Shown here piece after piece: positions 1-64,000 of a stretch of 64,000 bases of DNA. A program made the translations under genes and the position numbers. Numbering within the stretch: position 1 is the stretch's first letter; each line of letters starts with the position of its first letter. The stretch lies in the NCBI RefSeq assembly GCF_901538265.1, contig NZ_LR593886.1:5787738-5851737 (forward strand), in the 5' to 3' direction. This DNA is from Gemmata massiliana (GTDB lineage: Bacteria > Planctomycetota > Planctomycetia > Gemmatales > Gemmataceae). Below the pieces are notes generated by a model. The model was not told the origin of the DNA. It ran no database searches and saw nothing but the letters and a program-made list of their open reading frames with translations.

Positions 1-256
1 TCACTACGCGATCTCGGTGATCGGACACTGCCCCTGACCAACGCGGGTACGGGCCGCGCGGTTATAATTCCGGCAAGTGTGCGCGGCGCGACCGGCGCCG
101 TCGGCACATCCCTTCGCCCGGCGCGGGGTTACGACCCCTTATCGTGTTGACACCCCTCACGTGCCGTTTAAGCTCAAAGATGTGTGAAAGGTGCGGCCCG
201 CCGCGCGCCATCAACTCTTGTGCCCGCACCACCGACAACACCGCAACGAGGAACAC
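1..256. other. Leader region with no gene seen
   Basis: No convincing coding sequence or RNA gene is visible before the first gene. A TTGACA box at 147-152 could be a -35 element, but no good -10 lies at the right distance. A Shine-Dalgarno-like AACGAGGA at 244-251 serves the gene at 257. The short open frames here have no protein-like composition. Confidence 0.4.
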
Positions 257-1933
257 ATGGCCAAATCGAAAGAGACAAATGTTCCACTGATCTCCGCGCT
301 AGTGTTCTTCGTGCTTACGACGATCGCGTTCGGTGTGATGTGGTACCTGTCGTTCTCCGAAATGGAGACGCACGTCAACGCTAAGAAGACCGCGGAGAAG
401 GATCTGGCGGGGGTCCGGTCCTCGAAGGACGAGGCCGAGCGGCTCGCGCGCGTCTACCGGATTTATCTCGGGATCGCCAAAGACGACGACGTAACCGTGA
501 TCGAGTCCGAATCAAAGGCCGGCGACAAGATCGCCAGCGAGCTCAAGCAGATCAACGACGCGATGGCCGCCAAGATGGTCACCAGCGTCGATAAGGAGCA
601 AAAGGAGTCCAAGGACTTCGTCGAGAAAAGGCTTGCGACGATGAACGACGCGGCCCTCCGCGAATACGTCACGGGTCAGAAACTCAACGAAAGCATCGCC
701 AAGTTTCTGACCTTCTGGCAAGTCGACAACAGCGGTAAGGCTAACAAGCCACCGAGCACGGGGCTGTTGGATCAGATCGCGGGCTTCAAGAACCGAGGCG
801 AGGCGTACTCCGCGGCCGAAAAAGAGCGCGACAGTCTGAGGGCACAGATCACGCTATTGGCGGCGGAAATCAAGGCATACAAGGCTTTGGAAGGGCAATT
901 TAAGACCGAAATTGACCAAATGCCCGCCAAGATTGCCGATCAATCCAAGCAAGCGAAAGAAGCGGCCGAAAAAGCGAAAACGGACTACGAAACGGCCTCG
1001 AAAGCCGCGAGTGCCTCTAACTCGGACCTCACCAACAAGCTCGCAGCCGCCGAGCGCGAACTGACGCTGAACAAAAAGAAGATCGAGTCGGATAACGACG
1101 AGATCAAGCGCCTCAATGCCTCGGCAGCACGGAAGGAGAACGAACAATCTTACGACGAGCCCCTGGGTAAGATCGTGCGCAAGGTTCCGAACTCGGAAAA
1201 CGTTTTTGAGGCCAACGTCGGTTCCTCGTCCGGTGTTCGCGTGGGCTTCCGGTTCCAGGTTCTGCCGTATGATTTCCCCGAGAAGGGGTACAAGTCGCGC
1301 GTGCTGAACTTCCGCGAGTACAACGAGAAAGAGCGCAAGTTTGAGAACGTCCCCCGGTTCAAGCCGAAGGGGGCCGTCGAGGTTATTGAAGTGGTCAACG
1401 AGCGCCTCTCGCGAGTGCGCTACGAGCCCGATCCGGACGGCAAAGACGACCCGATTCGCGACGGCATCATCGGGGGCGACCTACTTTACAGCGACGTTAA
1501 AAACGGTGGCCCGCTTCACGTGGCACTGGTCGGTATTTTCGATGTGAACGGTGACGGGAAAGACGACATCAGCAGCTTGATCCGCGACTTGACCCAAATG
1601 GGCATTTCGGTGGATGCGTACTTCGATCTGCAAAAACGCGCGTGGGTCGGTCAGCTAACGGAACGCACGCGCACCGTTGTCGTGGGTTACTTCCCGCAGA
1701 ACGCCATCGGGGATGCCAACCGCGATGACAAAACCAAGTTGATCGGGCTGATGACAAAGGCCGTTGGAGATGCTCAGCAAAAGGGTGCGAAGAGCGTCGA
1801 TCTCGCAGACTTTTTCACCCGCAACGGCTACCGGTACCGGCTCAACGTGTCCGAAAGCAAGATTAACCAAGCCGCGATCCCGTACCTGAGCGGCGTCGGA
1901 ACCGGGATGGAACTCACCCCGCCGGCACCGTGA
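257..1933 (+). CDS. Membrane-anchored coiled-coil protein of unknown function
   Basis: A 558-residue protein. The ATG at 257 is preferred over upstream starts because it has a ribosome-binding site and gives a clean signal-anchor. A single membrane helix spans about residues 9-31. It is followed by about 300 residues rich in Lys, Glu and Ala that look like a long coiled coil. The C-terminal half (about 310-555) looks globular, with a Gly-Val-rich segment and an acidic stretch (DVNGDGKDD) resembling a calcium-binding loop. The likely topology is one cytoplasmic tail and a long extracytoplasmic body. I do not recognise the family. Proteins of this shape often act as scaffolds, but that is only an analogy. 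The gene stands alone and converges on the next one. Confidence 0.8.
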   Translation: MAKSKETNVPLISALVFFVLTTIAFGVMWYLSFSEMETHVNAKKTAEKDLAGVRSSKDEAERLARVYRIYLGIAKDDDVTVIESESKAGDKIASELKQINDAMAAKMVTSVDKEQKESKDFVEKRLATMNDAALREYVTGQKLNESIAKFLTFWQVDNSGKANKPPSTGLLDQIAGFKNRGEAYSAAEKERDSLRAQITLLAAEIKAYKALEGQFKTEIDQMPAKIADQSKQAKEAAEKAKTDYETASKAASASNSDLTNKLAAAERELTLNKKKIESDNDEIKRLNASAARKENEQSYDEPLGKIVRKVPNSENVFEANVGSSSGVRVGFRFQVLPYDFPEKGYKSRVLNFREYNEKERKFENVPRFKPKGAVEVIEVVNERLSRVRYEPDPDGKDDPIRDGIIGGDLLYSDVKNGGPLHVALVGIFDVNGDGKDDISSLIRDLTQMGISVDAYFDLQKRAWVGQLTERTRTVVVGYFPQNAIGDANRDDKTKLIGLMTKAVGDAQQKGAKSVDLADFFTRNGYRYRLNVSESKINQAAIPYLSGVGTGMELTPPAP

Positions 1934-1957
1934 GATCAGAGTAGTATCGCCAATAAC

Positions 1958-2052
1958 GTCACCAGCCCCGTAGGGACGATCCTACAAGGCTGGTGACATT
2001 GGGCCGGGTGTCGCCAACGGATCGTCCGCCGGGGGCACTAGACGTTGGCGAC
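1958..2052. terminator. Two strong stem-loops between convergent genes
   Basis: The first stem pairs GTCACCAGCC (1958-1967) with GGCTGGTGAC (1988-1997), and an inner GTAGG/CCTAC pair extends it to about 15 bp. The second pairs GTCGCCAACG (2010-2019) with CGTTGGCGAC (2043-2052). Neither has a clear T-run, so they may be factor-assisted terminators or a REP-like repeat between the convergent genes at 257 and 2167. Confidence 0.5.
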
Positions 2053-2093
2053 GACCGGGCATCGACCGTTCCCCGCCCTCTGTGTACGGTCTT

Positions 2094-2147
2094 ATCCGCG
2101 TAATCTGCGGCTCTGTCTTCTGTTCTCTGTTGTGCTTTTTGCGGCCA
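2094..2147. repeat. Copy of dispersed intergenic repeat (module A)
   Basis: The segment begins ATCCGCGTAATCTGCG and continues into a CTGT/TTCT-rich stretch ending TTTTTGCGGCC. The same words, in the opposite orientation, occur in the gap at 26293-26515. It lies between two convergent genes and does not encode a recognisable protein. Confidence 0.5.
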
Positions 2148-2166
2148 CTCGGACATTCCTATCTCG

Positions 2167-2925
2167 TTATCCGTGGGGAAGGTTCTCAACGCGCAGCGCC
2201 TCTACCCCTTCAACCGCAATAGCAATGGCGGCGTCGTTTTGTGCTGTCCATTCGGCGAGCACCCAGCCGGGACCGGTGAGTTGCGGGTCGCGGACCGCGT
2301 TCACACACGGGGGGCGCTCCGGATCGAGTTCCACATCGAAATCCGCGAGGCACGCGACGGTCGCTCCCGCCGCCTTAATGACGGCCTCTTTGGTTGTCCA
2401 GCCGCGAAAGAACCCAGCCTGGCGGTGCCGTTCGGGGAGCGCGCGATACGCCGCACCCTCGGCGGGGGAAAAGTAGCGCCGGACCAGCCCGTCTTCGTTC
2501 TCAACGGTCCGCACGCGCTCGACGTCCACGCCGACACGCTGCCAGCTCACGGCGATCACCGCGATCCCGTCCGTGTGCGTGACGTTGAAGTGCAATCCCG
2601 TTTCTTCCGCTAATACGGGTTTCCCCGAGGGCAGGTACCCGAGGGGCACGGCACCAGGGGCAACGTTCAAACATGCGCTGAGTAGCCCGCGGAGTAACCC
2701 GCGACCGATGGAGAATTGTTCGCGCGCCTTGGCGATCTTGTACCGCAGTGCCCGTGTTTGTTCTTCGGCGGTCAGGCGCTGAAACAGCTCGTCCGTGGGA
2801 ACCGGTGGGCACGCGAGGTCCACGACCCACGCCCACACCTCGTTCCGGTCCGGCGCGCGATCGAATACCGCGGGGCACGTACCGACACGAACCCGAACTT
2901 CGGCCATCTTTCCTGCGTTCGTCAT
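2167..2925 (-). CDS. 4'-phosphopantetheinyl transferase, Sfp type
   Basis: The family transfers the phosphopantetheine arm from CoA to a serine of acyl- or peptidyl-carrier proteins. Numbering from the ATG at 2925, the magnesium-binding pair sits in GVDVERV (Asp134, Glu136), and the second signature is GWTTKEAVIK (Trp176, Lys179, Glu180). An upstream FNVTHT matches the usual FNLSHT motif. The length of about 250 residues fits the two-lobed Sfp class rather than the short AcpS class. In-frame alternatives are GTG at 2943 and ATG at 2907; 2925 is a compromise. No carrier protein or synthase lies next to it, so its substrate cannot be named. Confidence 0.88.
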   Translation of the reverse strand: MTNAGKMAEVRVRVGTCPAVFDRAPDRNEVWAWVVDLACPPVPTDELFQRLTAEEQTRALRYKIAKAREQFSIGRGLLRGLLSACLNVAPGAVPLGYLPSGKPVLAEETGLHFNVTHTDGIAVIAVSWQRVGVDVERVRTVENEDGLVRRYFSPAEGAAYRALPERHRQAGFFRGWTTKEAVIKAAGATVACLADFDVELDPERPPCVNAVRDPQLTGPGWVLAEWTAQNDAAIAIAVEGVEALRVENLPHG

Positions 2926-2990
2926 ACTCTCACTGCGGGTCACGATTTTGCACTTCGCGCGGGTGCGGTGGGACGCTATCCGACGTGGTC

Positions 2991-3983
2991 ATGAACACAC
3001 TCATTTTGCTCTCCGCGCTGGCCACCGGCCAGCCGGCGCCGCTCGCGCCGGCCACGTTTCACAGCCCGGCGCCGGTCGCGGCAAAGGGTGATACGAAGGC
3101 CGGCCCGCCGCTGCTCCACACGTTCGACCTGACGAACGCGACCGCGGGCACGGTCACGATTACCAAGGTCGAGGCCGGGTGCGGGTGCTTGCGTCAGGCT
3201 CTCGCTGCCGAAGTGCTCCAAGCTGGCGAGAAAACCAAACTCGCACTCGAAGTGAACACGCTCGCGCAACCGGACGGCCCGAACCGCTGGCAGGCCACGG
3301 TATCGTACAAGGTGGAACAGCCCGGCGTCCCCGCTCGAACGGGCGAATTGCTGCTCCAACTTACGGCGACTCTCTCCCGGGAAATCTCGGTCACGCCCCC
3401 ACAAGTCGCGTTCTCTGCCGCCGGAGAAGTAAGTAAGGAACTCATTGTCGGCGATAAACGGGCGAAACCACTCACGGTTCTCAAAACCGCGTCGTCCGCG
3501 ACGCACTTGACGGTTGAGATCGGACAGGTTACGAACGGTACGGCGGGGCGCACCCAACCAATAACGATCAAGCTTGCCGCGAACGCACCCACCGGGCACC
3601 GCGACGAGTCCGTCGTTCTCTACACCGACGACGCGGACTGCCCAGAACTGCGCATCCCGGTTCGAGTCCTTAAGCGCGCTGTCGGTGCTGTAACTGCAAC
3701 TCCGGAAGCCGTTTCCGTCCGCCTCGCGGCCGGCCAAACCGAGGTTTCCACGCTCGTGCAACTCCGCTCACCGGATGGGAAAGCCGTGAGCATTGCCGGT
3801 GCTGAGAGCGATTTGCCCGCCGTACAAGTGAAGTGCTCCACCGGCAGCGGGCCAGTCGCGACCGTTCGCATCACGGTCCCCGAAACGGTCGCCGCCCAAC
3901 CCGGCCGCTGCACGGTGCGGGTGCGCATGAACGACCAGGGGGACGAAGTGTCGATCCCGGTATCGTGGACCGGCAAGAAGTAA
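2991..3983 (+). CDS. DUF1573-domain secreted protein
   Basis: A 330-residue protein with a short N-terminal hydrophobic segment (about residues 2-14) suggesting export. Residues about 45-75 carry the DUF1573 signature: a Thr-Asn-x-Thr beta strand followed by VEAGCGCL. DUF1573 is an immunoglobulin-like beta-sandwich common in Planctomycetes and Bacteroidetes; its biochemical role is not established. The remaining 230 residues are beta-rich and probably form one or two further sandwiches. The start at 2991 gives the cleanest signal. The gene is divergent from the phosphopantetheinyl transferase, with only about 65 bp between them for both promoters. Confidence 0.82.
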   Translation: MNTLILLSALATGQPAPLAPATFHSPAPVAAKGDTKAGPPLLHTFDLTNATAGTVTITKVEAGCGCLRQALAAEVLQAGEKTKLALEVNTLAQPDGPNRWQATVSYKVEQPGVPARTGELLLQLTATLSREISVTPPQVAFSAAGEVSKELIVGDKRAKPLTVLKTASSATHLTVEIGQVTNGTAGRTQPITIKLAANAPTGHRDESVVLYTDDADCPELRIPVRVLKRAVGAVTATPEAVSVRLAAGQTEVSTLVQLRSPDGKAVSIAGAESDLPAVQVKCSTGSGPVATVRITVPETVAAQPGRCTVRVRMNDQGDEVSIPVSWTGKK

Positions 3984-4331
3984 CGCAAAGCAACAATCAA
4001 GAAATTACGAGACGGTCTGATACTGGGCGGACGGCCCCACGATCAAAATCCACCAGCGCGACGCGACTCACGGTGCTCGAACGCACACCGAAAGAGTGGG
4101 GACTTCCCGGCCCGCGGCCCGTTTCTCTCCCGTAATCCAACGAATCCGATTATTACTCACATCCGCGACCAAGTTAAGTTCGCTGGCGCCGGATCAAAAA
4201 AAGCAGCGAGGAACACAAGAATCGATGAAGGATTCGAGGTAAAATGGGGCGCGACAGCGGAACCACGGCTCTCCCCCGAATCCCGCCGCCTGCATTTTTG
4301 CAGTCCGTCCCACCCCGACAGGAGGTCAGCT
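3984..4331. other. Gap upstream of rex; nothing coding seen
   Basis: About 350 bp without a credible gene. A TAAAAT box at 4240-4245 could be a -10 element for rex, but I see no matching -35. AGGAGGT at 4320-4326 is the rex ribosome-binding site. No RNA gene or strong hairpin was recognised. Confidence 0.4.
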
Positions 4332-5003
4332 TTGGAAGGCGTGCCAGCCGAGCGGAGTCAACGGCTCTCGCGGGCAGCGGCCCAGCGGCTGAGCCTCTAT
4401 TTGCGGTGCGTGGACGACTGGACCACCGACGGCGAAAAGGTCTCCAGTAGTCGCATTGCCGAAGCGGTCGGCGTAAGCGACGCCCAGGTGCGCCGCGACC
4501 TCGCCGCGCTAGGACACTTGGGCCAGCGCGGGGTCGGGTACGACGCGCGCGAACTGGCGAGCGCGATCCGAACGGCGCTGGGAATCAACCGTCAGTGGCG
4601 AGCTGTGCTGGTCGGCGTCGGTAACCTGGGCCGTGCACTTTTGAGGTACCAGGGGTTCCGGGCACAGGGGTTCCGGATCGTTGGTCTGTTCGACAGCGAC
4701 CCGTCCAAAGTCGGTCAGGAGGTCGAGGGGCTGACCGTCGAGGCGGTATCGACACTTCCCACACGACTCAACGAACTTCAGGCCGAATTGGGGGTTCTCA
4801 CGGTTCCCGGGGAAACCGCGCACTCGGTCGCCGAGGCGCTGGTGGCCGCGGGAGTTCGGGGGATTCTGAACTTTGCGCCGGTGGTGCTCAAGCTCCCGCG
4901 CCGGGTTCGGCTCGTTACGGTCGATCTGGCAATTCAATTAGAACAACTGGCGTTTCAAGTCCAACACGGCGAAGCAGCGACTCGCGCCACAGACGAAGAA
5001 TAA
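4332..5003 (+). CDS. rex: Redox-sensing transcriptional repressor Rex
   Basis: Rex proteins bind operators when the NADH/NAD+ ratio is low and release DNA when NADH binds. Residues about 10-75 form the winged-helix domain (SSSRIAEAVGVSDAQVRRDL). The Rossmann fold follows, with its GVGNLG nucleotide loop at 95-100. The C-terminal NFAPVVL stretch and the final helix match the family, and the 223-residue length is typical. The best start is TTG at 4332, five bases after a strong AGGAGGT; GTG at 4341 is an alternative. The gene stands alone, so its targets must lie elsewhere. Confidence 0.92.
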   Translation: MEGVPAERSQRLSRAAAQRLSLYLRCVDDWTTDGEKVSSSRIAEAVGVSDAQVRRDLAALGHLGQRGVGYDARELASAIRTALGINRQWRAVLVGVGNLGRALLRYQGFRAQGFRIVGLFDSDPSKVGQEVEGLTVEAVSTLPTRLNELQAELGVLTVPGETAHSVAEALVAAGVRGILNFAPVVLKLPRRVRLVTVDLAIQLEQLAFQVQHGEAATRATDEE

Positions 5004-5023
5004 ACTGACGGTGCCAGCCACTT

Positions 5024-5058
5024 CTCGGGCGGGGGGCGGTTTTCCACCCCCGCCCGAG
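5024..5058 (+). terminator. Stem-loop downstream of rex
   Basis: A perfect 12-bp stem pairs CTCGGGCGGGGG (5024-5035) with CCCCCGCCCGAG (5047-5058) around an 11-base loop, 20 bases after the rex stop codon. There is no proper T-run after it, so termination is inferred from position and stem strength. Confidence 0.55.
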
Positions 5059-5379
5059 CGCCGATTTCACAGCACAAGGACCGTCTGCGTTTCCACCTCC
5101 GTCGTACAATTCGTGCCTCAGCAAATCTAAGAACATCATTTCTCCGCAAATTGCCTCGACTATAGGCAACCAAGCGATCGACGTGCTGAAAGACGAATCA
5201 ATTTCTGATTACTCATGGCCCGTCTTAGCGCGACACAAATCACTGCAATAGCTGGACATACGCCATCATTATTACAATCGATATTATAACGCAAATTTTT
5301 CAGTCTCCTCACGATATACAGCAACAACAGAGCCGTCCGGCGCGCACTCTACCAAACTCGCAACGCCCCCGGAGAGCAC
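5059..5379. other. AT-rich gap upstream of cheW
   Basis: The stretch 5100-5320 is visibly more AT-rich than its surroundings and holds no gene. It probably carries the promoter of the CheW-receptor pair. A TATAAC box lies at 5285-5290, but I found no convincing -35 element. Confidence 0.4.
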
Positions 5380-5862
5380 GTGAGCGCATCCACCAGCGAA
5401 CCGAGCACGCCCGCGATCGGTAGCGGTCAGTTCCTGACGTTCCGTTTGGGAGACGAGGAGTACGGGCTGGAGATCCTGCGCGTGCAGGAAATCAAGGGGT
5501 ACTCGAAGATCACCCCACTGCCCAACACGCCCCGAGAAGTCAAGGGAGTCATGAATCTGCGCGGCGCCGTGGTCCCGATCATCGACCTGCGCACCCGGCT
5601 CGGGCTGTGCGAGGCCGAATACACCGTGTTCACGGTCATCGTCGTGGTCACCGTGGGCACCAAGATCGTTGGGCTCGTCGTGGACGCCGTGTCCGACGTG
5701 CTCAACGTGGAACCCAAGGAAGTGGTCCCGACCCCGGACCTCGGGTCCGGCGTGGACACCTCGTTCCTCACCGGGATCGCGCGCACCGGCGAGCGACTCG
5801 TCTCCCTACTCAACATCGATCAACTTGTCGGCAACGCGACCGGCCCGGCACTCACCGCATAA
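5380..5862 (+). CDS. cheW: Chemotaxis adaptor protein CheW
   Basis: CheW couples chemoreceptors to the CheA kinase at the inner membrane. The 160-residue protein is one CheW domain, with [12 protein letters not shown] near residue 21, the conserved VKGVMNLRG, and [12 protein letters not shown] after it. The start is GTG at 5380, preceded by GGAGAG. The receptor gene follows after 38 bp, so the two are almost certainly co-transcribed. No cheA, cheY, cheR or cheB is present, so this pair must use signalling proteins encoded elsewhere. Confidence 0.93.
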
Positions 5863-5900
5863 CCACCCTCCCTCTCCCACCAATACTGAAAGACGCCCCA

Positions 5901-7922
5901 ATGAACTGGTTCCGCAATCAGACGATTACGACCAAGCTGTTGCTCGGATTCTCCCTCGTGTGCGCCATCGTCGTGACGTGCGGGGTATTCGGGTACCGCG
6001 GGCTATCGAGTTCCCGGGAGGCGATGCGGGTTCTGTACGAGGACTACACGGTCGCGGGCACCGATCTGGCCAAAACCTCGGTCACTTTGGCCCGGTACCG
6101 GAGCAATATGGTCGTCGTGACGAACGCAAAAGACACCCAAACCGCCGACCGGCTCCTCGACGAGCAAAAGGCTCTGCGCGAGCAAATCATCGCCAGTCTT
6201 GACGCATACGCGGCAACAGTGTTGCGCGTGTCTCGGAGCGGGCGCGACGAACGCAAGGATCTGGATAAGGTCCGCGGCGCCGTGAAAGAGTACATCGACG
6301 CCACGTTCGTCACGATCGAGGCGGTCCGCGCCCAACTGAACACAACCTCCCCGAGTGAGCGGGACGAGTGGAAACAGAAAGCTTCTCAAGCTCTGGCCTT
6401 GGCGGGGGGGAAATTCAACGCGGCCGCGGCCGCGATTGAGGAACTCATTAAGACCGTCACGACGGTGGCCAAAGAGATCAACGAGGACGGGAACGCGACC
6501 GCGGCTTCGGCCCAGTCGACGCTCGTCGGAGGGACGATCGCAACGGCGATCATGAGCATGTTGATCGGGGTGACGATCGCGCGCTCCATCACCGGCCCCC
6601 TCGGGCGCACCGTCACGGTGCTCGAGGGCGTGGCCAGGGGCGACCTCAGCAAGCGCGCCGACGCGGACTCCCAGGACGAGGTCGGACGGATGGCCGTGGC
6701 CCTGAACGCAGCGATCGGTTCTTTGGTGGCCGCCAAAGAAGCCGAGCGCGTGCAGGTCGAGAAGGACCGCCAGCGCGCCGAGCGCGAGGCCACCGAAACG
6801 CGCGAGCGCACCGAGCGCGAGGCCGCGGCCGTGCGCGCCCAGGCCGAACAGGAGCGGGTCCAGGCCATCGAGCTCCAGCAGAAGATGAACGCCGTGGTGA
6901 CCACAGTTAACGCGATGGCTGCGGGCGACTTCACTCAGAACGTACCCGACCTGGGCACCGACGCGGTCGGGCTGATGGCTTCCGCGCTCAATAAGGCCAT
7001 CCTCGCCGTGCGCACCGCCTTGGAGGGCGTGCGCGAGGTGTCCGAGCAACTCGCCGATGCCTCGGGCCAATTGTCTGCGGCCAGCGACGAGATCTCGACC
7101 GGTGCTCAAGAACAAGCATCGAGCCTGGAAGAAACCGCGAGTACGCTCGAAGAAATCACCGCGACCGTGCGCCAGAACGCGGACAGCGCCCAGCAAGCAC
7201 GGCAGCTCGCCAGCAGCTCCCGGGACGTCGCCGAAAAGGGCGGTCAGGTCGTGGGCAACGCGGTCGAGGCGATGAGCGAGATCAACGGCGCGTCGAAGAA
7301 GATCGCGGACATCATCACGACGATCGACGAGATCGCGTTCCAGACGAACCTGCTCGCCCTGAACGCCGCGGTCGAAGCGGCACGAGCCGGGGAACAGGGC
7401 CGCGGGTTCGCCGTCGTCGCATCCGAGGTGCGTAACCTGGCCCAACGCAGTGCGACCTCGGCGAAGGAGATCAAGTCGCTCATCGAGGACTCGGTCAAGA
7501 AGGTCGACGCGGGCACCGAACTCGTCAACCAGTCCGGTTCCACACTCGGTGAGATCGTGACGAGCGTGAAGCGCGTGACGGACATCATCACCGAGATCGC
7601 CGCCGCGGGCAAAGAACAGTCCGTGGGCATCGAGCAGGTCAACAAGGCCGTCTCACAGATGGACGCCGTGACCCAGAAGAACGCTTCGCAAACCGAAGAA
7701 ATGTCCGCCACGGCCCAAACCCTTACCGATCAGGCCGCCCAGCTCCGCGACCTCGTCGCTCGGTTTAAGCTCGGGGGTAACGGACGCTCGGTGCCGCGCC
7801 CGGCCGCTCGGGGCAAGTCCTCCGGCTCCAAGTCCCGCCCCGCGGTTGCTCGGGCCAAGAGCACGGTCCACGAACTCGACCAGTTCGCCAACGCGGGGGA
7901 CGACGGGTTCACCGAGTTCTAA
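5901..7922 (+). CDS. Methyl-accepting chemotaxis receptor
   Basis: A 673-residue transmembrane receptor. Helix 1 covers about residues 11-31, then comes a helical periplasmic sensor of about 175 residues, helix 2 at about 208-228, and a HAMP domain at about 229-281. A highly charged helix rich in Glu and Arg (about 282-328) leads to a second HAMP-like segment with MAAGDFTQ (about 329-380). The signalling hairpin follows, with its tip in [22 protein letters not shown]-type sequence at about 477-500. The protein ends in DGFTEF and lacks the NWETF-type tail that recruits CheR/CheB. The ATG at 5901 gives a proper N-terminal helix. The ligand is unknown. Confidence 0.93.
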
Positions 7923-8112
7923 TTGCAACAAAACGAACCTGCTCCGTTGAGTGGTGTCACTCTGATGACGCCGTTCAACGGGGTAGTTCTTGCGCGAATG
8001 CATGCATCAACCGAGCAAAGGCACCGAAAACGTAGAAGTTCTCCCCAATCAGGGAGCAAGGAGTGGATAGGTAAGTAAGAGTGGTGAAAATCTGCAAGAA
8101 ATGAAAAAAGAC

Positions 8113-8163
8113 CGGCCACGATGTACTGAACTGTCGCCCATTCAGTTCAGTGCTCGTGGCCGA
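8113..8163. repeat. Imperfect 20-bp inverted repeat
   Basis: CGGCCACGA plus ACTGAACTG on the left (8114-8133) match CAGTTCAGT plus TCGTGGCCG on the right (8143-8162), with a small mismatched bulge between the two blocks and a loop of about nine bases. It could be a hairpin in an RNA or the end of a degraded element. Confidence 0.5.
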
Positions 8164-8448
8164 TCTACTTATACAATACACCACGAGTGTTTCCGAAGCA
8201 ACTTTTTAGCGACGGATTTTCCGGCAACTGTCCAATATCGCAGTCGATTTTCCCGACAGCATGAATTCATCAGATAGCGTTACGGACCTGTTACAAACTT
8301 AAAGGCATACAGAATAAATAGTTATCGTCATTAAAGAGCCGTGTCGCCTTTTCGGTTTTTTGGCTGCTAGATTTCAGGCATCATCGCAGTATTAACGCGA
8401 GAACGCAGATACCCCAAATTGAAACACGTCCCCGTCGCCCGAGGGACA

Positions 8449-8510
8449 CCGCCCGGGTTGAGTTGAGGTCGCCCACAACCTCGACTCCTCAACCTGGGCG
8501 GCTTTATTTC
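8449..8510 (+). terminator. Rho-independent terminator-like hairpin
   Basis: A 14-bp outer stem pairs CCGCCCGGGTTGAG (8449-8462) with CTCAACCTGGGCGG (8488-8501), allowing one G-U pair. An inner GAGGT/ACCTC stem extends it, and CTTTATTT follows. The tail shows it acts on plus-strand transcripts, yet the nearest plus-strand gene ends 527 bp earlier. It may end a long receptor transcript or a separate small RNA. Confidence 0.6.
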
Positions 8511-8549
8511 CCCTCCACCTTGCGAGTGAAGTCCACCGCGACCGCAGAC

Positions 8550-9983
8550 TCATTCACCGCCCTGATCCGTCACCACCTTATCGAGCGTGATGCCGAGTTC
8601 CCTGAGTTTGGTGCGCAGAGTAGTGCGGTTGATGCCGAGCAACTCGCTCGCCTGCATCTGGTGACCGTGAGTGTGGCGCAGCGCCCGCGCGATCAGTTCG
8701 CGTTCCACGAGTGCAATCACTCGCTTGTGTACGTCCCTTCCACCGTCCTGGAGCATCGATTCGATTGTCGTCGTCAGGTCGAACGCGGGCGGCGCATCGG
8801 GAGTGGAAGGAGAAGGCGGAGCGGGTGGAACGTCGACGAGTCCCGGTAAATCAGCCGGTAAGAGCGTCCGTCCCGAAGTCTGGTAGACCGCGGCCTGAAT
8901 GCAGTTCTGCAACTCGCGGACGTTCCCCGGCCAGTCGTAGCGCTGGAGTAGGTCCAATGTTTCGGGGGCGAACCCGCGCAGGTCGCGATTGGCTTCGCGC
9001 GCGTACCGGAACAAGAAGTAGTGCGCCAGTTCCGGGATATCGGCCTTGCGCTCCCGCAGTGCTGGTACGTGGATCGTGACCACTTTTAGCCGGTAATAGA
9101 GATCGTTCCGGAACCGCCCGTTGGCAATGAGTTGTTCGAGGTACTGATTGGTCGCGGCGAGCACGCGGACGTGGGTTGCAATGGGCTGGCTCCCGCCCAG
9201 GCGCTCGAACGTCTGGTCTTGCAGCACGCGGAGCATCTTCGCTTGCGCGGCGAGGGGCATGTCGCCGATCTCGTCGAGCAAGAGCGTCCCGTCTCCGCAC
9301 TGCTCGAACTTGCCGATACGCTTGCGATCGGCCCCCGTAAACGCACCCTGTTCGTGCCCAAATAGCTCGCTCTCAACGAGCGCGTCCGGAATGGCCGCGC
9401 AGTTGAGTGCCATAAACGGCCGGGCCGCGCGCCGACTGTGTGAGTAAATCGCCCGGGCCACAAGCTCCTTGCCGGTCCCGCTCTCGCCCAGGATCAGCAC
9501 GTTCACGTCTTGCGGGGCGATCCGGCCGATCTGCTTACACATCTCCTGCATGAGCGGCGATCGGCCGATGATCCGGTCCCCGCCGGGGTCGTCCGGGAGC
9601 GCGGCCGACTCGCGCATGAGCCGGGCGGCCTCGAACGCGCGCCCGAGCACGCCGCTCATCTGCTCCAGGTCGAGTGGCTTGAGCAGGTAGTCGAACGCGC
9701 CGTGCTTCATCGCCTCAATGGTCGTTTCGGTGGTCCCGTGCGCGGTGATGAAAATAACCGGGCGCTTCGGGTCCGCGGTCCGGATGCGCTCGAACAGATC
9801 GAGTCCGGACCCGTCCGGGAGTTGGAGATCCAGGACGATCACGTCGGGGCGGTCCTGTTCGACGCGGCGCCAGCCCTCGGCGATCGTCCCGGCCGTGAGA
9901 ATCTCCACATCGGGCGCGGCGAAGACCCGGCGGAACGAGTGGCAGATGATCGGCTCGTCATCAACGACCAAGAGCTTCGGCAT
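8550..9983 (-). CDS. NtrC-family sigma-54 response regulator
   Basis: A 477-residue activator with the complete three-domain layout. The receiver spans residues 1-120 with phospho-acceptor Asp52 in VLDLQLPDG. The AAA+ domain (about 138-365) has Walker A GESGTGKE at 166-173 and the sigma-54 contact loop GAFTGA at 213-218. The Fis-type helix-turn-helix is C-terminal (ASELLGINRTTLRTKL). When phosphorylated it should drive promoters read by the sigma-54 polymerase. Its start overlaps the stop of the upstream kinase gene by 23 bp, which implies translational coupling and a cognate pair. Target genes are not evident nearby. Confidence 0.95.
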   Translation of the reverse strand: MPKLLVVDDEPIICHSFRRVFAAPDVEILTAGTIAEGWRRVEQDRPDVIVLDLQLPDGSGLDLFERIRTADPKRPVIFITAHGTTETTIEAMKHGAFDYLLKPLDLEQMSGVLGRAFEAARLMRESAALPDDPGGDRIIGRSPLMQEMCKQIGRIAPQDVNVLILGESGTGKELVARAIYSHSRRAARPFMALNCAAIPDALVESELFGHEQGAFTGADRKRIGKFEQCGDGTLLLDEIGDMPLAAQAKMLRVLQDQTFERLGGSQPIATHVRVLAATNQYLEQLIANGRFRNDLYYRLKVVTIHVPALRERKADIPELAHYFLFRYAREANRDLRGFAPETLDLLQRYDWPGNVRELQNCIQAAVYQTSGRTLLPADLPGLVDVPPAPPSPSTPDAPPAFDLTTTIESMLQDGGRDVHKRVIALVERELIARALRHTHGHQMQASELLGINRTTLRTKLRELGITLDKVVTDQGGE

Positions 9984-11451
9984 TAAGTCCTCCCACAGCG
10001 GGTAGAGTCAGCGTGAAACACGCCCCGCCGCTAACTTGGTTGGCGGCGGTCAGCGTTCCACCGTGGTCGCGTGCGACGCGCTGGGCAATGGTCAGTCCCA
10101 GGCCCGTGCCGGTCGGTTTCGTGGTGGCGAACGGAGTGAACAATTTGTCCGCGATGCGCGGGTCGATTCCTGTTCCGGTATCGGCGACTTCAACCGTCAC
10201 GGTTCCGTTCGGTGTCGCACTCGTGCACACCTGGACCTCACCGCCCGGCGGCGTCGCGTCGATCGCGTTGAGGAGCAGATTCGTGAGCAGCGACAGGAAT
10301 TGGTCACGGTCCACGGATGCAGGTGCCACGACCGGAGCCGGGGTGACACGCAGGGTCACCGGTTTCGCCTCGGCCCGACTGCGTGCAACACCCGCGGCTT
10401 CAGCCACCAGTTCCCGTAGGTCGTACCGGTGACGATCGAGCGTGGGGGTGCGTGCGAAGTCCAAAAGCCCTTGCACGGTTCTCTCGATACGAACGACTTC
10501 CTGTCGAATGAGCCGGAGATCTTCATCAGTAAGCGGGGTCGCGCGCGCGGGGCGGAGAGCGCCTTCGACCAAGAACTTGATCCCGGTCAACGGGTTGCGA
10601 ACCTCGTGCGCGATGCCGGCAGCGAGTTGACCAACCGCCGCGAGTTGCTCGGCGCGAAGCAACCCGCGCTCTTGTTCCTGAAGGCGCTGGCACACTTCCT
10701 TCACGCGCCCGACCACGTAATCCAGTTGCGCATCGAGGTTCCCGGTCGGACGCGCCGCCTCGACCGTCAGCGCTCCCACTTCCTGATCGAGTTCGGCCTG
10801 AACCGCCCGCACCCGAACCGACAGATGAGCGGCGCGCCGAGTCAGTCCGCGTGCGGTCGCGTACCCGCTCAGAAGTCCGCCGAACGCGCCCGTCAGCCCC
10901 AGAGCGAACAGCACGCGCCCGGCCCATGTCGTTTGTGCCTCGCTCCGCGCCAACCCCGCTTCCATCCGCGCGCGCTGGCGGTCGGACAGTTCGCGGCACG
11001 GCTGAAGGAGTTCGCGCATCGGGTGGGCATCGGACCAGCGCACGAGTTCGGGCACATTGCGCACCAGCGGCGGCAACCCACCGGGGCCGAGTCTGCGCTT
11101 GTATTCGGCGTAGTCGTTCTCGATAAGGGCGAGCAGTTCTTCGTCGTCCGCGATGAGGTCGCGCCGGATGTTGTCGAACGCCGCTTCGACCTGCGATGTG
11201 TCCGAGCGCAACACCGCGGCGCGGGCTTCGCTCGGGTCGGCAGCGAATATCACCGAGTGGAACCGGAGGTGCCGCAATTGCACCTGAAGCTCGTCGGCCG
11301 CGTCCATTTTGGACGCATCGTGCCGAACCGCGCGTGCGAGATCGCCCTGGAGCCGGTTGATGTACCACGTACTCGCCAAGCACGCGGCCGCGACCAGCCC
11401 ACCCAGAGCCACGAGCGGCCACGAGTATTGTGCGAACAGGAACTGCTTCAC
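9961..11451 (-). CDS. Membrane sensor histidine kinase, NtrB-like
   Basis: The partner of the sigma-54 regulator it overlaps. Helices at about residues 10-30 and 177-199 enclose a helical extracytoplasmic sensor of about 145 residues. A cytoplasmic linker leads to the HisKA domain, with His282 in AAGIAHEVRNPL. The HATPase domain follows, with its N box (LLLNAIDATPPGG), DTGTGID and GTGLGLTIAQ. The start is GTG at 11451, seven bases after GGAG. The signal is unknown. The gene is divergent from the leucine-rich-repeat gene at 11664. Confidence 0.94.
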   Translation of the reverse strand: MKQFLFAQYSWPLVALGGLVAAACLASTWYINRLQGDLARAVRHDASKMDAADELQVQLRHLRFHSVIFAADPSEARAAVLRSDTSQVEAAFDNIRRDLIADDEELLALIENDYAEYKRRLGPGGLPPLVRNVPELVRWSDAHPMRELLQPCRELSDRQRARMEAGLARSEAQTTWAGRVLFALGLTGAFGGLLSGYATARGLTRRAAHLSVRVRAVQAELDQEVGALTVEAARPTGNLDAQLDYVVGRVKEVCQRLQEQERGLLRAEQLAAVGQLAAGIAHEVRNPLTGIKFLVEGALRPARATPLTDEDLRLIRQEVVRIERTVQGLLDFARTPTLDRHRYDLRELVAEAAGVARSRAEAKPVTLRVTPAPVVAPASVDRDQFLSLLTNLLLNAIDATPPGGEVQVCTSATPNGTVTVEVADTGTGIDPRIADKLFTPFATTKPTGTGLGLTIAQRVARDHGGTLTAANQVSGGACFTLTLPAVGGLNAEALGR

Positions 11452-11556
11452 GGCCGCTCTCCCGTTGGATTTAGCGCCCCAACAACGGGGCCAGTTCCAG
11501 CAGGCATTCTAGCAGTGCGGCGCGGACCGTACCGAGGCGCCGTTGTCGCCGAATTC

Positions 11557-11584
11557 TTGTGAACGCAGTGGGGCGCGCTAGAAT
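11557..11584 (+). promoter_or_regulatory. Candidate sigma-70-type promoter
   Basis: TTGTGA (11557-11562) and TAGAAT (11579-11584) are 16 bp apart, 79 bp before the ATG of the leucine-rich-repeat gene. The same TAGAAT box occurs ahead of two other genes in this window. Confidence 0.4.
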
Positions 11585-11663
11585 AACGGTGACGGTGTTT
11601 GAAGTTCGCCGATCGAACCGTTTCTTTGCTGCATCGCCCCAACTCACGAGTTACGATGCGGTC

Positions 11664-12989
11664 ATGCACTTCACGGACGAGCAACCGTTCCTGGACGCGG
11701 TGTTCGATCGGTTCGCGGACGACCGACCGCGCCTGGTGTACGCCGACTTTCTTGACGATTCGGGCGCGCCGGAGCGCGCGGAACTGATCCGCGTACAGCT
11801 TGCGCTCGCGCGGTTGCCCGAGGACGACCCGCGCCGGCCCGCGCTCTGCGACCGCCAGGCCGAACTGCTGACCAAGAACCGTGCCGAGTGGACCGCGCAC
11901 CTCGCGGGGTTGGTCGAAACGGTCGATTTCCGGCGCGGCGTACCCGATTCCGCATCGGTCGATGCCACCACGTTCCTCGAACGCGGCGAAGAACTTTTCG
12001 CGCGCCTCCGAATCCGCCGATTGAGCCTACGCGACGCGGCCCCCGTAATGGCGAAGTTGGCCGCGTCGCCGTTACTCGCGCGGGTCCGCGAACTCGATCT
12101 GTGCAACTGCGACCTCGGTAACAGCGGCGTGAATGTACTCGCGCGATCACCGTTTCTGGAGAAACTCGAATCGCTCGACCTCGGTTTCAACCGGATTGAA
12201 GATTCTGGCGTTCACCTGCTCGCCCGAAGCAGTGTCTTCCCGAACTTGACAACGCTCGCCCTCAACGACAACGACACCATCGGCGACACTGGCGCCAGCG
12301 CGCTCGCCGAATCACCGTTCTTTGCCGGCTTAACCGGTCTGGATCTCTCCGGAAACGACATCGGTGATACGGGGCTCGGGGCAATCATCACGGGCCAGTC
12401 CTTCACGCGACTGCACTCGCTCCGGATTACCGGGAACCATATCGGTGACGCGGGCGTAGCTCGACTCACGCGATCCGCTCTGTTCGGCCGCATTACCAAA
12501 GCCGAACCAGAACTGTCGCTCCGCGCCAACATGATCGGCACAGCGGGCGCAGCCGCGCTCGCGACCGCGCCCGCACTCGCAGCGTGTACCGCACTCGACC
12601 TGTCGCACAATTACCTCAGCGATTCCGGCGTCGCGGCGTTACTGCGCTCGCCGAATATTAGTCGGCTCCGGGCTCTCCGGCTGGGGCGCAATCAGCTCAC
12701 AGATAACGGTGTAATCGCCTGCTGCGACCTCTTCGACAAACTGTTCAAACACCTTCAATTTCTAGATCTTTCCGGCAATCGGCTCACCCGCGTGGGGATG
12801 GGCGTTCTTTCGGCCCGGCTCGGATCGCACGCGGTTCAAATCGATGTGAGCGGGAACGTCCAGTCCGCAACGGCTGGGGACGCTCCGGTTGCGGTTTCCG
12901 GGGTACTCGACGGCCTGCTCGACGGGGTCGCAGAAGCCGCGCGGCTCAAGCGGCGAGTGGCCCATCCGCGTCATTTGTCCGACAGTTAG
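11664..12989 (+). CDS. TIGR02996-domain leucine-rich-repeat protein
   Basis: A 441-residue protein. Residues 1-45 carry the TIGR02996 repeat-companion domain (PFLDAVFDRFADD, then LVYADFLDD), which is abundant in Gemmata-type planctomycetes and myxobacteria. From about residue 125 it consists of ribonuclease-inhibitor-like repeats with the pattern LxxLDLSGNxIGDTGxxxL, at least nine of them. Such repeats form a curved protein-binding surface. There is no signal peptide or membrane helix, so it is probably cytoplasmic. Its partner is unknown. The ATG at 11664 is chosen because the upstream extension has no homology-like character. Confidence 0.88.
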   Translation: MHFTDEQPFLDAVFDRFADDRPRLVYADFLDDSGAPERAELIRVQLALARLPEDDPRRPALCDRQAELLTKNRAEWTAHLAGLVETVDFRRGVPDSASVDATTFLERGEELFARLRIRRLSLRDAAPVMAKLAASPLLARVRELDLCNCDLGNSGVNVLARSPFLEKLESLDLGFNRIEDSGVHLLARSSVFPNLTTLALNDNDTIGDTGASALAESPFFAGLTGLDLSGNDIGDTGLGAIITGQSFTRLHSLRITGNHIGDAGVARLTRSALFGRITKAEPELSLRANMIGTAGAAALATAPALAACTALDLSHNYLSDSGVAALLRSPNISRLRALRLGRNQLTDNGVIACCDLFDKLFKHLQFLDLSGNRLTRVGMGVLSARLGSHAVQIDVSGNVQSATAGDAPVAVSGVLDGLLDGVAEAARLKRRVAHPRHLSDS

Positions 12990-13018
12990 CGAAACCTGAT
13001 GACTTCTGTTCGGTTCGC

Positions 13019-13047
13019 TTGCAACGCTCTTTCTCACAACTTAGAAT
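13019..13047 (+). promoter_or_regulatory. Candidate sigma-70-type promoter
   Basis: TTGCAA (13019-13024) and TAGAAT (13042-13047) are separated by exactly 17 bp and lie 108 bp before the zinc-ribbon gene. Confidence 0.45.
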
Positions 13048-13154
13048 CCGACTCCGCACACGACACGAAGAGTGTTGCGCGTGCGGTTCCATCGTCCCCG
13101 GGCCGGGTCCAAGAAGATCACGGCCCTGCCTCTTAATTGACAGCAGCAAGCACT

Positions 13155-13898
13155 ATGAACAACACATGCCCAACGTGTGGGGCACTCTACAACGTGGCCG
13201 AGAAGGACATCGGCCGGCGGCTCAAGTGCAAGAAGTGTCGCACGGCCCTCATGGTTACGGACGCCGGTCTGGTCCCGGCTGCGGGAACCGAATCGGTCCC
13301 CTCCCCCGACGACCAGGATTTCGATACCGAACCCCGAGAATCGTCGTTCTCACGGAGGCGCAAGAAACTCTTCGCGGGGGAGAACCCGCTCGCCCCTGTT
13401 GGCGGTGTTCCGGGTCTTCTGTTCGGTATCGGCGTTTTCTTCGTACTGTTCTTCACGTTCATGCAGGTGCTCGCCTCGGCGTCCAACCTGCGCGCAGTGG
13501 AGTACGAGAAGAAGCTCGCGCTGGAAGAAGAGGTCCGCATCCGCGAGTTGCTCCCGAAGGGCAAGAAGGACCGGTCCGAACTCGGCGCGGAAGAGCAGAA
13601 AACCTACGACGAGAAGAAGAAGAAAATCGAGGACGATTACTTCGTTTCGAAGAGGTCAGCTGATGAGAGTAAGCGGAGCACTGAAATCGGGAACAAGCGC
13701 TCGCGCTTGTTCGAGGGCTACGGCACAATGTTCGGCTTCATGCTGCTCTCGTTCGGGTGCCTGGGCTTCCTGCGCACCCAAGAAGCACTGCTCCTCCGGA
13801 TCGTCGCGGGAATCATTCTGACGGGCATGGTGCTCGGATTGTTCCGGCTCGCGCTGGGCACAGGGGCCGGGGCCGGGGTGGGTGTAACCATCGGCTAG
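13155..13898 (+). CDS. Zinc-ribbon membrane protein (MJ0042 type)
   Basis: A 247-residue protein that opens with a four-cysteine zinc ribbon, CPTCG at about 5-9 and KCKKC at about 25-29, of the MJ0042 type common in planctomycetes. A Pro/Ser/Asp linker leads to a hydrophobic helix at about residues 85-110. A charged, Lys/Glu-rich coiled segment follows (about 115-185), then two more helices near the C-terminus. The ribbon probably lies in the cytoplasm. No function is known. A second zinc-ribbon protein with a single helix lies at the other end of the window. Confidence 0.8.
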   Translation: MNNTCPTCGALYNVAEKDIGRRLKCKKCRTALMVTDAGLVPAAGTESVPSPDDQDFDTEPRESSFSRRRKKLFAGENPLAPVGGVPGLLFGIGVFFVLFFTFMQVLASASNLRAVEYEKKLALEEEVRIRELLPKGKKDRSELGAEEQKTYDEKKKKIEDDYFVSKRSADESKRSTEIGNKRSRLFEGYGTMFGFMLLSFGCLGFLRTQEALLLRIVAGIILTGMVLGLFRLALGTGAGAGVGVTIG

Positions 13899-13997
13899 CG
13901 TGCCGTCTGCGGAGGCGGTTCGTACTCTGTCGAAGGGCGACCGCCCCCGCGTGCGCACGTCGCGCCGCGTCTCCGCACACGTCCGATCCGAGCAACT

Positions 13998-14738
13998 ATG
14001 CCCGACACCGATACTGCCGCTCCGAAGTTCAAGCGCGTTCTGCTCAAGCTCAGCGGTGAGGCGCTCGGCTTCGGTGGAGGCAAACTCGGCATCAACCTCG
14101 ACGAAACGAAACACATTGCCGAGCAACTGGCCCGGGTCGCGGCGAGCGGGGTACAACTCGCCGTCGTGATCGGCGGCGGGAACCTGCTCCGCGGCGCCCA
14201 GTTCTCCGCTGGCGACGAGCGCATCAAACCCGCGACCGCCGACTACATGGGGATGCTCGCGACCGTGATGAACGGCCTCGCGCTTCAGGACACTCTCGAG
14301 GCGATGGGCGTGGAAACGCGCCTCCAGAGCGCGGTGCGAATGGAAACGGTCGCCGAACCGTACATCCGACGCCGGGCGCTGCGTCACCTGGAAAAGAACC
14401 GCATTGTGATCCTCGCCGGGGGCACCGGAAACCCGTTCGTCACCACGGACACCGCTGCGGCCCTACGCGGGACTGAACTCCAGGCCAATGTTCTACTTAA
14501 AGCGACGAAGGTGGACGGCGTCTTCAACTCCGACCCGGCGAAGAATCCCTACGCGGAGAAATTCGAGCGCCTCACGTTCGATCAGGTGATCCAAAAGCAG
14601 CTCGGGGTCATGGACATCGGCGCGTTCGAGATGTGCCGACTCGCGAAGCTCCCCATCCTCGTATTCAACTACAAGCAGGAAGGCGCGATCGAGCGGGCCG
14701 TGGCCGGCCACCCGATCGGCACCATCGTCACGGGCTGA
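13998..14738 (+). CDS. pyrH: UMP kinase
   Basis: Phosphorylates UMP to UDP in pyrimidine biosynthesis. The 246-residue protein has the amino-acid-kinase fold, with KLSGEALG near residue 17, VIGGGNLLRG in the nucleotide site, and the TGNPFVTTDTAAALR segment. KATKVDGVFNSDP is the typical bacterial UMP kinase signature. The frr gene follows after 129 bp, the usual pyrH-frr order. Here the preceding gene is the zinc-ribbon protein instead of tsf. Confidence 0.97.
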   Translation: MPDTDTAAPKFKRVLLKLSGEALGFGGGKLGINLDETKHIAEQLARVAASGVQLAVVIGGGNLLRGAQFSAGDERIKPATADYMGMLATVMNGLALQDTLEAMGVETRLQSAVRMETVAEPYIRRRALRHLEKNRIVILAGGTGNPFVTTDTAAALRGTELQANVLLKATKVDGVFNSDPAKNPYAEKFERLTFDQVIQKQLGVMDIGAFEMCRLAKLPILVFNYKQEGAIERAVAGHPIGTIVTG

Positions 14739-14760
14739 TGGGCCTCTTTTCCCTGGCACC

Positions 14761-14795
14761 TCCGGAGCGGAATCGCCGCTCCGGACTATCTTTCC
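14761..14795 (+). terminator. Stem-loop between pyrH and frr
   Basis: A perfect 10-bp stem TCCGGAGCGG/CCGCTCCGGA (14761-14770, 14776-14785) with a five-base loop is followed by CTATCTTTCC. The weak T-run suggests partial termination or attenuation between the two genes. Confidence 0.6.
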
Positions 14796-14867
14796 TACCC
14801 CCCGTCGACCTGCGACAATAGGAATTAACTAGCAGCAAGTTCACGGACCAACGACAGAGGACGTGCC

Positions 14868-15428
14868 ATGAACGCACCACAGATTTTGAAGGATTCTGAG
14901 GACCGGATGGAGAAGGCGACGGACGTGTTCCGCAACGACCTCAAGGGGTTGCGGACCGGGCGCGCGTCCCCCCAAATGCTGGACGCGCTCCGCGTGGACA
15001 ACTACGGCACGATGTCGCCGATCCGCGACGTGGCCTCGGTAACGTGCCCGGACGCCGCGACCATCGTCATCAAGCCGTACACGGCCGACAGCCTGAAGGA
15101 AATCGAGAAGGCGATCCGCGCCAGCGACCTCGGCCTCGCCCCGAACAACGACGGCAAGGTCATCCGGCTGACGATGCCCGCGATGAGCGGCGACCAGCGC
15201 AAGAAGATCGTCGCGCAACTCAAGAAATCGGCCGAAGCCGCAAAAGTATCGTGCCGCAACATCCGGCGTGATGGCAACAAGCACTTTGAAGACGCGGAAA
15301 AAGCCAAGACCATGACTGAGGACGATCGCGACAAGGGCAAGACGAAGATGCAGGATCTGCTCAAGGCCTACGAGGGCAAGATCGACGAGATCGCCAACAA
15401 GAAGGAAAAGGAAGTGATGGAGCAGTGA
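14868..15428 (+). CDS. frr: Ribosome recycling factor
   Basis: Releases the ribosome from mRNA after termination, together with EF-G. The length of 186 residues is standard. The conserved start (ILKDSEDRMEKA) and the LRTGRASP loop, in which Arg contacts ribosomal RNA, are intact. The rest is the three-helix bundle and hinge expected for the family, with the RKKIVAQLKKSAEAAKV helix. The gene sits directly downstream of pyrH, as in many bacteria, and is followed by a strong hairpin. Confidence 0.97.
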   Translation: MNAPQILKDSEDRMEKATDVFRNDLKGLRTGRASPQMLDALRVDNYGTMSPIRDVASVTCPDAATIVIKPYTADSLKEIEKAIRASDLGLAPNNDGKVIRLTMPAMSGDQRKKIVAQLKKSAEAAKVSCRNIRRDGNKHFEDAEKAKTMTEDDRDKGKTKMQDLLKAYEGKIDEIANKKEKEVMEQ

Positions 15429-15459
15429 TCGCGTTCGGTGTTTCGCCGCCGGTCCACCC

Positions 15460-15506
15460 GCGAGCCGCAGGTCAGCGCGTCCCCGATGCGCTCGCCTGCG
15501 GCTCGC
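15460..15506 (+). terminator. Terminator-like hairpin after frr
   Basis: A perfect 12-bp stem pairs GCGAGCCGCAGG (15460-15471) with CCTGCGGCTCGC (15495-15506), and an inner AGCGC/GCGCT pair extends it. There is no T-run, so its role as terminator is inferred from position. Confidence 0.5.
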
Positions 15507-15580
15507 CCCTTCCGAAATCGCCGGGCCGCTAAAACGAAACACCCAACACGCCCCGTCGCACACCCCCGCCGAGCTGCCAC

Positions 15581-18500
15581 ATGCGATCCCTCCGTGCCAT
15601 TTCCGACATATTCCCGCACGCGACCGAGTCCGGCCTGACCACCGGGCAGGTCGCCGAGAGCCGCGCGAAATTCGGCGCGAACCGGCTCACCCCTCTACCC
15701 CGCGAACCCGTCTGGAAGAAGTTTCTCGAAAAGTTCGCGGACCCGATCATCAAAATTCTGCTCGCCGCGTCGCTCCTCAAGATCGTGGTGGACCTGTTCG
15801 AGACGTCCCCGCTCGCCGGCGGGCTTGCGCTCGGCATGGTGCTTGTGGTCGTCCTCGGCGCGCTCGCCGCGAAGTTCGGCGAGTGGCTCCCGGCTATCCT
15901 GTTCGCGCTCGCAGGGGGGCTCGTCGGAGTGAGCGCGGCGCTCGATGACCCGTCCTACGAGGGACTCGCGGTCATGGTCGCCGTGTTCCTCGCGACCGGC
16001 GTGGCGTTCTTCAGCGAGTTCCGCAGCGACCGGGAGTTCGAGAAGCTCAACGCGACGCGCGACGCGATCCGCGTGAAGGTGCTGCGTGACGGGGGCGTTC
16101 ACGCGCTCGCGCTCGAAGATGCGGTGGTCGGCGACCTCGTGCTGCTCGAAATGGGTGACGAGATCCCGGCCGACGGGCGCATAGTGCGGTCGAACGAGCT
16201 TCACGTCGATCAGGCGCTCATGACCGGCGAGAGCGAGCCGGCGAAAAAAACGGCCCGAATCAGTGGCGACGACTCCGACGGCCCGGATCAGCCCGACTGC
16301 GTGTTTCGCGGCACGCAGGTACGCGATGGCGTCGGCCAGATGGTCGTGACCAATATCGGCGACGACACGATGCTGGGACAGATCGCCCAGCGCCTGTCGG
16401 GTGCGTCGCCCACGCCCGACACGAGCGACGCGACTCCTGAAGATCGCAGCGAGCGCGTGCAGCAGAAGCTCACGATCTCGAAGGCGTCAACACCGCTGCA
16501 AGAAAAATTGGAAGCCCTCGCGGGGCTCATCAGCAAAATCGGCTACGCAGCGGCGATCGCGATCTTCATTGCGCTGCTCGTTCGGGGACTGATACAGGGC
16601 GAAGTGCGGCTCCCCCAAGAGGGCGAAGACGCGAGCAAGGTGCTTCTCGGGAGCGTGCGGGCGCTGCTCTCGTACTTCGTGTACATGGTGATCGTCATCG
16701 TCGTCGCGGTTCCTGAAGGGCTGCCGATGAGCGTGACCGTGTCGCTCGCGATCGCGTGGCGGAAGATGAGCCAGGCGAACTCGCTCGTTCGGCAGCTCGT
16801 CGCGTGCGAAACGATCGGCTCGGCGACTGTCATTTGCTCCGACAAAACCGGCACGCTCACGCAAAACAAGATGACGGTGTCGCGCGTCGGGCTGGGCACG
16901 ACCGTGTACGAACAGGAAGGAACCGTATCCCCAGGAGCAAAGCACGACGAGTCCGTGGCACACTCGCCGCTCTTTTGGGTGATCGTGAACTCGGCCGCGA
17001 ACTCGACCGCGAGCCTCGAAGAGAAGAACGGCAAAACTACGGTCGTTGGTAACAGTACCGAAGGCGCGCTGCTGAACTGGCTGGCCGGCGGCGCGTGGAG
17101 CCGCGCGGACGGTCTGAGTTACATCGAACTCCGAACGCAGTATCCGGTGCTGTACCAGATCCACTTCTCGTCCGATCGCAAACGGATGACGACGGTCGTG
17201 AAGAACGCGGACAGCGCGGTCACACTCGTTAAGGGCGCGCCGGAAGTGCTTCTCACGCAATGCGACAAGTACCGCGCCGCTGACGGTTCAACTCGCGCTC
17301 TTACGCCCGACATACGCACAGAGATCCAGGCGCACATCTCAACCGCGGCGGGCGACGCGATGCGCACACTCGCGTTCGCACACGCGGAGTTGCCCGCGGA
17401 CTTCCCGCGAGAGGAAAGCGCGATCCACGACCGGCGTGCGGCGATCGAAAACGGGCTGATTTTCGACGGCTGGGTCGGCATCCGCGACCCGCTCCGCGAC
17501 GACGTGAAAGAAGCCATCCGGCAGTGTCGCACGGCGGGCATCGAAGTGAAGATGATTACGGGCGACACGATCGAAACGGCCACCGCGATCGGCCGCGAAA
17601 TCGGCTTGCTCGACGAACCGGACGCCCTGGCCCTGACGCATGCGGATTTCGCCAAACTGACCGATGCGGAGCTTTCCGCGATCCTGCCGCGGTTGCGCGT
17701 CCTCGCGCGCGCACTGCCCGGCGACAAATTCCGCATCGTGGAACTGCTTCAGGCCCAGAACCACGTCGTCGCGATGACGGGCGACGGTACGAACGACGCC
17801 CCCGCTCTCAAGAAGGCGGACGTCGGACTCGCGATGGGCATTTCGGGCACCGAAGTCGCGAAGGAAGCGAGCAAGATCGTGCTGCTCGACGATGCGTTCA
17901 GCACGATCGTCCGCGGGGTCCATTGGGGGCGCGCTCTCTACGAGAACATTCAGCGGTTCATTCAGTTCCAGCTCACAATCAACGTGTCGGCGCTACTGAT
18001 CGCGTTCCTGGGGCCGTTCTTGGGGCTGAAACCACCGTTCACCGTTCTGCAACTGCTCTGGATCAACGTCATCATGGACACGTTCGCGGCGATCGCGCTG
18101 TGCAGCGAACCGCCCCGCGCGAACCTGATGCACCGACCGCCCAAAACGCGCAACGAGAGCATCCTCACGCCCGCGATGCTCGGTACCATCGCGAGCACGG
18201 CCATGTTCTTCGTCGTGGTGATGATCGCGTTCTTACTCGGCATGCAGCACGCCGACTGGTTCGCAGGAGGTGGACCGAAATCAGACGAGTTCCCAGAACT
18301 CACGCTCCGACAGGTCACGCTGTTCTTCACCGTGTACGTGTTCTTCCAGGTGTGGAACCAGATCAACTGTCGCTCGCTCGCGCCGGAAGAGTCCGGGTGG
18401 CACCGACTGTTCGAGAACCGGCAGTTCCTGGCGATCGCGTCGCTCACGGTGGTCGGGCAGGTGCTCATCGTCTCGTTCGGGGGCGCGGTGTTTAATGTCG

Positions 18501-18613
18501 AGCCGCTGAGAGCGGTAGATTGGTTAGTGGTCGCCGCCGCGACTTCGAGCGTGCTCCTGTTTGCGGAAGTCGCCCGGCGCGTCCGCTTGTGGACCACCAT
18601 GAAAAAAGCGTGA
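15581..18613 (+). CDS. Calcium-type P-type ATPase (class II)
   Basis: A 1010-residue cation pump. Recognisable parts are the N-terminal cation-ATPase domain, the actuator motif [10 protein letters not shown], the PEGLP metal-site helix, the phosphorylated Asp in [11 protein letters not shown], the nucleotide domain, and the hinge [21 protein letters not shown]. Six C-terminal helices follow. PEGLP and overall order point to Ca2+ export rather than heavy metals. One oddity is an extra hydrophobic insert of about 45 residues (77-121) between transmembrane helices 1 and 2, where relatives have a short loop. The ferredoxin gene follows after 32 bp and is probably co-transcribed. Confidence 0.93.
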   Translation: [1010 protein letters not shown]

Positions 18614-18645
18614 CCCGTCGTTTGTGGGTCACTGAGGTCGTCACG

Positions 18646-19041
18646 ATGGCTGTATCGAACGAAAAGCTGACCGCGATCGCCGACAAGCTCCTGATCGGCC
18701 ACTTCCACCGGCACGTGTTCCTGTGCCTCGGCGAAGCGTGCTGCGCGGAGGTCGGCGCCGACGGCGCGGAGGCCGCGTGGGACAAATTGAAGTGCGAACT
18801 CAAGGACCGCCAGCTCTCGCTCGCGACCGGTCCCGCCGCGTGCTATCGAACGAAGGTCGGGTGCTTGCGCGTCTGCGCCGGCGGGCCGATTATGGTCGTC
18901 TACCCCGAAGGAACGTGGTACTCGGGCATGACCGCCGACCGCATCCCGCGCTTCGTGCAGGAGCACTTGGTGGAGGGCCGGCCCATCGAAGAATGGATCT
19001 TCACTCGCAACCCGTTGCCGAACGACACGGAACGTGAGTAG
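18646..19041 (+). CDS. 2Fe-2S ferredoxin-like protein
   Basis: A 131-residue protein of the thioredoxin-fold (2Fe-2S) ferredoxin family, also seen as the NuoE-like fold. Candidate cluster ligands are a cysteine in HVFLCLGEACC and two in CYRTKVGCLRVC, followed by the diagnostic GGPIMVVYPEGTWYSGM. Proteins of this family carry electrons in the cytoplasm; the partner is not encoded nearby. The start at 18646 restores the usual N-terminus. It lies 32 bp after the P-type ATPase gene, which suggests one transcript, although no functional link is known. Confidence 0.88.
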   Translation: MAVSNEKLTAIADKLLIGHFHRHVFLCLGEACCAEVGADGAEAAWDKLKCELKDRQLSLATGPAACYRTKVGCLRVCAGGPIMVVYPEGTWYSGMTADRIPRFVQEHLVEGRPIEEWIFTRNPLPNDTERE

Positions 19042-19144
19042 CGACCTCGATTTCCGCTCCGAACCCGAATCCTTCACACGTTACTCACTCGCCTTCTGCG
19101 CGCCCGCGTCGCATCATGACCGCACCAATATGGAGGTGCTGCCA

Positions 19145-21724
19145 ATGCTCCGCGCGAGCGCGCTGTTCGTCGCAGTTCTTGCTCTCTCCGTTTCGGCAGA
19201 TGAAAAACCGGCTCCCAAAACTGAGCCAAAGGATCAACCGAAACCGGTGTTCCCCGGACCCACCGGAACAGGATTCTTGCTCCCCAACGGGTGGCATCTG
19301 ACCCCGGTCGGGAAGCACGTCGAAATCACCGACCTGCCGCTCAACATTCACCCGCTCAAGAACGGCACGCACGCGCTGGTGACCACGAACGGGTTCAACC
19401 AGCACGCCGTTTCACTCGTCGATCTCACCACCGGCAAGGTCGTCACATCCGAGTGGGCGCGCCAGAGCTGGTTCGGCCTCTCCGTAAGCGCGACCGAAGA
19501 CAAGGTATGGTGGTCCGGCGGGGGTAACGGCTCGCTCCACACGTTCGATTTCAAAGACAACAAGTTCACTCGCACCAGCAAGAAAGAAGCGAACCCGGCC
19601 GAACTGAAGCCAGAAGAGGTTCAGAAACTCGCCGACGAACTGAAGGGTAACAAGGTCTTCAAGAGCGGACTGTGCCTCGACGAGAAGCGCGAGGTGCTGT
19701 ACACGCTCGACATCAACGGCGGGACCATTACCGCGCTCAAGCTCAAAGGCGCGCCGGACGAGAAGCCGCACGTCGGCACGCTCGGCGGGCGCCCCTACGA
19801 CGTCCTCGTCGGCCCCGGCGGGAACCTGCTCTACGTCTCCGACTGGTCCCGCAAACAAGTGCTGGCGGTCGACCCGGAAACCCTGCGCGTCCTCGCGAAG
19901 ATCCCGGTCGGCGAGCACCCCAACCAGATGACCCTGCACCCGAAGGACAACCGCCTGTTTGTCGCGTGTGCGTCGAGCAACTCGGTTCACGTGATCGACC
20001 CCCAAAAGGGCGTCGTCACCGAGGTGATTTACACCGCCCTCTTCCCGAAATCGCCCGAGGGCACTACGCCGGACGCGGTCGCGGTCGCTCCGGACGGGAA
20101 GACGCTGTTCGTCGCGAACGCGGACAACAACTGCGTTGCGGTGGTGGACGTCGAGAAGGCCAACGAGAGCATCGTGAAAGGCTTCATCCCGACCGGGTGG
20201 TACCCCACCGCGGTGGCGGTCACCCCGGACAGCAAAACCATTCTCGTCGGCGTCGGTAAAGGCAATCAGTCGAAGCCGAACCCGCTGTACACGAAGGAAG
20301 ACCTGGAAAAGAAGGAAAAGGATGAGGTGAAGCAGATCACCCGGCGCCTGATGCCGTACCCATACATTGGCACCACGATGAGCGGGGCGCTCTCGATCGT
20401 CCCCGTGCCAGACGAGAAGCAGCTCAAGGAATGGACGGCCCAGGTCTTCAAGAACTGTCCGTATTCGGATGCGCAACTGACCGCTGCGCCGCACGCGGTG
20501 AAGACCGCGATCCCCACTAAGGTCGGCGACCCGAGCCCGATCAAGTACGTGATCTACATCATCAAAGAGAATCGAACCTACGATCAGGTGTTCGGCGACC
20601 TCGCGGACGGGAAGAACCCAAAGGGTAACGGCGACCCGACCCTGTGCATGTTCCCGCGCAAAGTGACCCCGAATCACCACAAGCTCGCCGAAGAGTTCGT
20701 GCTGCTCGACAACCTCTACTGCAACGGTCAGGTCAGCCGCGACGGGCACCCGTGGAGCACCGGGGCGTATAACACCGATTACATCAGCCGCGACTGGCAC
20801 CTCACGTACTCGCAGCGCAAGGGCGTGGACGACGACGATGAGGGCGGCCTGTCAAACCCGCCTTCGGGTTACTTGTGGGACGCCTGCAAGCGCGCGGGGC
20901 TCTCGTACCGCAGCTACGGCGAGTACGGCAGCCGCGTGAGCGACGGCATGGGCGGGCTAAAGATGGAGGGCCGCGTCCCGGGGCTCGTGGGCAAAATGTG
21001 CCCGGAGTACGGCATCCCGAAAGCGAAAGGCACGCGCCCCCGCGACACCGACAACGTGAACGTGTTCCTGAAGGAGTACAACCAGTTCGTCAAGGACAGA
21101 ACCATGCCGCGGTTCATCGTGATGAGCCTCGGCGAAGACCACACAGACGGCACGAAAGTCGGGGCACACACTCCGCAAGCGTGCGTCGCGTCCAACGACC
21201 TCGCGCTTGGGAAATTGGTCGAAGCGGTGAGCGCCGGGCCGCTGTGGAAGGAAACGGCGATCTTCGTGATTGAGGACGACGCGCAGAACGGCCCCGACCA
21301 TGTCGACGCGCACCGCACGGTCGGCCTCGTCGTCTCGCCGTACACCAAGCGGAAGGCCGTGGACAGCACGCAGTATCAGACCGTCAGCCTGATCCGCACG
21401 ATGGAACTGATCCTTGGGTTGCCGCCGCTCTCGCAGTACGACGCGGCCGCGCGCCCGATGTTCAACAGCTTCACGGACAAGCCGGACCTGACCGCGTACA
21501 AGCACGCGCCCGCCGAAATCGACCTGAACGCGAAGAACGACAAAAAGGCGTTCGGGGCGGACCTGTCGGAGAAGATGGACTTCAGTGACTACGACAAGAT
21601 CAACGATTTCGAGTTGAACTACGTGTTGTGGCACGCGGTCATGGGCAAGGACGCCCCACAACCGCCTGCCGTGCGCCGGGCGATCGCGTTCCGTGCGATC
21701 CGCGAGGGAAAGGACAAGAAGTAA
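19145..21724 (+). CDS. YncE-like propeller fused to phosphoesterase domain
   Basis: An 859-residue exported protein. The ATG at 19145, seven bases after GGAGGT (19132-19137), yields a good signal peptide ending near SVSA. Residues about 40-420 form a YVTN/YncE-type beta-propeller (repeats such as VSDWSRKQVLAVDPETLRV). Residues about 465-790 match the phosphoesterase/alkaline-phosphatase-like family: IIKENRTYDQVFGD, GQVSRDGHPWS and IEDDAQNGPDHVDAHR hold the metal ligands. Bifunctional proteins of this order are known; the substrate is not established. The gene converges on the GTPase gene, with a palindromic repeat between them. Confidence 0.87.
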   Translation: MLRASALFVAVLALSVSADEKPAPKTEPKDQPKPVFPGPTGTGFLLPNGWHLTPVGKHVEITDLPLNIHPLKNGTHALVTTNGFNQHAVSLVDLTTGKVVTSEWARQSWFGLSVSATEDKVWWSGGGNGSLHTFDFKDNKFTRTSKKEANPAELKPEEVQKLADELKGNKVFKSGLCLDEKREVLYTLDINGGTITALKLKGAPDEKPHVGTLGGRPYDVLVGPGGNLLYVSDWSRKQVLAVDPETLRVLAKIPVGEHPNQMTLHPKDNRLFVACASSNSVHVIDPQKGVVTEVIYTALFPKSPEGTTPDAVAVAPDGKTLFVANADNNCVAVVDVEKANESIVKGFIPTGWYPTAVAVTPDSKTILVGVGKGNQSKPNPLYTKEDLEKKEKDEVKQITRRLMPYPYIGTTMSGALSIVPVPDEKQLKEWTAQVFKNCPYSDAQLTAAPHAVKTAIPTKVGDPSPIKYVIYIIKENRTYDQVFGDLADGKNPKGNGDPTLCMFPRKVTPNHHKLAEEFVLLDNLYCNGQVSRDGHPWSTGAYNTDYISRDWHLTYSQRKGVDDDDEGGLSNPPSGYLWDACKRAGLSYRSYGEYGSRVSDGMGGLKMEGRVPGLVGKMCPEYGIPKAKGTRPRDTDNVNVFLKEYNQFVKDRTMPRFIVMSLGEDHTDGTKVGAHTPQACVASNDLALGKLVEAVSAGPLWKETAIFVIEDDAQNGPDHVDAHRTVGLVVSPYTKRKAVDSTQYQTVSLIRTMELILGLPPLSQYDAAARPMFNSFTDKPDLTAYKHAPAEIDLNAKNDKKAFGADLSEKMDFSDYDKINDFELNYVLWHAVMGKDAPQPPAVRRAIAFRAIREGKDKK

Positions 21725-21726
21725 AC

Positions 21727-21901
21727 AAAATCCACCGCAGATGAACGTAGATAATACGGATCAAGACAAGAATATTTTGACAGGATCAACAAGATTAACA
21801 GGATTGAAATTTCGGAATCCGGTCGATCCTGTTAATCCTGTCCAATAATTTTCTGTTTTGTCTTGATCCGCGTGATCTGCGTTCATCCGCGGCGGATTTC
21901 A
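21727..21901. repeat. Long imperfect palindrome, dispersed repeat (module B)
   Basis: The left arm (about 21727-21806) and the right arm (about 21822-21901) are reverse complements over roughly 80 bp with scattered mismatches. Core words are AACAGGATTGA/TCGATCCTGTT, GATCAAGACA/TGTCTTGATC and CCACCGCAGATGAACG/CGTTCATCCGCGGCGG. It sits exactly between two convergent genes and can form a large stem-loop. Confidence 0.7.
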
Positions 21902-21928
21902 CTTCCGCGGTTTCCTTTTCACCAGCAA

Positions 21929-23035
21929 CTAGTTTTTCGCTTCCGTGTACCGGTGCGTCGGGACGGGGCGCCCGGGGCGCAAGCTCTGGCTCGTTCGGAA
22001 CTCGGCGATCACGCCCGCCTGTGCGCACTGCATCGCGACCACGCGCTTCACTTCGCTCTCCAGCACGGCCGGATCGATCGCGACGCGGGCGTTCACGATC
22101 AAGTCCGCTTCGCGCGGGTGCAGACCGCTCGGCAGCGAGAGCTTCGGCGCGGTATCGCTGCTAATCACGTTTCCAACCGCGAACGCACTCGCGTCGTCCA
22201 TGCCGATGAGCTTCAAGTGCGCGACCTCGCCGCCCAAGGCGCGGCACACGGTCGCCAAATCGCCCAGGATCGCGGTGAGCAGCGCGTCGAGGTCAAAGGG
22301 CGCGTCCGAGGTGAGTCGGGCGGTCGCGTTCAGCCAGCCGAGTTCGGCCTCGCCCTCGGCGTAGGTGTCGTAATCGATGTCCAGGATCTTTCGCCCGAAC
22401 GCGCCCGTCTGATCGAGCAACTCCGCGAGGGCGTCGAAGCCCGCCCCCGTAGTCGCGCTCGCGCGGAGGACCGGCGTACCGGGGAACTGTTCGCCCACCA
22501 ACCGGGAAAGTTCCTCGACCGCTGGCGGGTCGAGTTCGTCGATCCGATTTATCACGATCGCGTCGGCTTCTTCGAGCTGCTTCTTGAAGATGTACGCGGC
22601 CTTCGGGCTGAACCCGCCGGCCGACTGGTTTCGCAGGATGCGAATCCCGTGGCTCGGCTTGAACAGGACCGCGTAGGGCGCGACCTCGAACCGGCCCGCG
22701 TACAGATCCTTGAGTGGTTGAACGACCGTCGCCACGAGATCGGTGCAACTCCCCACGGGTTCGGCGAGTATCACATCGGGCCGTTCGGACGCCTCGAGCG
22801 AACCGACGCGACTCACGAGATCATCGAACCGGCAGCAGAAGCACGCACCGGGAACCTCCTCTACCGCGATCCCCTGTCCGCGGAACGTGTTCGTGTCCAC
22901 GAGGTCGTGGGCCTGATCGTTCGTGACGACCCCGACCCGCTTCCCTTGAGACTGGTACAGGCGTGCGAGCCGACCGAGGGCGGTGGTTTTTCCGGCGCCA
23001 AGAAATCCGCCAACCATTACAAAACGTGCTGTCAT
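21929..23035 (-). CDS. CobW/COG0523-family GTPase (metal chaperone type)
   Basis: A 368-residue G3E GTPase. The P-loop GGFLGAGKTT is at residues 9-18, and the metal-binding motif CFCC, the family's CxCC, is at 65-68. A guanine-recognition NRID replaces the usual NKxD. The C-terminal third is a CobW-C-like domain. The family delivers zinc, cobalt or other metals to target enzymes. The ATG at 23035 is chosen because it leads straight into the beta strand before the P-loop; longer frames have no homology-like sequence. It is divergent from the oxidoreductase at 23160, which may be a functional neighbour. Confidence 0.88.
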   Translation of the reverse strand: MTARFVMVGGFLGAGKTTALGRLARLYQSQGKRVGVVTNDQAHDLVDTNTFRGQGIAVEEVPGACFCCRFDDLVSRVGSLEASERPDVILAEPVGSCTDLVATVVQPLKDLYAGRFEVAPYAVLFKPSHGIRILRNQSAGGFSPKAAYIFKKQLEEADAIVINRIDELDPPAVEELSRLVGEQFPGTPVLRASATTGAGFDALAELLDQTGAFGRKILDIDYDTYAEGEAELGWLNATARLTSDAPFDLDALLTAILGDLATVCRALGGEVAHLKLIGMDDASAFAVGNVISSDTAPKLSLPSGLHPREADLIVNARVAIDPAVLESEVKRVVAMQCAQAGVIAEFRTSQSLRPGRPVPTHRYTEAKN

Positions 23036-23159
23036 GAATACCGCCGAGTTCGGAGATTCGTTGAAGTTCCGGGTTATTTTTACGTCCCCGCGTCGCGGCC
23101 CGCAACTTGCTCTTACCCGATCGACCCACTCGCTCGTTCGGCCCACCGCGGAGTTTTCG

Positions 23160-24455
23160 TTGGTTCGCCTACTTCGTCTGATGACCGTTGCCCCCGGTCA
23201 CTTCCACGCCGCCCTCGTGCAAAAGCGCGCCCTCTACGGGATCGATCCGCGCACGCACGTATACGCCCCGCTCGACGACGATACACTCGCGCACCTCGCG
23301 CGGATCACCGCGTTCAACAACCGGCGCGACCACCCGACCTCCTGGGAGGTGGACCTCCGGGCCGGGGCCGATTACCTCGAGCGGTTCGCCCGAGAACAAC
23401 CCGGTAACGCGGTCGTTCTCAGCGGGCGCAACCGGCCGAAGATCGACTTGATGCGACTTGCTGCATCGAACTGCCTACCCGTTATCGCGGACAAACCGTG
23501 GATTATTGAACACTCCGACTTCCCGAAGTTGGACGCACTGTTCAAGGAAGCCGAATTGCGAGAAGTGTTCATGTGGGACATGCTCACGGAGCGGTTCGAG
23601 ATCACGAACTGGCTCGTGCGCGAGTTCGCACGCGACGCGGACCTGTTCGGGTCGTGGCAAGTCGGCACCCCGGACGAGCCGGCGCTGTGGATGCGGAGCG
23701 TTCACTTCTTAAAGAAACTGGTCAACGGCCGCCCGCTCGTGCGGCCCTGGTGGTGGTTCGACCCAACCGTATCGGGCGAAGCGATGGCGGACGTGGGGAC
23801 GCATCTCGCGGACCTCTCCATGTGGATCACCGCGCCGGACCAAGCGATCGACTACGCGACCCAAATCCAAATGCTCGCGGCCGACCGCGCCCCGCTGGTA
23901 CTCACACGGGAGCAGTTCGGCGCGGCCACGAATTTGGGAGCGTTCCCGGAAGAGTTGCGACCCTACGTTCGAGGCGGGAACCTGCACTACGCGGGTAACA
24001 ACACCGCAACGTACAGTCTGCGAGGTGTTCACGTGAAACTGGAAACAGCGTGGGGGTTTGAATCGCCCATGGGTGGCGACACGCACGCTTGTGTGGCACG
24101 CGGAACAAAAGCGACGATCACGATCCGTCAGCAACCGAGCGGGCGGCCGGAAATATTTGTGACAGCCACAGACCCGGCTCACCACGCGGAGATGCTGGAC
24201 CGGCTCCGCGGACGGTGTAGCGTGCTCCAGCGCGACTTCGCGGGGATGTCGGTTTCCGACCTCGGCACCGAAGCGCACGTCATCATTCCGGACGCCTGGC
24301 GCGCGAGCCACGAAGACCACTTCGCCGCAGTGATGGACGAATTCGTGCGGTACTTCCACGCCCCGCGAGCCATTCCGCCGTGGGAGCGCCCGAACGCGCT
24401 CGCACGCTACTACATCACTACGAAAGCCGTCGAGTTGGCGCGACAAGCCTCGTGA
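23160..24455 (+). CDS. Gfo/Idh/MocA-like oxidoreductase with C-terminal domain
   Basis: A protein of about 431 residues that I place with putative NAD(P)-dependent oxidoreductases having the Oxidored_C tail. It begins LLRLMTVAPGHFHAALVQK, a variant of the family opening DPGHFHAALVQ. VIADKPW is the conserved lysine-containing active-site motif, and GEAMADVGTHLADL follows in the C-terminal half. The start TTG at 23160 has GGAG six bases upstream and keeps the first beta strand; ATG at 23181 would cut it. There is no signal peptide. The substrate is probably a sugar, by family. The next gene, convergent, encodes a sugar-type epimerase. Confidence 0.75.
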   Translation: MVRLLRLMTVAPGHFHAALVQKRALYGIDPRTHVYAPLDDDTLAHLARITAFNNRRDHPTSWEVDLRAGADYLERFAREQPGNAVVLSGRNRPKIDLMRLAASNCLPVIADKPWIIEHSDFPKLDALFKEAELREVFMWDMLTERFEITNWLVREFARDADLFGSWQVGTPDEPALWMRSVHFLKKLVNGRPLVRPWWWFDPTVSGEAMADVGTHLADLSMWITAPDQAIDYATQIQMLAADRAPLVLTREQFGAATNLGAFPEELRPYVRGGNLHYAGNNTATYSLRGVHVKLETAWGFESPMGGDTHACVARGTKATITIRQQPSGRPEIFVTATDPAHHAEMLDRLRGRCSVLQRDFAGMSVSDLGTEAHVIIPDAWRASHEDHFAAVMDEFVRYFHAPRAIPPWERPNALARYYITTKAVELARQAS

Positions 24456-24459
24456 ACCA

Positions 24460-25242
24460 TTACTGGGCGCTACCGGTCGGCCACTGGTCGCGCGGCTCCC
24501 ACCCCAAAAGCTTGCTCGTCGAGGTCAGATCGTACTGACGAACTCGCACGTGCAAGCTGGTCGCATAGACCACCGAAAACGGTGGGAGCTTCGCGACCTC
24601 GACCGTTGCCGCGAAGAACCGGCCCGCGTCGCCGGGGCTGAGGTACACGTCCGGTCCCAACTCGCTCTGGCGGAACTCTTCTTCCTGCCCCGGTCGCGGG
24701 CACCAGCCGAGCCGCACCGCGAGCACCTCGATTCCGTGCTCCTTCGAGTACACCTGCCCCAGTGCTTCGAGAAACACCTTGGTGCAGGCGTAGAGATACC
24801 GCGGGCGCGGCGGTGAATCGGGCGTGACCGGTACGTTTTTGGCGACGAGGTGGCCGTCGATCACCTGCCCCGTGCTCGCGAGAATCACCCGCGGGATCTT
24901 CAGCTTTCGGGCGGCTTCCATCACCTGATACGGCCCGATGACATTGTTCGGTACCAGATCGGAAACAAAGTTATCACTGTCGTCCGGAGCGGCGCCGCGC
25001 GGGAACCGGGCATCGTCCGGGCTCGCGGCGAGGTGAATGATCGCGTCCGCTCCGGTCGCGGCCCGGTGCAGTGCGTCCACGTCCAACAACCCGGCGACGA
25101 GCGACTGTTCGACCGGCAGCCCGGGGGTCGGGAGCACGTCGAACCCGACAACGTGGTGCCCGCGGGCGACGAGTTCGGCCACGGCCGCGCGACCGATCCG
25201 CCCGGCGGAACCGGTCACGAGGATTCGTTTGGGTGTGTTCAT
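24460..25242 (-). CDS. NAD-dependent epimerase/dehydratase, uronate-dehydrogenase-like
   Basis: A 260-residue short-chain extended reductase. The NAD-binding TGSAGRIG is at residues 10-17, the catalytic YACTK (Tyr and Lys) lies in the middle, and Ser is in ASTGQVI. The short length, the HLAASPDD stretch and the layout resemble uronate dehydrogenases, which oxidise hexuronic acids to aldarolactones; the resemblance is by pattern only. The ATG at 25242 puts the Rossmann strand at the N-terminus. It stands back to back with the amidohydrolase at 25310 (67 bp apart), so the two may share a control region. Confidence 0.78.
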   Translation of the reverse strand: MNTPKRILVTGSAGRIGRAAVAELVARGHHVVGFDVLPTPGLPVEQSLVAGLLDVDALHRAATGADAIIHLAASPDDARFPRGAAPDDSDNFVSDLVPNNVIGPYQVMEAARKLKIPRVILASTGQVIDGHLVAKNVPVTPDSPPRPRYLYACTKVFLEALGQVYSKEHGIEVLAVRLGWCPRPGQEEEFRQSELGPDVYLSPGDAGRFFAATVEVAKLPPFSVVYATSLHVRVRQYDLTSTSKLLGWEPRDQWPTGSAQ

Positions 25243-25249
25243 GGAGATG

Positions 25250-25277
25250 TTGTACTCGCGCGCCGGCATGTTACCAT
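25250..25277 (+). promoter_or_regulatory. Weak candidate promoter for the amidohydrolase gene
   Basis: TTGTAC (25250-25255) and TACCAT (25272-25277) are 16 bp apart and 33 bp before the ATG. The match to consensus is only fair. Confidence 0.3.
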
Positions 25278-25309
25278 CGGGGCACCTTCTCCCTACTCCT
25301 GAGTGAGCC

Positions 25310-26266
25310 ATGAACCGTCGCGCCTTCCTCGCCGCTTCCGCGGCGACCATCACAACCGGTTCGTTCGCCCAAGTACAAGCGAAAGACAATGCCATGCTCC
25401 CAGTCGTCGATACGCACCAGCACCTGTGGAACCTCGACCAGTTCAAACTCGCGTGGTTCAACGCGAATACGCCCGAAGGGAAGATCCTCGGCCACAACTT
25501 CACCCCCACCGAGTACGCCAAGGCGACCGAGGGACTGAACGTGGTGAAGGCCGTCTACATGGAAGTGGACGTGGTGCCCGAACAACAGCAGAAGGAAGCC
25601 GATTACCTCATCGAACTGTGCAAGAGCGGCAAGACGGTGACGTGCGCCGCGGTGCTGTCCGGGCGCCCGAACTCGGACGGGTTCGCCCAGTACGCGAAGC
25701 AGTTCAAAGACAGCAAGTACGTGAAGGGCATCCGCCAGGTGCTGCACGTCAAGGACACCCCTGCGGGCTACTGCCTCGACGAGAAGTTCGTGAAGGGCAT
25801 CCAGTTGCTCGGCGACCTCGGGCTGAGCTTCGACCTGTGCGTGCGCCCGGCGGAGCTTCCGGACTACGTCAAACTCGTGGACAAGTGCCCGGGCACGCGG
25901 TTCATCCTCGACCACTGCGGCAACGCGAACCTGAAGCATTCGCCGACCGATCGCGACCAGTGGAAGAAGGACATGGCCGCGATCGCCGCGAAGAAGAATG
26001 TGGTTGGCAAGGTGAGCGGGTTCATCGCGACGGCCCCCGAGCGCGGGAAGGCAAAGATCGAAGACCTCGCCTCGGTCATCAACCACACGATGGACGTGTT
26101 CGGCCCGGACCGCGTGATGTTCGGCGGCGACTGGCCGGTGTGTCTGCTCGGCGTCGAGAAGTACGGCGACTGGCTGAACGCGCTCAGGACCGTGGTAAAG
26201 GATCGCCCCGAAGATCAGCAAAAGAAGCTGTTCCACGACAACGCGGTCAAGTTCTACGGGCTGTAA
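25310..26266 (+). CDS. Exported amidohydrolase (lactonase-like, PF04909)
   Basis: A 318-residue metal-dependent hydrolase of the amidohydrolase-2 family. The N-terminus MNRRAFLAAS with a hydrophobic run looks like a twin-arginine-type export signal. The metal motif HQH is in VVDTHQHLW (His36, His38). Further ligands are probably His in ILDHCGN and Asp in FGGDWPV. Relatives include L-fucono- and rhamnono-lactonases and 2-pyrone-4,6-dicarboxylate hydrolase. Next to a uronate-dehydrogenase-like enzyme and an oxidoreductase, a sugar-lactone hydrolase role is plausible but unproven. An exported lactonase beside cytoplasmic dehydrogenases would be unusual. Confidence 0.82.
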   Translation: MNRRAFLAASAATITTGSFAQVQAKDNAMLPVVDTHQHLWNLDQFKLAWFNANTPEGKILGHNFTPTEYAKATEGLNVVKAVYMEVDVVPEQQQKEADYLIELCKSGKTVTCAAVLSGRPNSDGFAQYAKQFKDSKYVKGIRQVLHVKDTPAGYCLDEKFVKGIQLLGDLGLSFDLCVRPAELPDYVKLVDKCPGTRFILDHCGNANLKHSPTDRDQWKKDMAAIAAKKNVVGKVSGFIATAPERGKAKIEDLASVINHTMDVFGPDRVMFGGDWPVCLLGVEKYGDWLNALRTVVKDRPEDQQKKLFHDNAVKFYGL

Positions 26267-26292
26267 TCGGCCACGAAGCAGCAAAGGCAGAT

Positions 26293-26515
26293 TGGCCGCA
26301 AAAAGGCACAAAGGGCACAAAAAAGAGAGCAGAGATCAGAAGCCAGAGGACAGAGAGCATTCAAGAAGGCAGAACCGCGGATCACGCAGATTACGCGGAT
26401 CAGATACGAGAATGATTTCTAGCCCCGATCGGGGCTCAATCAATGCGCCCGGCCTTACTGTCTTCTGCGTTTTATTCCTGATCTCTGCTCTCTTTTTTGT
26501 GCCTTTTTGCGGTCA
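26293..26515. repeat. Large inverted repeat, dispersed repeat (module A)
   Basis: The arms 26293-26339 and 26478-26515 match as reverse complements (GGCACAAAAAAGAGAGC against GCTCTCTTTTTTGTGCC). The left arm has a short internal duplication (AAAGGCAC, AAAGGGCAC). Between them lie a CGCAGATTACGCGGAT segment shared with the 2094 copy and a perfect palindrome AGCCCCGATCGGGGCT at 26421-26436. The rest of the 408-bp gap (26267-26674) holds nothing coding. Confidence 0.65.
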
Positions 26516-26674
26516 ATTTTCATTTTGTCTGAATCTATATTCTCAGCATTAATCCGTGACTGTTCCAAGCTCTCCACAGCACTTCTCCCTTGCGTCAAGG
26601 ATCGTTTTCGGGCATGAGTGGAATAAGGCCGCGTTTCTCGGCGGCCCTGGCGCTCGCGCCACGGAGGGTCCACC

Positions 26675-27073
26675 GTGATTACCGTAACGGCCACGATCAC
26701 CGCCCTACTGCTCGGCGGTATGACATACACCCGCGCCCCGGTTCCACCCGAGTTGCGTCCCGACCCGACGGGCCGCGGGTACCTCGGCGTGACGCTCGGT
26801 GAGGGCGTCGTGATCGATCGCATCGAACCAAACGCACCCGCGGCCAAATTCGGGCTCCGTCAAGCCGATGTAATTTTGCGCGTCGGCACCCTGCACCCGC
26901 GCGACTACAGCGAAGCCGTCACGCACATCTGCTCGTTCCGGCCGGGCGCGATCGTCGAGATCGAAGTGCAGCGTGGGGGCGAGCGCAAGGTCTTCAAAGT
27001 GAAACTCGGGCTGCGACCCGCAGAACTCGACTACACCGACCGGCGCCCGGGTGTGCCGGTGATCGAGGATTGA
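26675..27073 (+). CDS. Small secreted PDZ-domain protein
   Basis: A 132-residue protein consisting of an N-terminal hydrophobic segment (residues 1-20) and one PDZ domain. YLGVTLGEGVVIDRIEPNAPAAKFGLRQ-like sequence gives the carboxylate-binding loop (GYLGV), and the EIEVQRGGER strand follows. PDZ domains bind C-terminal peptides and usually accompany proteases, but no protease domain is present. The start is GTG at 26675, seven bases after GGAGG. It is followed by an excellent terminator, so it is a single-gene unit. Confidence 0.82.
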   Translation: MITVTATITALLLGGMTYTRAPVPPELRPDPTGRGYLGVTLGEGVVIDRIEPNAPAAKFGLRQADVILRVGTLHPRDYSEAVTHICSFRPGAIVEIEVQRGGERKVFKVKLGLRPAELDYTDRRPGVPVIED

Positions 27074-27098
27074 CGCAACGACGTTTGAAACTCCGAAC

Positions 27099-27137
27099 GG
27101 GCCGCGCAGAACTTTCTGCGCGGCCCGCTTTCGTTTT
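27099..27137 (+). terminator. Rho-independent terminator after PDZ gene
   Basis: A perfect 11-bp GC stem, GGGCCGCGCAG (27099-27109) with CTGCGCGGCCC (27116-27126), has a six-base loop and is followed by GCTTTCGTTTT. Confidence 0.85.
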
Positions 27138-27163
27138 GCACCGCGTGCGTTCGGCGATAGAAT
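27136..27163 (+). promoter_or_regulatory. Candidate sigma-70-type promoter for PSD1 gene
   Basis: TTGCAC (27136-27141) and TAGAAT (27158-27163) are 16 bp apart and 63 bp before the ATG. It starts inside the T-run of the preceding terminator. Confidence 0.45.
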
Positions 27164-27226
27164 ACTTGCGTAGCCCTCCACACAGCCTCTTCCGTCTGAA
27201 TCATCACGCCTCCGAGGTCAACAGGC

Positions 27227-29764
27227 ATGACGGCCCCGTTCCGCCGTGCTGCGTGCGTTGTCGCGACTCTGCTACTCGCCGCGCCGTGCGTCGCCAATGC
27301 TGCGCCCCCCGCCGCGCCGACAAGTACGCCCACGGACGACGAGTTCTTCGAGAAGAAGATCCGCCCGTTGCTCGCGGACCACTGTCTGCGGTGTCACGGC
27401 ACCCCTCCCGCGAACGGCGGGAGCAAGTCGCTCGGCGGCGGGCTGAAGGTCACGTCGCGTGCGGAGCTTCTGAAGGGCGGCGAAACCGGCCCCGCAATCG
27501 TGCCGGGCAGACCGGACCAGAGCTTGCTCGTCAAAGCCGTGGAGTACACCGAAGAGGGCATGAAAATGCCCCCGAAGGGCAAGCTCTCGGATCAACAGAT
27601 CGCCGATCTCACGAAGTGGGTGAAGTCCGGCGCCGCGTGGCCGAACGATACCGCGAGCGTAAATCCTGCGACACCAACCGGGCCACTGTTTACCCCCGAA
27701 CAGAAAGCGTTCTGGGCGTTTCAACCAGTTCGCTTGCCGACGGTGCCGGAGATCCAGAACCCGAAGTCCGAAATCGGGAACGAAATCGATCGCTTCGTCC
27801 TGGCGAAACTCCGCGACGCTCAGTTATCGCCGGCCGCGCCCGCAGACAAGCGAACGCTGATCCGGCGCGTGACGTTCGACCTCACCGGTCTGCCACCTTC
27901 GTCGGAAGAAGTCGATGCGTTCCTGAAAGACGATTCGCCGAAGGCGTTCGAGAAGGTCGTGGACCAGTTGCTCGCGTCGAGTTCTTACGGCGAGCGCTGG
28001 GCGCGGCACTGGCTCGACGTGGCCCGCTACGCGGACTCCAACGGGCTAGACGAAAACACCGCTTTCGGCAACGCCTGGCGCTACCGCGACTACGTCATTA
28101 AAAGCTTCAACGCGGACAAGCCTTATGACCGGTTCTTGAAGGAACAACTTGCAGGAGATCTGCTCCCGGCCGATTCGAGCGCCGCGCGGATGGAGCAACT
28201 GACCGCGACCGGGTTCCTCTCGCTCGGGCCGAAGGTGCTCGCGGAACCGGACAAGCAGAAGATGCTGCTCGACATCGCCGACGAGCAACTCGATACCGTG
28301 GGTAAGGCGTTCATGGGCCTGACGCTCGGCTGCGCCCGGTGCCACGACCACAAATTCGATCCGATCCCGACGCGCGACTACTACAGTCTCCTGGCCGTGT
28401 TCACCAGCACGCGCACGATGCAGAACCTGAGCACCGTCGCCCGCGCGTTCGAGCGATCACCGGATGGTCCCGAGAAGCCCGAAATCAAGGCAGACCGACA
28501 AAAGCTCGAACAACTGCGAAAAGACGTTCGCAAGCTGGAATCGGAGTTCAGCAAACTGCCCACAACGGAGAAAGAAAAACGCGCCGAGGTCGCGGCGAAA
28601 GCCGACGAGAAGCGTGCGGAAATCAAGAAGCTCGAAGCGTCGCTCCCGCCCGCGAGCCCGATGGTACTCGCCGTCGAAGAAGGCAGTTCGGGTGCTTACG
28701 GCACTCAGGGGCGAAACCTCTATGTACAGGTCCGTGGGACGTACTCGACCCCGGGCGCGGAAGCCCCCGCAGTCTTCCCGCGCATCATCGCCGGCGAAGA
28801 CCAGAAGCCGTTCGTCGAGAGCAAATCGAACAAGGCGGACAAACTCGAAGCGAACAAGATCCGGTACGGTGCGATCCGCACATCCAGCGGCCGAAGGGAA
28901 CTCGCGAACTGGCTCGCCGATCCCGCGCACCCGCTGACCGCGCGCGTGATGGTCAACCGCATCTGGCAGCACCACTTCGGTGAAGGACTGGTGCGTTCGC
29001 CGGACAACTTCGGCCGACTCGGGGACCGGCCGACGCACCCCGAGTTGCTCGACTGGCTCGCGGTCCAGTTCGTGAAGAACGGCTGGTCGATGAAGAAGCT
29101 ACACAAACTTATTCTGCTCTCGGCGACTTACCAGATGAGCAGCACCCACGACGCGAAGGCCGCACTCGCGGACCCGGAGAACCGCCTCTTGTGGCGGTTC
29201 AACCGCCAGCGCCTCGAAGCCGAAGCCGTCCGCGATTCGATGCTCGTGGTGGCCGGCACGCTCGATCACACGACCGGCGGTACGCTGCTTATCAACGGCA
29301 ATTTCGAGTACGTAACCAACGACCAGTCCAAAACAAGGACGCGGTACGACAGCCACCGCCGCAGCATCTACCTGCCGGTCATCCGTAACAACGTGTTCGA
29401 TTTCTTCCAGGCCTTCGACTTCGTGGAACCGCACGTCGGGACCGGCAAACGCGCGTCGACGGTAATCGCGTCGCAAGCGCTGTACTTGATGAACAACCCG
29501 TTCGTCACGGAGCAAGCACAGGCGTTCGCCGGTTCACTCCTGAAACCCGAAGGGAACGACGAGGACCGCGTGAAATCCGCGTACCTGCGGGCACTCGCAC
29601 GCCCCGCGACCGACGAGGACGTGAGTCGCGCCGTGAGCTTCATTCAACGATACGATGCCGCCCTGAGCGCGAAGGAAGCGGACGCCGCTACCCGCCGCAC
29701 GAAGGCTTGGGCCGCGTGGTGCCAGATGCTGTTCGCGAGTAGTGAATTCGTGTACGTGAACTGA
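27227..29764 (+). CDS. Planctomycete cytochrome c-type PSCyt1/DUF1549/DUF1553 protein
   Basis: An 845-residue exported protein with a signal peptide (about 1-26). A heme-binding CLRCH at 53-57 lies in the PSCyt1 domain. DUF1549 (PSCyt2) covers about 180-390 (FDLTGLPPSSEEVDAF, GERWARHWLDVARYAD). A charged linker follows, and the DUF1553 (PSD1) region runs from about 560 (LANWLADPAHPLTARVMVNRIW) to the end. The family is greatly expanded in planctomycetes and nearly always precedes a DUF1501 gene, as here. Its biochemistry is not settled; a role in periplasmic electron transfer or polysaccharide processing has been discussed. Confidence 0.94.
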   Translation: MTAPFRRAACVVATLLLAAPCVANAAPPAAPTSTPTDDEFFEKKIRPLLADHCLRCHGTPPANGGSKSLGGGLKVTSRAELLKGGETGPAIVPGRPDQSLLVKAVEYTEEGMKMPPKGKLSDQQIADLTKWVKSGAAWPNDTASVNPATPTGPLFTPEQKAFWAFQPVRLPTVPEIQNPKSEIGNEIDRFVLAKLRDAQLSPAAPADKRTLIRRVTFDLTGLPPSSEEVDAFLKDDSPKAFEKVVDQLLASSSYGERWARHWLDVARYADSNGLDENTAFGNAWRYRDYVIKSFNADKPYDRFLKEQLAGDLLPADSSAARMEQLTATGFLSLGPKVLAEPDKQKMLLDIADEQLDTVGKAFMGLTLGCARCHDHKFDPIPTRDYYSLLAVFTSTRTMQNLSTVARAFERSPDGPEKPEIKADRQKLEQLRKDVRKLESEFSKLPTTEKEKRAEVAAKADEKRAEIKKLEASLPPASPMVLAVEEGSSGAYGTQGRNLYVQVRGTYSTPGAEAPAVFPRIIAGEDQKPFVESKSNKADKLEANKIRYGAIRTSSGRRELANWLADPAHPLTARVMVNRIWQHHFGEGLVRSPDNFGRLGDRPTHPELLDWLAVQFVKNGWSMKKLHKLILLSATYQMSSTHDAKAALADPENRLLWRFNRQRLEAEAVRDSMLVVAGTLDHTTGGTLLINGNFEYVTNDQSKTRTRYDSHRRSIYLPVIRNNVFDFFQAFDFVEPHVGTGKRASTVIASQALYLMNNPFVTEQAQAFAGSLLKPEGNDEDRVKSAYLRALARPATDEDVSRAVSFIQRYDAALSAKEADAATRRTKAWAAWCQMLFASSEFVYVN

Positions 29765-29767
29765 TTC

Positions 29768-29840
29768 GGCGAACCCCGCCCGCAAGGGCGGCGGGTGATT
29801 CACATGATGAGACCCACCGCCCTTGCGGGCGGGGTTCGCC
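29768..29840. repeat. 29-bp inverted repeat in the PSD1-DUF1501 gap
   Basis: Left arm 29768-29796 and right arm 29812-29840 are reverse complements at 28 of 29 positions, around a 15-base loop. The core is CCCCGCCCGCAAGGGCGG. It begins three bases after the PSD1 stop codon and ends 11 bases before the DUF1501 ATG, so it could protect the upstream mRNA end or reduce downstream expression. Confidence 0.8.
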
Positions 29841-29851
29841 CGGGAGCAACG

Positions 29852-31264
29852 ATGCCGACGTTCTGCAACACACTCGCACCCGCCGTTTCCCGGCGTGACA
29901 TGTTGAAGCTGTCGGCGAACAGTTTCGGGCTGCTCGCGCTGGCCGACATGCTCCACGCGCGCGAAACGAAATCTGCCTCCGCGCTCGCGCCGCGCCCCAC
30001 GCACTTCGCGCCGAAGGCCAAGCGCGTGATCTTCCTGTTCATGCACGGCGGGCCGTCCCAGGTCGATACGTTCGACCCCAAACCGCTGCTGAAGAAGCAC
30101 AACGGTAAGCCGTATCCAGGGCAGAAGCCGCGTGTGCAGTTTGCCGCGACCGGGAACCTGCTTCAATCGCCGTGGGAGTTCCGGCCCGGGGGCGATAGCG
30201 GCATTCAGGTGAGCGACCTGTTCCCCGAGGTCCGCAAGCGCGCGGACGACCTCTGCGTGGTCCGCGCGATCCACGCGGACAACTCCGCGCACGGCGGGGC
30301 GCTCCTTCAACTACACACCGGGAGCGATACGTTCGTCCGGCCGAGCGTCGGGAGCTGGGTCACTTACGGCCTGGGAAGCGAGAACCAGAACCTGCCCGGG
30401 TTCATCACGCTCTGCCCCACCCTGGGACACGGTGGGTTGCAGAACTGGTCGAGCGCGTTCCTGCCGGCCGCGTACCAGGGCACACCGATCGGGCACTCGG
30501 GAATTCCGGCCAAACAAGCAACGGTGAAGGACATCGTGCCGGCGGCTTCGCCCGAACTCCAGCGTATGCAACTCGATCTCCTCAAAGAGATAAACGCCAC
30601 ACACCTCACGAAGAGCGGACCGGACGCCGCGCTCGAAGCTCGCATCGGGTCGTTCGAGCTGGCGTTCCGGATGCAGGCGGAAGCGCCCACGGTCACGGAC
30701 CTCTCGAAAGAAACCGTGAAAACGTTGGAGAGCTACGGCATCGGCGACGGCAAGCCGACGGACAACTTCGGGCGCCAGTGCCTCACCGCCCGGCGGTTGG
30801 CTGAAGCCGGCGTGCGGTTCATTCAATGCACCCACAGCTATAAGTGGGATCAGCACGAGAACCTGAAAAAAGATCACACGAAGAACGCACTGGAAGTAGA
30901 CAAGCCTATCGCAGCGCTCCTCGCCGACCTCAAGCAGCGCGACCTCTTAAAAGACACGCTCGTGTGGTGGGGTGGCGAGTTCGGTCGCACACCCGCCGCA
31001 CAGGGCGGTGACGGCCGTGACCACAACCCGCACGCATTCAGCATGTGGCTCGCCGGAGGTGGGATAAACGGCGGAATGGTTCACGGCGCGACCGACGATT
31101 TCGGCTACTATGCGGTGGACAAGAAAGTCCACATGCACGACCTGCACGCGACCATTCTGCACCTACTCGGGCTCGATCACGAGAAGTTGACTTACCGGCA
31201 CGCCGGACGCGACTTCCGCCTCACGGATGTGAAGGGGACCGTGGTGAAAGAGTTGTTCGAGTGA
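29852..31264 (+). CDS. DUF1501 (sulfatase-like) exported protein
   Basis: A 470-residue protein of the DUF1501 family, distantly related to sulfatases and alkaline phosphatases. SRRDMLKLSANSFGLLAL (about 13-30) is a twin-arginine-type signal. Diagnostic segments are FLFMHGGPSQVDTFDPKP, HADNSAHGGALLQLHTG, and WWGGEFGRTPAAQGGDGRDH near the C-terminus, which hold probable metal ligands. The ATG at 29852 follows GGGAG and lies just outside the hairpin. It forms the standard planctomycete pair with the PSD1 gene upstream. The substrate is unknown. Confidence 0.92.
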   Translation: MPTFCNTLAPAVSRRDMLKLSANSFGLLALADMLHARETKSASALAPRPTHFAPKAKRVIFLFMHGGPSQVDTFDPKPLLKKHNGKPYPGQKPRVQFAATGNLLQSPWEFRPGGDSGIQVSDLFPEVRKRADDLCVVRAIHADNSAHGGALLQLHTGSDTFVRPSVGSWVTYGLGSENQNLPGFITLCPTLGHGGLQNWSSAFLPAAYQGTPIGHSGIPAKQATVKDIVPAASPELQRMQLDLLKEINATHLTKSGPDAALEARIGSFELAFRMQAEAPTVTDLSKETVKTLESYGIGDGKPTDNFGRQCLTARRLAEAGVRFIQCTHSYKWDQHENLKKDHTKNALEVDKPIAALLADLKQRDLLKDTLVWWGGEFGRTPAAQGGDGRDHNPHAFSMWLAGGGINGGMVHGATDDFGYYAVDKKVHMHDLHATILHLLGLDHEKLTYRHAGRDFRLTDVKGTVVKELFE

Positions 31265-31284
31265 CGTGCAACTTACCAGTAAAT

Positions 31285-31779
31285 ATGGAACCCGATCCGT
31301 ACTTTATTCAAGCGCTAATCAGCACTCCGTGGCTACGGCACTGCGGTGAGTCGATTACTTTGGACGTCGAATATGATTCTGCCCAGGTGTCTTCGTGGGC
31401 TGAAGCGGCCGGAGCATACACAGCGGATTGGGAGAATTTAAAGCACGAACAATTCAACGATACTATATTTAAATTGTCATCAAGAAACCAACGAGAAATC
31501 AGCCACTGGAGCGGCCTGCTTCGCAAAGTAAAGCAACTCGTTGATGAGCACTTATCCGAACCGGTATCAACCCGAATCCTCGGCACTGGGCTGAATCATT
31601 TGTTTATCGACACCATAAAGTTCGACGTGTACATGGCTGGGATGGAATTCACCTTCGCCAACTCAGGATGCAATCTACATCGTTTTTACCGGTCAATTTT
31701 TTCTGTCTACAGTACCGGCCACTGGCCATGTGGATGGGACGGTGGCAAATATCCAAACGGATTTCTCGTGTTATTTTGA
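31285..31779 (+). CDS. AT-rich orphan gene, hypothetical protein
   Basis: I do not recognise this 164-residue protein. It uses many A/T-ending codons and is visibly AT-richer than every neighbour, which suggests recent transfer. An in-frame GTG at 31261 overlaps the DUF1501 stop codon as GTGA and would give 172 residues by coupled translation; the ATG at 31285 has no clear ribosome-binding site. The C-terminus has GMEFTFANSGCNLHRF and GHWPCGWDGGKYPNG, rich in Trp, Gly and Tyr. There is no signal peptide or membrane helix. The size and compact acidic-aromatic character resemble immunity-type or accessory proteins, but no toxin partner is visible. Confidence 0.7.
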   Translation: MEPDPYFIQALISTPWLRHCGESITLDVEYDSAQVSSWAEAAGAYTADWENLKHEQFNDTIFKLSSRNQREISHWSGLLRKVKQLVDEHLSEPVSTRILGTGLNHLFIDTIKFDVYMAGMEFTFANSGCNLHRFYRSIFSVYSTGHWPCGWDGGKYPNGFLVLF

Positions 31780-31852
31780 TGACAATCTTCGCATCGCACC
31801 GCAAATCTCGTTGACCCACTAAAATCGCATCTAATACACAAACAAAAATCAA

Positions 31853-33727
31853 TTACTGAATAGCGTGAGATCCAGGAAATGTTTCATTCACGTCCCAAAC
31901 CGCGACCGGAGCGCCCGGCGCCACCGTGATGAGTTCCTTCCCAGTGGGGTGGAACGCGATCGACCTCACCCCCCGCCCACCAGTTCCGATGAGTTGCGTT
32001 TGCTGAGCCGTTTCGGTGTTCCACAACCACACGTGACCATCCGGTGTACCGGCAGCGAGGCGCTTGCCATCGGGCGAGAACGTCAAGCACGTCAGTGCCC
32101 GCTCGAACCCGGTGATCGAGCGAAGCAGTTCGCGGTTGCGCACGTCCCAAAGTTGAATGATGCCGTTGAACCCGACCGCAAGCACGCGCCCGTTGTCCGA
32201 GTATGCCAGGGCCGTCATCGGCTTCTTCGGCGTCGCGAGTGCGGCGAAGCGCTCACCGGTCGCAGCATCAAGTAGCGCGACCTTGTTGTTCGCGCTACGG
32301 CCCGGTTCGATCAACCCGACCGCAAACACACGCGCGTCGGGGCTGGCGGCGATGCACCCCACGTTCTCGTCGAAATCGCGCACGAATCGCTCATCCCCCG
32401 TCGCGCCGTCGAACACGCGAACTCGCTTGCTCGGCCGTGGTTCCACCAGCGCGAGCCAGGACGCATCGGGCGCCACGGTCCACAACCGAGCCTCGTTCGG
32501 GCGCACGTTGATTGCGGCATGTTCTCCGCCGTCGGGGAGCGTGCGAACCAACACGCGGTCGTCTTTTTCGCCCCGGAACGCCACGAGCAGGCGCTTATTT
32601 CGCGTGAACGCGGCCGCACCTTCGAGCTTCCGTGCGTAGAAACTGAGTTCGACGGGGCCGGTTTCGGTCCAGCGCGTGAACATCCGCCCGTTCGCGGCCC
32701 AGATCTCGGATCCGTCGGGCGAGAAGATCACATCACGGTGCCCCGGAACCGCGAACGTCTTCTTCGGCTGGTGATCCACGTTCCACGACTTCTCGATGTG
32801 AACTTTGTCAAAGCCCGCGTTCACGACCGCCGACCCAACCCCGACCGGAACGGGTTTCGGAGCTGCCGCACGAACCAGTTCCACCTTCCCCTTCTTAATG
32901 TCCACCCGAGCGGAATCGGGGCCGGCCGAAGAAACAACGAACAGCCCGCTCCGCGTGGACACTTCCGCCACCGGCGTCCCGACGACCATCGGGCGATTGG
33001 CTTGGGGGGTAATTGCAGCCGTTAGCTGACCCGCTGCGAGGAACAGTTGCGGCTTGGTCGCGTTTTCGGGTGTACCGTCCCGGAACCGCACGACGGAATC
33101 CGGTTCGATCTCGAATCGCGACTGATCGGAGATCAAATCCACGACCGCGTGGCTATCGTCTCCCACGGTACGAAGGGTGAATCCTGCGGGAAGGTCCGCC
33201 CCCTCCTCGGCAAGAATCGCGTCGCCCGCGGGATCGAGTACCTCAACGATCCCCTCCTTCCGCGACAGTTTCGCGAAGGCTCGTGTTTCGGGGATCGATT
33301 CATCTTGCTTGGGCTGAACTACCTCGGCAGGCTTGCTGACCACCCATACCGCAAACGCAACAACCGCCGCACACGTGGCCAGCGCCACCACGCCGGCCCA
33401 TAATCGTCTGCGCGCACGCGATTCCGTGTTTGCCACGATCACCGGTTCAGCGCGCGCGGCCCACGCAGGCGGCGCCAACTCCGCTATCTCGGCCATGACT
33501 GCGTCTGTCGTGCGTTCCGTTTGTGCGTCGCGCACCATCGCGAGTGTCGCGTCGGACAGATCAAAGCCCGTGCGCAACCCGCGGAGTTCCGCTTCGAGTT
33601 CGAGCAGCGCAAGGTGCTCCGCTTCCGCTTCGGCATCAGCCGCAATGAGCGCGTCGAGTTCCGCGCCCTCGGCGTCTGTAAGGGCGTGATCGATCAGGCG
33701 CAAGGTGAGTTCGGCGATGCGGGTCAT
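31853..33727 (-). CDS. Anti-sigma/FecR-like protein with WD40 propeller
   Basis: A 624-residue membrane protein. Residues 1-95 are helical and acidic and begin like an anti-sigma factor domain. A single helix is at about 108-130. A FecR-like region (about 150-290: VEVLDPAGDAILAEEGADL, then a Val/Asp-rich core) is probably periplasmic. The C-terminal half (about 320-624) is a WD40-type propeller with repeats such as LTCLTFSPDGKRLAAGTPDGHVWLWN. The start codon overlaps the stop of the ECF sigma gene as ATGA, so this is most likely that sigma factor's membrane regulator. The signal read by the propeller is unknown. Confidence 0.87.
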   Translation of the reverse strand: MTRIAELTLRLIDHALTDAEGAELDALIAADAEAEAEHLALLELEAELRGLRTGFDLSDATLAMVRDAQTERTTDAVMAEIAELAPPAWAARAEPVIVANTESRARRRLWAGVVALATCAAVVAFAVWVVSKPAEVVQPKQDESIPETRAFAKLSRKEGIVEVLDPAGDAILAEEGADLPAGFTLRTVGDDSHAVVDLISDQSRFEIEPDSVVRFRDGTPENATKPQLFLAAGQLTAAITPQANRPMVVGTPVAEVSTRSGLFVVSSAGPDSARVDIKKGKVELVRAAAPKPVPVGVGSAVVNAGFDKVHIEKSWNVDHQPKKTFAVPGHRDVIFSPDGSEIWAANGRMFTRWTETGPVELSFYARKLEGAAAFTRNKRLLVAFRGEKDDRVLVRTLPDGGEHAAINVRPNEARLWTVAPDASWLALVEPRPSKRVRVFDGATGDERFVRDFDENVGCIAASPDARVFAVGLIEPGRSANNKVALLDAATGERFAALATPKKPMTALAYSDNGRVLAVGFNGIIQLWDVRNRELLRSITGFERALTCLTFSPDGKRLAAGTPDGHVWLWNTETAQQTQLIGTGGRGVRSIAFHPTGKELITVAPGAPVAVWDVNETFPGSHAIQ

Positions 33728-34311
33728 GCGTCGTTGAGCTTGTTCTGGATACAGTCACGCAACCGGAACCGGATGCGCGAAATCATTCGCTGAACGGCCT
33801 CGGGCGTCTGCCCCTGTTTCTCGGCTATGGCCTCGAAAGTCAGGCCCTTTTCGTACCGCAAGTTCACGAGTACGGCGTCGCGCGGCGGGAGTTGCTCTCG
33901 GCACCCTCGGAGCGCCTCGACGAAGCTCTCGGAATCATCGTTCGTCGAGCCGGCTTCGGCCCGGAGGCGTTCTGCGAGCCGTTCGCGGTACACGGCCAAT
34001 CGCCGGTCCTCGCGCCCCGCGCTCCGCAGCTCTTTCCGCAAGCGGTTCCGGGCGACCGTGCGCACCCACGCGCCGAAGTCCGTACCGGGCGCGTACTGGT
34101 CCAAATGAAAGTAAGCGTCCACGAACACTTGTTGCACGAGATTTTCGGTCGCGTCGCGGTCCCGGAGCACGGCCGCCGCGATGCGCCACACACTTTCCTG
34201 ATACAGGCGCACCAATCCCGCGAACGCCGGGGTGTCACCGGCGAGCACTTCCGCCACAATCCGGTCGGCTTCGGGAGTCACCGGTCCGGTCTGTTCCGAG
34301 TCGTGTTCCAC
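33724..34311 (-). CDS. ECF-type RNA polymerase sigma factor
   Basis: A 195-residue sigma-70 family factor. Region 2 (about 28-95) contains FAGLVRLYQESVWRIAAAVLRD and TENLVQQVFVDAYFHLDQY, the core-binding and -10 recognition segments. Region 4 (about 135-190) carries the helix-turn-helix GLTFEAIAEKQGQTPEAVQRMISRIR-type sequence. The start is GTG at 34311, with only a weak ribosome-binding site. It is coupled to its presumed anti-sigma partner by ATGA. Many planctomycete ECF operons have this layout. Target promoters cannot be read from the window. Confidence 0.93.
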   Translation of the reverse strand: MEHDSEQTGPVTPEADRIVAEVLAGDTPAFAGLVRLYQESVWRIAAAVLRDRDATENLVQQVFVDAYFHLDQYAPGTDFGAWVRTVARNRLRKELRSAGREDRRLAVYRERLAERLRAEAGSTNDDSESFVEALRGCREQLPPRDAVLVNLRYEKGLTFEAIAEKQGQTPEAVQRMISRIRFRLRDCIQNKLNDA

Positions 34312-34534
34312 AATCAGTAAGAGGAATCCCGCAGCCGGGGGCGATCAGACACACCAATTTGCGCACCTCCTGTGATTCTGCGAACCGTACTTGACCGCGA
34401 ACAACCAGCCTGTTGCCTAATTCGCACGAACACGGCCGGTATTGAGCTGCAAGAATCGTTTACTCCACACAATTCGCCGTAAATACCGTCTACAACGGCA
34501 TTTCCTGCATATCACTCGGAACGCTCGGTCGCGA

Positions 34535-34563
34535 TTGACCCGATCGCGCACTTCTCCTATAAC
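34535..34563 (+). promoter_or_regulatory. Consensus-like sigma-70 promoter for glycosyltransferase
   Basis: TTGACC (34535-34540) and TATAAC (34558-34563) are separated by exactly 17 bp and lie 44 bp before the ATG at 34607. It is one of the best promoter matches in the window. The rest of the 295-bp gap 34312-34606 shows nothing coding. Confidence 0.6.
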
Positions 34564-34606
34564 CCCGCGTCGCCCCTACCCCCGAATCGGCGGGTTATCG
34601 TTCACT

Positions 34607-35392
34607 ATGGCCCCGCTCCTCCAAAATCCCGACCCCACCCACCAGCCGATCGAGGCGTGGGACCAACCGATGTCCCCCGCGCGCACCTGCACGGTGACGC
34701 TCGTCGTGCCGACGCTCAACGAGATCGACGGCATGAAGACGATCATGCCCCAAATCCGCTCCGAATGGGTGGACCAGATCATCATCCTGGACGGCGGGTC
34801 CACCGACGGCACGGTCGAGTGGGCGCGAGCGCACGGGTATGAGGTTCATGTTCAGAGCGAACCCGGCATCCGCCAGGCGTACATGGAAGTGCTCCCGAAG
34901 GTGCGCGGGGACGTGGTGGTCACCTTCAGCCCGGACGGGAACAGTATCCCCGACCTGCTCGTCGACCTCGTTGCCAAGATCGACGAGGGCTACGACATGG
35001 TGATCGTGTCGCGGTACAAACCCCCGGCGAAGAGCACAGACGACGACTGGGTGACCGCGTTCGGGAACTGGCTGTTCACGCGCACGGTGAACCTGCTCCA
35101 CGGGGGCCGGTACACCGACGCGATGGTGATCTACCGGGCGTACCGAACTCGTCTCGTCCGCGAACTGGAACTCGACCAGGACCGGTGGTACCAAACGCCC
35201 GAGCGCCTGTTCGGGTGCCGGATCAGTTGGGAACCACTGCTGTCTGTGCGCGCGGCCCGTCGACGCCTCAAAGTCGCTGAGATCGCCGGGGACGAGCCCC
35301 CACGGATCGGCGGCGAACGCAAACTCCGCGTGCTGCGGTGGGGCGCGTCGTACTACTTCCAGTTCTTCCGGGATTTCTTCCTCTGGCGCTGA
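34607..35392 (+). CDS. Family 2 glycosyltransferase
   Basis: A 261-residue cytoplasmic GT-A enzyme. VTLVVPTLNEIDGM opens the nucleotide-sugar site, IILDGGSTDGTVEWA follows, and the metal-binding acid is probably in VVTFSPDGNS. Like dolichol- or polyprenyl-phosphate sugar transferases it is short and has no membrane helix, but donor and acceptor cannot be told. The ATG at 34607 is the first good start after the promoter; a later in-frame ATG at 34673 is possible. The membrane protein at 35425 follows after 32 bp, so the two probably act together in surface polysaccharide or lipid glycosylation. Confidence 0.85.
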   Translation: MAPLLQNPDPTHQPIEAWDQPMSPARTCTVTLVVPTLNEIDGMKTIMPQIRSEWVDQIIILDGGSTDGTVEWARAHGYEVHVQSEPGIRQAYMEVLPKVRGDVVVTFSPDGNSIPDLLVDLVAKIDEGYDMVIVSRYKPPAKSTDDDWVTAFGNWLFTRTVNLLHGGRYTDAMVIYRAYRTRLVRELELDQDRWYQTPERLFGCRISWEPLLSVRAARRRLKVAEIAGDEPPRIGGERKLRVLRWGASYYFQFFRDFFLWR

Positions 35393-35424
35393 GCGCCGAA
35401 ATCACCACTTGAGGCGCGCCACGG

Positions 35425-37068
35425 ATGATTCGCCGACTCGCGGAATGGAGCCGAACTCCGATCGGTCGTCGGACTATTACAGATCTCCTGGTTCTCGCCG
35501 GCGTGTTCGGGTTCGTGATGACGGCTCATGCGCCGTCGCTGAAGCACCCGCCCCGGGCGGACCAGTGGTGCTACCTCGTGGACACGATGAACGATTACTC
35601 GTTCTTCGACGCCCTGCGCCACTCGTACTCCTACAACCGCACGCGGCAAATGATGCCGGGCGACACCGATCTGTTCCGGCCCGTCTTATTCGCGCTGCTC
35701 GCCGCAGAAAAAACTGCATTCGAGGGGAATCTCGCACTCACGCAAGGGTTCGGCATCTTCCTCCATTGCGCCACTTGCGTACTGTTCCTCGTGCTGCTGC
35801 GCCAGATCGCGAACATCGTTCGCCCACCGAGCGAAGGGCCGTCCACAACTGATGTTGGCCGCGACTACCTTATCTACGCCGCGCTCGCGTTCTTCGCGCT
35901 CAACCCGTGCGGTCAGGAACTCGTCATCTGGAGCCACCTGCACGGTTATCTGCTGTTCCTGCTGTTTCTCCTCGGGTCCGTGAGCTGCTTGTTCCGGTAC
36001 GCGAGCGGCGTGCAGAATGGCGCCCCCGCACGCGGATACCTTGGAGGGGCGTGGGTACTGACGCTTCTCTCGGCGTTCACTTACGAGTTGGGCCAGTTCT
36101 ACGCCGTCCTTGCCGGCGCGTTTACTGCGGCTGTACTGCTTCCGCAAATCGGAAAGAAGCGCGCGGCGGTCGTGGTGGTGGCGTTCGCTTCGATCATGGT
36201 TGTCTACCAGACGACGAACCGAATCGACCTCCGTGCCCACCGCGGGAACTACGTCGCCGACAATTTAGGGCCGGCCATCGTAGACCAGGCGTTCACGCGC
36301 GCGACGCTCGAGCACTCCGTGCGTTACGGAAGCTACACTGCGGTTCAGCCGTTCTTCCCCTCGCTGGTTCAGACGACGTACAGCGGACAGCGCCTCCAGA
36401 TCGCGGAGAGCCTGGATTGGAAGATCCGGCTGCGGTTCCTGTCACCGGCAGTGGCAACGTCGATCGCCGTATTTGGAGCAGCAGCAATTCTGGGGCTTGT
36501 AGGGCTATGGCGACTCGTTGGCACACGGGCACGGTTACCGCTGCTCACGTTGCTGCTGCCGACCACGTTGTACGCTGCTTACGGTGCGATGACCGTGCTC
36601 GGCCGAATGAACATGCGACCCACACCGTACATCCTCAGCTCGAATTCGTACTACGCCTACACGGCACTACTGTTTGGGCTGCTGGCGGCATCGGCCGCGT
36701 GGTTCGCGGTCGGTTCGTGGGGCGGTCGCATTCGCACCGGGTTAGTGATCGGACTTCTCGCACTCAGCACGTTGGGAGCCGAACGCATCCGCGATGTGAA
36801 CATCACGGTAACACAGCAGGAACAAGAACTAAGCCGCGCGTTACGATCTGTCCAAACGTTCGTGGACGCACACCGGCGCGAACCGGGCTTCAGCTTCGAG
36901 ATCGACTACGCGGCGTCCGACCCCGTGGTTAAGATCCACAACCGCCGGACCACGCAGATCGTGTTTAACGAGTGGATGTCCGCACCCCAACCGCGGTATC
37001 GGGTCGTGCTCCGAGACGGGAAAGTCCAAACTCAACCCGCGTCCGTTGCGTCCGCGCCTGCCCGATAG
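35425..37068 (+). CDS. Polytopic membrane protein, possible GT-C-type transferase
   Basis: A 547-residue protein with about ten hydrophobic helices. The first (residues about 20-38) is followed by an extracytoplasmic loop starting HAPSLKHPPRADQW and containing TDLFRPVLFALLAAEK. An acidic loop after helix 1 followed by many helices and a soluble C-terminal tail (about 450-547) is the layout of GT-C glycosyltransferases that use lipid-linked sugars. The clear catalytic motif is not certain, so this is inference. It is translated directly after the family 2 glycosyltransferase, which could supply the lipid-linked donor. Confidence 0.78.
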   Translation: MIRRLAEWSRTPIGRRTITDLLVLAGVFGFVMTAHAPSLKHPPRADQWCYLVDTMNDYSFFDALRHSYSYNRTRQMMPGDTDLFRPVLFALLAAEKTAFEGNLALTQGFGIFLHCATCVLFLVLLRQIANIVRPPSEGPSTTDVGRDYLIYAALAFFALNPCGQELVIWSHLHGYLLFLLFLLGSVSCLFRYASGVQNGAPARGYLGGAWVLTLLSAFTYELGQFYAVLAGAFTAAVLLPQIGKKRAAVVVVAFASIMVVYQTTNRIDLRAHRGNYVADNLGPAIVDQAFTRATLEHSVRYGSYTAVQPFFPSLVQTTYSGQRLQIAESLDWKIRLRFLSPAVATSIAVFGAAAILGLVGLWRLVGTRARLPLLTLLLPTTLYAAYGAMTVLGRMNMRPTPYILSSNSYYAYTALLFGLLAASAAWFAVGSWGGRIRTGLVIGLLALSTLGAERIRDVNITVTQQEQELSRALRSVQTFVDAHRREPGFSFEIDYAASDPVVKIHNRRTTQIVFNEWMSAPQPRYRVVLRDGKVQTQPASVASAPAR

Positions 37069-37150
37069 TTTTCGAGTCACAGTGGGATGGGCTACTCACA
37101 TGCGACAATAACAATCCGCAAGTCGCAACAACGTAATAATTTCACCCAGC

Positions 37151-37187
37151 ATCGGTTCGCGCACGTTTGCTCAGTGTGCGAACCGAT
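37151..37187 (+). promoter_or_regulatory. 14-bp inverted repeat ahead of HDOD gene
   Basis: ATCGGTTCGCGCAC (37151-37164) pairs with GTGTGCGAACCGAT (37174-37187) at 13 of 14 positions around a nine-base loop. It lies 83 bp after the membrane-protein stop codon and 42 bp before the HDOD start, so it may be a terminator for the former or an operator or leader hairpin for the latter. Confidence 0.5.
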
Positions 37188-37228
37188 TCTACGTTTGGGG
37201 CACACAACGTTGACAGGACAGCACGCCA

Positions 37229-38158
37229 ATGCCCGTTCTCTCCCACCCAAAAGCGCTTGCTCCCGCGCCGGCTCCGCGTACCCGCGACATCGTCACGTCG
37301 GACCTGGAGCGCGTCGAATCGTACCCCATGCTGTCGGACTCGGCGATCCGAGCCGCAGCTCTCGCAAACAACCCCGAGGCATCCGCGGCCGATGTCGCGG
37401 CCATCATCCGCCGGGATAGTGTGCTCGCAGCCGCCGTGCTCCGCGTGGCGAACACGTGGACGTACCGCGGACGGACGGAAGTCGGGGACATCCTTCAGGC
37501 AGTAATCCGGATCGGTTTGAGAGAGTGTGCAACGCTCGTCTGCGCGATCGGGATGCGGAACCTGTACAAGACGCACCCGCCCGAAGTGCAGAAGCGGTGC
37601 GACGCGCTGCTCCGGCACTCACTGTTCGTGGCACAAGTCGCCTCCGGATTGAATCAGATCACCCAGTTCGAGTTCGGGGGAATGGAGTTCACCGCCGGGT
37701 TGCTGCACGACATCGGGCGCCTGATTGCCACCGTGAAAGCACCCGAAGCGGCTGCCGCGGCCGACCCACTCGATTTCCGTGAGGACGAGGAAACGCTCTC
37801 CCACGAGCGCGCCGTGTTGGGCATCGATCACTGCGCAATCGGGTACCAGTTCGCGAACCAAAGTTCACTGCCCGAACCGGTCGTTCGCGTGATTCTGAAC
37901 CACCACCGGCCCGGGGAAGAGAAGCTCCATCGGGAACTCGTAGCCCTGCTCTCCGCCGCGGACGCGCTGGCCAACTACGTTCAGGACAAGCACAAGATCG
38001 CCGGGTTCAACTCGGCTCACCATCCGGCCTTCGCTATTCTGATGGACGGTTTGACCCCAGAACTCAAGTCCAAGTTCCGCAGTTCGTTCTCGGAAACAGT
38101 CGTCCAGGCACTCCGGGATACCCGGGCTCTACTCAAGGCGTTCGCTTCCAACGAATGA
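37229..38158 (+). CDS. HDOD-domain signalling protein
   Basis: A 309-residue protein with one HDOD domain (about residues 25-230). The HD-like motif is LLHDIGRLIA, and a second conserved His-rich stretch is ILNHHRPGEE. HDOD proteins are HD-domain relatives, often without hydrolase activity, that act in regulation of motility, cell cycle or cyclic-di-GMP signalling. There is no partner GGDEF/EAL domain or receiver. The N-terminus is Pro/Ala-rich and probably disordered. The gene stands alone behind an inverted repeat. Confidence 0.87.
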   Translation: MPVLSHPKALAPAPAPRTRDIVTSDLERVESYPMLSDSAIRAAALANNPEASAADVAAIIRRDSVLAAAVLRVANTWTYRGRTEVGDILQAVIRIGLRECATLVCAIGMRNLYKTHPPEVQKRCDALLRHSLFVAQVASGLNQITQFEFGGMEFTAGLLHDIGRLIATVKAPEAAAAADPLDFREDEETLSHERAVLGIDHCAIGYQFANQSSLPEPVVRVILNHHRPGEEKLHRELVALLSAADALANYVQDKHKIAGFNSAHHPAFAILMDGLTPELKSKFRSSFSETVVQALRDTRALLKAFASNE

Positions 38159-38188
38159 CCCTTCTGCAGTGAGCCAGACCGCAAGCGC

Positions 38189-38686
38189 TCACGAGCTCTC
38201 GGGGCGCTTCCGAACCGTGAGCGGGACAATCTCCGGTTTACGCGCCGCTGTCACAATCCGAGCCAGCGCGTTTTGAAGTACCTCGGCTTCGTCATCGGAC
38301 AGGTGATCCCCGAAGTGCCGGGTGATTAGCTTCTCGTACACGGCCCACGTCCGTTTGAGAGCCGCGGCGCCCTTCTCTGTCAGCACCGCGTAGGAACCGC
38401 GTCGGTCGTTCGGCACGTCTTCACGACGCAACAGCCCGTCGCGTTCGAGTCGGTCCGTCAAGCGCGTGATCCCGCTCCGCGTGAGGAGTGTGGCTGCGGC
38501 GAGTTCGCTCAACCGGATACGACTCTCGGGGGCTTCACACACCACCAAGAGCACATCGTAGGCATCCATTCCCAAAACACCCGCCGTTGTAAGCTCGTCG
38601 TCCATCTTCTGCACGAGCAGAGCTTGAGCCGTTAGAAGGGAGCGCCACGCCACCTGTCTCGGCTCGATCGGCTTGCGATTCTTCAT
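38189..38686 (-). CDS. MarR-family transcriptional regulator
   Basis: A 165-residue winged-helix dimeric regulator. The recognition part is LSELAAATLLTRSGITRLTDRLERDGLL, and the wing carries EDVPNDRRGSYAVLTEKG. The family usually represses adjacent efflux or oxidation genes until a small ligand binds. It is divergent from the SugE-like exporter gene, with about 105 bp between them containing a 9-bp inverted repeat. It therefore probably represses both itself and the exporter. Confidence 0.92.
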   Translation of the reverse strand: MKNRKPIEPRQVAWRSLLTAQALLVQKMDDELTTAGVLGMDAYDVLLVVCEAPESRIRLSELAAATLLTRSGITRLTDRLERDGLLRREDVPNDRRGSYAVLTEKGAAALKRTWAVYEKLITRHFGDHLSDDEAEVLQNALARIVTAARKPEIVPLTVRKRPESS

Positions 38687-38700
38687 ATCCCCTCGCAGAA

Positions 38701-38764
38701 GTTGACTTCGATATAGTTGACTCTGAAATTAATTTCGCGTAACATTGTTGACGAATCAACTATA
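38701..38764. promoter_or_regulatory. Promoter and MarR operator candidate
   Basis: TTGACT (38717-38722), 17 bp, TAACAT (38740-38745) is a good plus-strand promoter for the exporter gene. A perfect inverted repeat TATAGTTGA (38712-38720) and TCAACTATA (38756-38764) brackets it, overlapping the -35 box and lying just downstream of the -10. Three direct GTTGAC copies (38701, 38716, 38747) are also present. Binding at both half sites would block transcription. Confidence 0.6.
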
Positions 38765-38791
38765 ACGCCCGCAATTATGCGAGGGAATGCC

Positions 38792-39112
38792 ATGTCCGCG
38801 TGGCTCTGGCTTGTCGGGGCCGGCTTGTTGGAAATCGGGTGGGCGATCGGCCTGAAGCACACCGACGGTTGGACCCGTCCGCTCCCCAGCGCGCTCGCCG
38901 TAGCCGCTGCCGTAATCAGCTTCCTGATGCTGGCGCACGCGCTCAAAACGCTACCCGTTGGGACTGCCTACGCGGTGTGGGTGGGGATCGGAACGGTCGG
39001 TGTTGCCGCGGTGGGCATTGTGCTCCTGGGAGAAAGTGCGTCCACCGCACGTCTGCTGTTCCTGGCCCTCATTCTCGTGGGAATCGCGGGACTGAAGTTC
39101 GTGGAGAGTTGA
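38792..39112 (+). CDS. sugE: Small multidrug-resistance family exporter, SugE/Gdx type
   Basis: A 106-residue protein with four membrane helices. The proton-coupled glutamate is in helix 1 ([16 protein letters not shown]), and that LKHTDG ending is typical of the SugE/Gdx branch, whose members export guanidinium. EmrE-type drug pumps differ here. The helix 3 VWVGIGTVG is also conserved. The ATG at 38792 is six bases after GAGGG; an in-frame ATG lies at 38777. It works in the inner membrane as a dual-topology dimer. No guanidine riboswitch was seen; control appears to be by the divergent MarR protein. Confidence 0.9.
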
Positions 39113-39150
39113 TTGCGTCTTGGCGCTCATAAACGACACGGAGAATAGTC

Positions 39151-39585
39151 ATGTCCCGTTTCTCAAACGATCTCGATGGCCGGTTACCGCTCTACGGAGC
39201 ACTGGTGTTGCGACTCGGACTCGCGGGAGTCATGATCGCACACGCTCTACTCAAGTTGCTTGTCTTCACGTTACCTGGCACGGCCTCGTTCTTTGAAGCC
39301 CACGGGTTCCCGGGCTGGACCGCGTACCCGGTGTTCGGGGCCGAATTGATCGGTGGGGTGCTCCTCGCGATTGGAGTTTGGACCCGACTCGTCGCGGTAG
39401 CACTCGTTCCTGTAATGCTGGGGGCACTGGCGGTTCACTGGCCGAACGGGTGGATGTTTGTCGCCCCGCACGGTGGGTGGGAGTACCCCGCGTTCCTGAC
39501 GTTGGCGCTGGTTGCGCAAGCTCTGCTGGGCGGAGGGGCACTTTCTGTTCGGTTCCCGCGTGCAGCGCTACCGGTCGCCAAATAA
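39151..39585 (+). CDS. DoxX-family membrane protein
   Basis: A 144-residue protein with four membrane helices. LRLGLAGVMIAHALLKL and the GTASFFEAHGFPGWTAY loop followed by GAELIGGVLLAIGVWTR are the DoxX signature. Family members are linked to thiosulfate-quinone oxidation or oxidative-stress complexes, but many are uncharacterised. It follows the exporter gene after 38 bp and is probably controlled by the same MarR repressor, a common arrangement. Confidence 0.88.
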   Translation: MSRFSNDLDGRLPLYGALVLRLGLAGVMIAHALLKLLVFTLPGTASFFEAHGFPGWTAYPVFGAELIGGVLLAIGVWTRLVAVALVPVMLGALAVHWPNGWMFVAPHGGWEYPAFLTLALVAQALLGGGALSVRFPRAALPVAK

Positions 39586-39705
39586 GTAACGACCTGAGGT
39601 CACAAACCGAAACGCGAATCCGCACGGAACGTGCAGGGACACCCGTAGACTTTCGCGCCCCCGATCGGCACAATCGGGCTATTCTCCTGCCGCGAAAGCG
39701 AGCCC

Positions 39706-41331
39706 GTGATGTCGCTCCCCTCTTACGCGCACGGCGCGTCCCCGGTTCCGCTCCTCGGTGAAACGATCGGCACAAACCTGCGCCGAACCGTCGAGCAGTT
39801 CGGCGAGCGCGACGCACTCGTAGTGCGGCACCAGAACTTCCGCGCGACCTACTGCGAATTGTGGGAGCTGGTCGAGCGCGCGGCCCGCGGACTGATCTCC
39901 CGCGGGGTGAAGACTGGGGACCGCATGGGGATCTGGGCGCCGAACCGCTTCGAGTGGGTCGTGCTGCAATATGCGACCGCGCGCATCGGCGCGATCCTCG
40001 TAAACATCAATCCCGCGTACAAGGCCATCGAACTGGAGTATGCACTTAACAAGAGCGGCGTCGCACTGCTCTGTTTGGCCCGCGGGTTTCGGCAAACGGA
40101 TTACCTTGCCATTCTGAGTGAGGTCCGCGACCGCTGCCCCGCGCTCCGCGCCGCACTCGTCATCGACAACGACTGGAACGCCCTCCTTGCAGATGCCGAT
40201 AGTGTCAGTGAGGAGCAGTTCGCAGGGGTCGAAGGCAAGCTCCAGTTCGATGACCCGGTCAACATCCAGTACACGTCCGGAACGACGGGTTTCCCCAAAG
40301 GCGCGACGCTGTCGCACCACAACATCCTGAACAACGCCTTCTTCACTGCGGAAGGACTTGGCTACACCGAGCGCGACCGCGTCTGCGTTCCGGTACCGTT
40401 CTACCACTGCTTCGGGATGGTGCTCGGGAACCTCGCGTGTACCACGCACGGCGCGTGCATCGTCGTTCCCGCGGAGTCGTTCGACCCGCTCGCCGTACTG
40501 GAAACGGTGCAACAGGAGCGCTGCACGTCGCTCTACGGCGTGCCGACCATGTTCATCGCGGAGCTCAATCACCCGCGGTTCGGTGAATTCGACCTGTCCT
40601 CGCTCCGCACCGGGATCACCGCCGGCGCGCCGTGCCCGATCGAGGTGATGAAGCAGATACAGACGCGAATGCACATGCGCGAAATCACCAACGTGTGCGG
40701 TATGACAGAAACGTCCCCTGCGTCCACGCAAACCGGGCGCGACGACCCGCTCGAAAAGCGCGTCGCGACCGTCGGGCGCCCGTTCCCCCACGCCGAGATC
40801 AAAATCATCGATCCCGTGACGGGGGCCATCGTTCCGCGGGGCGTACCGGGCGAGCAATGCACACGCGGGTACATGGTGATGCTGGGTTACTGGGAAGATC
40901 CGGACGCCACCGCCCGTGCCATCGATTCCACCGGGTGGATGCACACGGGCGACCTCGCGATCATGGACGATGAGGGGTACGTCAGCATCGTCGGCCGACT
41001 CAAAGACGTCATCATTCGCGGCGGCGAGAACGTGTACCCGCGCGAGGTGGAAGAGTTCTTGCACACGATACCCGGCGTCGCCGAAGCTCAGGTGATCGGC
41101 GTCCCGTGCCCGAAGTACGGCGAGGAAGTCATGGCCTGGGTGCGTTTGCGTGTCGGAGAAACGCTCACTGGCGACGACCTGTTCGCCGCGTGTCACGGGC
41201 GCATTGCGACGTACAAGATTCCGCGCCACTGGAAGTTCGTGGACACGTTCCCGATGACCGTTACGGGTAAAGTGCAGAAGTTCCGCATGCGCGAACTCGC
41301 GACCGCAGAACTACGCGGTGCGAGCGCGTAG
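39706..41331 (+). CDS. AMP-forming acyl-CoA synthetase
   Basis: A 541-residue member of the adenylate-forming superfamily, probably activating a medium- or long-chain fatty acid. Motifs in order are [18 protein letters not shown] (P-loop), [42 protein letters not shown] (hinge) and the catalytic Lys in [11 protein letters not shown]. The chain ends soon after the final motif and there is no membrane helix. GTG at 39706 and ATG at 39709 are both usable starts. No beta-oxidation genes are nearby, so the pathway role is not shown by context. Confidence 0.93.
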
Positions 41332-41415
41332 AGAGTGCTTGCCTTTCGTGGAACCACAGCCGACAATCCACCGATTCCTACCCCACTCGCTCGTCCCACT
41401 GCTCAGAGTCAGCAC

Positions 41416-44052
41416 ATGACGCCGCTCGTCTTTTCCGCCCTCGTCGCGCTCGCGACTGCCGCGCCACCGCCGACCGAGAAGATCGACCACTGGGTGCCCG
41501 CGACCGCGCACGCGATCCCGAAAGAAACGGCCCCCGAAGGCGAGGGCTATTTCTCCATCATCGAGGGACACAACGGAAAGCTCTACATCGGCACGCACGC
41601 GAACGGCGTGAACGCTTGGCTCGTCGAGTTCGACCCCAAAACGAAGCAAATGAAGGTGGTCGTCGATTGTCACAAGGTGATCGGCAAAGACCTGAAGGGG
41701 TTCGGTTCACAGGCCAAAATTCACACACGAAACAACGTCGGTGCGAGTGGAAAGATCTACTTCGGCACCAAACAGGGGTACCCTGACAAGTCCGAAAAGC
41801 GCGAAGACTACCCCGGCGGGTACCCAATGGTCTACGACCCGAAGACCGGCGAAACGAAGGTGTACGACATCCCGGTGAAGCACCACGGGATCAACAGCAT
41901 CATCCCGGACGAGAGCCGAGGGGTCGCGTACATTTCGACGTGCTCGGACGGGCGCCCCGGACCGGGTGAAAGTTCGATCTTCCTCACCCTCGATCTGAAG
42001 ACGGGCAAGTACCGCGAACTGATCGACACGAAGCACATTTACGGCTTCATCGTGTTGGATCACCAGGGCCGCGCTTATCACCCGCTCCTGGGCGGCGAGA
42101 TCGCGCGCTACGACCCGAAGACCGACAAGCTCGACACGCTGAAGCAGGCCATCGACGGGAAAGAACCGAAGATCGATCCGAACCTTGTTGAGCAACCGCG
42201 AGGTCATCCGATTAACTGGGACACGTCGCCGGACGGCAAAACGCTCTATTGCGTGCCGATGAGCAGCAATCACCTGTACGCCTACGACCTGACCGTTTCT
42301 GGTGGCACGCTCCCGGGGCGCGATCTCGGCGCACTCGTGCCGGGCGCAAAGGGGACGGATTGCCGGGCAATGTGCGTCGGGCCGAAGGGAGACGTGTGGG
42401 TTTCCGTCACGCGATCGAGTGTGTGGGGCATCAACTTGCACCACGCGGTGAGTTACGCGCCGGGCGATAAAGCCCCCAAAGATCACGGACCGGTTGCGAT
42501 CAAGAACCCCGATTACACCGCGTTCGTGGGGAAAGACGGCAAAACGCTCCCGTACCACGCGGGCACGTTCAAGACACCCGAAGGCATCACGACTTCGCGC
42601 TATGTCACGCTCGGCGTGTGCCAGACGAAAGCCGGCGGGGTCTACGTGCTCATGCTCAGCCCGTACACGGTTCTGGAAATTGCCCCCGATGCCGTATCGA
42701 CAGCAAATACGTCTGAAAGCAAGGACGAGCTGTTCGTCGCGAAACCGCTCACGGAGAAAAACAGTTTCACGCCCGGGATCGAAGGCCCCGCGTGCGACGC
42801 GGCGGGAAATCTTTACGTTGTGAACCTGAAGAAGAACGGCGACATCGCGCGCGTCACGCCCGATGGCAAAACGGAAGTGTTCGTGGAGCTGCCGAACAAG
42901 AGCGTCGGCAACGGCATCGTGTTCGACAAGAACGGGTTCATGTTCGTGGCGGACTACACCGAGCACAACGTCCTCAAAATCGACCCGAAGACGAAGAAGA
43001 TCGAGGTGTTCGCCCACGAACCGACCATGAACCAACCGAACGACCTCGCCATCGCGCCGGACGGCACCCTGTACGCGAGCGACCCCAATTGGGGCAAAAG
43101 CACGGGCCAGCTCTGGAAAATCAGCACGGACGGCAAGATCACGAAAGTGGCGAGCGACATGGGCACCACGAACGGCATCGAGGTCAGCCCGGACGGAAAG
43201 TGGCTCTACGTCAACGAGAGCGCACAGCGAAACGTGTGGGCGTTCCCGATCAAAGCGGACGGGAACCTCGGTGAGAAGAAACTCCTGAAGAAGTTCGACG
43301 ACCACGGCTTCGACGGCATGCGCTGCGACACCGCCGGCAACCTGTACATCACGCGGTACGGCGCGGGCACCGTGGTGAAACTTTCGCCCGAAGGCAAGAT
43401 TCTGAAGGAAATCGACGTACTAGGCAAGAAACCGAGCAACATCTGCTTTGGCGGTCCCGACGGGCGCACCGCCTACGTGACGGAGGTCGAGTTCAACCGC
43501 GTCGTGCAGTTCCGCGTTGATACCCCGGGGCTCGCGTGGGAGCGGGCACAGAAACTCGAACCGAGCACGGTCGAACTCTTCAACGGCAAAGATTTGACCG
43601 GGTGGGGGTACAAGTCGGGCGACAAGTTCGAGTCATTCGACGGCAAAACGGAAGCGTCCGATAAGCGCTATACCGCGAAAGATGGGGTGCTGATCGTGAA
43701 CCCCGGGAAGGGGCTTCAGCAGCTCTGGACCAGTGCGAAGTTTCCCAAAGACTTCGAACTGCGACTGGAGTTCCGTGCCGCGGTGAACGCGGACAGCGGG
43801 CTGTTCGTTCGCGGACCACAATTACAGGTGCGCGACTACTTCGTCGCCGGACCGTACAAGGAACTGAAGAAGTACAAGCCACAGGACTGGAACGAAATCG
43901 TGGTCGTTGTGAAAGGAGAGGTCGCGTACTGCACCTGTAACGGCGAAGTGCTGGAAGCGAAGTTCAAGCTCCCCGCGACCGGTTCTATCGGTCTGGAAGC
44001 GGACCGCGGCCAGATGGAGTACCGCAAGATCCGACTGAAGGAACTCAAGTAA
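41416..44052 (+). CDS. SMP-30-like propeller fused to DUF1080 domain
   Basis: An 878-residue protein with a short hydrophobic signal (about 1-16). Residues about 30-700 hold one or two beta-propellers of SMP-30/gluconolactonase or NHL type (NDLAIAPDGTLYASDPNWG, GIEVSPDGKWLYVNES, FDGMRCDTAGNLYITRYG). The C-terminal 165 residues are a DUF1080 jelly roll beginning ELFNGKDLTGWG, the 3-keto-disaccharide hydrolase fold. The combination suggests extracellular or periplasmic sugar handling. Whether the propeller is catalytic is not clear. A hairpin follows the gene. Confidence 0.86.
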   Translation: MTPLVFSALVALATAAPPPTEKIDHWVPATAHAIPKETAPEGEGYFSIIEGHNGKLYIGTHANGVNAWLVEFDPKTKQMKVVVDCHKVIGKDLKGFGSQAKIHTRNNVGASGKIYFGTKQGYPDKSEKREDYPGGYPMVYDPKTGETKVYDIPVKHHGINSIIPDESRGVAYISTCSDGRPGPGESSIFLTLDLKTGKYRELIDTKHIYGFIVLDHQGRAYHPLLGGEIARYDPKTDKLDTLKQAIDGKEPKIDPNLVEQPRGHPINWDTSPDGKTLYCVPMSSNHLYAYDLTVSGGTLPGRDLGALVPGAKGTDCRAMCVGPKGDVWVSVTRSSVWGINLHHAVSYAPGDKAPKDHGPVAIKNPDYTAFVGKDGKTLPYHAGTFKTPEGITTSRYVTLGVCQTKAGGVYVLMLSPYTVLEIAPDAVSTANTSESKDELFVAKPLTEKNSFTPGIEGPACDAAGNLYVVNLKKNGDIARVTPDGKTEVFVELPNKSVGNGIVFDKNGFMFVADYTEHNVLKIDPKTKKIEVFAHEPTMNQPNDLAIAPDGTLYASDPNWGKSTGQLWKISTDGKITKVASDMGTTNGIEVSPDGKWLYVNESAQRNVWAFPIKADGNLGEKKLLKKFDDHGFDGMRCDTAGNLYITRYGAGTVVKLSPEGKILKEIDVLGKKPSNICFGGPDGRTAYVTEVEFNRVVQFRVDTPGLAWERAQKLEPSTVELFNGKDLTGWGYKSGDKFESFDGKTEASDKRYTAKDGVLIVNPGKGLQQLWTSAKFPKDFELRLEFRAAVNADSGLFVRGPQLQVRDYFVAGPYKELKKYKPQDWNEIVVVVKGEVAYCTCNGEVLEAKFKLPATGSIGLEADRGQMEYRKIRLKELK

Positions 44053-44063
44053 ACCACCACAAT

Positions 44064-44094
44064 CTACCCGCGCTGCCAAATGGGGCGCGGGTAG
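44064..44094 (+). terminator. Stem-loop after SMP-30/DUF1080 gene
   Basis: A perfect 10-bp stem CTACCCGCGC (44064-44073) and GCGCGGGTAG (44085-44094) starts 11 bases after the stop codon. AAATC follows instead of a T-run. Confidence 0.55.
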
Positions 44095-44118
44095 AAATCA
44101 CGGAGAGTGCCTCAAAGA

Positions 44119-44148
44119 TTGCACAACGCCCGAAGGTTGCTGTAGTAT
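44119..44148 (+). promoter_or_regulatory. Candidate promoter of the toxin-antitoxin pair
   Basis: TTGCAC (44119-44124) and TAGTAT (44143-44148) are 18 bp apart, 16 bp before the antitoxin ATG at 44165. Confidence 0.45.
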
Positions 44149-44164
44149 TTCGATGAGGTGGAAT

Positions 44165-44404
44165 ATGACACAAACTGTAAGTGCGATTCTCGAAACACTC
44201 CTCCAACTTCCGACGGAGGATCGCGGCGAGTTAGCTGCGCGCCTTCTGGAAAGTCTTGATGCCGGAAATGATGAGGGAGCGGAATCGGAGTGGGCTGCGG
44301 AAATACAAACGCGCGTTGAGGACTTGCGAAGTGGGAAAGTAAAAACCGTCCCGTGGAGCACGGCTCGCGAGCAGATCCTGGACGATACCGATGGCGGAAA
44401 TTGA
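44165..44404 (+). CDS. Antitoxin, addiction-module (Unstab_antitox) family
   Basis: A 79-residue acidic protein with the family pattern: LLQLPTEDRGELAARLLESLD, then WAAEIQTRVEDLRSGKVKTVPW. Such antitoxins fold as short helices and wrap the partner toxin; their instability is the basis of the system. The toxin gene starts 14 bases before this one stops. The ATG at 44165 has GAGGTGGA upstream. The pair usually represses its own promoter. Confidence 0.88.
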   Translation: MTQTVSAILETLLQLPTEDRGELAARLLESLDAGNDEGAESEWAAEIQTRVEDLRSGKVKTVPWSTAREQILDDTDGGN

Positions 44405-44690
44405 GTTCCACCCGCGCGCAATCGAAGAAGCTCGTCACGCCCGCCGAAGGTATGCGCTAGTCAGTCAGCGATTGACCGCACGGTTCATGAACGAACTCGA
44501 CGCCGGCGTAGCTGCTATCGGCGCTTCACCAACCCAGTTCTCACCGCACCAACACGGGACACGTTACTACCGCTTACCAAATTTTCCGTACTTGTTGGTG
44601 TACTTCGAGAGCGCTCCCAATACTGTTCTCCTGCTCGCCGTAATGCACACCAACCGGCGCCCCGGGTACTGGCGCCGGCGACTACCGTAG
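44391..44690 (+). CDS. RelE/ParE-family toxin
   Basis: A 99-residue basic protein typical of the family, with FHPRAIEEARHARRRY (helical hairpin), RYYRLPNFPYLLVYFE (central sheet) and VMHTNRRPGYWRRR at the C-terminus. RelE members cut mRNA on the ribosome, while ParE members inhibit gyrase; sequence alone does not decide. It overlaps the antitoxin gene by 14 bp and the end of the convergent ATP-grasp gene by 9 bp. Confidence 0.9.
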   Translation: MAEIEFHPRAIEEARHARRRYALVSQRLTARFMNELDAGVAAIGASPTQFSPHQHGTRYYRLPNFPYLLVYFESAPNTVLLLAVMHTNRRPGYWRRRLP

Positions 44691-45704
44691 CCCGTACCGC
44701 GTCACCGCGGCGTCCAGAATCATGCCGATGAGTTCTGGGTACGTCAGCCCCATGCGGTACGCGAGGTAGCACAGGTCGCTGGATTCGGGATTCAGCCCCG
44801 GGAGCGGGTTCACTTCCAAGAAGTACGGCACGCCGGCGCGCACGCGGAAGTCCAGTCGGGCGATGTCGCGGCACCCCAAGCCGGCATAAACGGCCATCGC
44901 GTCCGCTTCAATGGTGCGGGTCACATCGGGCGGGAGCCTCGCGGGTGCCACGTAGTCGACCGCGTCGTGCCAGTTCCGCTTCACTTCCAAACTGTACACG
45001 AAGTCCGCGTTCGCCGTCTTCGGGATCACGTGCATGATGCCGATCGATTGCGGCGGATCGCTCCCGACGAGGCCGATCGTCACCTCGTCACCGGCAATGA
45101 ACTCTTCGACCAGCACCGGCTGCTGGTAGTCCTTCCACAAACTCACCACGGTCGGGCCGAACTCCGCGGCCGTCTTGATGAGGCACCGGTTGCGAATGCC
45201 CTTACTCGACCCCTCGCAGGTCGGCTTCGCAATCACTGGAAGTGACAGCCCGGCCTCTTCGAGGATCGGCGGGAACTCCGCAAAATCGCCGTCGTACTCA
45301 CCTGGAATCGGTGCGAGTGTGATCCCCTTCGGCACCGTTACGCCCAGCGATTCCGCGACGCGGCGCGTCATGTCCTTATCGAGCGCGACCGCCAGTGCGA
45401 GCGGATCAGAGCCGGTGTACGGGATGCCGAGCATCTCGCACACAGCGGGGACACGAGACTCGCGCGAGCGACTCACACCCGAGCCTTCCGCGAAGTTGAA
45501 CACCAGATCGGGCGGGTTCTTGAGAACGGCTTCGAGAAAGGGGCGCCCGTCGCCGAGTTCCACAACCGTATGGCCGAGCGCGCGGAACACATCACCGATG
45601 GCCTTCACGGTAACGGGAGAATCGAACTCTTCGTGGAGATCATCCGGCGCCCCGGTCGGGAGCGGACCGTCCGGTTTCAGGGTACACGCGATTCCGATTC
45701 GCAT
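44682..45704 (-). CDS. D-alanine-D-alanine ligase-like ATP-grasp protein
   Basis: A 340-residue ATP-grasp enzyme. The central domain has VIAKPTCEGSSKGI (ATP loop), VLVEEFIAGDEVTIGLVG, and the final metal site DFRVRAGVPYFLEVNPLPGLNPESS, close to D-Ala-D-Ala ligase. The N-terminal domain is divergent: PDLVFNFAEG replaces the usual serine-glutamate substrate strand, so the amino-acid substrate may differ. The ATG at 45704, eight bases after GGAG, is preferred to GTG at 45713. No cell-wall genes flank it, which supports a role outside the main peptidoglycan pathway. Confidence 0.85.
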   Translation of the reverse strand: MRIGIACTLKPDGPLPTGAPDDLHEEFDSPVTVKAIGDVFRALGHTVVELGDGRPFLEAVLKNPPDLVFNFAEGSGVSRSRESRVPAVCEMLGIPYTGSDPLALAVALDKDMTRRVAESLGVTVPKGITLAPIPGEYDGDFAEFPPILEEAGLSLPVIAKPTCEGSSKGIRNRCLIKTAAEFGPTVVSLWKDYQQPVLVEEFIAGDEVTIGLVGSDPPQSIGIMHVIPKTANADFVYSLEVKRNWHDAVDYVAPARLPPDVTRTIEADAMAVYAGLGCRDIARLDFRVRAGVPYFLEVNPLPGLNPESSDLCYLAYRMGLTYPELIGMILDAAVTRYGLR

Positions 45705-45904
45705 GACGAGCACTCCGCATCAGTATGGCCCGCTCGCTCGCGAAGCGACGGAGCGCAGGATATTGCAACCGATCAAGTAGCCCGTCGTGTCTGGACTTCG
45801 TCTACTTTGATCGTGCCTTCGATTTGTTGTACATGGTCCAGGCGCAAGATCTGTTCACAGCGACCAAGATTGCCCGATTTCACGGACTCGTGGAGAAGAA
45901 CGAG

Positions 45905-45936
45905 TGAAACGAACAACCCCGGGCAACAGCCCGGGG
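45905..45936 (-). terminator. Rho-independent terminator of the KamA-family gene
   Basis: An 8-bp stem CCCCGGGC/GCCCGGGG (45917-45924, 45929-45936) has a four-base loop and is followed on the minus strand by TTGTTCGTTT. It lies 22 bases after the stop codon at 45959. Confidence 0.75.
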
Positions 45937-45958
45937 TCGGATCAAAGAATCGCATGGC

Positions 45959-47416
45959 TTACCCGTTCGACGCGGCGCTGCCGTTACCGTTGTTGTTCAA
46001 CATCGGGAGCGGGATGATGGGTCGCAGGGCGCCACCGTCGGTGTTGGTTTCACCCTCACTGTCCCCCTCTCCCTCGCCGCCACAGCCGTTGCGAACAACG
46101 CGCGGTTTCCGCCGGGCCATTCGCTCGTTGTCCTGCGGGATCAGCGCGGACTTATCGCCCTGAAGCAGCCCGCTCACCCCACGGGTATTCGTCGGCTGGC
46201 CGTTCACGGCGGGCTTATCTTCCGCTTGGTAGCGGATTAACAACCCTTCGTAGTTCCGCAAAACGACCGCGTCGTCGGACATTGAGACGAGGTAGTTCGG
46301 CATCATCGGGATCTTCCCACCCCCGTGCGGGCTGTCGACCACGTAGGTCGGGATGCCGATACCGGACATGTGCCCGCGCAGCCCCTCCATGATCTCCAGT
46401 CCCTTCCACACACTGGTGCGGAAGTGACCGGCCCCGGTTACGGGGTCGCAGTGGAAGAGATAGTACGGACGAACTTTGGCTTTCAGCAGGTTCCGCAGGA
46501 GCGACCGCATGGTGCCGAGGTCGTCGTTCACGCCCTTCAAAAGCACCGAGTGGTTGTTGATCGGCATCCCGGCGCGCAGTAACGACCGGCACACGCGCAC
46601 CGCTTCCGGGGTGACCTCGCGCGGGTGGTTGAAGTGCGTCTGAATGTAGACCTTTTCCGCCGAACCGAGCAGGTCGATCAGTTCCGGGTCGTACAGCCGC
46701 TGCGGGAGCGTGACGGGCACCCGGGTGCCGATGCGGATCACATCGACGTGGTTGATGGCCTTCAGGTTTTCCAGGTAGAACCGGAGCTTGCCAATGGGCA
46801 GCGTGAGCGGGTCGCCGCCGGACACGATCACGTCGCGGATCTCGCGGTGCTCGCGGACGTACTGGATCATCCGCTCGTCGTCGGCACTCACGCCCTCCCA
46901 GCCGCCGCGCGTGAGCGTGGCGCGCTTGCGCGTGCAGTACCGGCAATACATGGTGCAGTTGGGCGTGGTGATCAGAAGCGCGCGATCCGGGTACCGGTGC
47001 GTGAGGCCGGGGACCGGGGAGTCCTTGTCTTCTTCGAGCGGGTCGTCGAGTTCGTACCCGGACGGGTTCTCGGCTTCGAGCGGCGACGGCACCGACTGGA
47101 GCCGGATGGGGTCGTTCGAATCTTCCGGGTCGATGAGCGAGAAGTAGTACGGTGGGATGGCGAGCTTGTACTCGCCCTCCAAGCGCCCGAGCACTTCGAG
47201 TTCGGCGGGTGAAAACGGGAGCAGGTTCCGCAGCTGGCGCACCGAGCGGATCGCGTTGTGAGTCTGCCAGCGCCAGTCGTCCCACTGGTCGGCGCTCACG
47301 TCCTTCCACAGCGGGTGGCGCCGCGGGAGACTCGGAGGCTCTTCGTCCTCGAACCCGCTCACGGTCGGGGTGACCGCGTGCTCGACGAGCGGGTGTCGGG
47401 CGTCGGACTCGAACAT
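45959..47416 (-). CDS. KamA-family radical SAM enzyme (lysine 2,3-aminomutase-like)
   Basis: A 485-residue protein. The radical SAM cluster motif is CTMYCRYC (Cys154, 158, 161). The PLP lysine is probably Lys368 in SPHGGGKIPMMPNY. Length and motifs fit lysine 2,3-aminomutases, which make beta-lysine; EpmB relatives modify elongation factor P and are shorter. The C-terminal 80 residues, rich in Gly, Asn and Glu, look like a disordered extension. The ATG at 47416 follows a GGAGGT; a GTG at 47434 lies inside that site and is less likely. No epmA or efp gene is nearby. Confidence 0.88.
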   Translation of the reverse strand: MFESDARHPLVEHAVTPTVSGFEDEEPPSLPRRHPLWKDVSADQWDDWRWQTHNAIRSVRQLRNLLPFSPAELEVLGRLEGEYKLAIPPYYFSLIDPEDSNDPIRLQSVPSPLEAENPSGYELDDPLEEDKDSPVPGLTHRYPDRALLITTPNCTMYCRYCTRKRATLTRGGWEGVSADDERMIQYVREHREIRDVIVSGGDPLTLPIGKLRFYLENLKAINHVDVIRIGTRVPVTLPQRLYDPELIDLLGSAEKVYIQTHFNHPREVTPEAVRVCRSLLRAGMPINNHSVLLKGVNDDLGTMRSLLRNLLKAKVRPYYLFHCDPVTGAGHFRTSVWKGLEIMEGLRGHMSGIGIPTYVVDSPHGGGKIPMMPNYLVSMSDDAVVLRNYEGLLIRYQAEDKPAVNGQPTNTRGVSGLLQGDKSALIPQDNERMARRKPRVVRNGCGGEGEGDSEGETNTDGGALRPIIPLPMLNNNGNGSAASNG

Positions 47417-47931
47417 ACGCCGATTAACCTCCACGGGTCCGCGAGTCCCGGGCCGGTGCCACGCAGCAACCGGCTCGACGGGTGCGGTCCGACCGGCGGT
47501 GTGCGCCGGAGCGAGAACGCTTTAAGAACGAATCGTAACGCGAGGTCCGTGAAAAACAAGTTGCACGCCCGCCGATACTGCCCGGTTTCCGCGCTTTTTT
47601 CGCGCCACCATCATTACACACCGGACGGTTCCGCGCGCCCCGGTCGGCACCCGACCTCACATTTCTCGGCGCGCCGGCGACCAAATACGATTGACGCTGC
47701 GGAATAGCACGCCCGTAAAATGCGGTCAAGAGAAAGCGCGCGACGGTTCGGGACGGGTATTCACCTTGCTGTAACAAGTCGGTTGTAAGTGGCGGGCACC
47801 GCGAGACGACGAGAGAGAAGAAGGATGCGAGTATCAGGGCACGGTCAACGAGTGCCCCACGGCCGCAGTTTCAATTCAGACGACAAGCACACTCGTGCTG
47901 TGGGTGGTTGTCGAGTGGATAATCGGAACGG
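47417..47931. other. 515-bp gap; only a weak promoter seen
   Basis: No gene, RNA or repeat is recognised. On the minus strand, TTGTTT (47554-47559) and TACGAT (47532-47537) are 16 bp apart and could be the promoter of the KamA-family gene, about 115 bp upstream of its start. Open frames here look like chance frames of GC-rich DNA. Confidence 0.4.
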
Positions 47932-48753
47932 TCACGTCGGCCACGCAGAACCCTGTGGGCCGAACCGCGTGCCCGCCGGGAAAATCAGTCCGAATCGTTC
48001 TGCGAGCACACTCAGTAGCTGGTCGGGGTCGGTGATCTCGAACCGTTCGAGCACCTCAGCGCCGCGACGGTGCGTGAACTCGCGGTTCAGGATCGAGACC
48101 CGGGTTCCGTCCGGTCGCGCGCGCGCGGCAAGCAGGTTTTGGCGGAACTTCGAGTTCTTGTGACGGCTCGTCCACCAGTTGCCCACCTCGCGGTCGATAT
48201 CGGGCATCTCGTCGAGCGTGAATTCGTACACGTCCGCCCACGTGTCGCCGAGTTTCGCCTGGTGGAAGTACCGCGGTGCCGGGTTCCGTCCCTCACTGAT
48301 GATGCGCCGTGGTTCGTGCGGGGTCGGTTGCTCGAGGTCGATCTGGTCGATGCGTATCGGTGTCGTCGGCGTCAGCCCACCAAGCCCCACGTCGGCCAAC
48401 CACGAATCGCCGTCCACCTCGACACGCAGGAACAGGTGCGTTCGCGGCGGAGTGTATTCACGCTGCATCTGGATTCGTACCCGCGCAGCCAATGGGCGAG
48501 CGCTAAATCCAATGGCACTCAGCGCGCCGAGTAGCAACGAGTTCTGCTCGAAGCAGTAACCGCCGCGGCGATCCCCCACGAGCTTCCGCTCGATCGCGGG
48601 CAGTTCTAACTGGATCTCGCGCCCCAAGAGAACATCGAGGTTCTCGAACGGGATCGTACAGGTGTGTGCGAGAATGATGTCCCGCAGTACAGGAAGCGTC
48701 GGGGTGCGCGGGCCGACGTAACCGATGCGGGAGAGGTAAGCATCGAGGTTCAT
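47932..48753 (-). CDS. nat: Arylamine N-acetyltransferase
   Basis: A 273-residue enzyme transferring acetyl from acetyl-CoA to arylamines and hydrazines. The cysteine-protease-like triad is visible and correctly spaced: Cys67 in RRGGYCFEQN, His106 in THLFLRV, Asp121 in WLADVGLGG. The length matches prokaryotic NATs. It is divergent from the histone-deacetylase-like gene at 49059. Cytoplasmic; physiological substrate unknown. Confidence 0.95.
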   Translation of the reverse strand: MNLDAYLSRIGYVGPRTPTLPVLRDIILAHTCTIPFENLDVLLGREIQLELPAIERKLVGDRRGGYCFEQNSLLLGALSAIGFSARPLAARVRIQMQREYTPPRTHLFLRVEVDGDSWLADVGLGGLTPTTPIRIDQIDLEQPTPHEPRRIISEGRNPAPRYFHQAKLGDTWADVYEFTLDEMPDIDREVGNWWTSRHKNSKFRQNLLAARARPDGTRVSILNREFTHRRGAEVLERFEITDPDQLLSVLAERFGLIFPAGTRFGPQGSAWPT

Positions 48754-49058
48754 TTGGGGTGGTACTTATAGTGGTTCAGAAATCCACGGAACTGTTTTGG
48801 AAGTTCTGCAGCGGGCGATCCAAAGTTCCAAGACGATCTCGGCCCCAGATAACTACCTGCAACTCTCTGTTTTCTGTCGCCTCTTTGTAGGTCCATATCC
48901 CTTTTGAGATCATCGGCTTCTCCTATGACCGATCCGTGAATTCCGCGCTCATCCGTGGCGGATTGATTGCGCTCGTCGAATCTGCCGCTGCGGTCTGGTA
49001 TTATTGGCGAGGCGCGACCCACAACATTTATCCGAAGACCGGGCGCAGGTTCTTGCCC
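48754..49058. repeat. Divergent gap with a partial copy of the dispersed repeat
   Basis: About 305 bp separates nat from the deacetylase-like gene. The segment GCGCTCATCCGTGGCGGATT (about 48945-48964) resembles the GCGTTCATCCGCGGCGGATT end of the palindrome at 21727-21901, so this may be a degenerate copy. A TATTAT box at 48999-49004 could be a -10 element; no good -35 was found. Confidence 0.45.
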
Positions 49059-50018
49059 ATGAAATTGGTCTACACCCGCCATTACAACATCGGGTTTCTT
49101 GGGTTGGAGCGCATGCACCCGTTCGATTCGCGGAAGTACGGGCGCGCGTGGAAGTCCATCGGGCGTACCGTCCGGCGCTTACGGAACCGCGCGTGGGTGG
49201 GAGTTCCGCGCCCGGTGTCCGTCGCCGATCTCACGGCCGTTCACGATCCGGCGTATTTGAAGCGCCTGAGCGATCCGCCGGAACTGTCGTGGGCGCTGGA
49301 ACTGCTCTTCCTCCGAAAGTTGCCCGCATGGGTGGTGTGGCGAGTGATTTTGCGCCCCATGCGGTGGGCCGTCGCGGGTTCGCTCGTGGCTGCGCGTGAG
49401 GCACTCACGGCCGGAGTCGCGGTCAATCTTTCTGGTGGTTATCACCACGCCAAACCGGACCGCGGTGAAGGGTTCTGCGTGTTCAACGACATCGCGTACC
49501 TGGTCAACAGGCTGCGAGCCGAGGGGCGCCTGGCTGCAACCGACCGCATCGCGTATGTGGACCTCGACGCCCATCAGGGTAACGGCGTCAGCCACCACTT
49601 CCTTGCCGACCGCCAATTGTTCATGTTCGATGCGTACAACCCCAACATCTATCCCGCCCACGACCGAGAGGCTCGCGCCCGGATCGATTGCCCGGTCCCC
49701 CTCCCCACTCGGTGTGTGGGGACAGAATACCTGCAAATTCTGGAACGCACGCTTCCCGGGTTCCTCGACTCGATCAGCCGTACCGAGCGCGTCGGGCTGG
49801 CGGTCTACAACGCGGGTACCGATGTGTTCACGCACGACTCCCTCGGCGGGTTGCACCTGTCCGCTGAGGACGTACTCGCGCGTGACCTGTTCGTGGTCGA
49901 ACAGCTCCGGGCACGTGGCATTCCGGTCGTCATGCTGTTGAGTGGCGGGTACAGCCGCGATAGTTATCAACTCGTGGCGAATACGGTGATTGAACTACTC
50001 CGCCGTTACAGCCCCTAG
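49059..50018 (+). CDS. Histone-deacetylase-superfamily hydrolase
   Basis: A 319-residue arginase-fold amidohydrolase, closest in pattern to class IV (HDAC11-like) bacterial proteins. The active-site histidines are in SGGYHHAKPDRGEGFCVFND (His129, His130). Zinc ligands are Asp170 and His172 in VDLDAHQGNG and Asp255 in NAGTDVF. SGGYSRDSY gives the late tyrosine/serine loop. The family removes acetyl or related acyl groups from lysines, polyamines or small molecules. Bacterial members are usually polyamine or acetoin-type enzymes; which applies here is unknown. The ATG at 49059 is the first sensible start. Confidence 0.88.
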   Translation: MKLVYTRHYNIGFLGLERMHPFDSRKYGRAWKSIGRTVRRLRNRAWVGVPRPVSVADLTAVHDPAYLKRLSDPPELSWALELLFLRKLPAWVVWRVILRPMRWAVAGSLVAAREALTAGVAVNLSGGYHHAKPDRGEGFCVFNDIAYLVNRLRAEGRLAATDRIAYVDLDAHQGNGVSHHFLADRQLFMFDAYNPNIYPAHDREARARIDCPVPLPTRCVGTEYLQILERTLPGFLDSISRTERVGLAVYNAGTDVFTHDSLGGLHLSAEDVLARDLFVVEQLRARGIPVVMLLSGGYSRDSYQLVANTVIELLRRYSP

Positions 50019-50062
50019 AAACCACTGATCGGACCGCGGTTCTGCGTGCTACACCGCCCGAA

Positions 50063-51397
50063 TTAGGGTTTCGCGCTCGGAACGACGGGCTGCGTCCAGG
50101 CGACTTCGACATCACCCTTCGCGTAGGGGTTCGGGTGCGGCTTGTTGCTCGTCACCTTCGCGCGCACGTACAGTTCCTTACCCGTTAGCGTGTACGCCGG
50201 GTTCGGATCGGTCGATTGCGCCACCACCTTGCCGATGTCGGGCGAGTAGTCCCCCGTCACCGGAGTTTCTTTGCCCTCTTTGTCCGTGAACACCTTCGGC
50301 GAACCGGTCAGATCGGTTCCTTTCATTGTGGCGACGAACTCCGTCTTGTATGTCACCCCGAGTTCGGTCCGGATTGCTAGCTTCAGAACACCGCCCTCGT
50401 GGGTGATCTCGTTCAGTACGACACCGGTGCTCGCGTAGAAGTCGCCCGCTTCCAACCCCTTCACGACGGTTTCCGCGGTGAGGAACGGGGCCTTCACCAT
50501 CACCCACCCGCGCCCCGGGTTCACTTTACCCACACCGTATTCGTGGTACCCGTGCGAGTCGTCGGTCGCGAGCCCGTACACGACCGACAGGTTGTGCTTA
50601 CCCAAGCGCAGCGCGAGCGTGAGGTCCCACACGCGCTCACAGCTCGCGTGCGCGCCGTCCCCGTAGTTCCGCACGCCAGGGTGCCCGTTGAATACCTCGA
50701 AGTAACGCAGTTCGTCGGCGAGCAGCATCTCCTCCGCACGCACGCCCCATCCAAAGTTCGGGTGGTTCAGGAACGCGATCATCGCGCGGCTGGTTTTCGT
50801 GCGCTGCTCGTTCACCTGGCGCAGGTTCACGCGAACCGTTTCGACCGCGTCCGCGCCATCCAGGGGCTTGATCGGGTCGCGCAGGTTGATGCCGTTGATG
50901 TGGACCGGGCGCTTCGCGTATGCGTGCGTGATCTCCTCCGCGGGCACGAGCAGGAACTTGCCCGGTTCTTCAAAGAGCGAACGGAACTCGGCGAGGGGCT
51001 TCAACCGCACTTGTGCCTTGTCCTTCACCGTGCGCGTTTCGAGCCACCGCTCCCCGAACCGCCGCGTGTACTTCGCCACGGCCGCCTTGCGGGTCGCGTT
51101 CGTGTCGGCGTCCACCCACTTCGCACCCTCCGCAATCACGTTGTGATCCGTGAGCGCGAGAAAGTCGTAGCCGTGCTGCTTGTACCAATCGACGACCATT
51201 TCGGGAAAGTCATCGCCGTCGCTCCAGAGCGTGTGCGTGTGCAGGTTCCCGCGCCAGTATTTCGGCGGCGCGGTGGTGAGCGGGGACGGGTGAGGCAGTG
51301 CGGGCGTCGTGCCGACGTCCGTATTCTGGAACGCGACAGCGACCGCGAACACGGAACCGGTGAGTACGACGGCCGCGAGCGGACGGGAGACGGGCAT
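50063..51397 (-). CDS. Exported PHP-domain phosphoesterase-like protein
   Basis: A 444-residue protein with an N-terminal signal segment (about 8-24). The PHP domain shows NLHTHTLWSDG (metal-binding HxH), LALTDHN, NHPNFGWG and VYGLATDDSHGY in order, so all expected metal clusters are present. The family uses divalent metals for phosphoester hydrolysis. A C-terminal region of about 110 residues is beta-rich and may bind substrate. The ATG at 51397 gives the signal; longer frames do not. It is convergent with the deacetylase-like gene and divergent from the carbonic-anhydrase-like gene. Confidence 0.87.
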   Translation of the reverse strand: MPVSRPLAAVVLTGSVFAVAVAFQNTDVGTTPALPHPSPLTTAPPKYWRGNLHTHTLWSDGDDFPEMVVDWYKQHGYDFLALTDHNVIAEGAKWVDADTNATRKAAVAKYTRRFGERWLETRTVKDKAQVRLKPLAEFRSLFEEPGKFLLVPAEEITHAYAKRPVHINGINLRDPIKPLDGADAVETVRVNLRQVNEQRTKTSRAMIAFLNHPNFGWGVRAEEMLLADELRYFEVFNGHPGVRNYGDGAHASCERVWDLTLALRLGKHNLSVVYGLATDDSHGYHEYGVGKVNPGRGWVMVKAPFLTAETVVKGLEAGDFYASTGVVLNEITHEGGVLKLAIRTELGVTYKTEFVATMKGTDLTGSPKVFTDKEGKETPVTGDYSPDIGKVVAQSTDPNPAYTLTGKELYVRAKVTSNKPHPNPYAKGDVEVAWTQPVVPSAKP

Positions 51398-51555
51398 GAG
51401 AGTGGGCCTCTTGGCAGCGAGAGGAACAGTAGTGAAAGTATGCGTTTCGCGGGAGCAAAGGGAACATCTTCCCGTGCCCGTTCCGCAAATGTTCACACTT
51501 CGGGCGCCGGACCGGGTAACTTGGTGGGCCACCCAACCCCATCGGACCCGCGACC

Positions 51556-52236
51556 ATGCCGACATCACCCGGACTGTCCCGCAAGTACCCGCACCACTAC
51601 CCCGCGCCGCGCAAGTACGCGCTCGTCATCAGTTGCGTCGATTGCAGGCTGCTCGACGACCTCGTGCGGTTCCTGGACCACGACAACCTGACGAACCGGT
51701 ACTACCACCTCACGTTCGCGGGGTGCGCCATCGGGCTGAACAAGAAGGCGCCGGTCTACCACCCGACGTGTACCCAGCGCAGCGAGCACACCTGCGTCCC
51801 GTTCGATTTCTCGACCTGGAAGCAGGCCCTCTACGACCACCTGAAGCTGGTGCTGACGCTCACCAAGGGCGAAGTAACGGACGTGTACGTGATCGAGCAC
51901 GCGGATTGCGGCGCGTACAAGGCGTTCCTGAACGTGGACTACTACGCGGACACCGCGAACCCCGACACGAGCGCCGAGCACAACGACCACCACGCGCACG
52001 CCCTGGAACTGGCAAAAGAACTGATCGAGTGGTACGACACACCCGCCGCTAAAGCACTGGCGGCGGACCTCAAGAAGCAGTTCGGGTTGGAAGAACTGCG
52101 CCCGCCCCTGGTCCGTGGGTTCCTGATGGACCTGCGAGGCGGGGTCGAGCGGCTGTTCGACTCACCGACTCCCGGCAAGCGCACGAAAAAGGCGCGCACA
52201 CCAGCCCCAGCCACCGACGACGAATGCTATATGTGA
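51556..52236 (+). CDS. Beta-carbonic-anhydrase-like protein
   Basis: A 226-residue protein with the zinc signature of beta-carbonic anhydrases in a divergent frame. VISCVDCRL gives the Cys-x-Asp-x-Arg set (Cys27, Asp29, Arg31), and YVIEHADCGAYKAF gives His115 and Cys118. Between them lies an unusual Cys- and His-rich segment (YHPTCTQRSEHTC), and the C-terminal 80 residues do not resemble the family. The Asp-Arg dyad that gates the zinc is intact, so hydration of CO2 is possible but not assured. A related family has no known activity. It is divergent from the PHP gene. Confidence 0.72.
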   Translation: MPTSPGLSRKYPHHYPAPRKYALVISCVDCRLLDDLVRFLDHDNLTNRYYHLTFAGCAIGLNKKAPVYHPTCTQRSEHTCVPFDFSTWKQALYDHLKLVLTLTKGEVTDVYVIEHADCGAYKAFLNVDYYADTANPDTSAEHNDHHAHALELAKELIEWYDTPAAKALAADLKKQFGLEELRPPLVRGFLMDLRGGVERLFDSPTPGKRTKKARTPAPATDDECYM

Positions 52237-52244
52237 AGTTTGTG

Positions 52245-52274
52245 CCCGGGAGCGCGAACACCCACGTTCCCGGG
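52245..52274. terminator. Short stem-loop between convergent genes
   Basis: CCCGGGA (52245-52251) pairs with TCCCGGG (52268-52274), and AGACTCTTTC follows. It is modest, and could serve either of the convergent genes ending at 52236 and 52299. Confidence 0.35.
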
Positions 52275-52298
52275 AGACTCTTTCGCCCAACTGCGGCT

Positions 52299-53171
52299 TT
52301 ACGGTTCAAGCACATCGTCTGCGTTTGTTTTTGGAGGTGTGGGCGGAATCTGCTGAACCTTCCATCCCTTGATATCAACGAACTGGAAGTGCTTCGCCTC
52401 CACACCCGGGAGGTCGATTTGCGGGTTCGTGAACTTCCACACTTCCGTGTCGCCGTTCGGCTTGAGCACATACGCCTGGGCCGGCAAGTACGAAAGCTTC
52501 GCGGTGTTCGGCCCCGGGCCGTATAGGGCCAAGCGCAGGTGAGCGAACGCGCGCTTGTCTTCGTCCGAGCGCGGTTTCACGTCCCAGTAAAGGTAGTTCT
52601 CGTCGCTCTTGGTGAGTTTGATGTCGAACCGCTCTTTCATCTCCTTCGCTTTCATACCGGAAAGGACTTCGAGGGCCGGGTTCGGAGTCAGCAACCGATT
52701 CCACGGCCAGTTCACTTCTGCATTCAGTGGCAACTTGATTGCGGTAATGGTCTTGGCGAGGCCGCTGTACAAGTACAGGGATTTGCCGTCGCAAATAAAC
52801 GCCTCGTAGTCGGTCTTCGCCGGATCATCGCTGTTATTGATCCGGAAGACCACGTAGTTCGGTTTCATCCACAACACCACCGAACCCGACCCACCGAACA
52901 TGGTCGTCTTCTTGAACACCGCGTCGGTGCGGGTCAGAGACACTTCCGCGCGCAAGTTTGTGAGGCCCGCTACCTTCTCCTCCCACGCCCGCAGGTGGGG
53001 ATCAAGAACGGGGTCCACGGCCACCGGAGGTGGAGCTTGGGGAACGGGTTCAGCCGCGGGTGCTGCCACAACGGGAGCAATCGGGACCGATTGGACGTAC
53101 ACGACGCGGGACCGGCGCGGCGGGCACGCCGCAATCAGCAAAACGGCCAGAACGATACCGACCGGGCGCAT
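52299..53171 (-). CDS. Lipoprotein of the TIGR03009-like planctomycete family
   Basis: A 290-residue protein. The N-terminus MRPVGIVLAVLLIAAC ends in a lipobox with Cys16. A Pro/Ala/Val linker follows. The body begins WEEKVAGLTNLRAEVSLTRTDAVFKK and GSVVLWMKPNYVVF, and looks like the LolA/LolB-type half-barrel found in TIGR03009 proteins. Probably an outer-membrane or periplasmic lipoprotein. ATG at 53171 is five bases after AAGGAGGT, an unusually strong site. Function is not established. Confidence 0.8.
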   Translation of the reverse strand: MRPVGIVLAVLLIAACPPRRSRVVYVQSVPIAPVVAAPAAEPVPQAPPPVAVDPVLDPHLRAWEEKVAGLTNLRAEVSLTRTDAVFKKTTMFGGSGSVVLWMKPNYVVFRINNSDDPAKTDYEAFICDGKSLYLYSGLAKTITAIKLPLNAEVNWPWNRLLTPNPALEVLSGMKAKEMKERFDIKLTKSDENYLYWDVKPRSDEDKRAFAHLRLALYGPGPNTAKLSYLPAQAYVLKPNGDTEVWKFTNPQIDLPGVEAKHFQFVDIKGWKVQQIPPTPPKTNADDVLEP

Positions 53172-53412
53172 GCGGACCTCCTTCGACCAAAATGGGGTCG
53201 TGGTCCTATAATCCGCGCAGCACGCGAACAAAAGTCCAATCACCGATTGCGCTGACGATCATTCCGAGTCGATTTATTTCGAGTCGAATCTTTTCTGATA
53301 GGTTAAGAAGCGGGCTTGGTGGAAGAGGTGAAGTGCAGAAGAGGGGCTTACTCTCCCCGCCGAGAGCGGCGGCGGGGACTTGAGTCCTTCTTTTCAATTG
53401 TGTTGGGAAGTT
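53172..53412. other. Gap upstream of lipoprotein gene
   Basis: No gene is seen. The sequence at 53240-53330 is AT-richer. A GC-rich segment with CTCCCCGCCG and CGGCGGCGGGG near 53355-53380 can form a short hairpin. It presumably holds the lipoprotein promoter on the minus strand. Confidence 0.35.
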
Positions 53413-53556
53413 TTACTCGGCCCTTCGGTCGTCTTTACCGAGCGCGATCCATAACGCACTGAGGTCGTGGGCACTGGTGTCGCTGGTCGGGCTGTGGGGG
53501 CAGCCGTCGTCCGCCAAACGGTACAGGTCGTTGCGGTCAATGCTGTCGGCTTGCAT
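53413..53556 (-). CDS. Small hypothetical protein, 47 residues
   Basis: A short acidic frame begins MQADSIDRNDLYRLADDG and ends LGKDDRRAE. Its residue balance (Asp, Leu, Arg with a single Cys-Pro-His) is protein-like, and its codons are normal for this DNA. It could be a standalone small protein, for example an anti-sigma or adaptor peptide. The upstream ribosome-binding site is poor, so the call is tentative. It lies alone in the gap between the lipoprotein and the kinase gene. Confidence 0.45.
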   Translation of the reverse strand: MQADSIDRNDLYRLADDGCPHSPTSDTSAHDLSALWIALGKDDRRAE

Positions 53557-54034
53557 CACTCGGCCCTCGATGTGAGAAGGTTAGATGCCCGGGCAGCGTG
53601 TCCCTGCGTCCCCGGCACTCACGACTTTGCAACCGCCGTGCCGCACCGAGCGAATTATTTTCACACGCGGACAATCGTCGGTCAACTTCCCCTAAACCGC
53701 CAGGTTCGCGTCATCGTCCTCATTTTCCGTTCACGCGCAAGTTCTATACGATTGCCATATCCGACACCCTTGCGATTCGCATTATTCAAGCGATCTTTCG
53801 GGAACACTTACCCGCGGGTGACGTGTTTGCGGTAGTTTGGGGATTTATTTGAGAGCAATACGTGACCGGAGCTACGCTTGCGAACCGGTTCGCGAGTAAA
53901 TTAGCCTCGTTCCGCGCATAAACACGAGTGTGCTCGTGCTTCGGGCGGAGCCCGCACGGGCGGGTGTTCTGTTAGGCCCGGCACCGGGCCGTGGTGGTAC
54001 AGGGACCGATGATTCCGTTCCGAGGGGATCGTTG
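53557..54034. other. Gap upstream of the kinase gene
   Basis: About 480 bp with no recognisable gene apart from small chance frames. AT-rich patches at 53650-53790 could hold promoters, but no strong -35/-10 pair was found. The ribosome-binding site GAGGGG (54022-54027) of the kinase lies at the end. Confidence 0.35.
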
Positions 54035-56062
54035 ATGAACCGAGCACCCGAAGCCCTCCAATCCGCGTCGCGCGCGTGCCCCACCCCGGCCGAACTCGCC
54101 GCGTTCCTTTCGGACGAGTTGCCCGCGCCCACAATGGACGAGATCGGGGCACACGTATCGAGCTGCAAGTCCTGCGACGCTGCGGTGCGCCGAATGGATG
54201 AGGTGACCCACTCGAAGTTCCGAAAGCCGGCGAGATCGTCTCAGAACAATGTCGGCCCGAGTGACCCTACCCTGCCCGACTACCCTCACGTGCTCGCGTC
54301 GAGCCGCTCGCTCCCGCCCACACAGGTCCACTACGTCGTACCCAAGCCCCCGGAGCGCCTGGGACAGTACCGGATCATGGAGCGCCTCGGCCAGGGCGGG
54401 ATGGGTACCGTGTACCGCGCCGAACACGTGCGCCTCAAGAAATTCTTCGCGGTCAAAATCCTGTCCGCGAGCCAGATGTGGGACCACCGCGCGGTAGCCC
54501 GGTTCCAGTTAGAAATGGAAGTGGTCGGGCGCCTGGACCACCCGAACATCGTCCGGGCCACCGACGCGGGCGACGCGGACGGGTTGCACTTCCTCGTAAT
54601 GGAGCTGATCGAGGGCTCGAACCTCGCCAAGCTCATCGGCCGGTGCGGACCGCTTTCGGTTCCTGTCGCGTGCGAACTCGTGCGCCAGGCCGCGCTCGGA
54701 CTTCAACATGCGCACGAAAACGGCCTGGTTCACCGGGATGTCAAACCGTCCAACCTGATGCTGTCCACGAGCGGACAGGTCAAAGTGCTGGACCTCGGGT
54801 TGGCCCTGCTCCGGTCCAACGATCCGAACTCGAACGACGAGCTGACCGGGGCCGGCGAGGTGATGGGCACGGCCGAGTACATGGCCCCGGAACAGTGGAC
54901 GAACACGCACGCGGTGGACATCCGCGCCGACATCTACAGCCTCGGCTGCACCCTGTACGCCCTACTCGCGGGCGCCCCGCCGTTCTCCGGGGTCGAGCGC
55001 AAGACGTTCATGCGCCTGATGACCGCGCACCAAATCGAGGCCGCACCGCCGATCACGACCCGCCGGCCCGACCTCCCTGCGCCACTGGTCGAGATCCTCG
55101 ACCGGATGCTGGCGAAGAACCCGAACGAACGACCGGCGACCCCGGGAAAGGTCGCCTCCGCGCTCAAGGGCCTGTCGGACGAACGCGGGCTGTCCAAGTT
55201 GTCCGGCCTGTCCGGGTCCGGTGCCGAATCGAACGACCTCTCTGCTTCCGAGACACCGACGTCGTTTTTCCCTGCTACGGTGAAGATCCAACCGCGCCCG
55301 AAGCGGCGCCGGCGCCGCTGGATTGCGGCTCTGGCGTTGGTGTTCCTGATCGCTGGAATCGGCGCTTACACCACGTTCACGCCTGCTCCAATACCGAATC
55401 AAGCGAAAGAGCCACCGCCACCAGACCTACCGCACGACCCAAAGAAATGGCGAAACCTCCTGACCGCTCAGCCCACGGAACGCCTGTGGCGCGCCAGTCA
55501 AATCGCGTTCTTCGACTTCAACCCCAAGAAGGAACTCCTTTCGGTACGGTCACCGAGTAAATCGCTGCTCCGACTCGGGGAAACACAAGCGAAAGGGTAC
55601 AAGCTCCAGGTCGGGCTCCGACAGGTGACCTGGGAAGGTGGTGTTGGTATTTACTTTGGCGGCGGTAGCCCGTCCCAGGAACCGAACGAGTTCCGGTGCC
55701 AGCTCATCCACCTCGTACACGTTGGGCTCCCCGGAAACGCGGCCAAATACTCGCTGTCGCGCTCGCGCGGCAATCTCGTCCGGCTCGCCGATCAAAGACC
55801 GGATCTGCAAGTGTGGGGATTTTCCGGAACGCCCGTCGCGTCTCCCGGCCCCAAGGAACACCTCTTGGAACTCGAAGTGCGTCCGGAGTGTGTCTGGAGC
55901 ATCCGGTGGGACGGGGCCGAGTGCTCGGAGATGACCAACGAATTCGCACTTAGTCAGCAACGACGGATGCTGCCCGACCCGCACCTCATGGGGGAATACG
56001 GGATCTACTGCAACGGCGCCGATGTGTCGATTTTGACTGCCCGGTACATAGAAACGGAATGA
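54035..56062 (+). CDS. Ser/Thr protein kinase with zinc-finger and jelly-roll tail
   Basis: A 675-residue membrane kinase. Residues about 12-55 carry an anti-sigma-like zinc finger (His40, Cys44, Cys47). The kinase domain spans about 111-380: GQGGMGTVY glycine loop, Lys141, catalytic HRDVKPSN (Asp235), and the magnesium site DLG with Asp253 in place of DFG. A single helix lies at about 429-447. The extracytoplasmic tail (about 460-675) is beta-rich, with features of the DUF1080/LamG jelly roll (VGIYFGGG, LLELEVRPECVWSIRWDG). It could sense a ligand outside and phosphorylate inside. It leads a co-directional run of four genes. Confidence 0.9.
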   Translation: MNRAPEALQSASRACPTPAELAAFLSDELPAPTMDEIGAHVSSCKSCDAAVRRMDEVTHSKFRKPARSSQNNVGPSDPTLPDYPHVLASSRSLPPTQVHYVVPKPPERLGQYRIMERLGQGGMGTVYRAEHVRLKKFFAVKILSASQMWDHRAVARFQLEMEVVGRLDHPNIVRATDAGDADGLHFLVMELIEGSNLAKLIGRCGPLSVPVACELVRQAALGLQHAHENGLVHRDVKPSNLMLSTSGQVKVLDLGLALLRSNDPNSNDELTGAGEVMGTAEYMAPEQWTNTHAVDIRADIYSLGCTLYALLAGAPPFSGVERKTFMRLMTAHQIEAAPPITTRRPDLPAPLVEILDRMLAKNPNERPATPGKVASALKGLSDERGLSKLSGLSGSGAESNDLSASETPTSFFPATVKIQPRPKRRRRRWIAALALVFLIAGIGAYTTFTPAPIPNQAKEPPPPDLPHDPKKWRNLLTAQPTERLWRASQIAFFDFNPKKELLSVRSPSKSLLRLGETQAKGYKLQVGLRQVTWEGGVGIYFGGGSPSQEPNEFRCQLIHLVHVGLPGNAAKYSLSRSRGNLVRLADQRPDLQVWGFSGTPVASPGPKEHLLELEVRPECVWSIRWDGAECSEMTNEFALSQQRRMLPDPHLMGEYGIYCNGADVSILTARYIETE

Positions 56063-56143
56063 CCGACCTCGGCCCGCGTCGAACCACGGCCAACAGATCC
56101 AAGGGCAATTTTGCATCTGTTTCACTTGAAATTCGGAGTAACC

Positions 56144-56629
56144 GTGCAGATCCAGTGCCCAACGATTAACATGAACGTCCTGGTTAGCGGGACCGGTTCG
56201 GGTTCCGGCTCGTTTCCTGGCGGGACGATCTGCGTGCGCGGATCTACCGGCGACGGTGATACCGCGGGATCGTTACCGCTGACTGTACGAGTGCGTGTGG
56301 TCGCGGGACACGTTCCACCGGTAGGATCAGCGGAGCCGAAGCAGACCTACGACGTAGACGTTACCCCCGTCGGGGGACAGTGGTGCGCGACCGGCGTACC
56401 GGTTGCTGGATCCACCCCCGCGGGGGTGCCACTCACGGCACTCGCTTGGCTCCGCACGGGACCGTCCTGGAGCGGGCCGGACGGCGTCTGGTTCTATGGC
56501 GGCGGCCCCAACCCGACGGGTTGCTGCCCGCCCCCCCCCCTCGAACAATCCGCTCCCGGTGCCATCGCCGGAGCGTTCCAGGGCTGGCCTCCTCCTCCCC
56601 CTCCACTCCCTTCCGACATCACAGGATAA
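56144..56629 (+). CDS. Gly/Pro-rich hypothetical protein with C10 tract
   Basis: I do not recognise this 161-residue protein. The start is GTG at 56144, six bases after GGAG; a TTG at 56111 is less likely. The N-terminal half is rich in Gly, Ser and Val (SGTGSGSGSFPGG) and beta-like. The C-terminus is proline-rich (PPPPLEQ, then a WPPPPPPLP run). A homopolymer of ten C residues at 56531-56540 codes part of the first Pro run; length change there would alter the reading frame. There is no clear signal peptide. It sits 81 bp after the kinase and 89 bp before the glycosyltransferase. Confidence 0.65.
   Translation: MQIQCPTINMNVLVSGTGSGSGSFPGGTICVRGSTGDGDTAGSLPLTVRVRVVAGHVPPVGSAEPKQTYDVDVTPVGGQWCATGVPVAGSTPAGVPLTALAWLRTGPSWSGPDGVWFYGGGPNPTGCCPPPPLEQSAPGAIAGAFQGWPPPPPPLPSDITG
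56531..56540 (+). repeat. Homopolymeric C10 tract in coding sequence
   Basis: Ten consecutive C residues lie inside the Gly/Pro-rich gene. Tracts of this length are prone to slippage. Adding one C would place the upstream frame in register with the open frame of the next gene, which has no stop codon between them. Confidence 0.7.
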
Positions 56630-56718
56630 CGAGCGTGTTCATCGCGGCCTCGTGCCGCGCCGAACGTCCCTCCACCGCGGCGCATGGAGCCGTGGTCCGT
56701 TTTTTCTTTGCCCAAACA

Positions 56719-59220
56719 ATGCCAACGTTACCGTATTTCGGGCTGTACGTCGTTACGTGTCCAGGGCGCGAGGCCGTTTTGGAACGGACCCTCGCCTCGA
56801 TCCGTGCGAGCGACTGGCCCGGCGCGCCCGTCGTATTGCGCCAGCCCGTGGACTGGCCGGTCGGGTGGGAGAGTACGTCGCGGATGTACCGCACGGTCCT
56901 CCAGCGCGCGTGGGAGGACGGGTGCTGGTGGGCCGTGGTACTCGAAGACGACGTACAGGTGAACCGCCACCTGTGGGCGAACCTCACGCGCTGGCACCCG
57001 ATCACAACGGGCCAGCTCCACTGGGGGAGCCTGTTCATCCCGGACACGATCCACGACCCGTGGGCGCGCACGTGCCCGGAACTCGGCTACCGACTCGCCC
57101 GCCCGGCGCTAACGACCGGCCCGAACGCGCAGTGGCAGAAGGCCCGTTTGTGGGGTTCACAGGCATACGTGTTCAGCCGCGGCGGGCTTAGCGTCATGCT
57201 CGATCGGTGGGACCGGCACGGCGGCGGACAGGACGCCCGCGCGGTCGCGATCGCTGGGGGCGCGGGCTGGCCGCTCTGGTACGCGAGCCCGTGCCTCGTG
57301 GAGCACGTCCCCGTTATCAGTGCGTTCGGCACCCCGCCGGCCTACGCCCCGGACTTCGTTCCCGACTTCCGCTTTGCCCCCGAACCGTCCGGTACCTACC
57401 GACACCCCGAAGGGATACCAGGGTGGTTGAGCTTCGCCGAGGGACAAACTCTCTGGGAACTCGCACGCGATAAACGGGTGCTCGAACTCGGCCGGTTCCG
57501 CGGGCGCAGCACGGTCGCGCTGGCGCAATCGGCGCGCGAGGTCGTTTCCGTCGACGTTCTCGACCCCGCGCACGCGGCGGGCTGGCTCGAACGGTTCGGC
57601 TGTCCCCCAAACGTCACTCTCCTCCAAAGCCGTTTCGCCGAACTCGATCCGCGCCTCAATCCCTTCGACCTCATTTTCGTGGACGGGGAACGCGACGCGG
57701 CGAACGTCCACGCGGACGTTGAACTCGCACTCGCACGGCTCGCGCCGGGCGGGTGCCTCGCGTGCCACGGCTACCCGGACCCGGACTGGCCCGACGTGCG
57801 CCGGGTCGTGGACGAGGTCGCCTCGGCGCGCGGATTGTGGCGCGCGCGCCAGTCAGATTACCTCGCGGTCTTTCGGGTCTCCGACGCCGCGCGTCCACAA
57901 GAGATACCGGAACTAACGCCCCTAATCGCGGCGCCGGTCAGCTCGCCCCCGACGGAGACGATTCCCACTCCCCGCACCGTGTGGGTGTATTGGGAAGGGT
58001 CGATGCCGGGGTACATCGAACTGTGTTGCGAAACGATTCGCACGCACAACCGACACATTCGCGTTGAAGTGCTCGACCGGGCCGGATTCGATGCCCTGTT
58101 CCTCCGCGACCGTGACCTCCCGATCGACGCACTGATCCTCCCGCACAAGGCGGATTTCATTCGCGCGTACCTGCTCGTCCACTACGGCGGGCTGTACCTC
58201 GACGCCGACTGCGTTGTGCTGAATAGCCTGGATTTTGCGTTCGATCTAGCCGACACCACCGGGTTCGTCGGGTACCGCGACCCGCTCGGGTACATGAGCG
58301 CCAGTTTCATGGTCTCGGCGCCCGGTGGAGCTGTGATCCGGGACCACTACGAGCGCGTGTGCGCGGTCCTCCGGTCCCGGCACGAACGGGGTTGGCTCGA
58401 TCTGTCGTCGGTGCCACTGGACCAAGCCGTCACCGCGCACCCCGAGCGGGCACACGTCCTGCCCACGGAGCGCATCATGCCCATCTCCTGGCAGGCGAGC
58501 GAGCGCCTGAGCGAGCGCCACCCGGACGCCGTTCACGAGCTTTCGTTCCGCTCCGACGCGGCGATGTACATGCTCTCAAACAATACGATCAAGAGCCGGC
58601 GCGCGACCCGCGTGCTCGCGCACATGCCTGCCGCCGATCTGCTGGCGGACAGTTATTTCCTCTCGTTCCTGTTTCGCCGCGCGCTGGGGCGCCCGCAACT
58701 GGTGCCGGAAATCAAATACGCATACAGCACCGACCGCGAAACCGAAGAGTTCGATGAAGGAGCACTCGATTTCCTCGCGGGGCGGTTCGGGGCACGAACA
58801 CTGATCGATGTGGGATGCGATTCACCCGAAACAGTCTACCGTGCCAAGCACAAAGGTATCCGGGCCGTCGGCGTGTCCGGCGACCCGCGGGTTGCACGCG
58901 ACTGTCAGGTCATCATCGAGCACGACTACACCCGTAAACCACTGTTCGCGGGCGAATTCGATCTGGGTTGGTCAATAAGTTTTATCAAACACATTGAGGA
59001 ACGGTTCGCCCCAAATGTAATGGCAACGTTTCAGGACTGTCGCATCGTCTTTGTGGCCGGAACTGGCTCCGCGGCGGAACGTTGGATCGAACTACTTCAC
59101 CAAACAGGATTCGCACTCGACACGGACGCGACGGAAGGTGTGCGCCGGCATTCGACGGTGGAAGGTGGGACCACGCGAACAACGGGACTCGTCTTTCGGC
59201 GCGGCGAGAGCACGGGGTGA
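56719..59220 (+). CDS. Four-domain glycosyltransferase/methyltransferase
   Basis: An 833-residue protein with four recognisable modules. Residues about 5-215 look like a glycosyltransferase (VVTCPGREAVLERTLASI, then VVLEDDV with the acidic cluster at 76-78). Residues about 245-390 are a class I methyltransferase (VLELGRFRGRSTVALAQSA, VSVDVLD, FDLIFVDGERD). Residues about 418-600 are a GT32-type glycosyltransferase (HKADFIRAYLLVHYGGLYLDADC, DxD at 495-497). Residues about 690-833 start like a second methyltransferase (TLIDVGCDSPETVYRAK). ATG at 56719 is chosen; the longer upstream frame is not protein-like. Likely role: modifying and methylating a surface glycan. Confidence 0.85.
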   Translation: MPTLPYFGLYVVTCPGREAVLERTLASIRASDWPGAPVVLRQPVDWPVGWESTSRMYRTVLQRAWEDGCWWAVVLEDDVQVNRHLWANLTRWHPITTGQLHWGSLFIPDTIHDPWARTCPELGYRLARPALTTGPNAQWQKARLWGSQAYVFSRGGLSVMLDRWDRHGGGQDARAVAIAGGAGWPLWYASPCLVEHVPVISAFGTPPAYAPDFVPDFRFAPEPSGTYRHPEGIPGWLSFAEGQTLWELARDKRVLELGRFRGRSTVALAQSAREVVSVDVLDPAHAAGWLERFGCPPNVTLLQSRFAELDPRLNPFDLIFVDGERDAANVHADVELALARLAPGGCLACHGYPDPDWPDVRRVVDEVASARGLWRARQSDYLAVFRVSDAARPQEIPELTPLIAAPVSSPPTETIPTPRTVWVYWEGSMPGYIELCCETIRTHNRHIRVEVLDRAGFDALFLRDRDLPIDALILPHKADFIRAYLLVHYGGLYLDADCVVLNSLDFAFDLADTTGFVGYRDPLGYMSASFMVSAPGGAVIRDHYERVCAVLRSRHERGWLDLSSVPLDQAVTAHPERAHVLPTERIMPISWQASERLSERHPDAVHELSFRSDAAMYMLSNNTIKSRRATRVLAHMPAADLLADSYFLSFLFRRALGRPQLVPEIKYAYSTDRETEEFDEGALDFLAGRFGARTLIDVGCDSPETVYRAKHKGIRAVGVSGDPRVARDCQVIIEHDYTRKPLFAGEFDLGWSISFIKHIEERFAPNVMATFQDCRIVFVAGTGSAAERWIELLHQTGFALDTDATEGVRRHSTVEGGTTRTTGLVFRRGESTG

Positions 59221-59265
59221 GAGCGTCCTATCGGAGCGAAGTCACATCGCATCCGGAGGTGCCCC

Positions 59266-60231
59266 GTGCAAATCACGAACAGTGAGGGCTACAGTTACGA
59301 ACCGGTCCGCGCCGTCGGTCACGCACCACCGTACCCTGCGGACCTGGTCGCCAAGTCGAAGGAGTTGCTCACCGCCACGTGCGGGCTCTTCAAGCGGTTG
59401 GGACCGGTCGCACACGTCGTTCCGCACGTGTTCGCGAAGTACAAGGTCCACGCCGAACGAGCCCGAACCGGTGCCGCGGTGATCGGGGTAGAACCGGTCG
59501 ATCTTCTGGCCGCGAACCTGTGCTACGACCTGCTGATGGGCGCGAGCGCAATGGGGTGTTCGACCCTCGCGCTCGCGGGACCGGACGGACCGGTGCTCGC
59601 GCGAAACATGGACTGGTTCCCGGCCGAGAAGGTCGCAAAGGCGAGTTGCCTGGTAACCGAAGAGTACGGCGTGAACGCTGGTTTCCTCGGCATGTTGGGC
59701 GCGGTCACGGGTCTATCGCGTCACGGGTTCTGCGTGTGCCTGAACGCGGCGTTCGGCGGCTCGGACCCGGACGGCTACCCAATGCTCCTGTTTCTCCGGC
59801 ACGTCCTCGACACCGCAACAAACTACCGCACGGCCCTCGAAATGGTCACCACCGAGCGGCTCATGTCCGGCGGCATCGTTACCGTTGTGGGTACGCGAAA
59901 CGAGGAACGCGCGATCGTCGAACGTGCCCCGCGGCGCGCGACCGTGCGCGAGGCCCGGGGATCGGAACCGTTGCTCGCAACCAATCACTTCCGCGACCTG
60001 AACGCGCCGGAAGAGTGTCCGCGTTACGCGCACATGGCCGCGTTCGTGGGTCAGGTCCGCCCGCTGGACCTCCTGACGGGCAAGCACGTTCTCCAGGAGA
60101 TCACCGCGCAGCACGTCGTGATGTGCCCGGCCACGCAGACCACCGAAATGTTCGTCCCCAGTCACTTGCTCCCCGAAATCGTGTGCGAAGAAATGACACT
60201 CGCCGACCTGTACCGCTACTTCCTGAATTGA
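59266..60231 (+). CDS. Ntn-hydrolase, acid-ceramidase/choloylglycine-hydrolase-like
   Basis: A 321-residue cytoplasmic protein. MGCSTLALAGPDGPVLARNMDWF contains the probable nucleophile Cys98 and the RNxDW motif (113-117) seen in acid ceramidase, NAAA and related amide hydrolases. These normally cut themselves before the Cys to become active; no signal peptide is present. LNAAFGGSDPDG and NHFRDLNAPEE supply further conserved polar residues. The start is GTG at 59266, five bases after a perfect GGAGGT. It is 45 bp behind the glycosyltransferase, so probably co-transcribed. The amide substrate is unknown. Confidence 0.78.
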   Translation: MQITNSEGYSYEPVRAVGHAPPYPADLVAKSKELLTATCGLFKRLGPVAHVVPHVFAKYKVHAERARTGAAVIGVEPVDLLAANLCYDLLMGASAMGCSTLALAGPDGPVLARNMDWFPAEKVAKASCLVTEEYGVNAGFLGMLGAVTGLSRHGFCVCLNAAFGGSDPDGYPMLLFLRHVLDTATNYRTALEMVTTERLMSGGIVTVVGTRNEERAIVERAPRRATVREARGSEPLLATNHFRDLNAPEECPRYAHMAAFVGQVRPLDLLTGKHVLQEITAQHVVMCPATQTTEMFVPSHLLPEIVCEEMTLADLYRYFLN

Positions 60232-60245
60232 TCCCGTACCCGTGG

Positions 60246-61895
60246 TCATTCGCCACGCGACAGCACATGCGTGGCGTGAATCCAGAACACTAAACCCGCA
60301 ACGCTGCACACGCACGCGGCGCCCACCAGCCCCCAGAACAGGATTTGCGGCGGAACCGGAGTCTCCCCGCGCAGCAGGTTCCACACGAACACCGGCCAGC
60401 CCACCACGAGCATCGTGACCGGGAGCAGGAGCCGGAACGCGCGCGCGTCGCTGGAGCAGCGTACCGTTAACCACGCACCCACGGCGACCACCAGTGCCAT
60501 TGCGACCGCAGTCAGGCCCGCCGCGGCCAGGCCCACACGAATCCCCGCGTCCGCGATGAACGCCGTCCCCACCGCGGCCACGGCAACCGCGCCGAACACG
60601 GTCCCGCGTTCCCCCTGCGCCTGAACCTTAGCGCGCAACACCGCGCGCCGGTCGAGCGTGGTGGTGAGCAGTACGTCGAGCGTCCCGCGGAACCGCTCGC
60701 CCGCGATCGCCCCGCTCAGCCCCACCGCGAGCGGCAACAGATACCGCCCCCCAGCGAACACGCCGGCCGCCACCAAGAGCCAGCCGCCCGTCTCCAATCC
60801 ACTCGGTTGCCCCGGATAGCGCTCGATCTCGGACGGATCGAAACCCTTCGCCACGCGCGCGAGGAATATCCACATGCCGCACGCGAACAACCCGATGGCG
60901 ACCGCACCCGCCACGAATCCCATAAACTTTGAGAGCACCAGTGGTGCCCACTTCGGGCGCCACCCCACACACCGCTCCTTCCACAACACGGGATCACCCG
61001 CGTCGATCGGGGGCAGGTCGGGCGGAACCTCGTCTTCCGGCTGGAGCAACGGCGGCTCGGCGGGCTTGGGCGGTTCAGGGTACGCAGTCGCCGGCGGTGG
61101 ACCCGCGGTAGCATCGCGCAGCCGCAACGCCCGCACCGCGTTAATGAGGAATAAGCTCCCGACGAGCACCTGGAGCAGAGGGTACCCGAGCGCCAACGCG
61201 AGGAACTGCGTCTCGGTCATCGGTTCGCCCGCGAGCATAGCGAGCACAACAAACGGACTCGCGAGCACGAACGGCGGAACGAACGCGCCGCACACGAAAA
61301 GCGCAATGCGGGTGTACGCGCGCAGCACCGCCGATCGGAGATCGGGCGCGTAGCACGCGGCGCTCACCCCGATCGCGGCGCACAGTACAACCGTTCCGGT
61401 GGTGACCGCATACGCCGCGGCGAGAAAGGCCGGGCTCACGCCCCCGAAGAACTGCGTAATCATGAGCACCGGCAGCCCCGCGAACAGCGCCGCGAGCAGA
61501 AACGCGATCCGCCCCACGGCTTTGCCGAACACGATCTCGCGGTCCGTCAGGAGCGTGATGAGCAGAAGCGGAAGGGTCTGCCGGTACTTCTCTTCCGACA
61601 CGGACGACGCGGCCAGTGCGGGCGCGAGCGCGACCACGGCCACGAGTTGTGCTTCGAGCAGCGTCAGCGCGAAGAAATTAGCGAACCGGGCCAGTTCCGC
61701 CGGCGCCAGCACCCCGGGGCGCCCGAAGAACACGTCGCGTGCGGAAAGGTGTTGGAACCAAAACGTCGCGAACGCGAGAAACGCCAGCAAGAGCGTGTAC
61801 AGCAGGATGAGGCGCACGCGCGTGGCGAGGCCGCGCCGGGCGATCCGGCGCAGTTCCCAGGCCGCGAGTGAGCCGAACAGTCCGAACGGCCACAC
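60246..61895 (-). CDS. ABC-2-type permease-like membrane protein
   Basis: A 549-residue protein with about twelve hydrophobic helices in two halves, joined by a Pro-rich loop (about 265-300: PPPATAYPEPPKPAEPP). The first half carries EEKYRQTLPLLLITLLTDREIVFGKA and the second EERFRGTLDVLLTTTLDRRAVLRAK-like sequence. These two similar segments match the ABC-2 permease core and show that the protein is an internal duplication. The ATPase partner is not adjacent and may lie beyond the window. GTG at 61895 is one base after the stop codon of the upstream gene. Confidence 0.83.
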   Translation of the reverse strand: MWPFGLFGSLAAWELRRIARRGLATRVRLILLYTLLLAFLAFATFWFQHLSARDVFFGRPGVLAPAELARFANFFALTLLEAQLVAVVALAPALAASSVSEEKYRQTLPLLLITLLTDREIVFGKAVGRIAFLLAALFAGLPVLMITQFFGGVSPAFLAAAYAVTTGTVVLCAAIGVSAACYAPDLRSAVLRAYTRIALFVCGAFVPPFVLASPFVVLAMLAGEPMTETQFLALALGYPLLQVLVGSLFLINAVRALRLRDATAGPPPATAYPEPPKPAEPPLLQPEDEVPPDLPPIDAGDPVLWKERCVGWRPKWAPLVLSKFMGFVAGAVAIGLFACGMWIFLARVAKGFDPSEIERYPGQPSGLETGGWLLVAAGVFAGGRYLLPLAVGLSGAIAGERFRGTLDVLLTTTLDRRAVLRAKVQAQGERGTVFGAVAVAAVGTAFIADAGIRVGLAAAGLTAVAMALVVAVGAWLTVRCSSDARAFRLLLPVTMLVVGWPVFVWNLLRGETPVPPQILFWGLVGAACVCSVAGLVFWIHATHVLSRGE

Positions 61896-61896
61896 G

Positions 61897-63816
61897 CTAA
61901 TGGTCCTGTAACCCGAGCGCGATACCGGCCTTACCGAACGGAATCCCGACCGCCGGCCACGTGTTCACGGTCTTGAGTTCGGCCGCGCGGTCGCCAGACA
62001 ACCGCGTGTTCTGGCGCGCCACCCACAACAGACCCCACGCATGTCCGGCGCGAACGTCTTTTGGCTTGTCGGCCGGAGGAAGTTCCAACCCACTTTCGTC
62101 GGCCTTGTCCTTCGATCCGGCCCCGGAGCGGGCCTGAACGATCGCCCCTCGTGCCCACGCTTTCATCCCGTCGTCCACGACGAGGTTGGCCAGTTCCTTC
62201 GCCAGATCGGGCTTGTTCTTCTCGGCCGCGATTTGGACGAGTCGGAGTACGGAGAACGCCGAAATCTCCTTGCGCCCTTTGTTCGCGGACAAAATCGCTT
62301 GAGCCGCGTCGAGCGCCGGTCCCGGGTCCGCGGACCAGTCCGCGCACAACGCGAGCGCCCGAATCTGCCCCTCGGGAGGCCCCCGCCGCTGTGCCAACTG
62401 GACCGCAACGTCGGATTGGTTCTCCACCAGTGCCTTACCCACATACGCGAACCGGCTGGATTCCAGCATCGATTCACCCGTAGGCGGCAAAATGATTCGC
62501 GGCGCCTTCTCGGGATCAACCGCGTAGAAGAGCGTTTGGGCCGAAGCCGGGGTCGGGACACTCTTCATCAGTTCCGGCCCGCGCCCCTTCAGGTCACCCA
62601 TCACCCGGCGCGGCAAATCGCTCCCCTTATCGGTGCGCAAGACCTCCAGCGCGATGAATGCCTTCGCCTCGTCCTGCTCTTTCTCGTTGAAGAGCGCGAG
62701 TGGGATCATTTCGACGGCGAGAAGCCCCTGCCCCTGTTTGGTGAGTTCGCGCGCGAGCCGGCGGGCGAGGTGGTTCTTGAACTCGAACTCGGCCGCTCGC
62801 AGTAATTCGAGCGACTGGCGCAGCTCGTCGAGTACCGTGTAGAGGCGCTCGTTGGGGCGGGTCTTCAGGTCGGTGCCCGGCGTCCAGCGAATGCGCACCT
62901 GATCGCGCGCTTGTTGTTCGCTACCACCCAAGATGAGAATCGAAGCCGCCAGTTCACCACCCACGGCATTCCGAGAAAGGCTCGGTGGCGCTTTGCGGAT
63001 CGCGTCGCGTGCCTTCGCGAATTGTTCCAGCGCCTCCTTGATTTTCGGTTCCTTGTGCCGCGCCGCGTGCTCGCCGCCGGCGATGTACAGGAGCGCGGAA
63101 CACAACTGGGCTTCGGGCGGCGCATCGTTCGCCGGTAGCGCGCCAGTGGACTTGGCGAACTCCTCCTGCGCTTCCACCATCAACCGGTCTTCGCCGCGCT
63201 CGACGCGCCCCACATAACACGAACGAACCCCGAGCGTCGTACCGAGCAGAGCGCCCACGATCACAAGGGCGAACGTCACTTTCTGCTTCAGCGGGCGCGG
63301 TTCGTACTCGACCTCGATGACCTTTTCCTGGATCGTCTTGGTAGATAACTGCTGGAGATCCGCCATGTCCTGCACGCCCTCGAGCTTCTGGGCGCGTTCT
63401 TTCGCCATGCTCGGGAGTTTGCTCCGCTCCACGCGCCAATCCAAAGGCGCATCGTTCTTCGCTTCGGGAATTTTGACCCGCTGGCGGCACTCCGGATTCG
63501 GGCAGAGGGTGTTCTTGCCGGCCCGCGCCAGCGGCTCGGTCCACTTGTGGTTACAGTGCTGGCACTCGATGGGGATGAGTTGCGCGGCCGCGTCTTTTTC
63601 GACTTGAGCTTGTTCGTCGGCCAGCGCCGCGAGTGCCTTGGCCTCGGCCTCGGCTATTTCCTCGGCCGTCAGGCGCGGCACCCCACCCGCGACGACAACC
63701 GGCTGCGGGATCGTGAGCTTGGCGCGACAGGTCTTGCAGGTCGCCGACTTCCCGGCGAACTCGTCCTTGAGCCGGTATGCGTGCTGACAGTGCGGGCAGT
63801 TGAACTCAATCGCCAT
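61897..63816 (-). CDS. Zinc-ribbon protein with membrane helix and repeat region
   Basis: A 639-residue protein. An MJ0042-type zinc ribbon (NCPHCQHAY, then CKTCRAK) opens it, and a second ribbon follows after about 65 residues (ECQHCNHKW, CPNPECRQR). A single membrane helix is at about 205-225. The remaining 410 residues are helical and Ala-rich, resembling TPR-like repeats, and are probably extracytoplasmic. The ATG at 63816 gives the ribbon at residue 5. The permease gene starts one base later, so the two are co-translated; it may recruit or regulate the permease. Function unknown. Confidence 0.8.
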   Translation of the reverse strand: MAIEFNCPHCQHAYRLKDEFAGKSATCKTCRAKLTIPQPVVVAGGVPRLTAEEIAEAEAKALAALADEQAQVEKDAAAQLIPIECQHCNHKWTEPLARAGKNTLCPNPECRQRVKIPEAKNDAPLDWRVERSKLPSMAKERAQKLEGVQDMADLQQLSTKTIQEKVIEVEYEPRPLKQKVTFALVIVGALLGTTLGVRSCYVGRVERGEDRLMVEAQEEFAKSTGALPANDAPPEAQLCSALLYIAGGEHAARHKEPKIKEALEQFAKARDAIRKAPPSLSRNAVGGELAASILILGGSEQQARDQVRIRWTPGTDLKTRPNERLYTVLDELRQSLELLRAAEFEFKNHLARRLARELTKQGQGLLAVEMIPLALFNEKEQDEAKAFIALEVLRTDKGSDLPRRVMGDLKGRGPELMKSVPTPASAQTLFYAVDPEKAPRIILPPTGESMLESSRFAYVGKALVENQSDVAVQLAQRRGPPEGQIRALALCADWSADPGPALDAAQAILSANKGRKEISAFSVLRLVQIAAEKNKPDLAKELANLVVDDGMKAWARGAIVQARSGAGSKDKADESGLELPPADKPKDVRAGHAWGLLWVARQNTRLSGDRAAELKTVNTWPAVGIPFGKAGIALGLQDH

Positions 63817-64000
63817 GTTCGGTGGTCCCGCTGCGTGAATCAGAGAACGGGAGACTTGTAGACCCATTATCCGGTGAATCGGGAACAGAGGCAATCGCGC
63901 ATTAGCGAAGTGGTTCGACTCGCGCCGCTATCACTTCTCGTTGCAACACCAGACGTTGCGACCGCCCCCAAGAACGGTTCTTCGACACGTTTCCGGCCCC
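63817..64000. other. Window end; no gene seen
   Basis: The last 184 bp hold the upstream region of the zinc-ribbon gene. No promoter, repeat or RNA gene was recognised with confidence. Confidence 0.35.

Follow-up and report, generated by a model that had tools for sequence, protein, structure and literature searches.

The Gene Run and Its Features

The window, by which we mean the whole stretch of 64,000 nucleotides analyzed here, comes from the genome of Gemmata massiliana, a member of the Gemmataceae with 10.1 Mb on a single contig. We refer to this genome as G000, to its relatives by codes of the form G0xx, and to the neighborhoods fetched from them by codes of the form L0xx or L1xx. Four open reading frames follow one another on the + strand with gaps of 81, 89, and 45 bp, at the coordinates that an earlier note on this DNA had given:

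54035..56062, + strand: Ser/Thr membrane kinase (Pfam Pkinase; zf-HC2 below threshold; transmembrane helix from hydropathy)
55319..55381 (aa 429-449), + strand: predicted single transmembrane helix (hydropathy 2.12; preceded by RRRRR)
55442..56059, + strand: C-terminal concanavalin-type jelly-roll domain (AlphaFold2 model, structural neighbors, HMM)
56144..56629, + strand: Ig-like partner, the "Gly/Pro-rich" protein (seven-strand sandwich model; homologs only directly 3' of such kinases)
56585..56611, + strand: conserved WPPPPPPLP motif at the partner C-terminus (alignments A1 and A4)
56674..56703, + strand: terminator-like hairpin of 8 pairs, then TTTTTT, between genes 2 and 3
56719 (ATG)..59220, + strand: fused glycan enzyme (GT-like module, Methyltransf_24, GT32-type DXD module, weak second methyltransferase)
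59266..60231, + strand: C45-family Ntn acyltransferase/amidohydrolase (NF040521 match; a neighbor outside the cassette)

All genes tested against the relative G090 are under purifying selection, with dN/dS of about 0.06-0.2; for the Gly/Pro-rich gene, dN is 0.012 and dS 0.20. The start of the glycan enzyme was set at ATG 56719 since the alignment with homologous proteins begins at that Met, which rules out the alternative starts at 56635 (GTG) and 56380.

The Receptor-Like Kinase

The first gene encodes a Ser/Thr kinase that matches Pfam PF00069 with an E-value of 1.3e-51 (176 bits) and in which the VAIK-type lysine (K141), the HRD motif (H233-R234-D235), and the metal-binding aspartate (D253) are invariant (alignment A2). 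The N-terminus carries an anti-sigma-like zinc motif, C15 and H40xxxC44xxC47, whose four residues are invariant across seven kinase homologs; the zf-HC2 profile (PF13490) scores 16.9 bits in this region, below its cut-off of 22.2 (E 0.007). The Arg-rich stretch that precedes the single membrane helix predicts a topology with the kinase domain inside and the C-terminus outside.

The outer domain was described in the earlier note as a jelly roll, and this holds on the AlphaFold2 model (pLDDT 76.5, pTM 0.77). Its best structural match is CBM66 (Z 16.7, rmsd 2.5 over 157 residues), with the DUF1080-type structures 3hbk and 8rr2 scoring lower (Z 12.8-12.9) and with thrombospondin C-terminal and galectin-like proteins among the further neighbors; the Pfam DUF1080 profile has no match to the window kinase at E 0.05. 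Many of the best structural neighbors are carbohydrate-binding or carbohydrate-active, a likeness of fold that is no proof of sugar binding in itself. The most likely ligand of the domain is a carbohydrate, either from the cell envelope or from the surroundings. A broader profile of the outer domain has matches in 48 of 397 Planctomycetia genomes, spread over five families.

The Ig-Like Partner

The Gly/Pro-rich protein, which the earlier note had left unclassified, does lack any Pfam or NCBIfam match, and a Pfam search of the partners from outside the window was likewise negative. Its model is a seven-strand Ig/FnIII-like sandwich of moderate confidence (pLDDT 69, pTM 0.65) followed by a disordered, low-complexity tail; matches to the PDB are weak (best Foldseek E 0.009), with FnIII domains among the top ones. 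The tail varies from genome to genome and may be poly-Pro, Ser-Gly, or poly-Ser, with CC-GSGSG also found among partner tails; in G080, the WPPPPPPLP motif is replaced by Ser-Gly repeats. Long poly-Ser runs also close the partner-like proteins of L153, L155, and L157, and Ser-Gly repeats stand at the end of that of L061.

Hydropathy reveals neither a signal peptide nor a transmembrane helix in the window partner. Some other partners are membrane-anchored (L119, L152, and L157), and in these, positive charges follow the helix; under the positive-inside rule, the Ig part would then lie in the cytoplasm. The window partner, too, most likely stays in the cytoplasm.

Kinase and Partner as an Inseparable Pair

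Each of genes 2-4 was searched in 91 Gemmataceae genomes, the neighborhoods of the matches were fetched, and all parts of the run were mapped onto them. The partner-family profile identifies 15 loci in 13 of the 91 genomes, all directly 3' of a match to the kinase C-terminal domain. Conversely, the kinase C-terminal profile yields 16 strong loci, 15 of which are paired with a partner, while the sixteenth (G086) stops at the contig end. With an additional pair in G091, which makes the 16th kinase-partner locus of the family, every Gly/Pro-rich family locus in the Gemmataceae (16/16) immediately follows, on the 3' side, a kinase that carries this C-terminal domain. The two genes are 81-136 bp apart in four loci that belong to the same genus as the window genome, and -4 to 17 bp apart in 9 of the 13 loci measured, where the frames often touch.

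The pair extends beyond the family. An iterated partner HMM, applied to the 6067 six-frame ORFs of all loci, returned 25 matches, all of them kinase-adjacent genes (25/25), including five from other families (L141, L144, L148, L151, and L158). An earlier, first version of the partner HMM, applied across the phylum with 9 candidates scored per genome, had found Gemmataceae only; it was too strict, and the search by kinase domain later added partners. Outside the Gemmataceae, the kinase is in most fetched neighborhoods closely followed by a gene on the same strand. The remaining proteins encoded next to the kinase are too diverged to be called homologous; they look similar, belong to no known family, and in some cases end in poly-Ser tails. 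A partner of this kind is missing for at least one distant kinase, that of L160.

An unbiased clustering of the ORFs within 4 kb of 39 kinase loci, in which antisense clusters represent shadow ORFs of the same genes, recovers the partner on the same strand and immediately 3' in 18 loci, and a further partner-like family in three. The same clustering places glycosyltransferase or methyltransferase (GT/MT) genes 3' of the kinase in 13 loci, with a second kind of GT in three, and ECF sigma genes immediately 5' in seven. We conclude that the kinase and its partner form an inseparable pair, one that other families of the class have as well. A related-locus search with a tighter set returned four named loci, from Gemmata sp. 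IIL30, two MAGs, and one metagenome-binned bacterium.

The window genome also contains a second, distant cassette (G000:C1:4750022-4753720, or L119:3022-6720) composed of a kinase, a partner-like protein with an N-terminal transmembrane helix, and a CRHRG-type glycosyltransferase. It has orthologs in G066 (L116) and G090 (L120), and the kinase frame of the latter looks truncated.

An Exchangeable Glycan Enzyme

The third gene had been read as a protein with two glycosyltransferase and two methyltransferase modules. One module of each kind is confirmed by Pfam, namely Methyltransf_24 (E 1e-14) and Gly_transf_sug with its DXD motif (E 1e-7); the second methyltransferase stays below threshold (18.1 bits vs a cut-off of 21.2) and the first glycosyltransferase module has no Pfam match, so that these two are putative. 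The long, four-module form is found in G000, G090, and G066, and a three-module form in G043, while G033, G051, and probably G070, where the contig ends, have the first GT-like module and Methyltransf_24 alone. A homolog of the first GT-like module also occurs in G033 among what look like phage genes (L094:8801-9466).

Elsewhere, the position is filled by other enzymes. In G023, G010, G032, and G049 (twice), the partner is followed by Mannosyl_trans3-type glycosyltransferases, some of them fused to methyltransferases, and the downstream kinds overall comprise Mannosyl_trans3, FkbM, Methyltransf_24, Stealth_CR2 (weak), GT2, GT4, and radical SAM. A GT/MT gene of one kind or another stands directly after the partner in 11 of the 15 assessable Gemmataceae loci. 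None follows the pair in G080, G085, G091, or the second pair of G033 (G033:C2), so the enzymes are dispensable to the core. The conserved core is therefore the kinase with the Gly/Pro-rich protein, to which the glycan enzyme adds a third, exchangeable element.

Two features of the downstream genes deserve mention in their own right. Many cassette glycosyltransferases (L060, L089, L090, L091, L118, L119, L144, and L151) share a Cys/His-rich N-terminus, CRHR...RC.SP...C..C, that has no Pfam match and resembles a module for metal binding or substrate recognition. In L151, the gene after the glycosyltransferase is of the radical SAM kind (L151:5737-6600), a hint that the chemistry on peptide or sugar goes beyond glycosylation.

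The succession of partner and enzyme raises the question of whether the Ig-like protein could be a glycosylation acceptor, with its tail decorated by the downstream GT/MT enzymes and the kinase only regulating the process or sensing its product. The Ser-Gly tail in G080, the poly-Ser tails in L153, L155, and L157, and the CC-GSGSG tails would suit such a role, as would the chemical diversity of the GT, MT, and even radical SAM genes downstream. However, the four Gemmataceae pairs without an enzyme, and several more outside the family, have no neighboring gene to do the decorating, the window tail is mainly poly-Pro, and the partner carries no export signal. We regard the acceptor role as fairly unlikely.

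The Ntn Hydrolase as a Recent Neighbor

The fourth gene product, called acid-ceramidase-like in the earlier note, is more precisely a member of the C45 acyltransferase family. It scores 111.5 bits against NCBIfam C45 (NF040521, cut-off 85), its sole Pfam family is AAT (E 1e-12), and among structures it matches 2x1d (E 0.0016), whereas the NAAA structure 6dy3 reaches an E-value of 0.62, which does not qualify it as an acid ceramidase/NAAA. The candidate nucleophile is Cys98 (59557-59559, context GASAMGC98ST). With a score above the curated cut-off and this candidate cysteine, the protein resembles the C45/AAT Ntn acyltransferases (NF040521, PF03417; 2x1d), but the window hydrolase stands outside the conserved cassette.

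This last point bears on the unit that the earlier note had proposed, a single operon in which all four genes, the hydrolase included, serve a joint function. The shared strand, the short gaps, and the order kept in G090 and G066 speak for it. Yet the Ntn gene lies beside the glycan enzyme only in these two genomes and in the window genome; close orthologs in G043, G084, G085, G088, G089, and others are located away from any kinase-partner pair, and the clustering around the 39 kinase loci shows no recurrence of the Ntn gene. When the gene order is followed through other Gemmataceae, kinase and partner remain side by side and the hydrolase is scattered, which was the outcome the earlier note had named as telling against its proposal. 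The four-gene operon is rejected as the unit, and a joint function that includes the hydrolase is very improbable; the Ntn hydrolase is a recent neighbor and not a member of the cassette. What survives of the proposal is a conserved system with a jelly-roll membrane kinase and glycan enzymes, whose unit is not these four genes.

Transcription Signals and ECF Sigma Genes

The hairpin in the second gap is a further argument against the four-gene operon. Its stem is kept in G090 through a compensatory pair change, and nothing clearly corresponding is seen in G066 or G043. The hairpin scan as a whole gave 8 hits vs 5.7 expected, which is not significant, and it is therefore the comparison between the window genome and G090 that carries the weight. 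The hairpin suggests that a transcript of genes 1-2 by themselves is possible, and it argues against one uninterrupted transcript of all four. A search for promoter-like sites gave no strong one in the gaps; its one match in the whole stretch equals the number in shuffled sequence.

In seven relatives (L060, L061, L089, L112, L141, L154, and L160), an ECF sigma gene lies directly 5' of the kinase, while the window kinase has none beside it and so does not form an ECF/kinase pair. Together with the zinc motif of the kinase, these genes point to a possible transcriptional branch that would be missing in cis at the window locus. They also lend themselves to another explanation, in which the pair is a generic stress or envelope signaling unit with ECF sigma output, and the glycan enzymes are independent neighbors in a glycan-rich region. 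The terminator-like hairpin before the enzyme in G000 and G090, and the minority of loci without enzymes, are in keeping with this; against it, the GT/MT genes that follow the partner in most Gemmataceae loci are of non-orthologous kinds and too frequent for chance. We consider a generic unit of this sort unlikely.

A Model for the Cassette

The reading that we favor, with a probability of roughly 0.5, is that the kinase is a receptor for glycans, has a cytoplasmic protein as its dedicated partner, and is coupled to enzymes that modify glycans. What has been observed is the gene pairing, with its depth and specificity, the jelly-roll model, and the enrichment of GT/MT genes on the 3' side and of ECF genes on the 5' side; the ligand, the phosphorylation of the partner, and the control over glycan modification are inferred. 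The steps may be pictured as follows:

(i) The kinase would span the membrane once, with the outer jelly roll binding carbohydrate.

(ii) The inner Ser/Thr kinase domain would relay the signal.

(iii) The Ig-like protein, with its Ser/Gly- or Pro-rich tail, would be the dedicated partner of the kinase and is probably its phosphorylation substrate or an adaptor for the enzymes.

(iv) The partner may control the activity of the downstream glycosyltransferases and methyltransferases, or their acceptor, and through them the modification of glycans.

(v) In some members, an ECF sigma gene placed 5' of a kinase whose N-terminus has the anti-sigma-like zinc motif may provide an additional output.

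A bolder version, which we put forward as possible but doubtful, would be a class-wide lectin-type receptor kinase system in which a phosphorylated or glycosylated Ig-like partner steers exchangeable GT/MT enzymes, and by which the cell would monitor and remodel its own coat.

Relation to Known Systems

Plant lectin receptor-like kinases combine a lectin-type ectodomain, a transmembrane segment, and a Ser/Thr kinase; the likeness is one of analogy, with no evidence of a common descent of the architecture. Closer to the window, DUF1080 is reported to be the commonest of the domains that are restricted to the periplasmic side in planctomycete single-span Ser/Thr kinases (PMC11032199). These STK-TM-DUF1080 kinases likewise have the kinase inside, one transmembrane helix, and a concanavalin-type jelly roll outside, whereas the window domain lacks a Pfam DUF1080 match, and the passages of PMC11032199 consulted here name no partner protein or downstream enzyme cassette. 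Pairs of ECF sigma factors and Ser/Thr kinases are also known; the review PMC8103513 cites an ECF factor of Xanthomonas citri with its cognate kinase, as well as the phosphorylation of sigma factors. The seven relatives with an ECF gene directly 5' of the kinase resemble them, but the window kinase has no adjacent ECF gene, and it also has an anti-sigma-like N-terminus and the gene of an Ig-like partner next to it. Conflict systems use lectin-fold sensors as well, but of other folds, and no such cassette appears in the passages of PMC8195603 consulted here.

In agreement with the earlier note, which knew of no described system with this set of genes, we encountered neither the partner family nor the cassette in the literature searched, a body that is not exhaustive. 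In this locus, a known receptor-kinase layout goes together with a partner that is deeply conserved and, within that literature, undescribed, and probably with a new output.

To our knowledge, hardly any Ser/Thr kinases of the Gemmataceae have known partners. About 100 or more such kinases are encoded per genome in this family (PMC11032199), and one subfamily now gains a dedicated partner and a likely output, glycan modification, in a gene order conserved across families. Since the partner is dedicated and the order conserved, a kinase-substrate test is directly possible. The cassette would also explain, in part, the use that Gemmataceae kinases make of their lectin-type outer domains.
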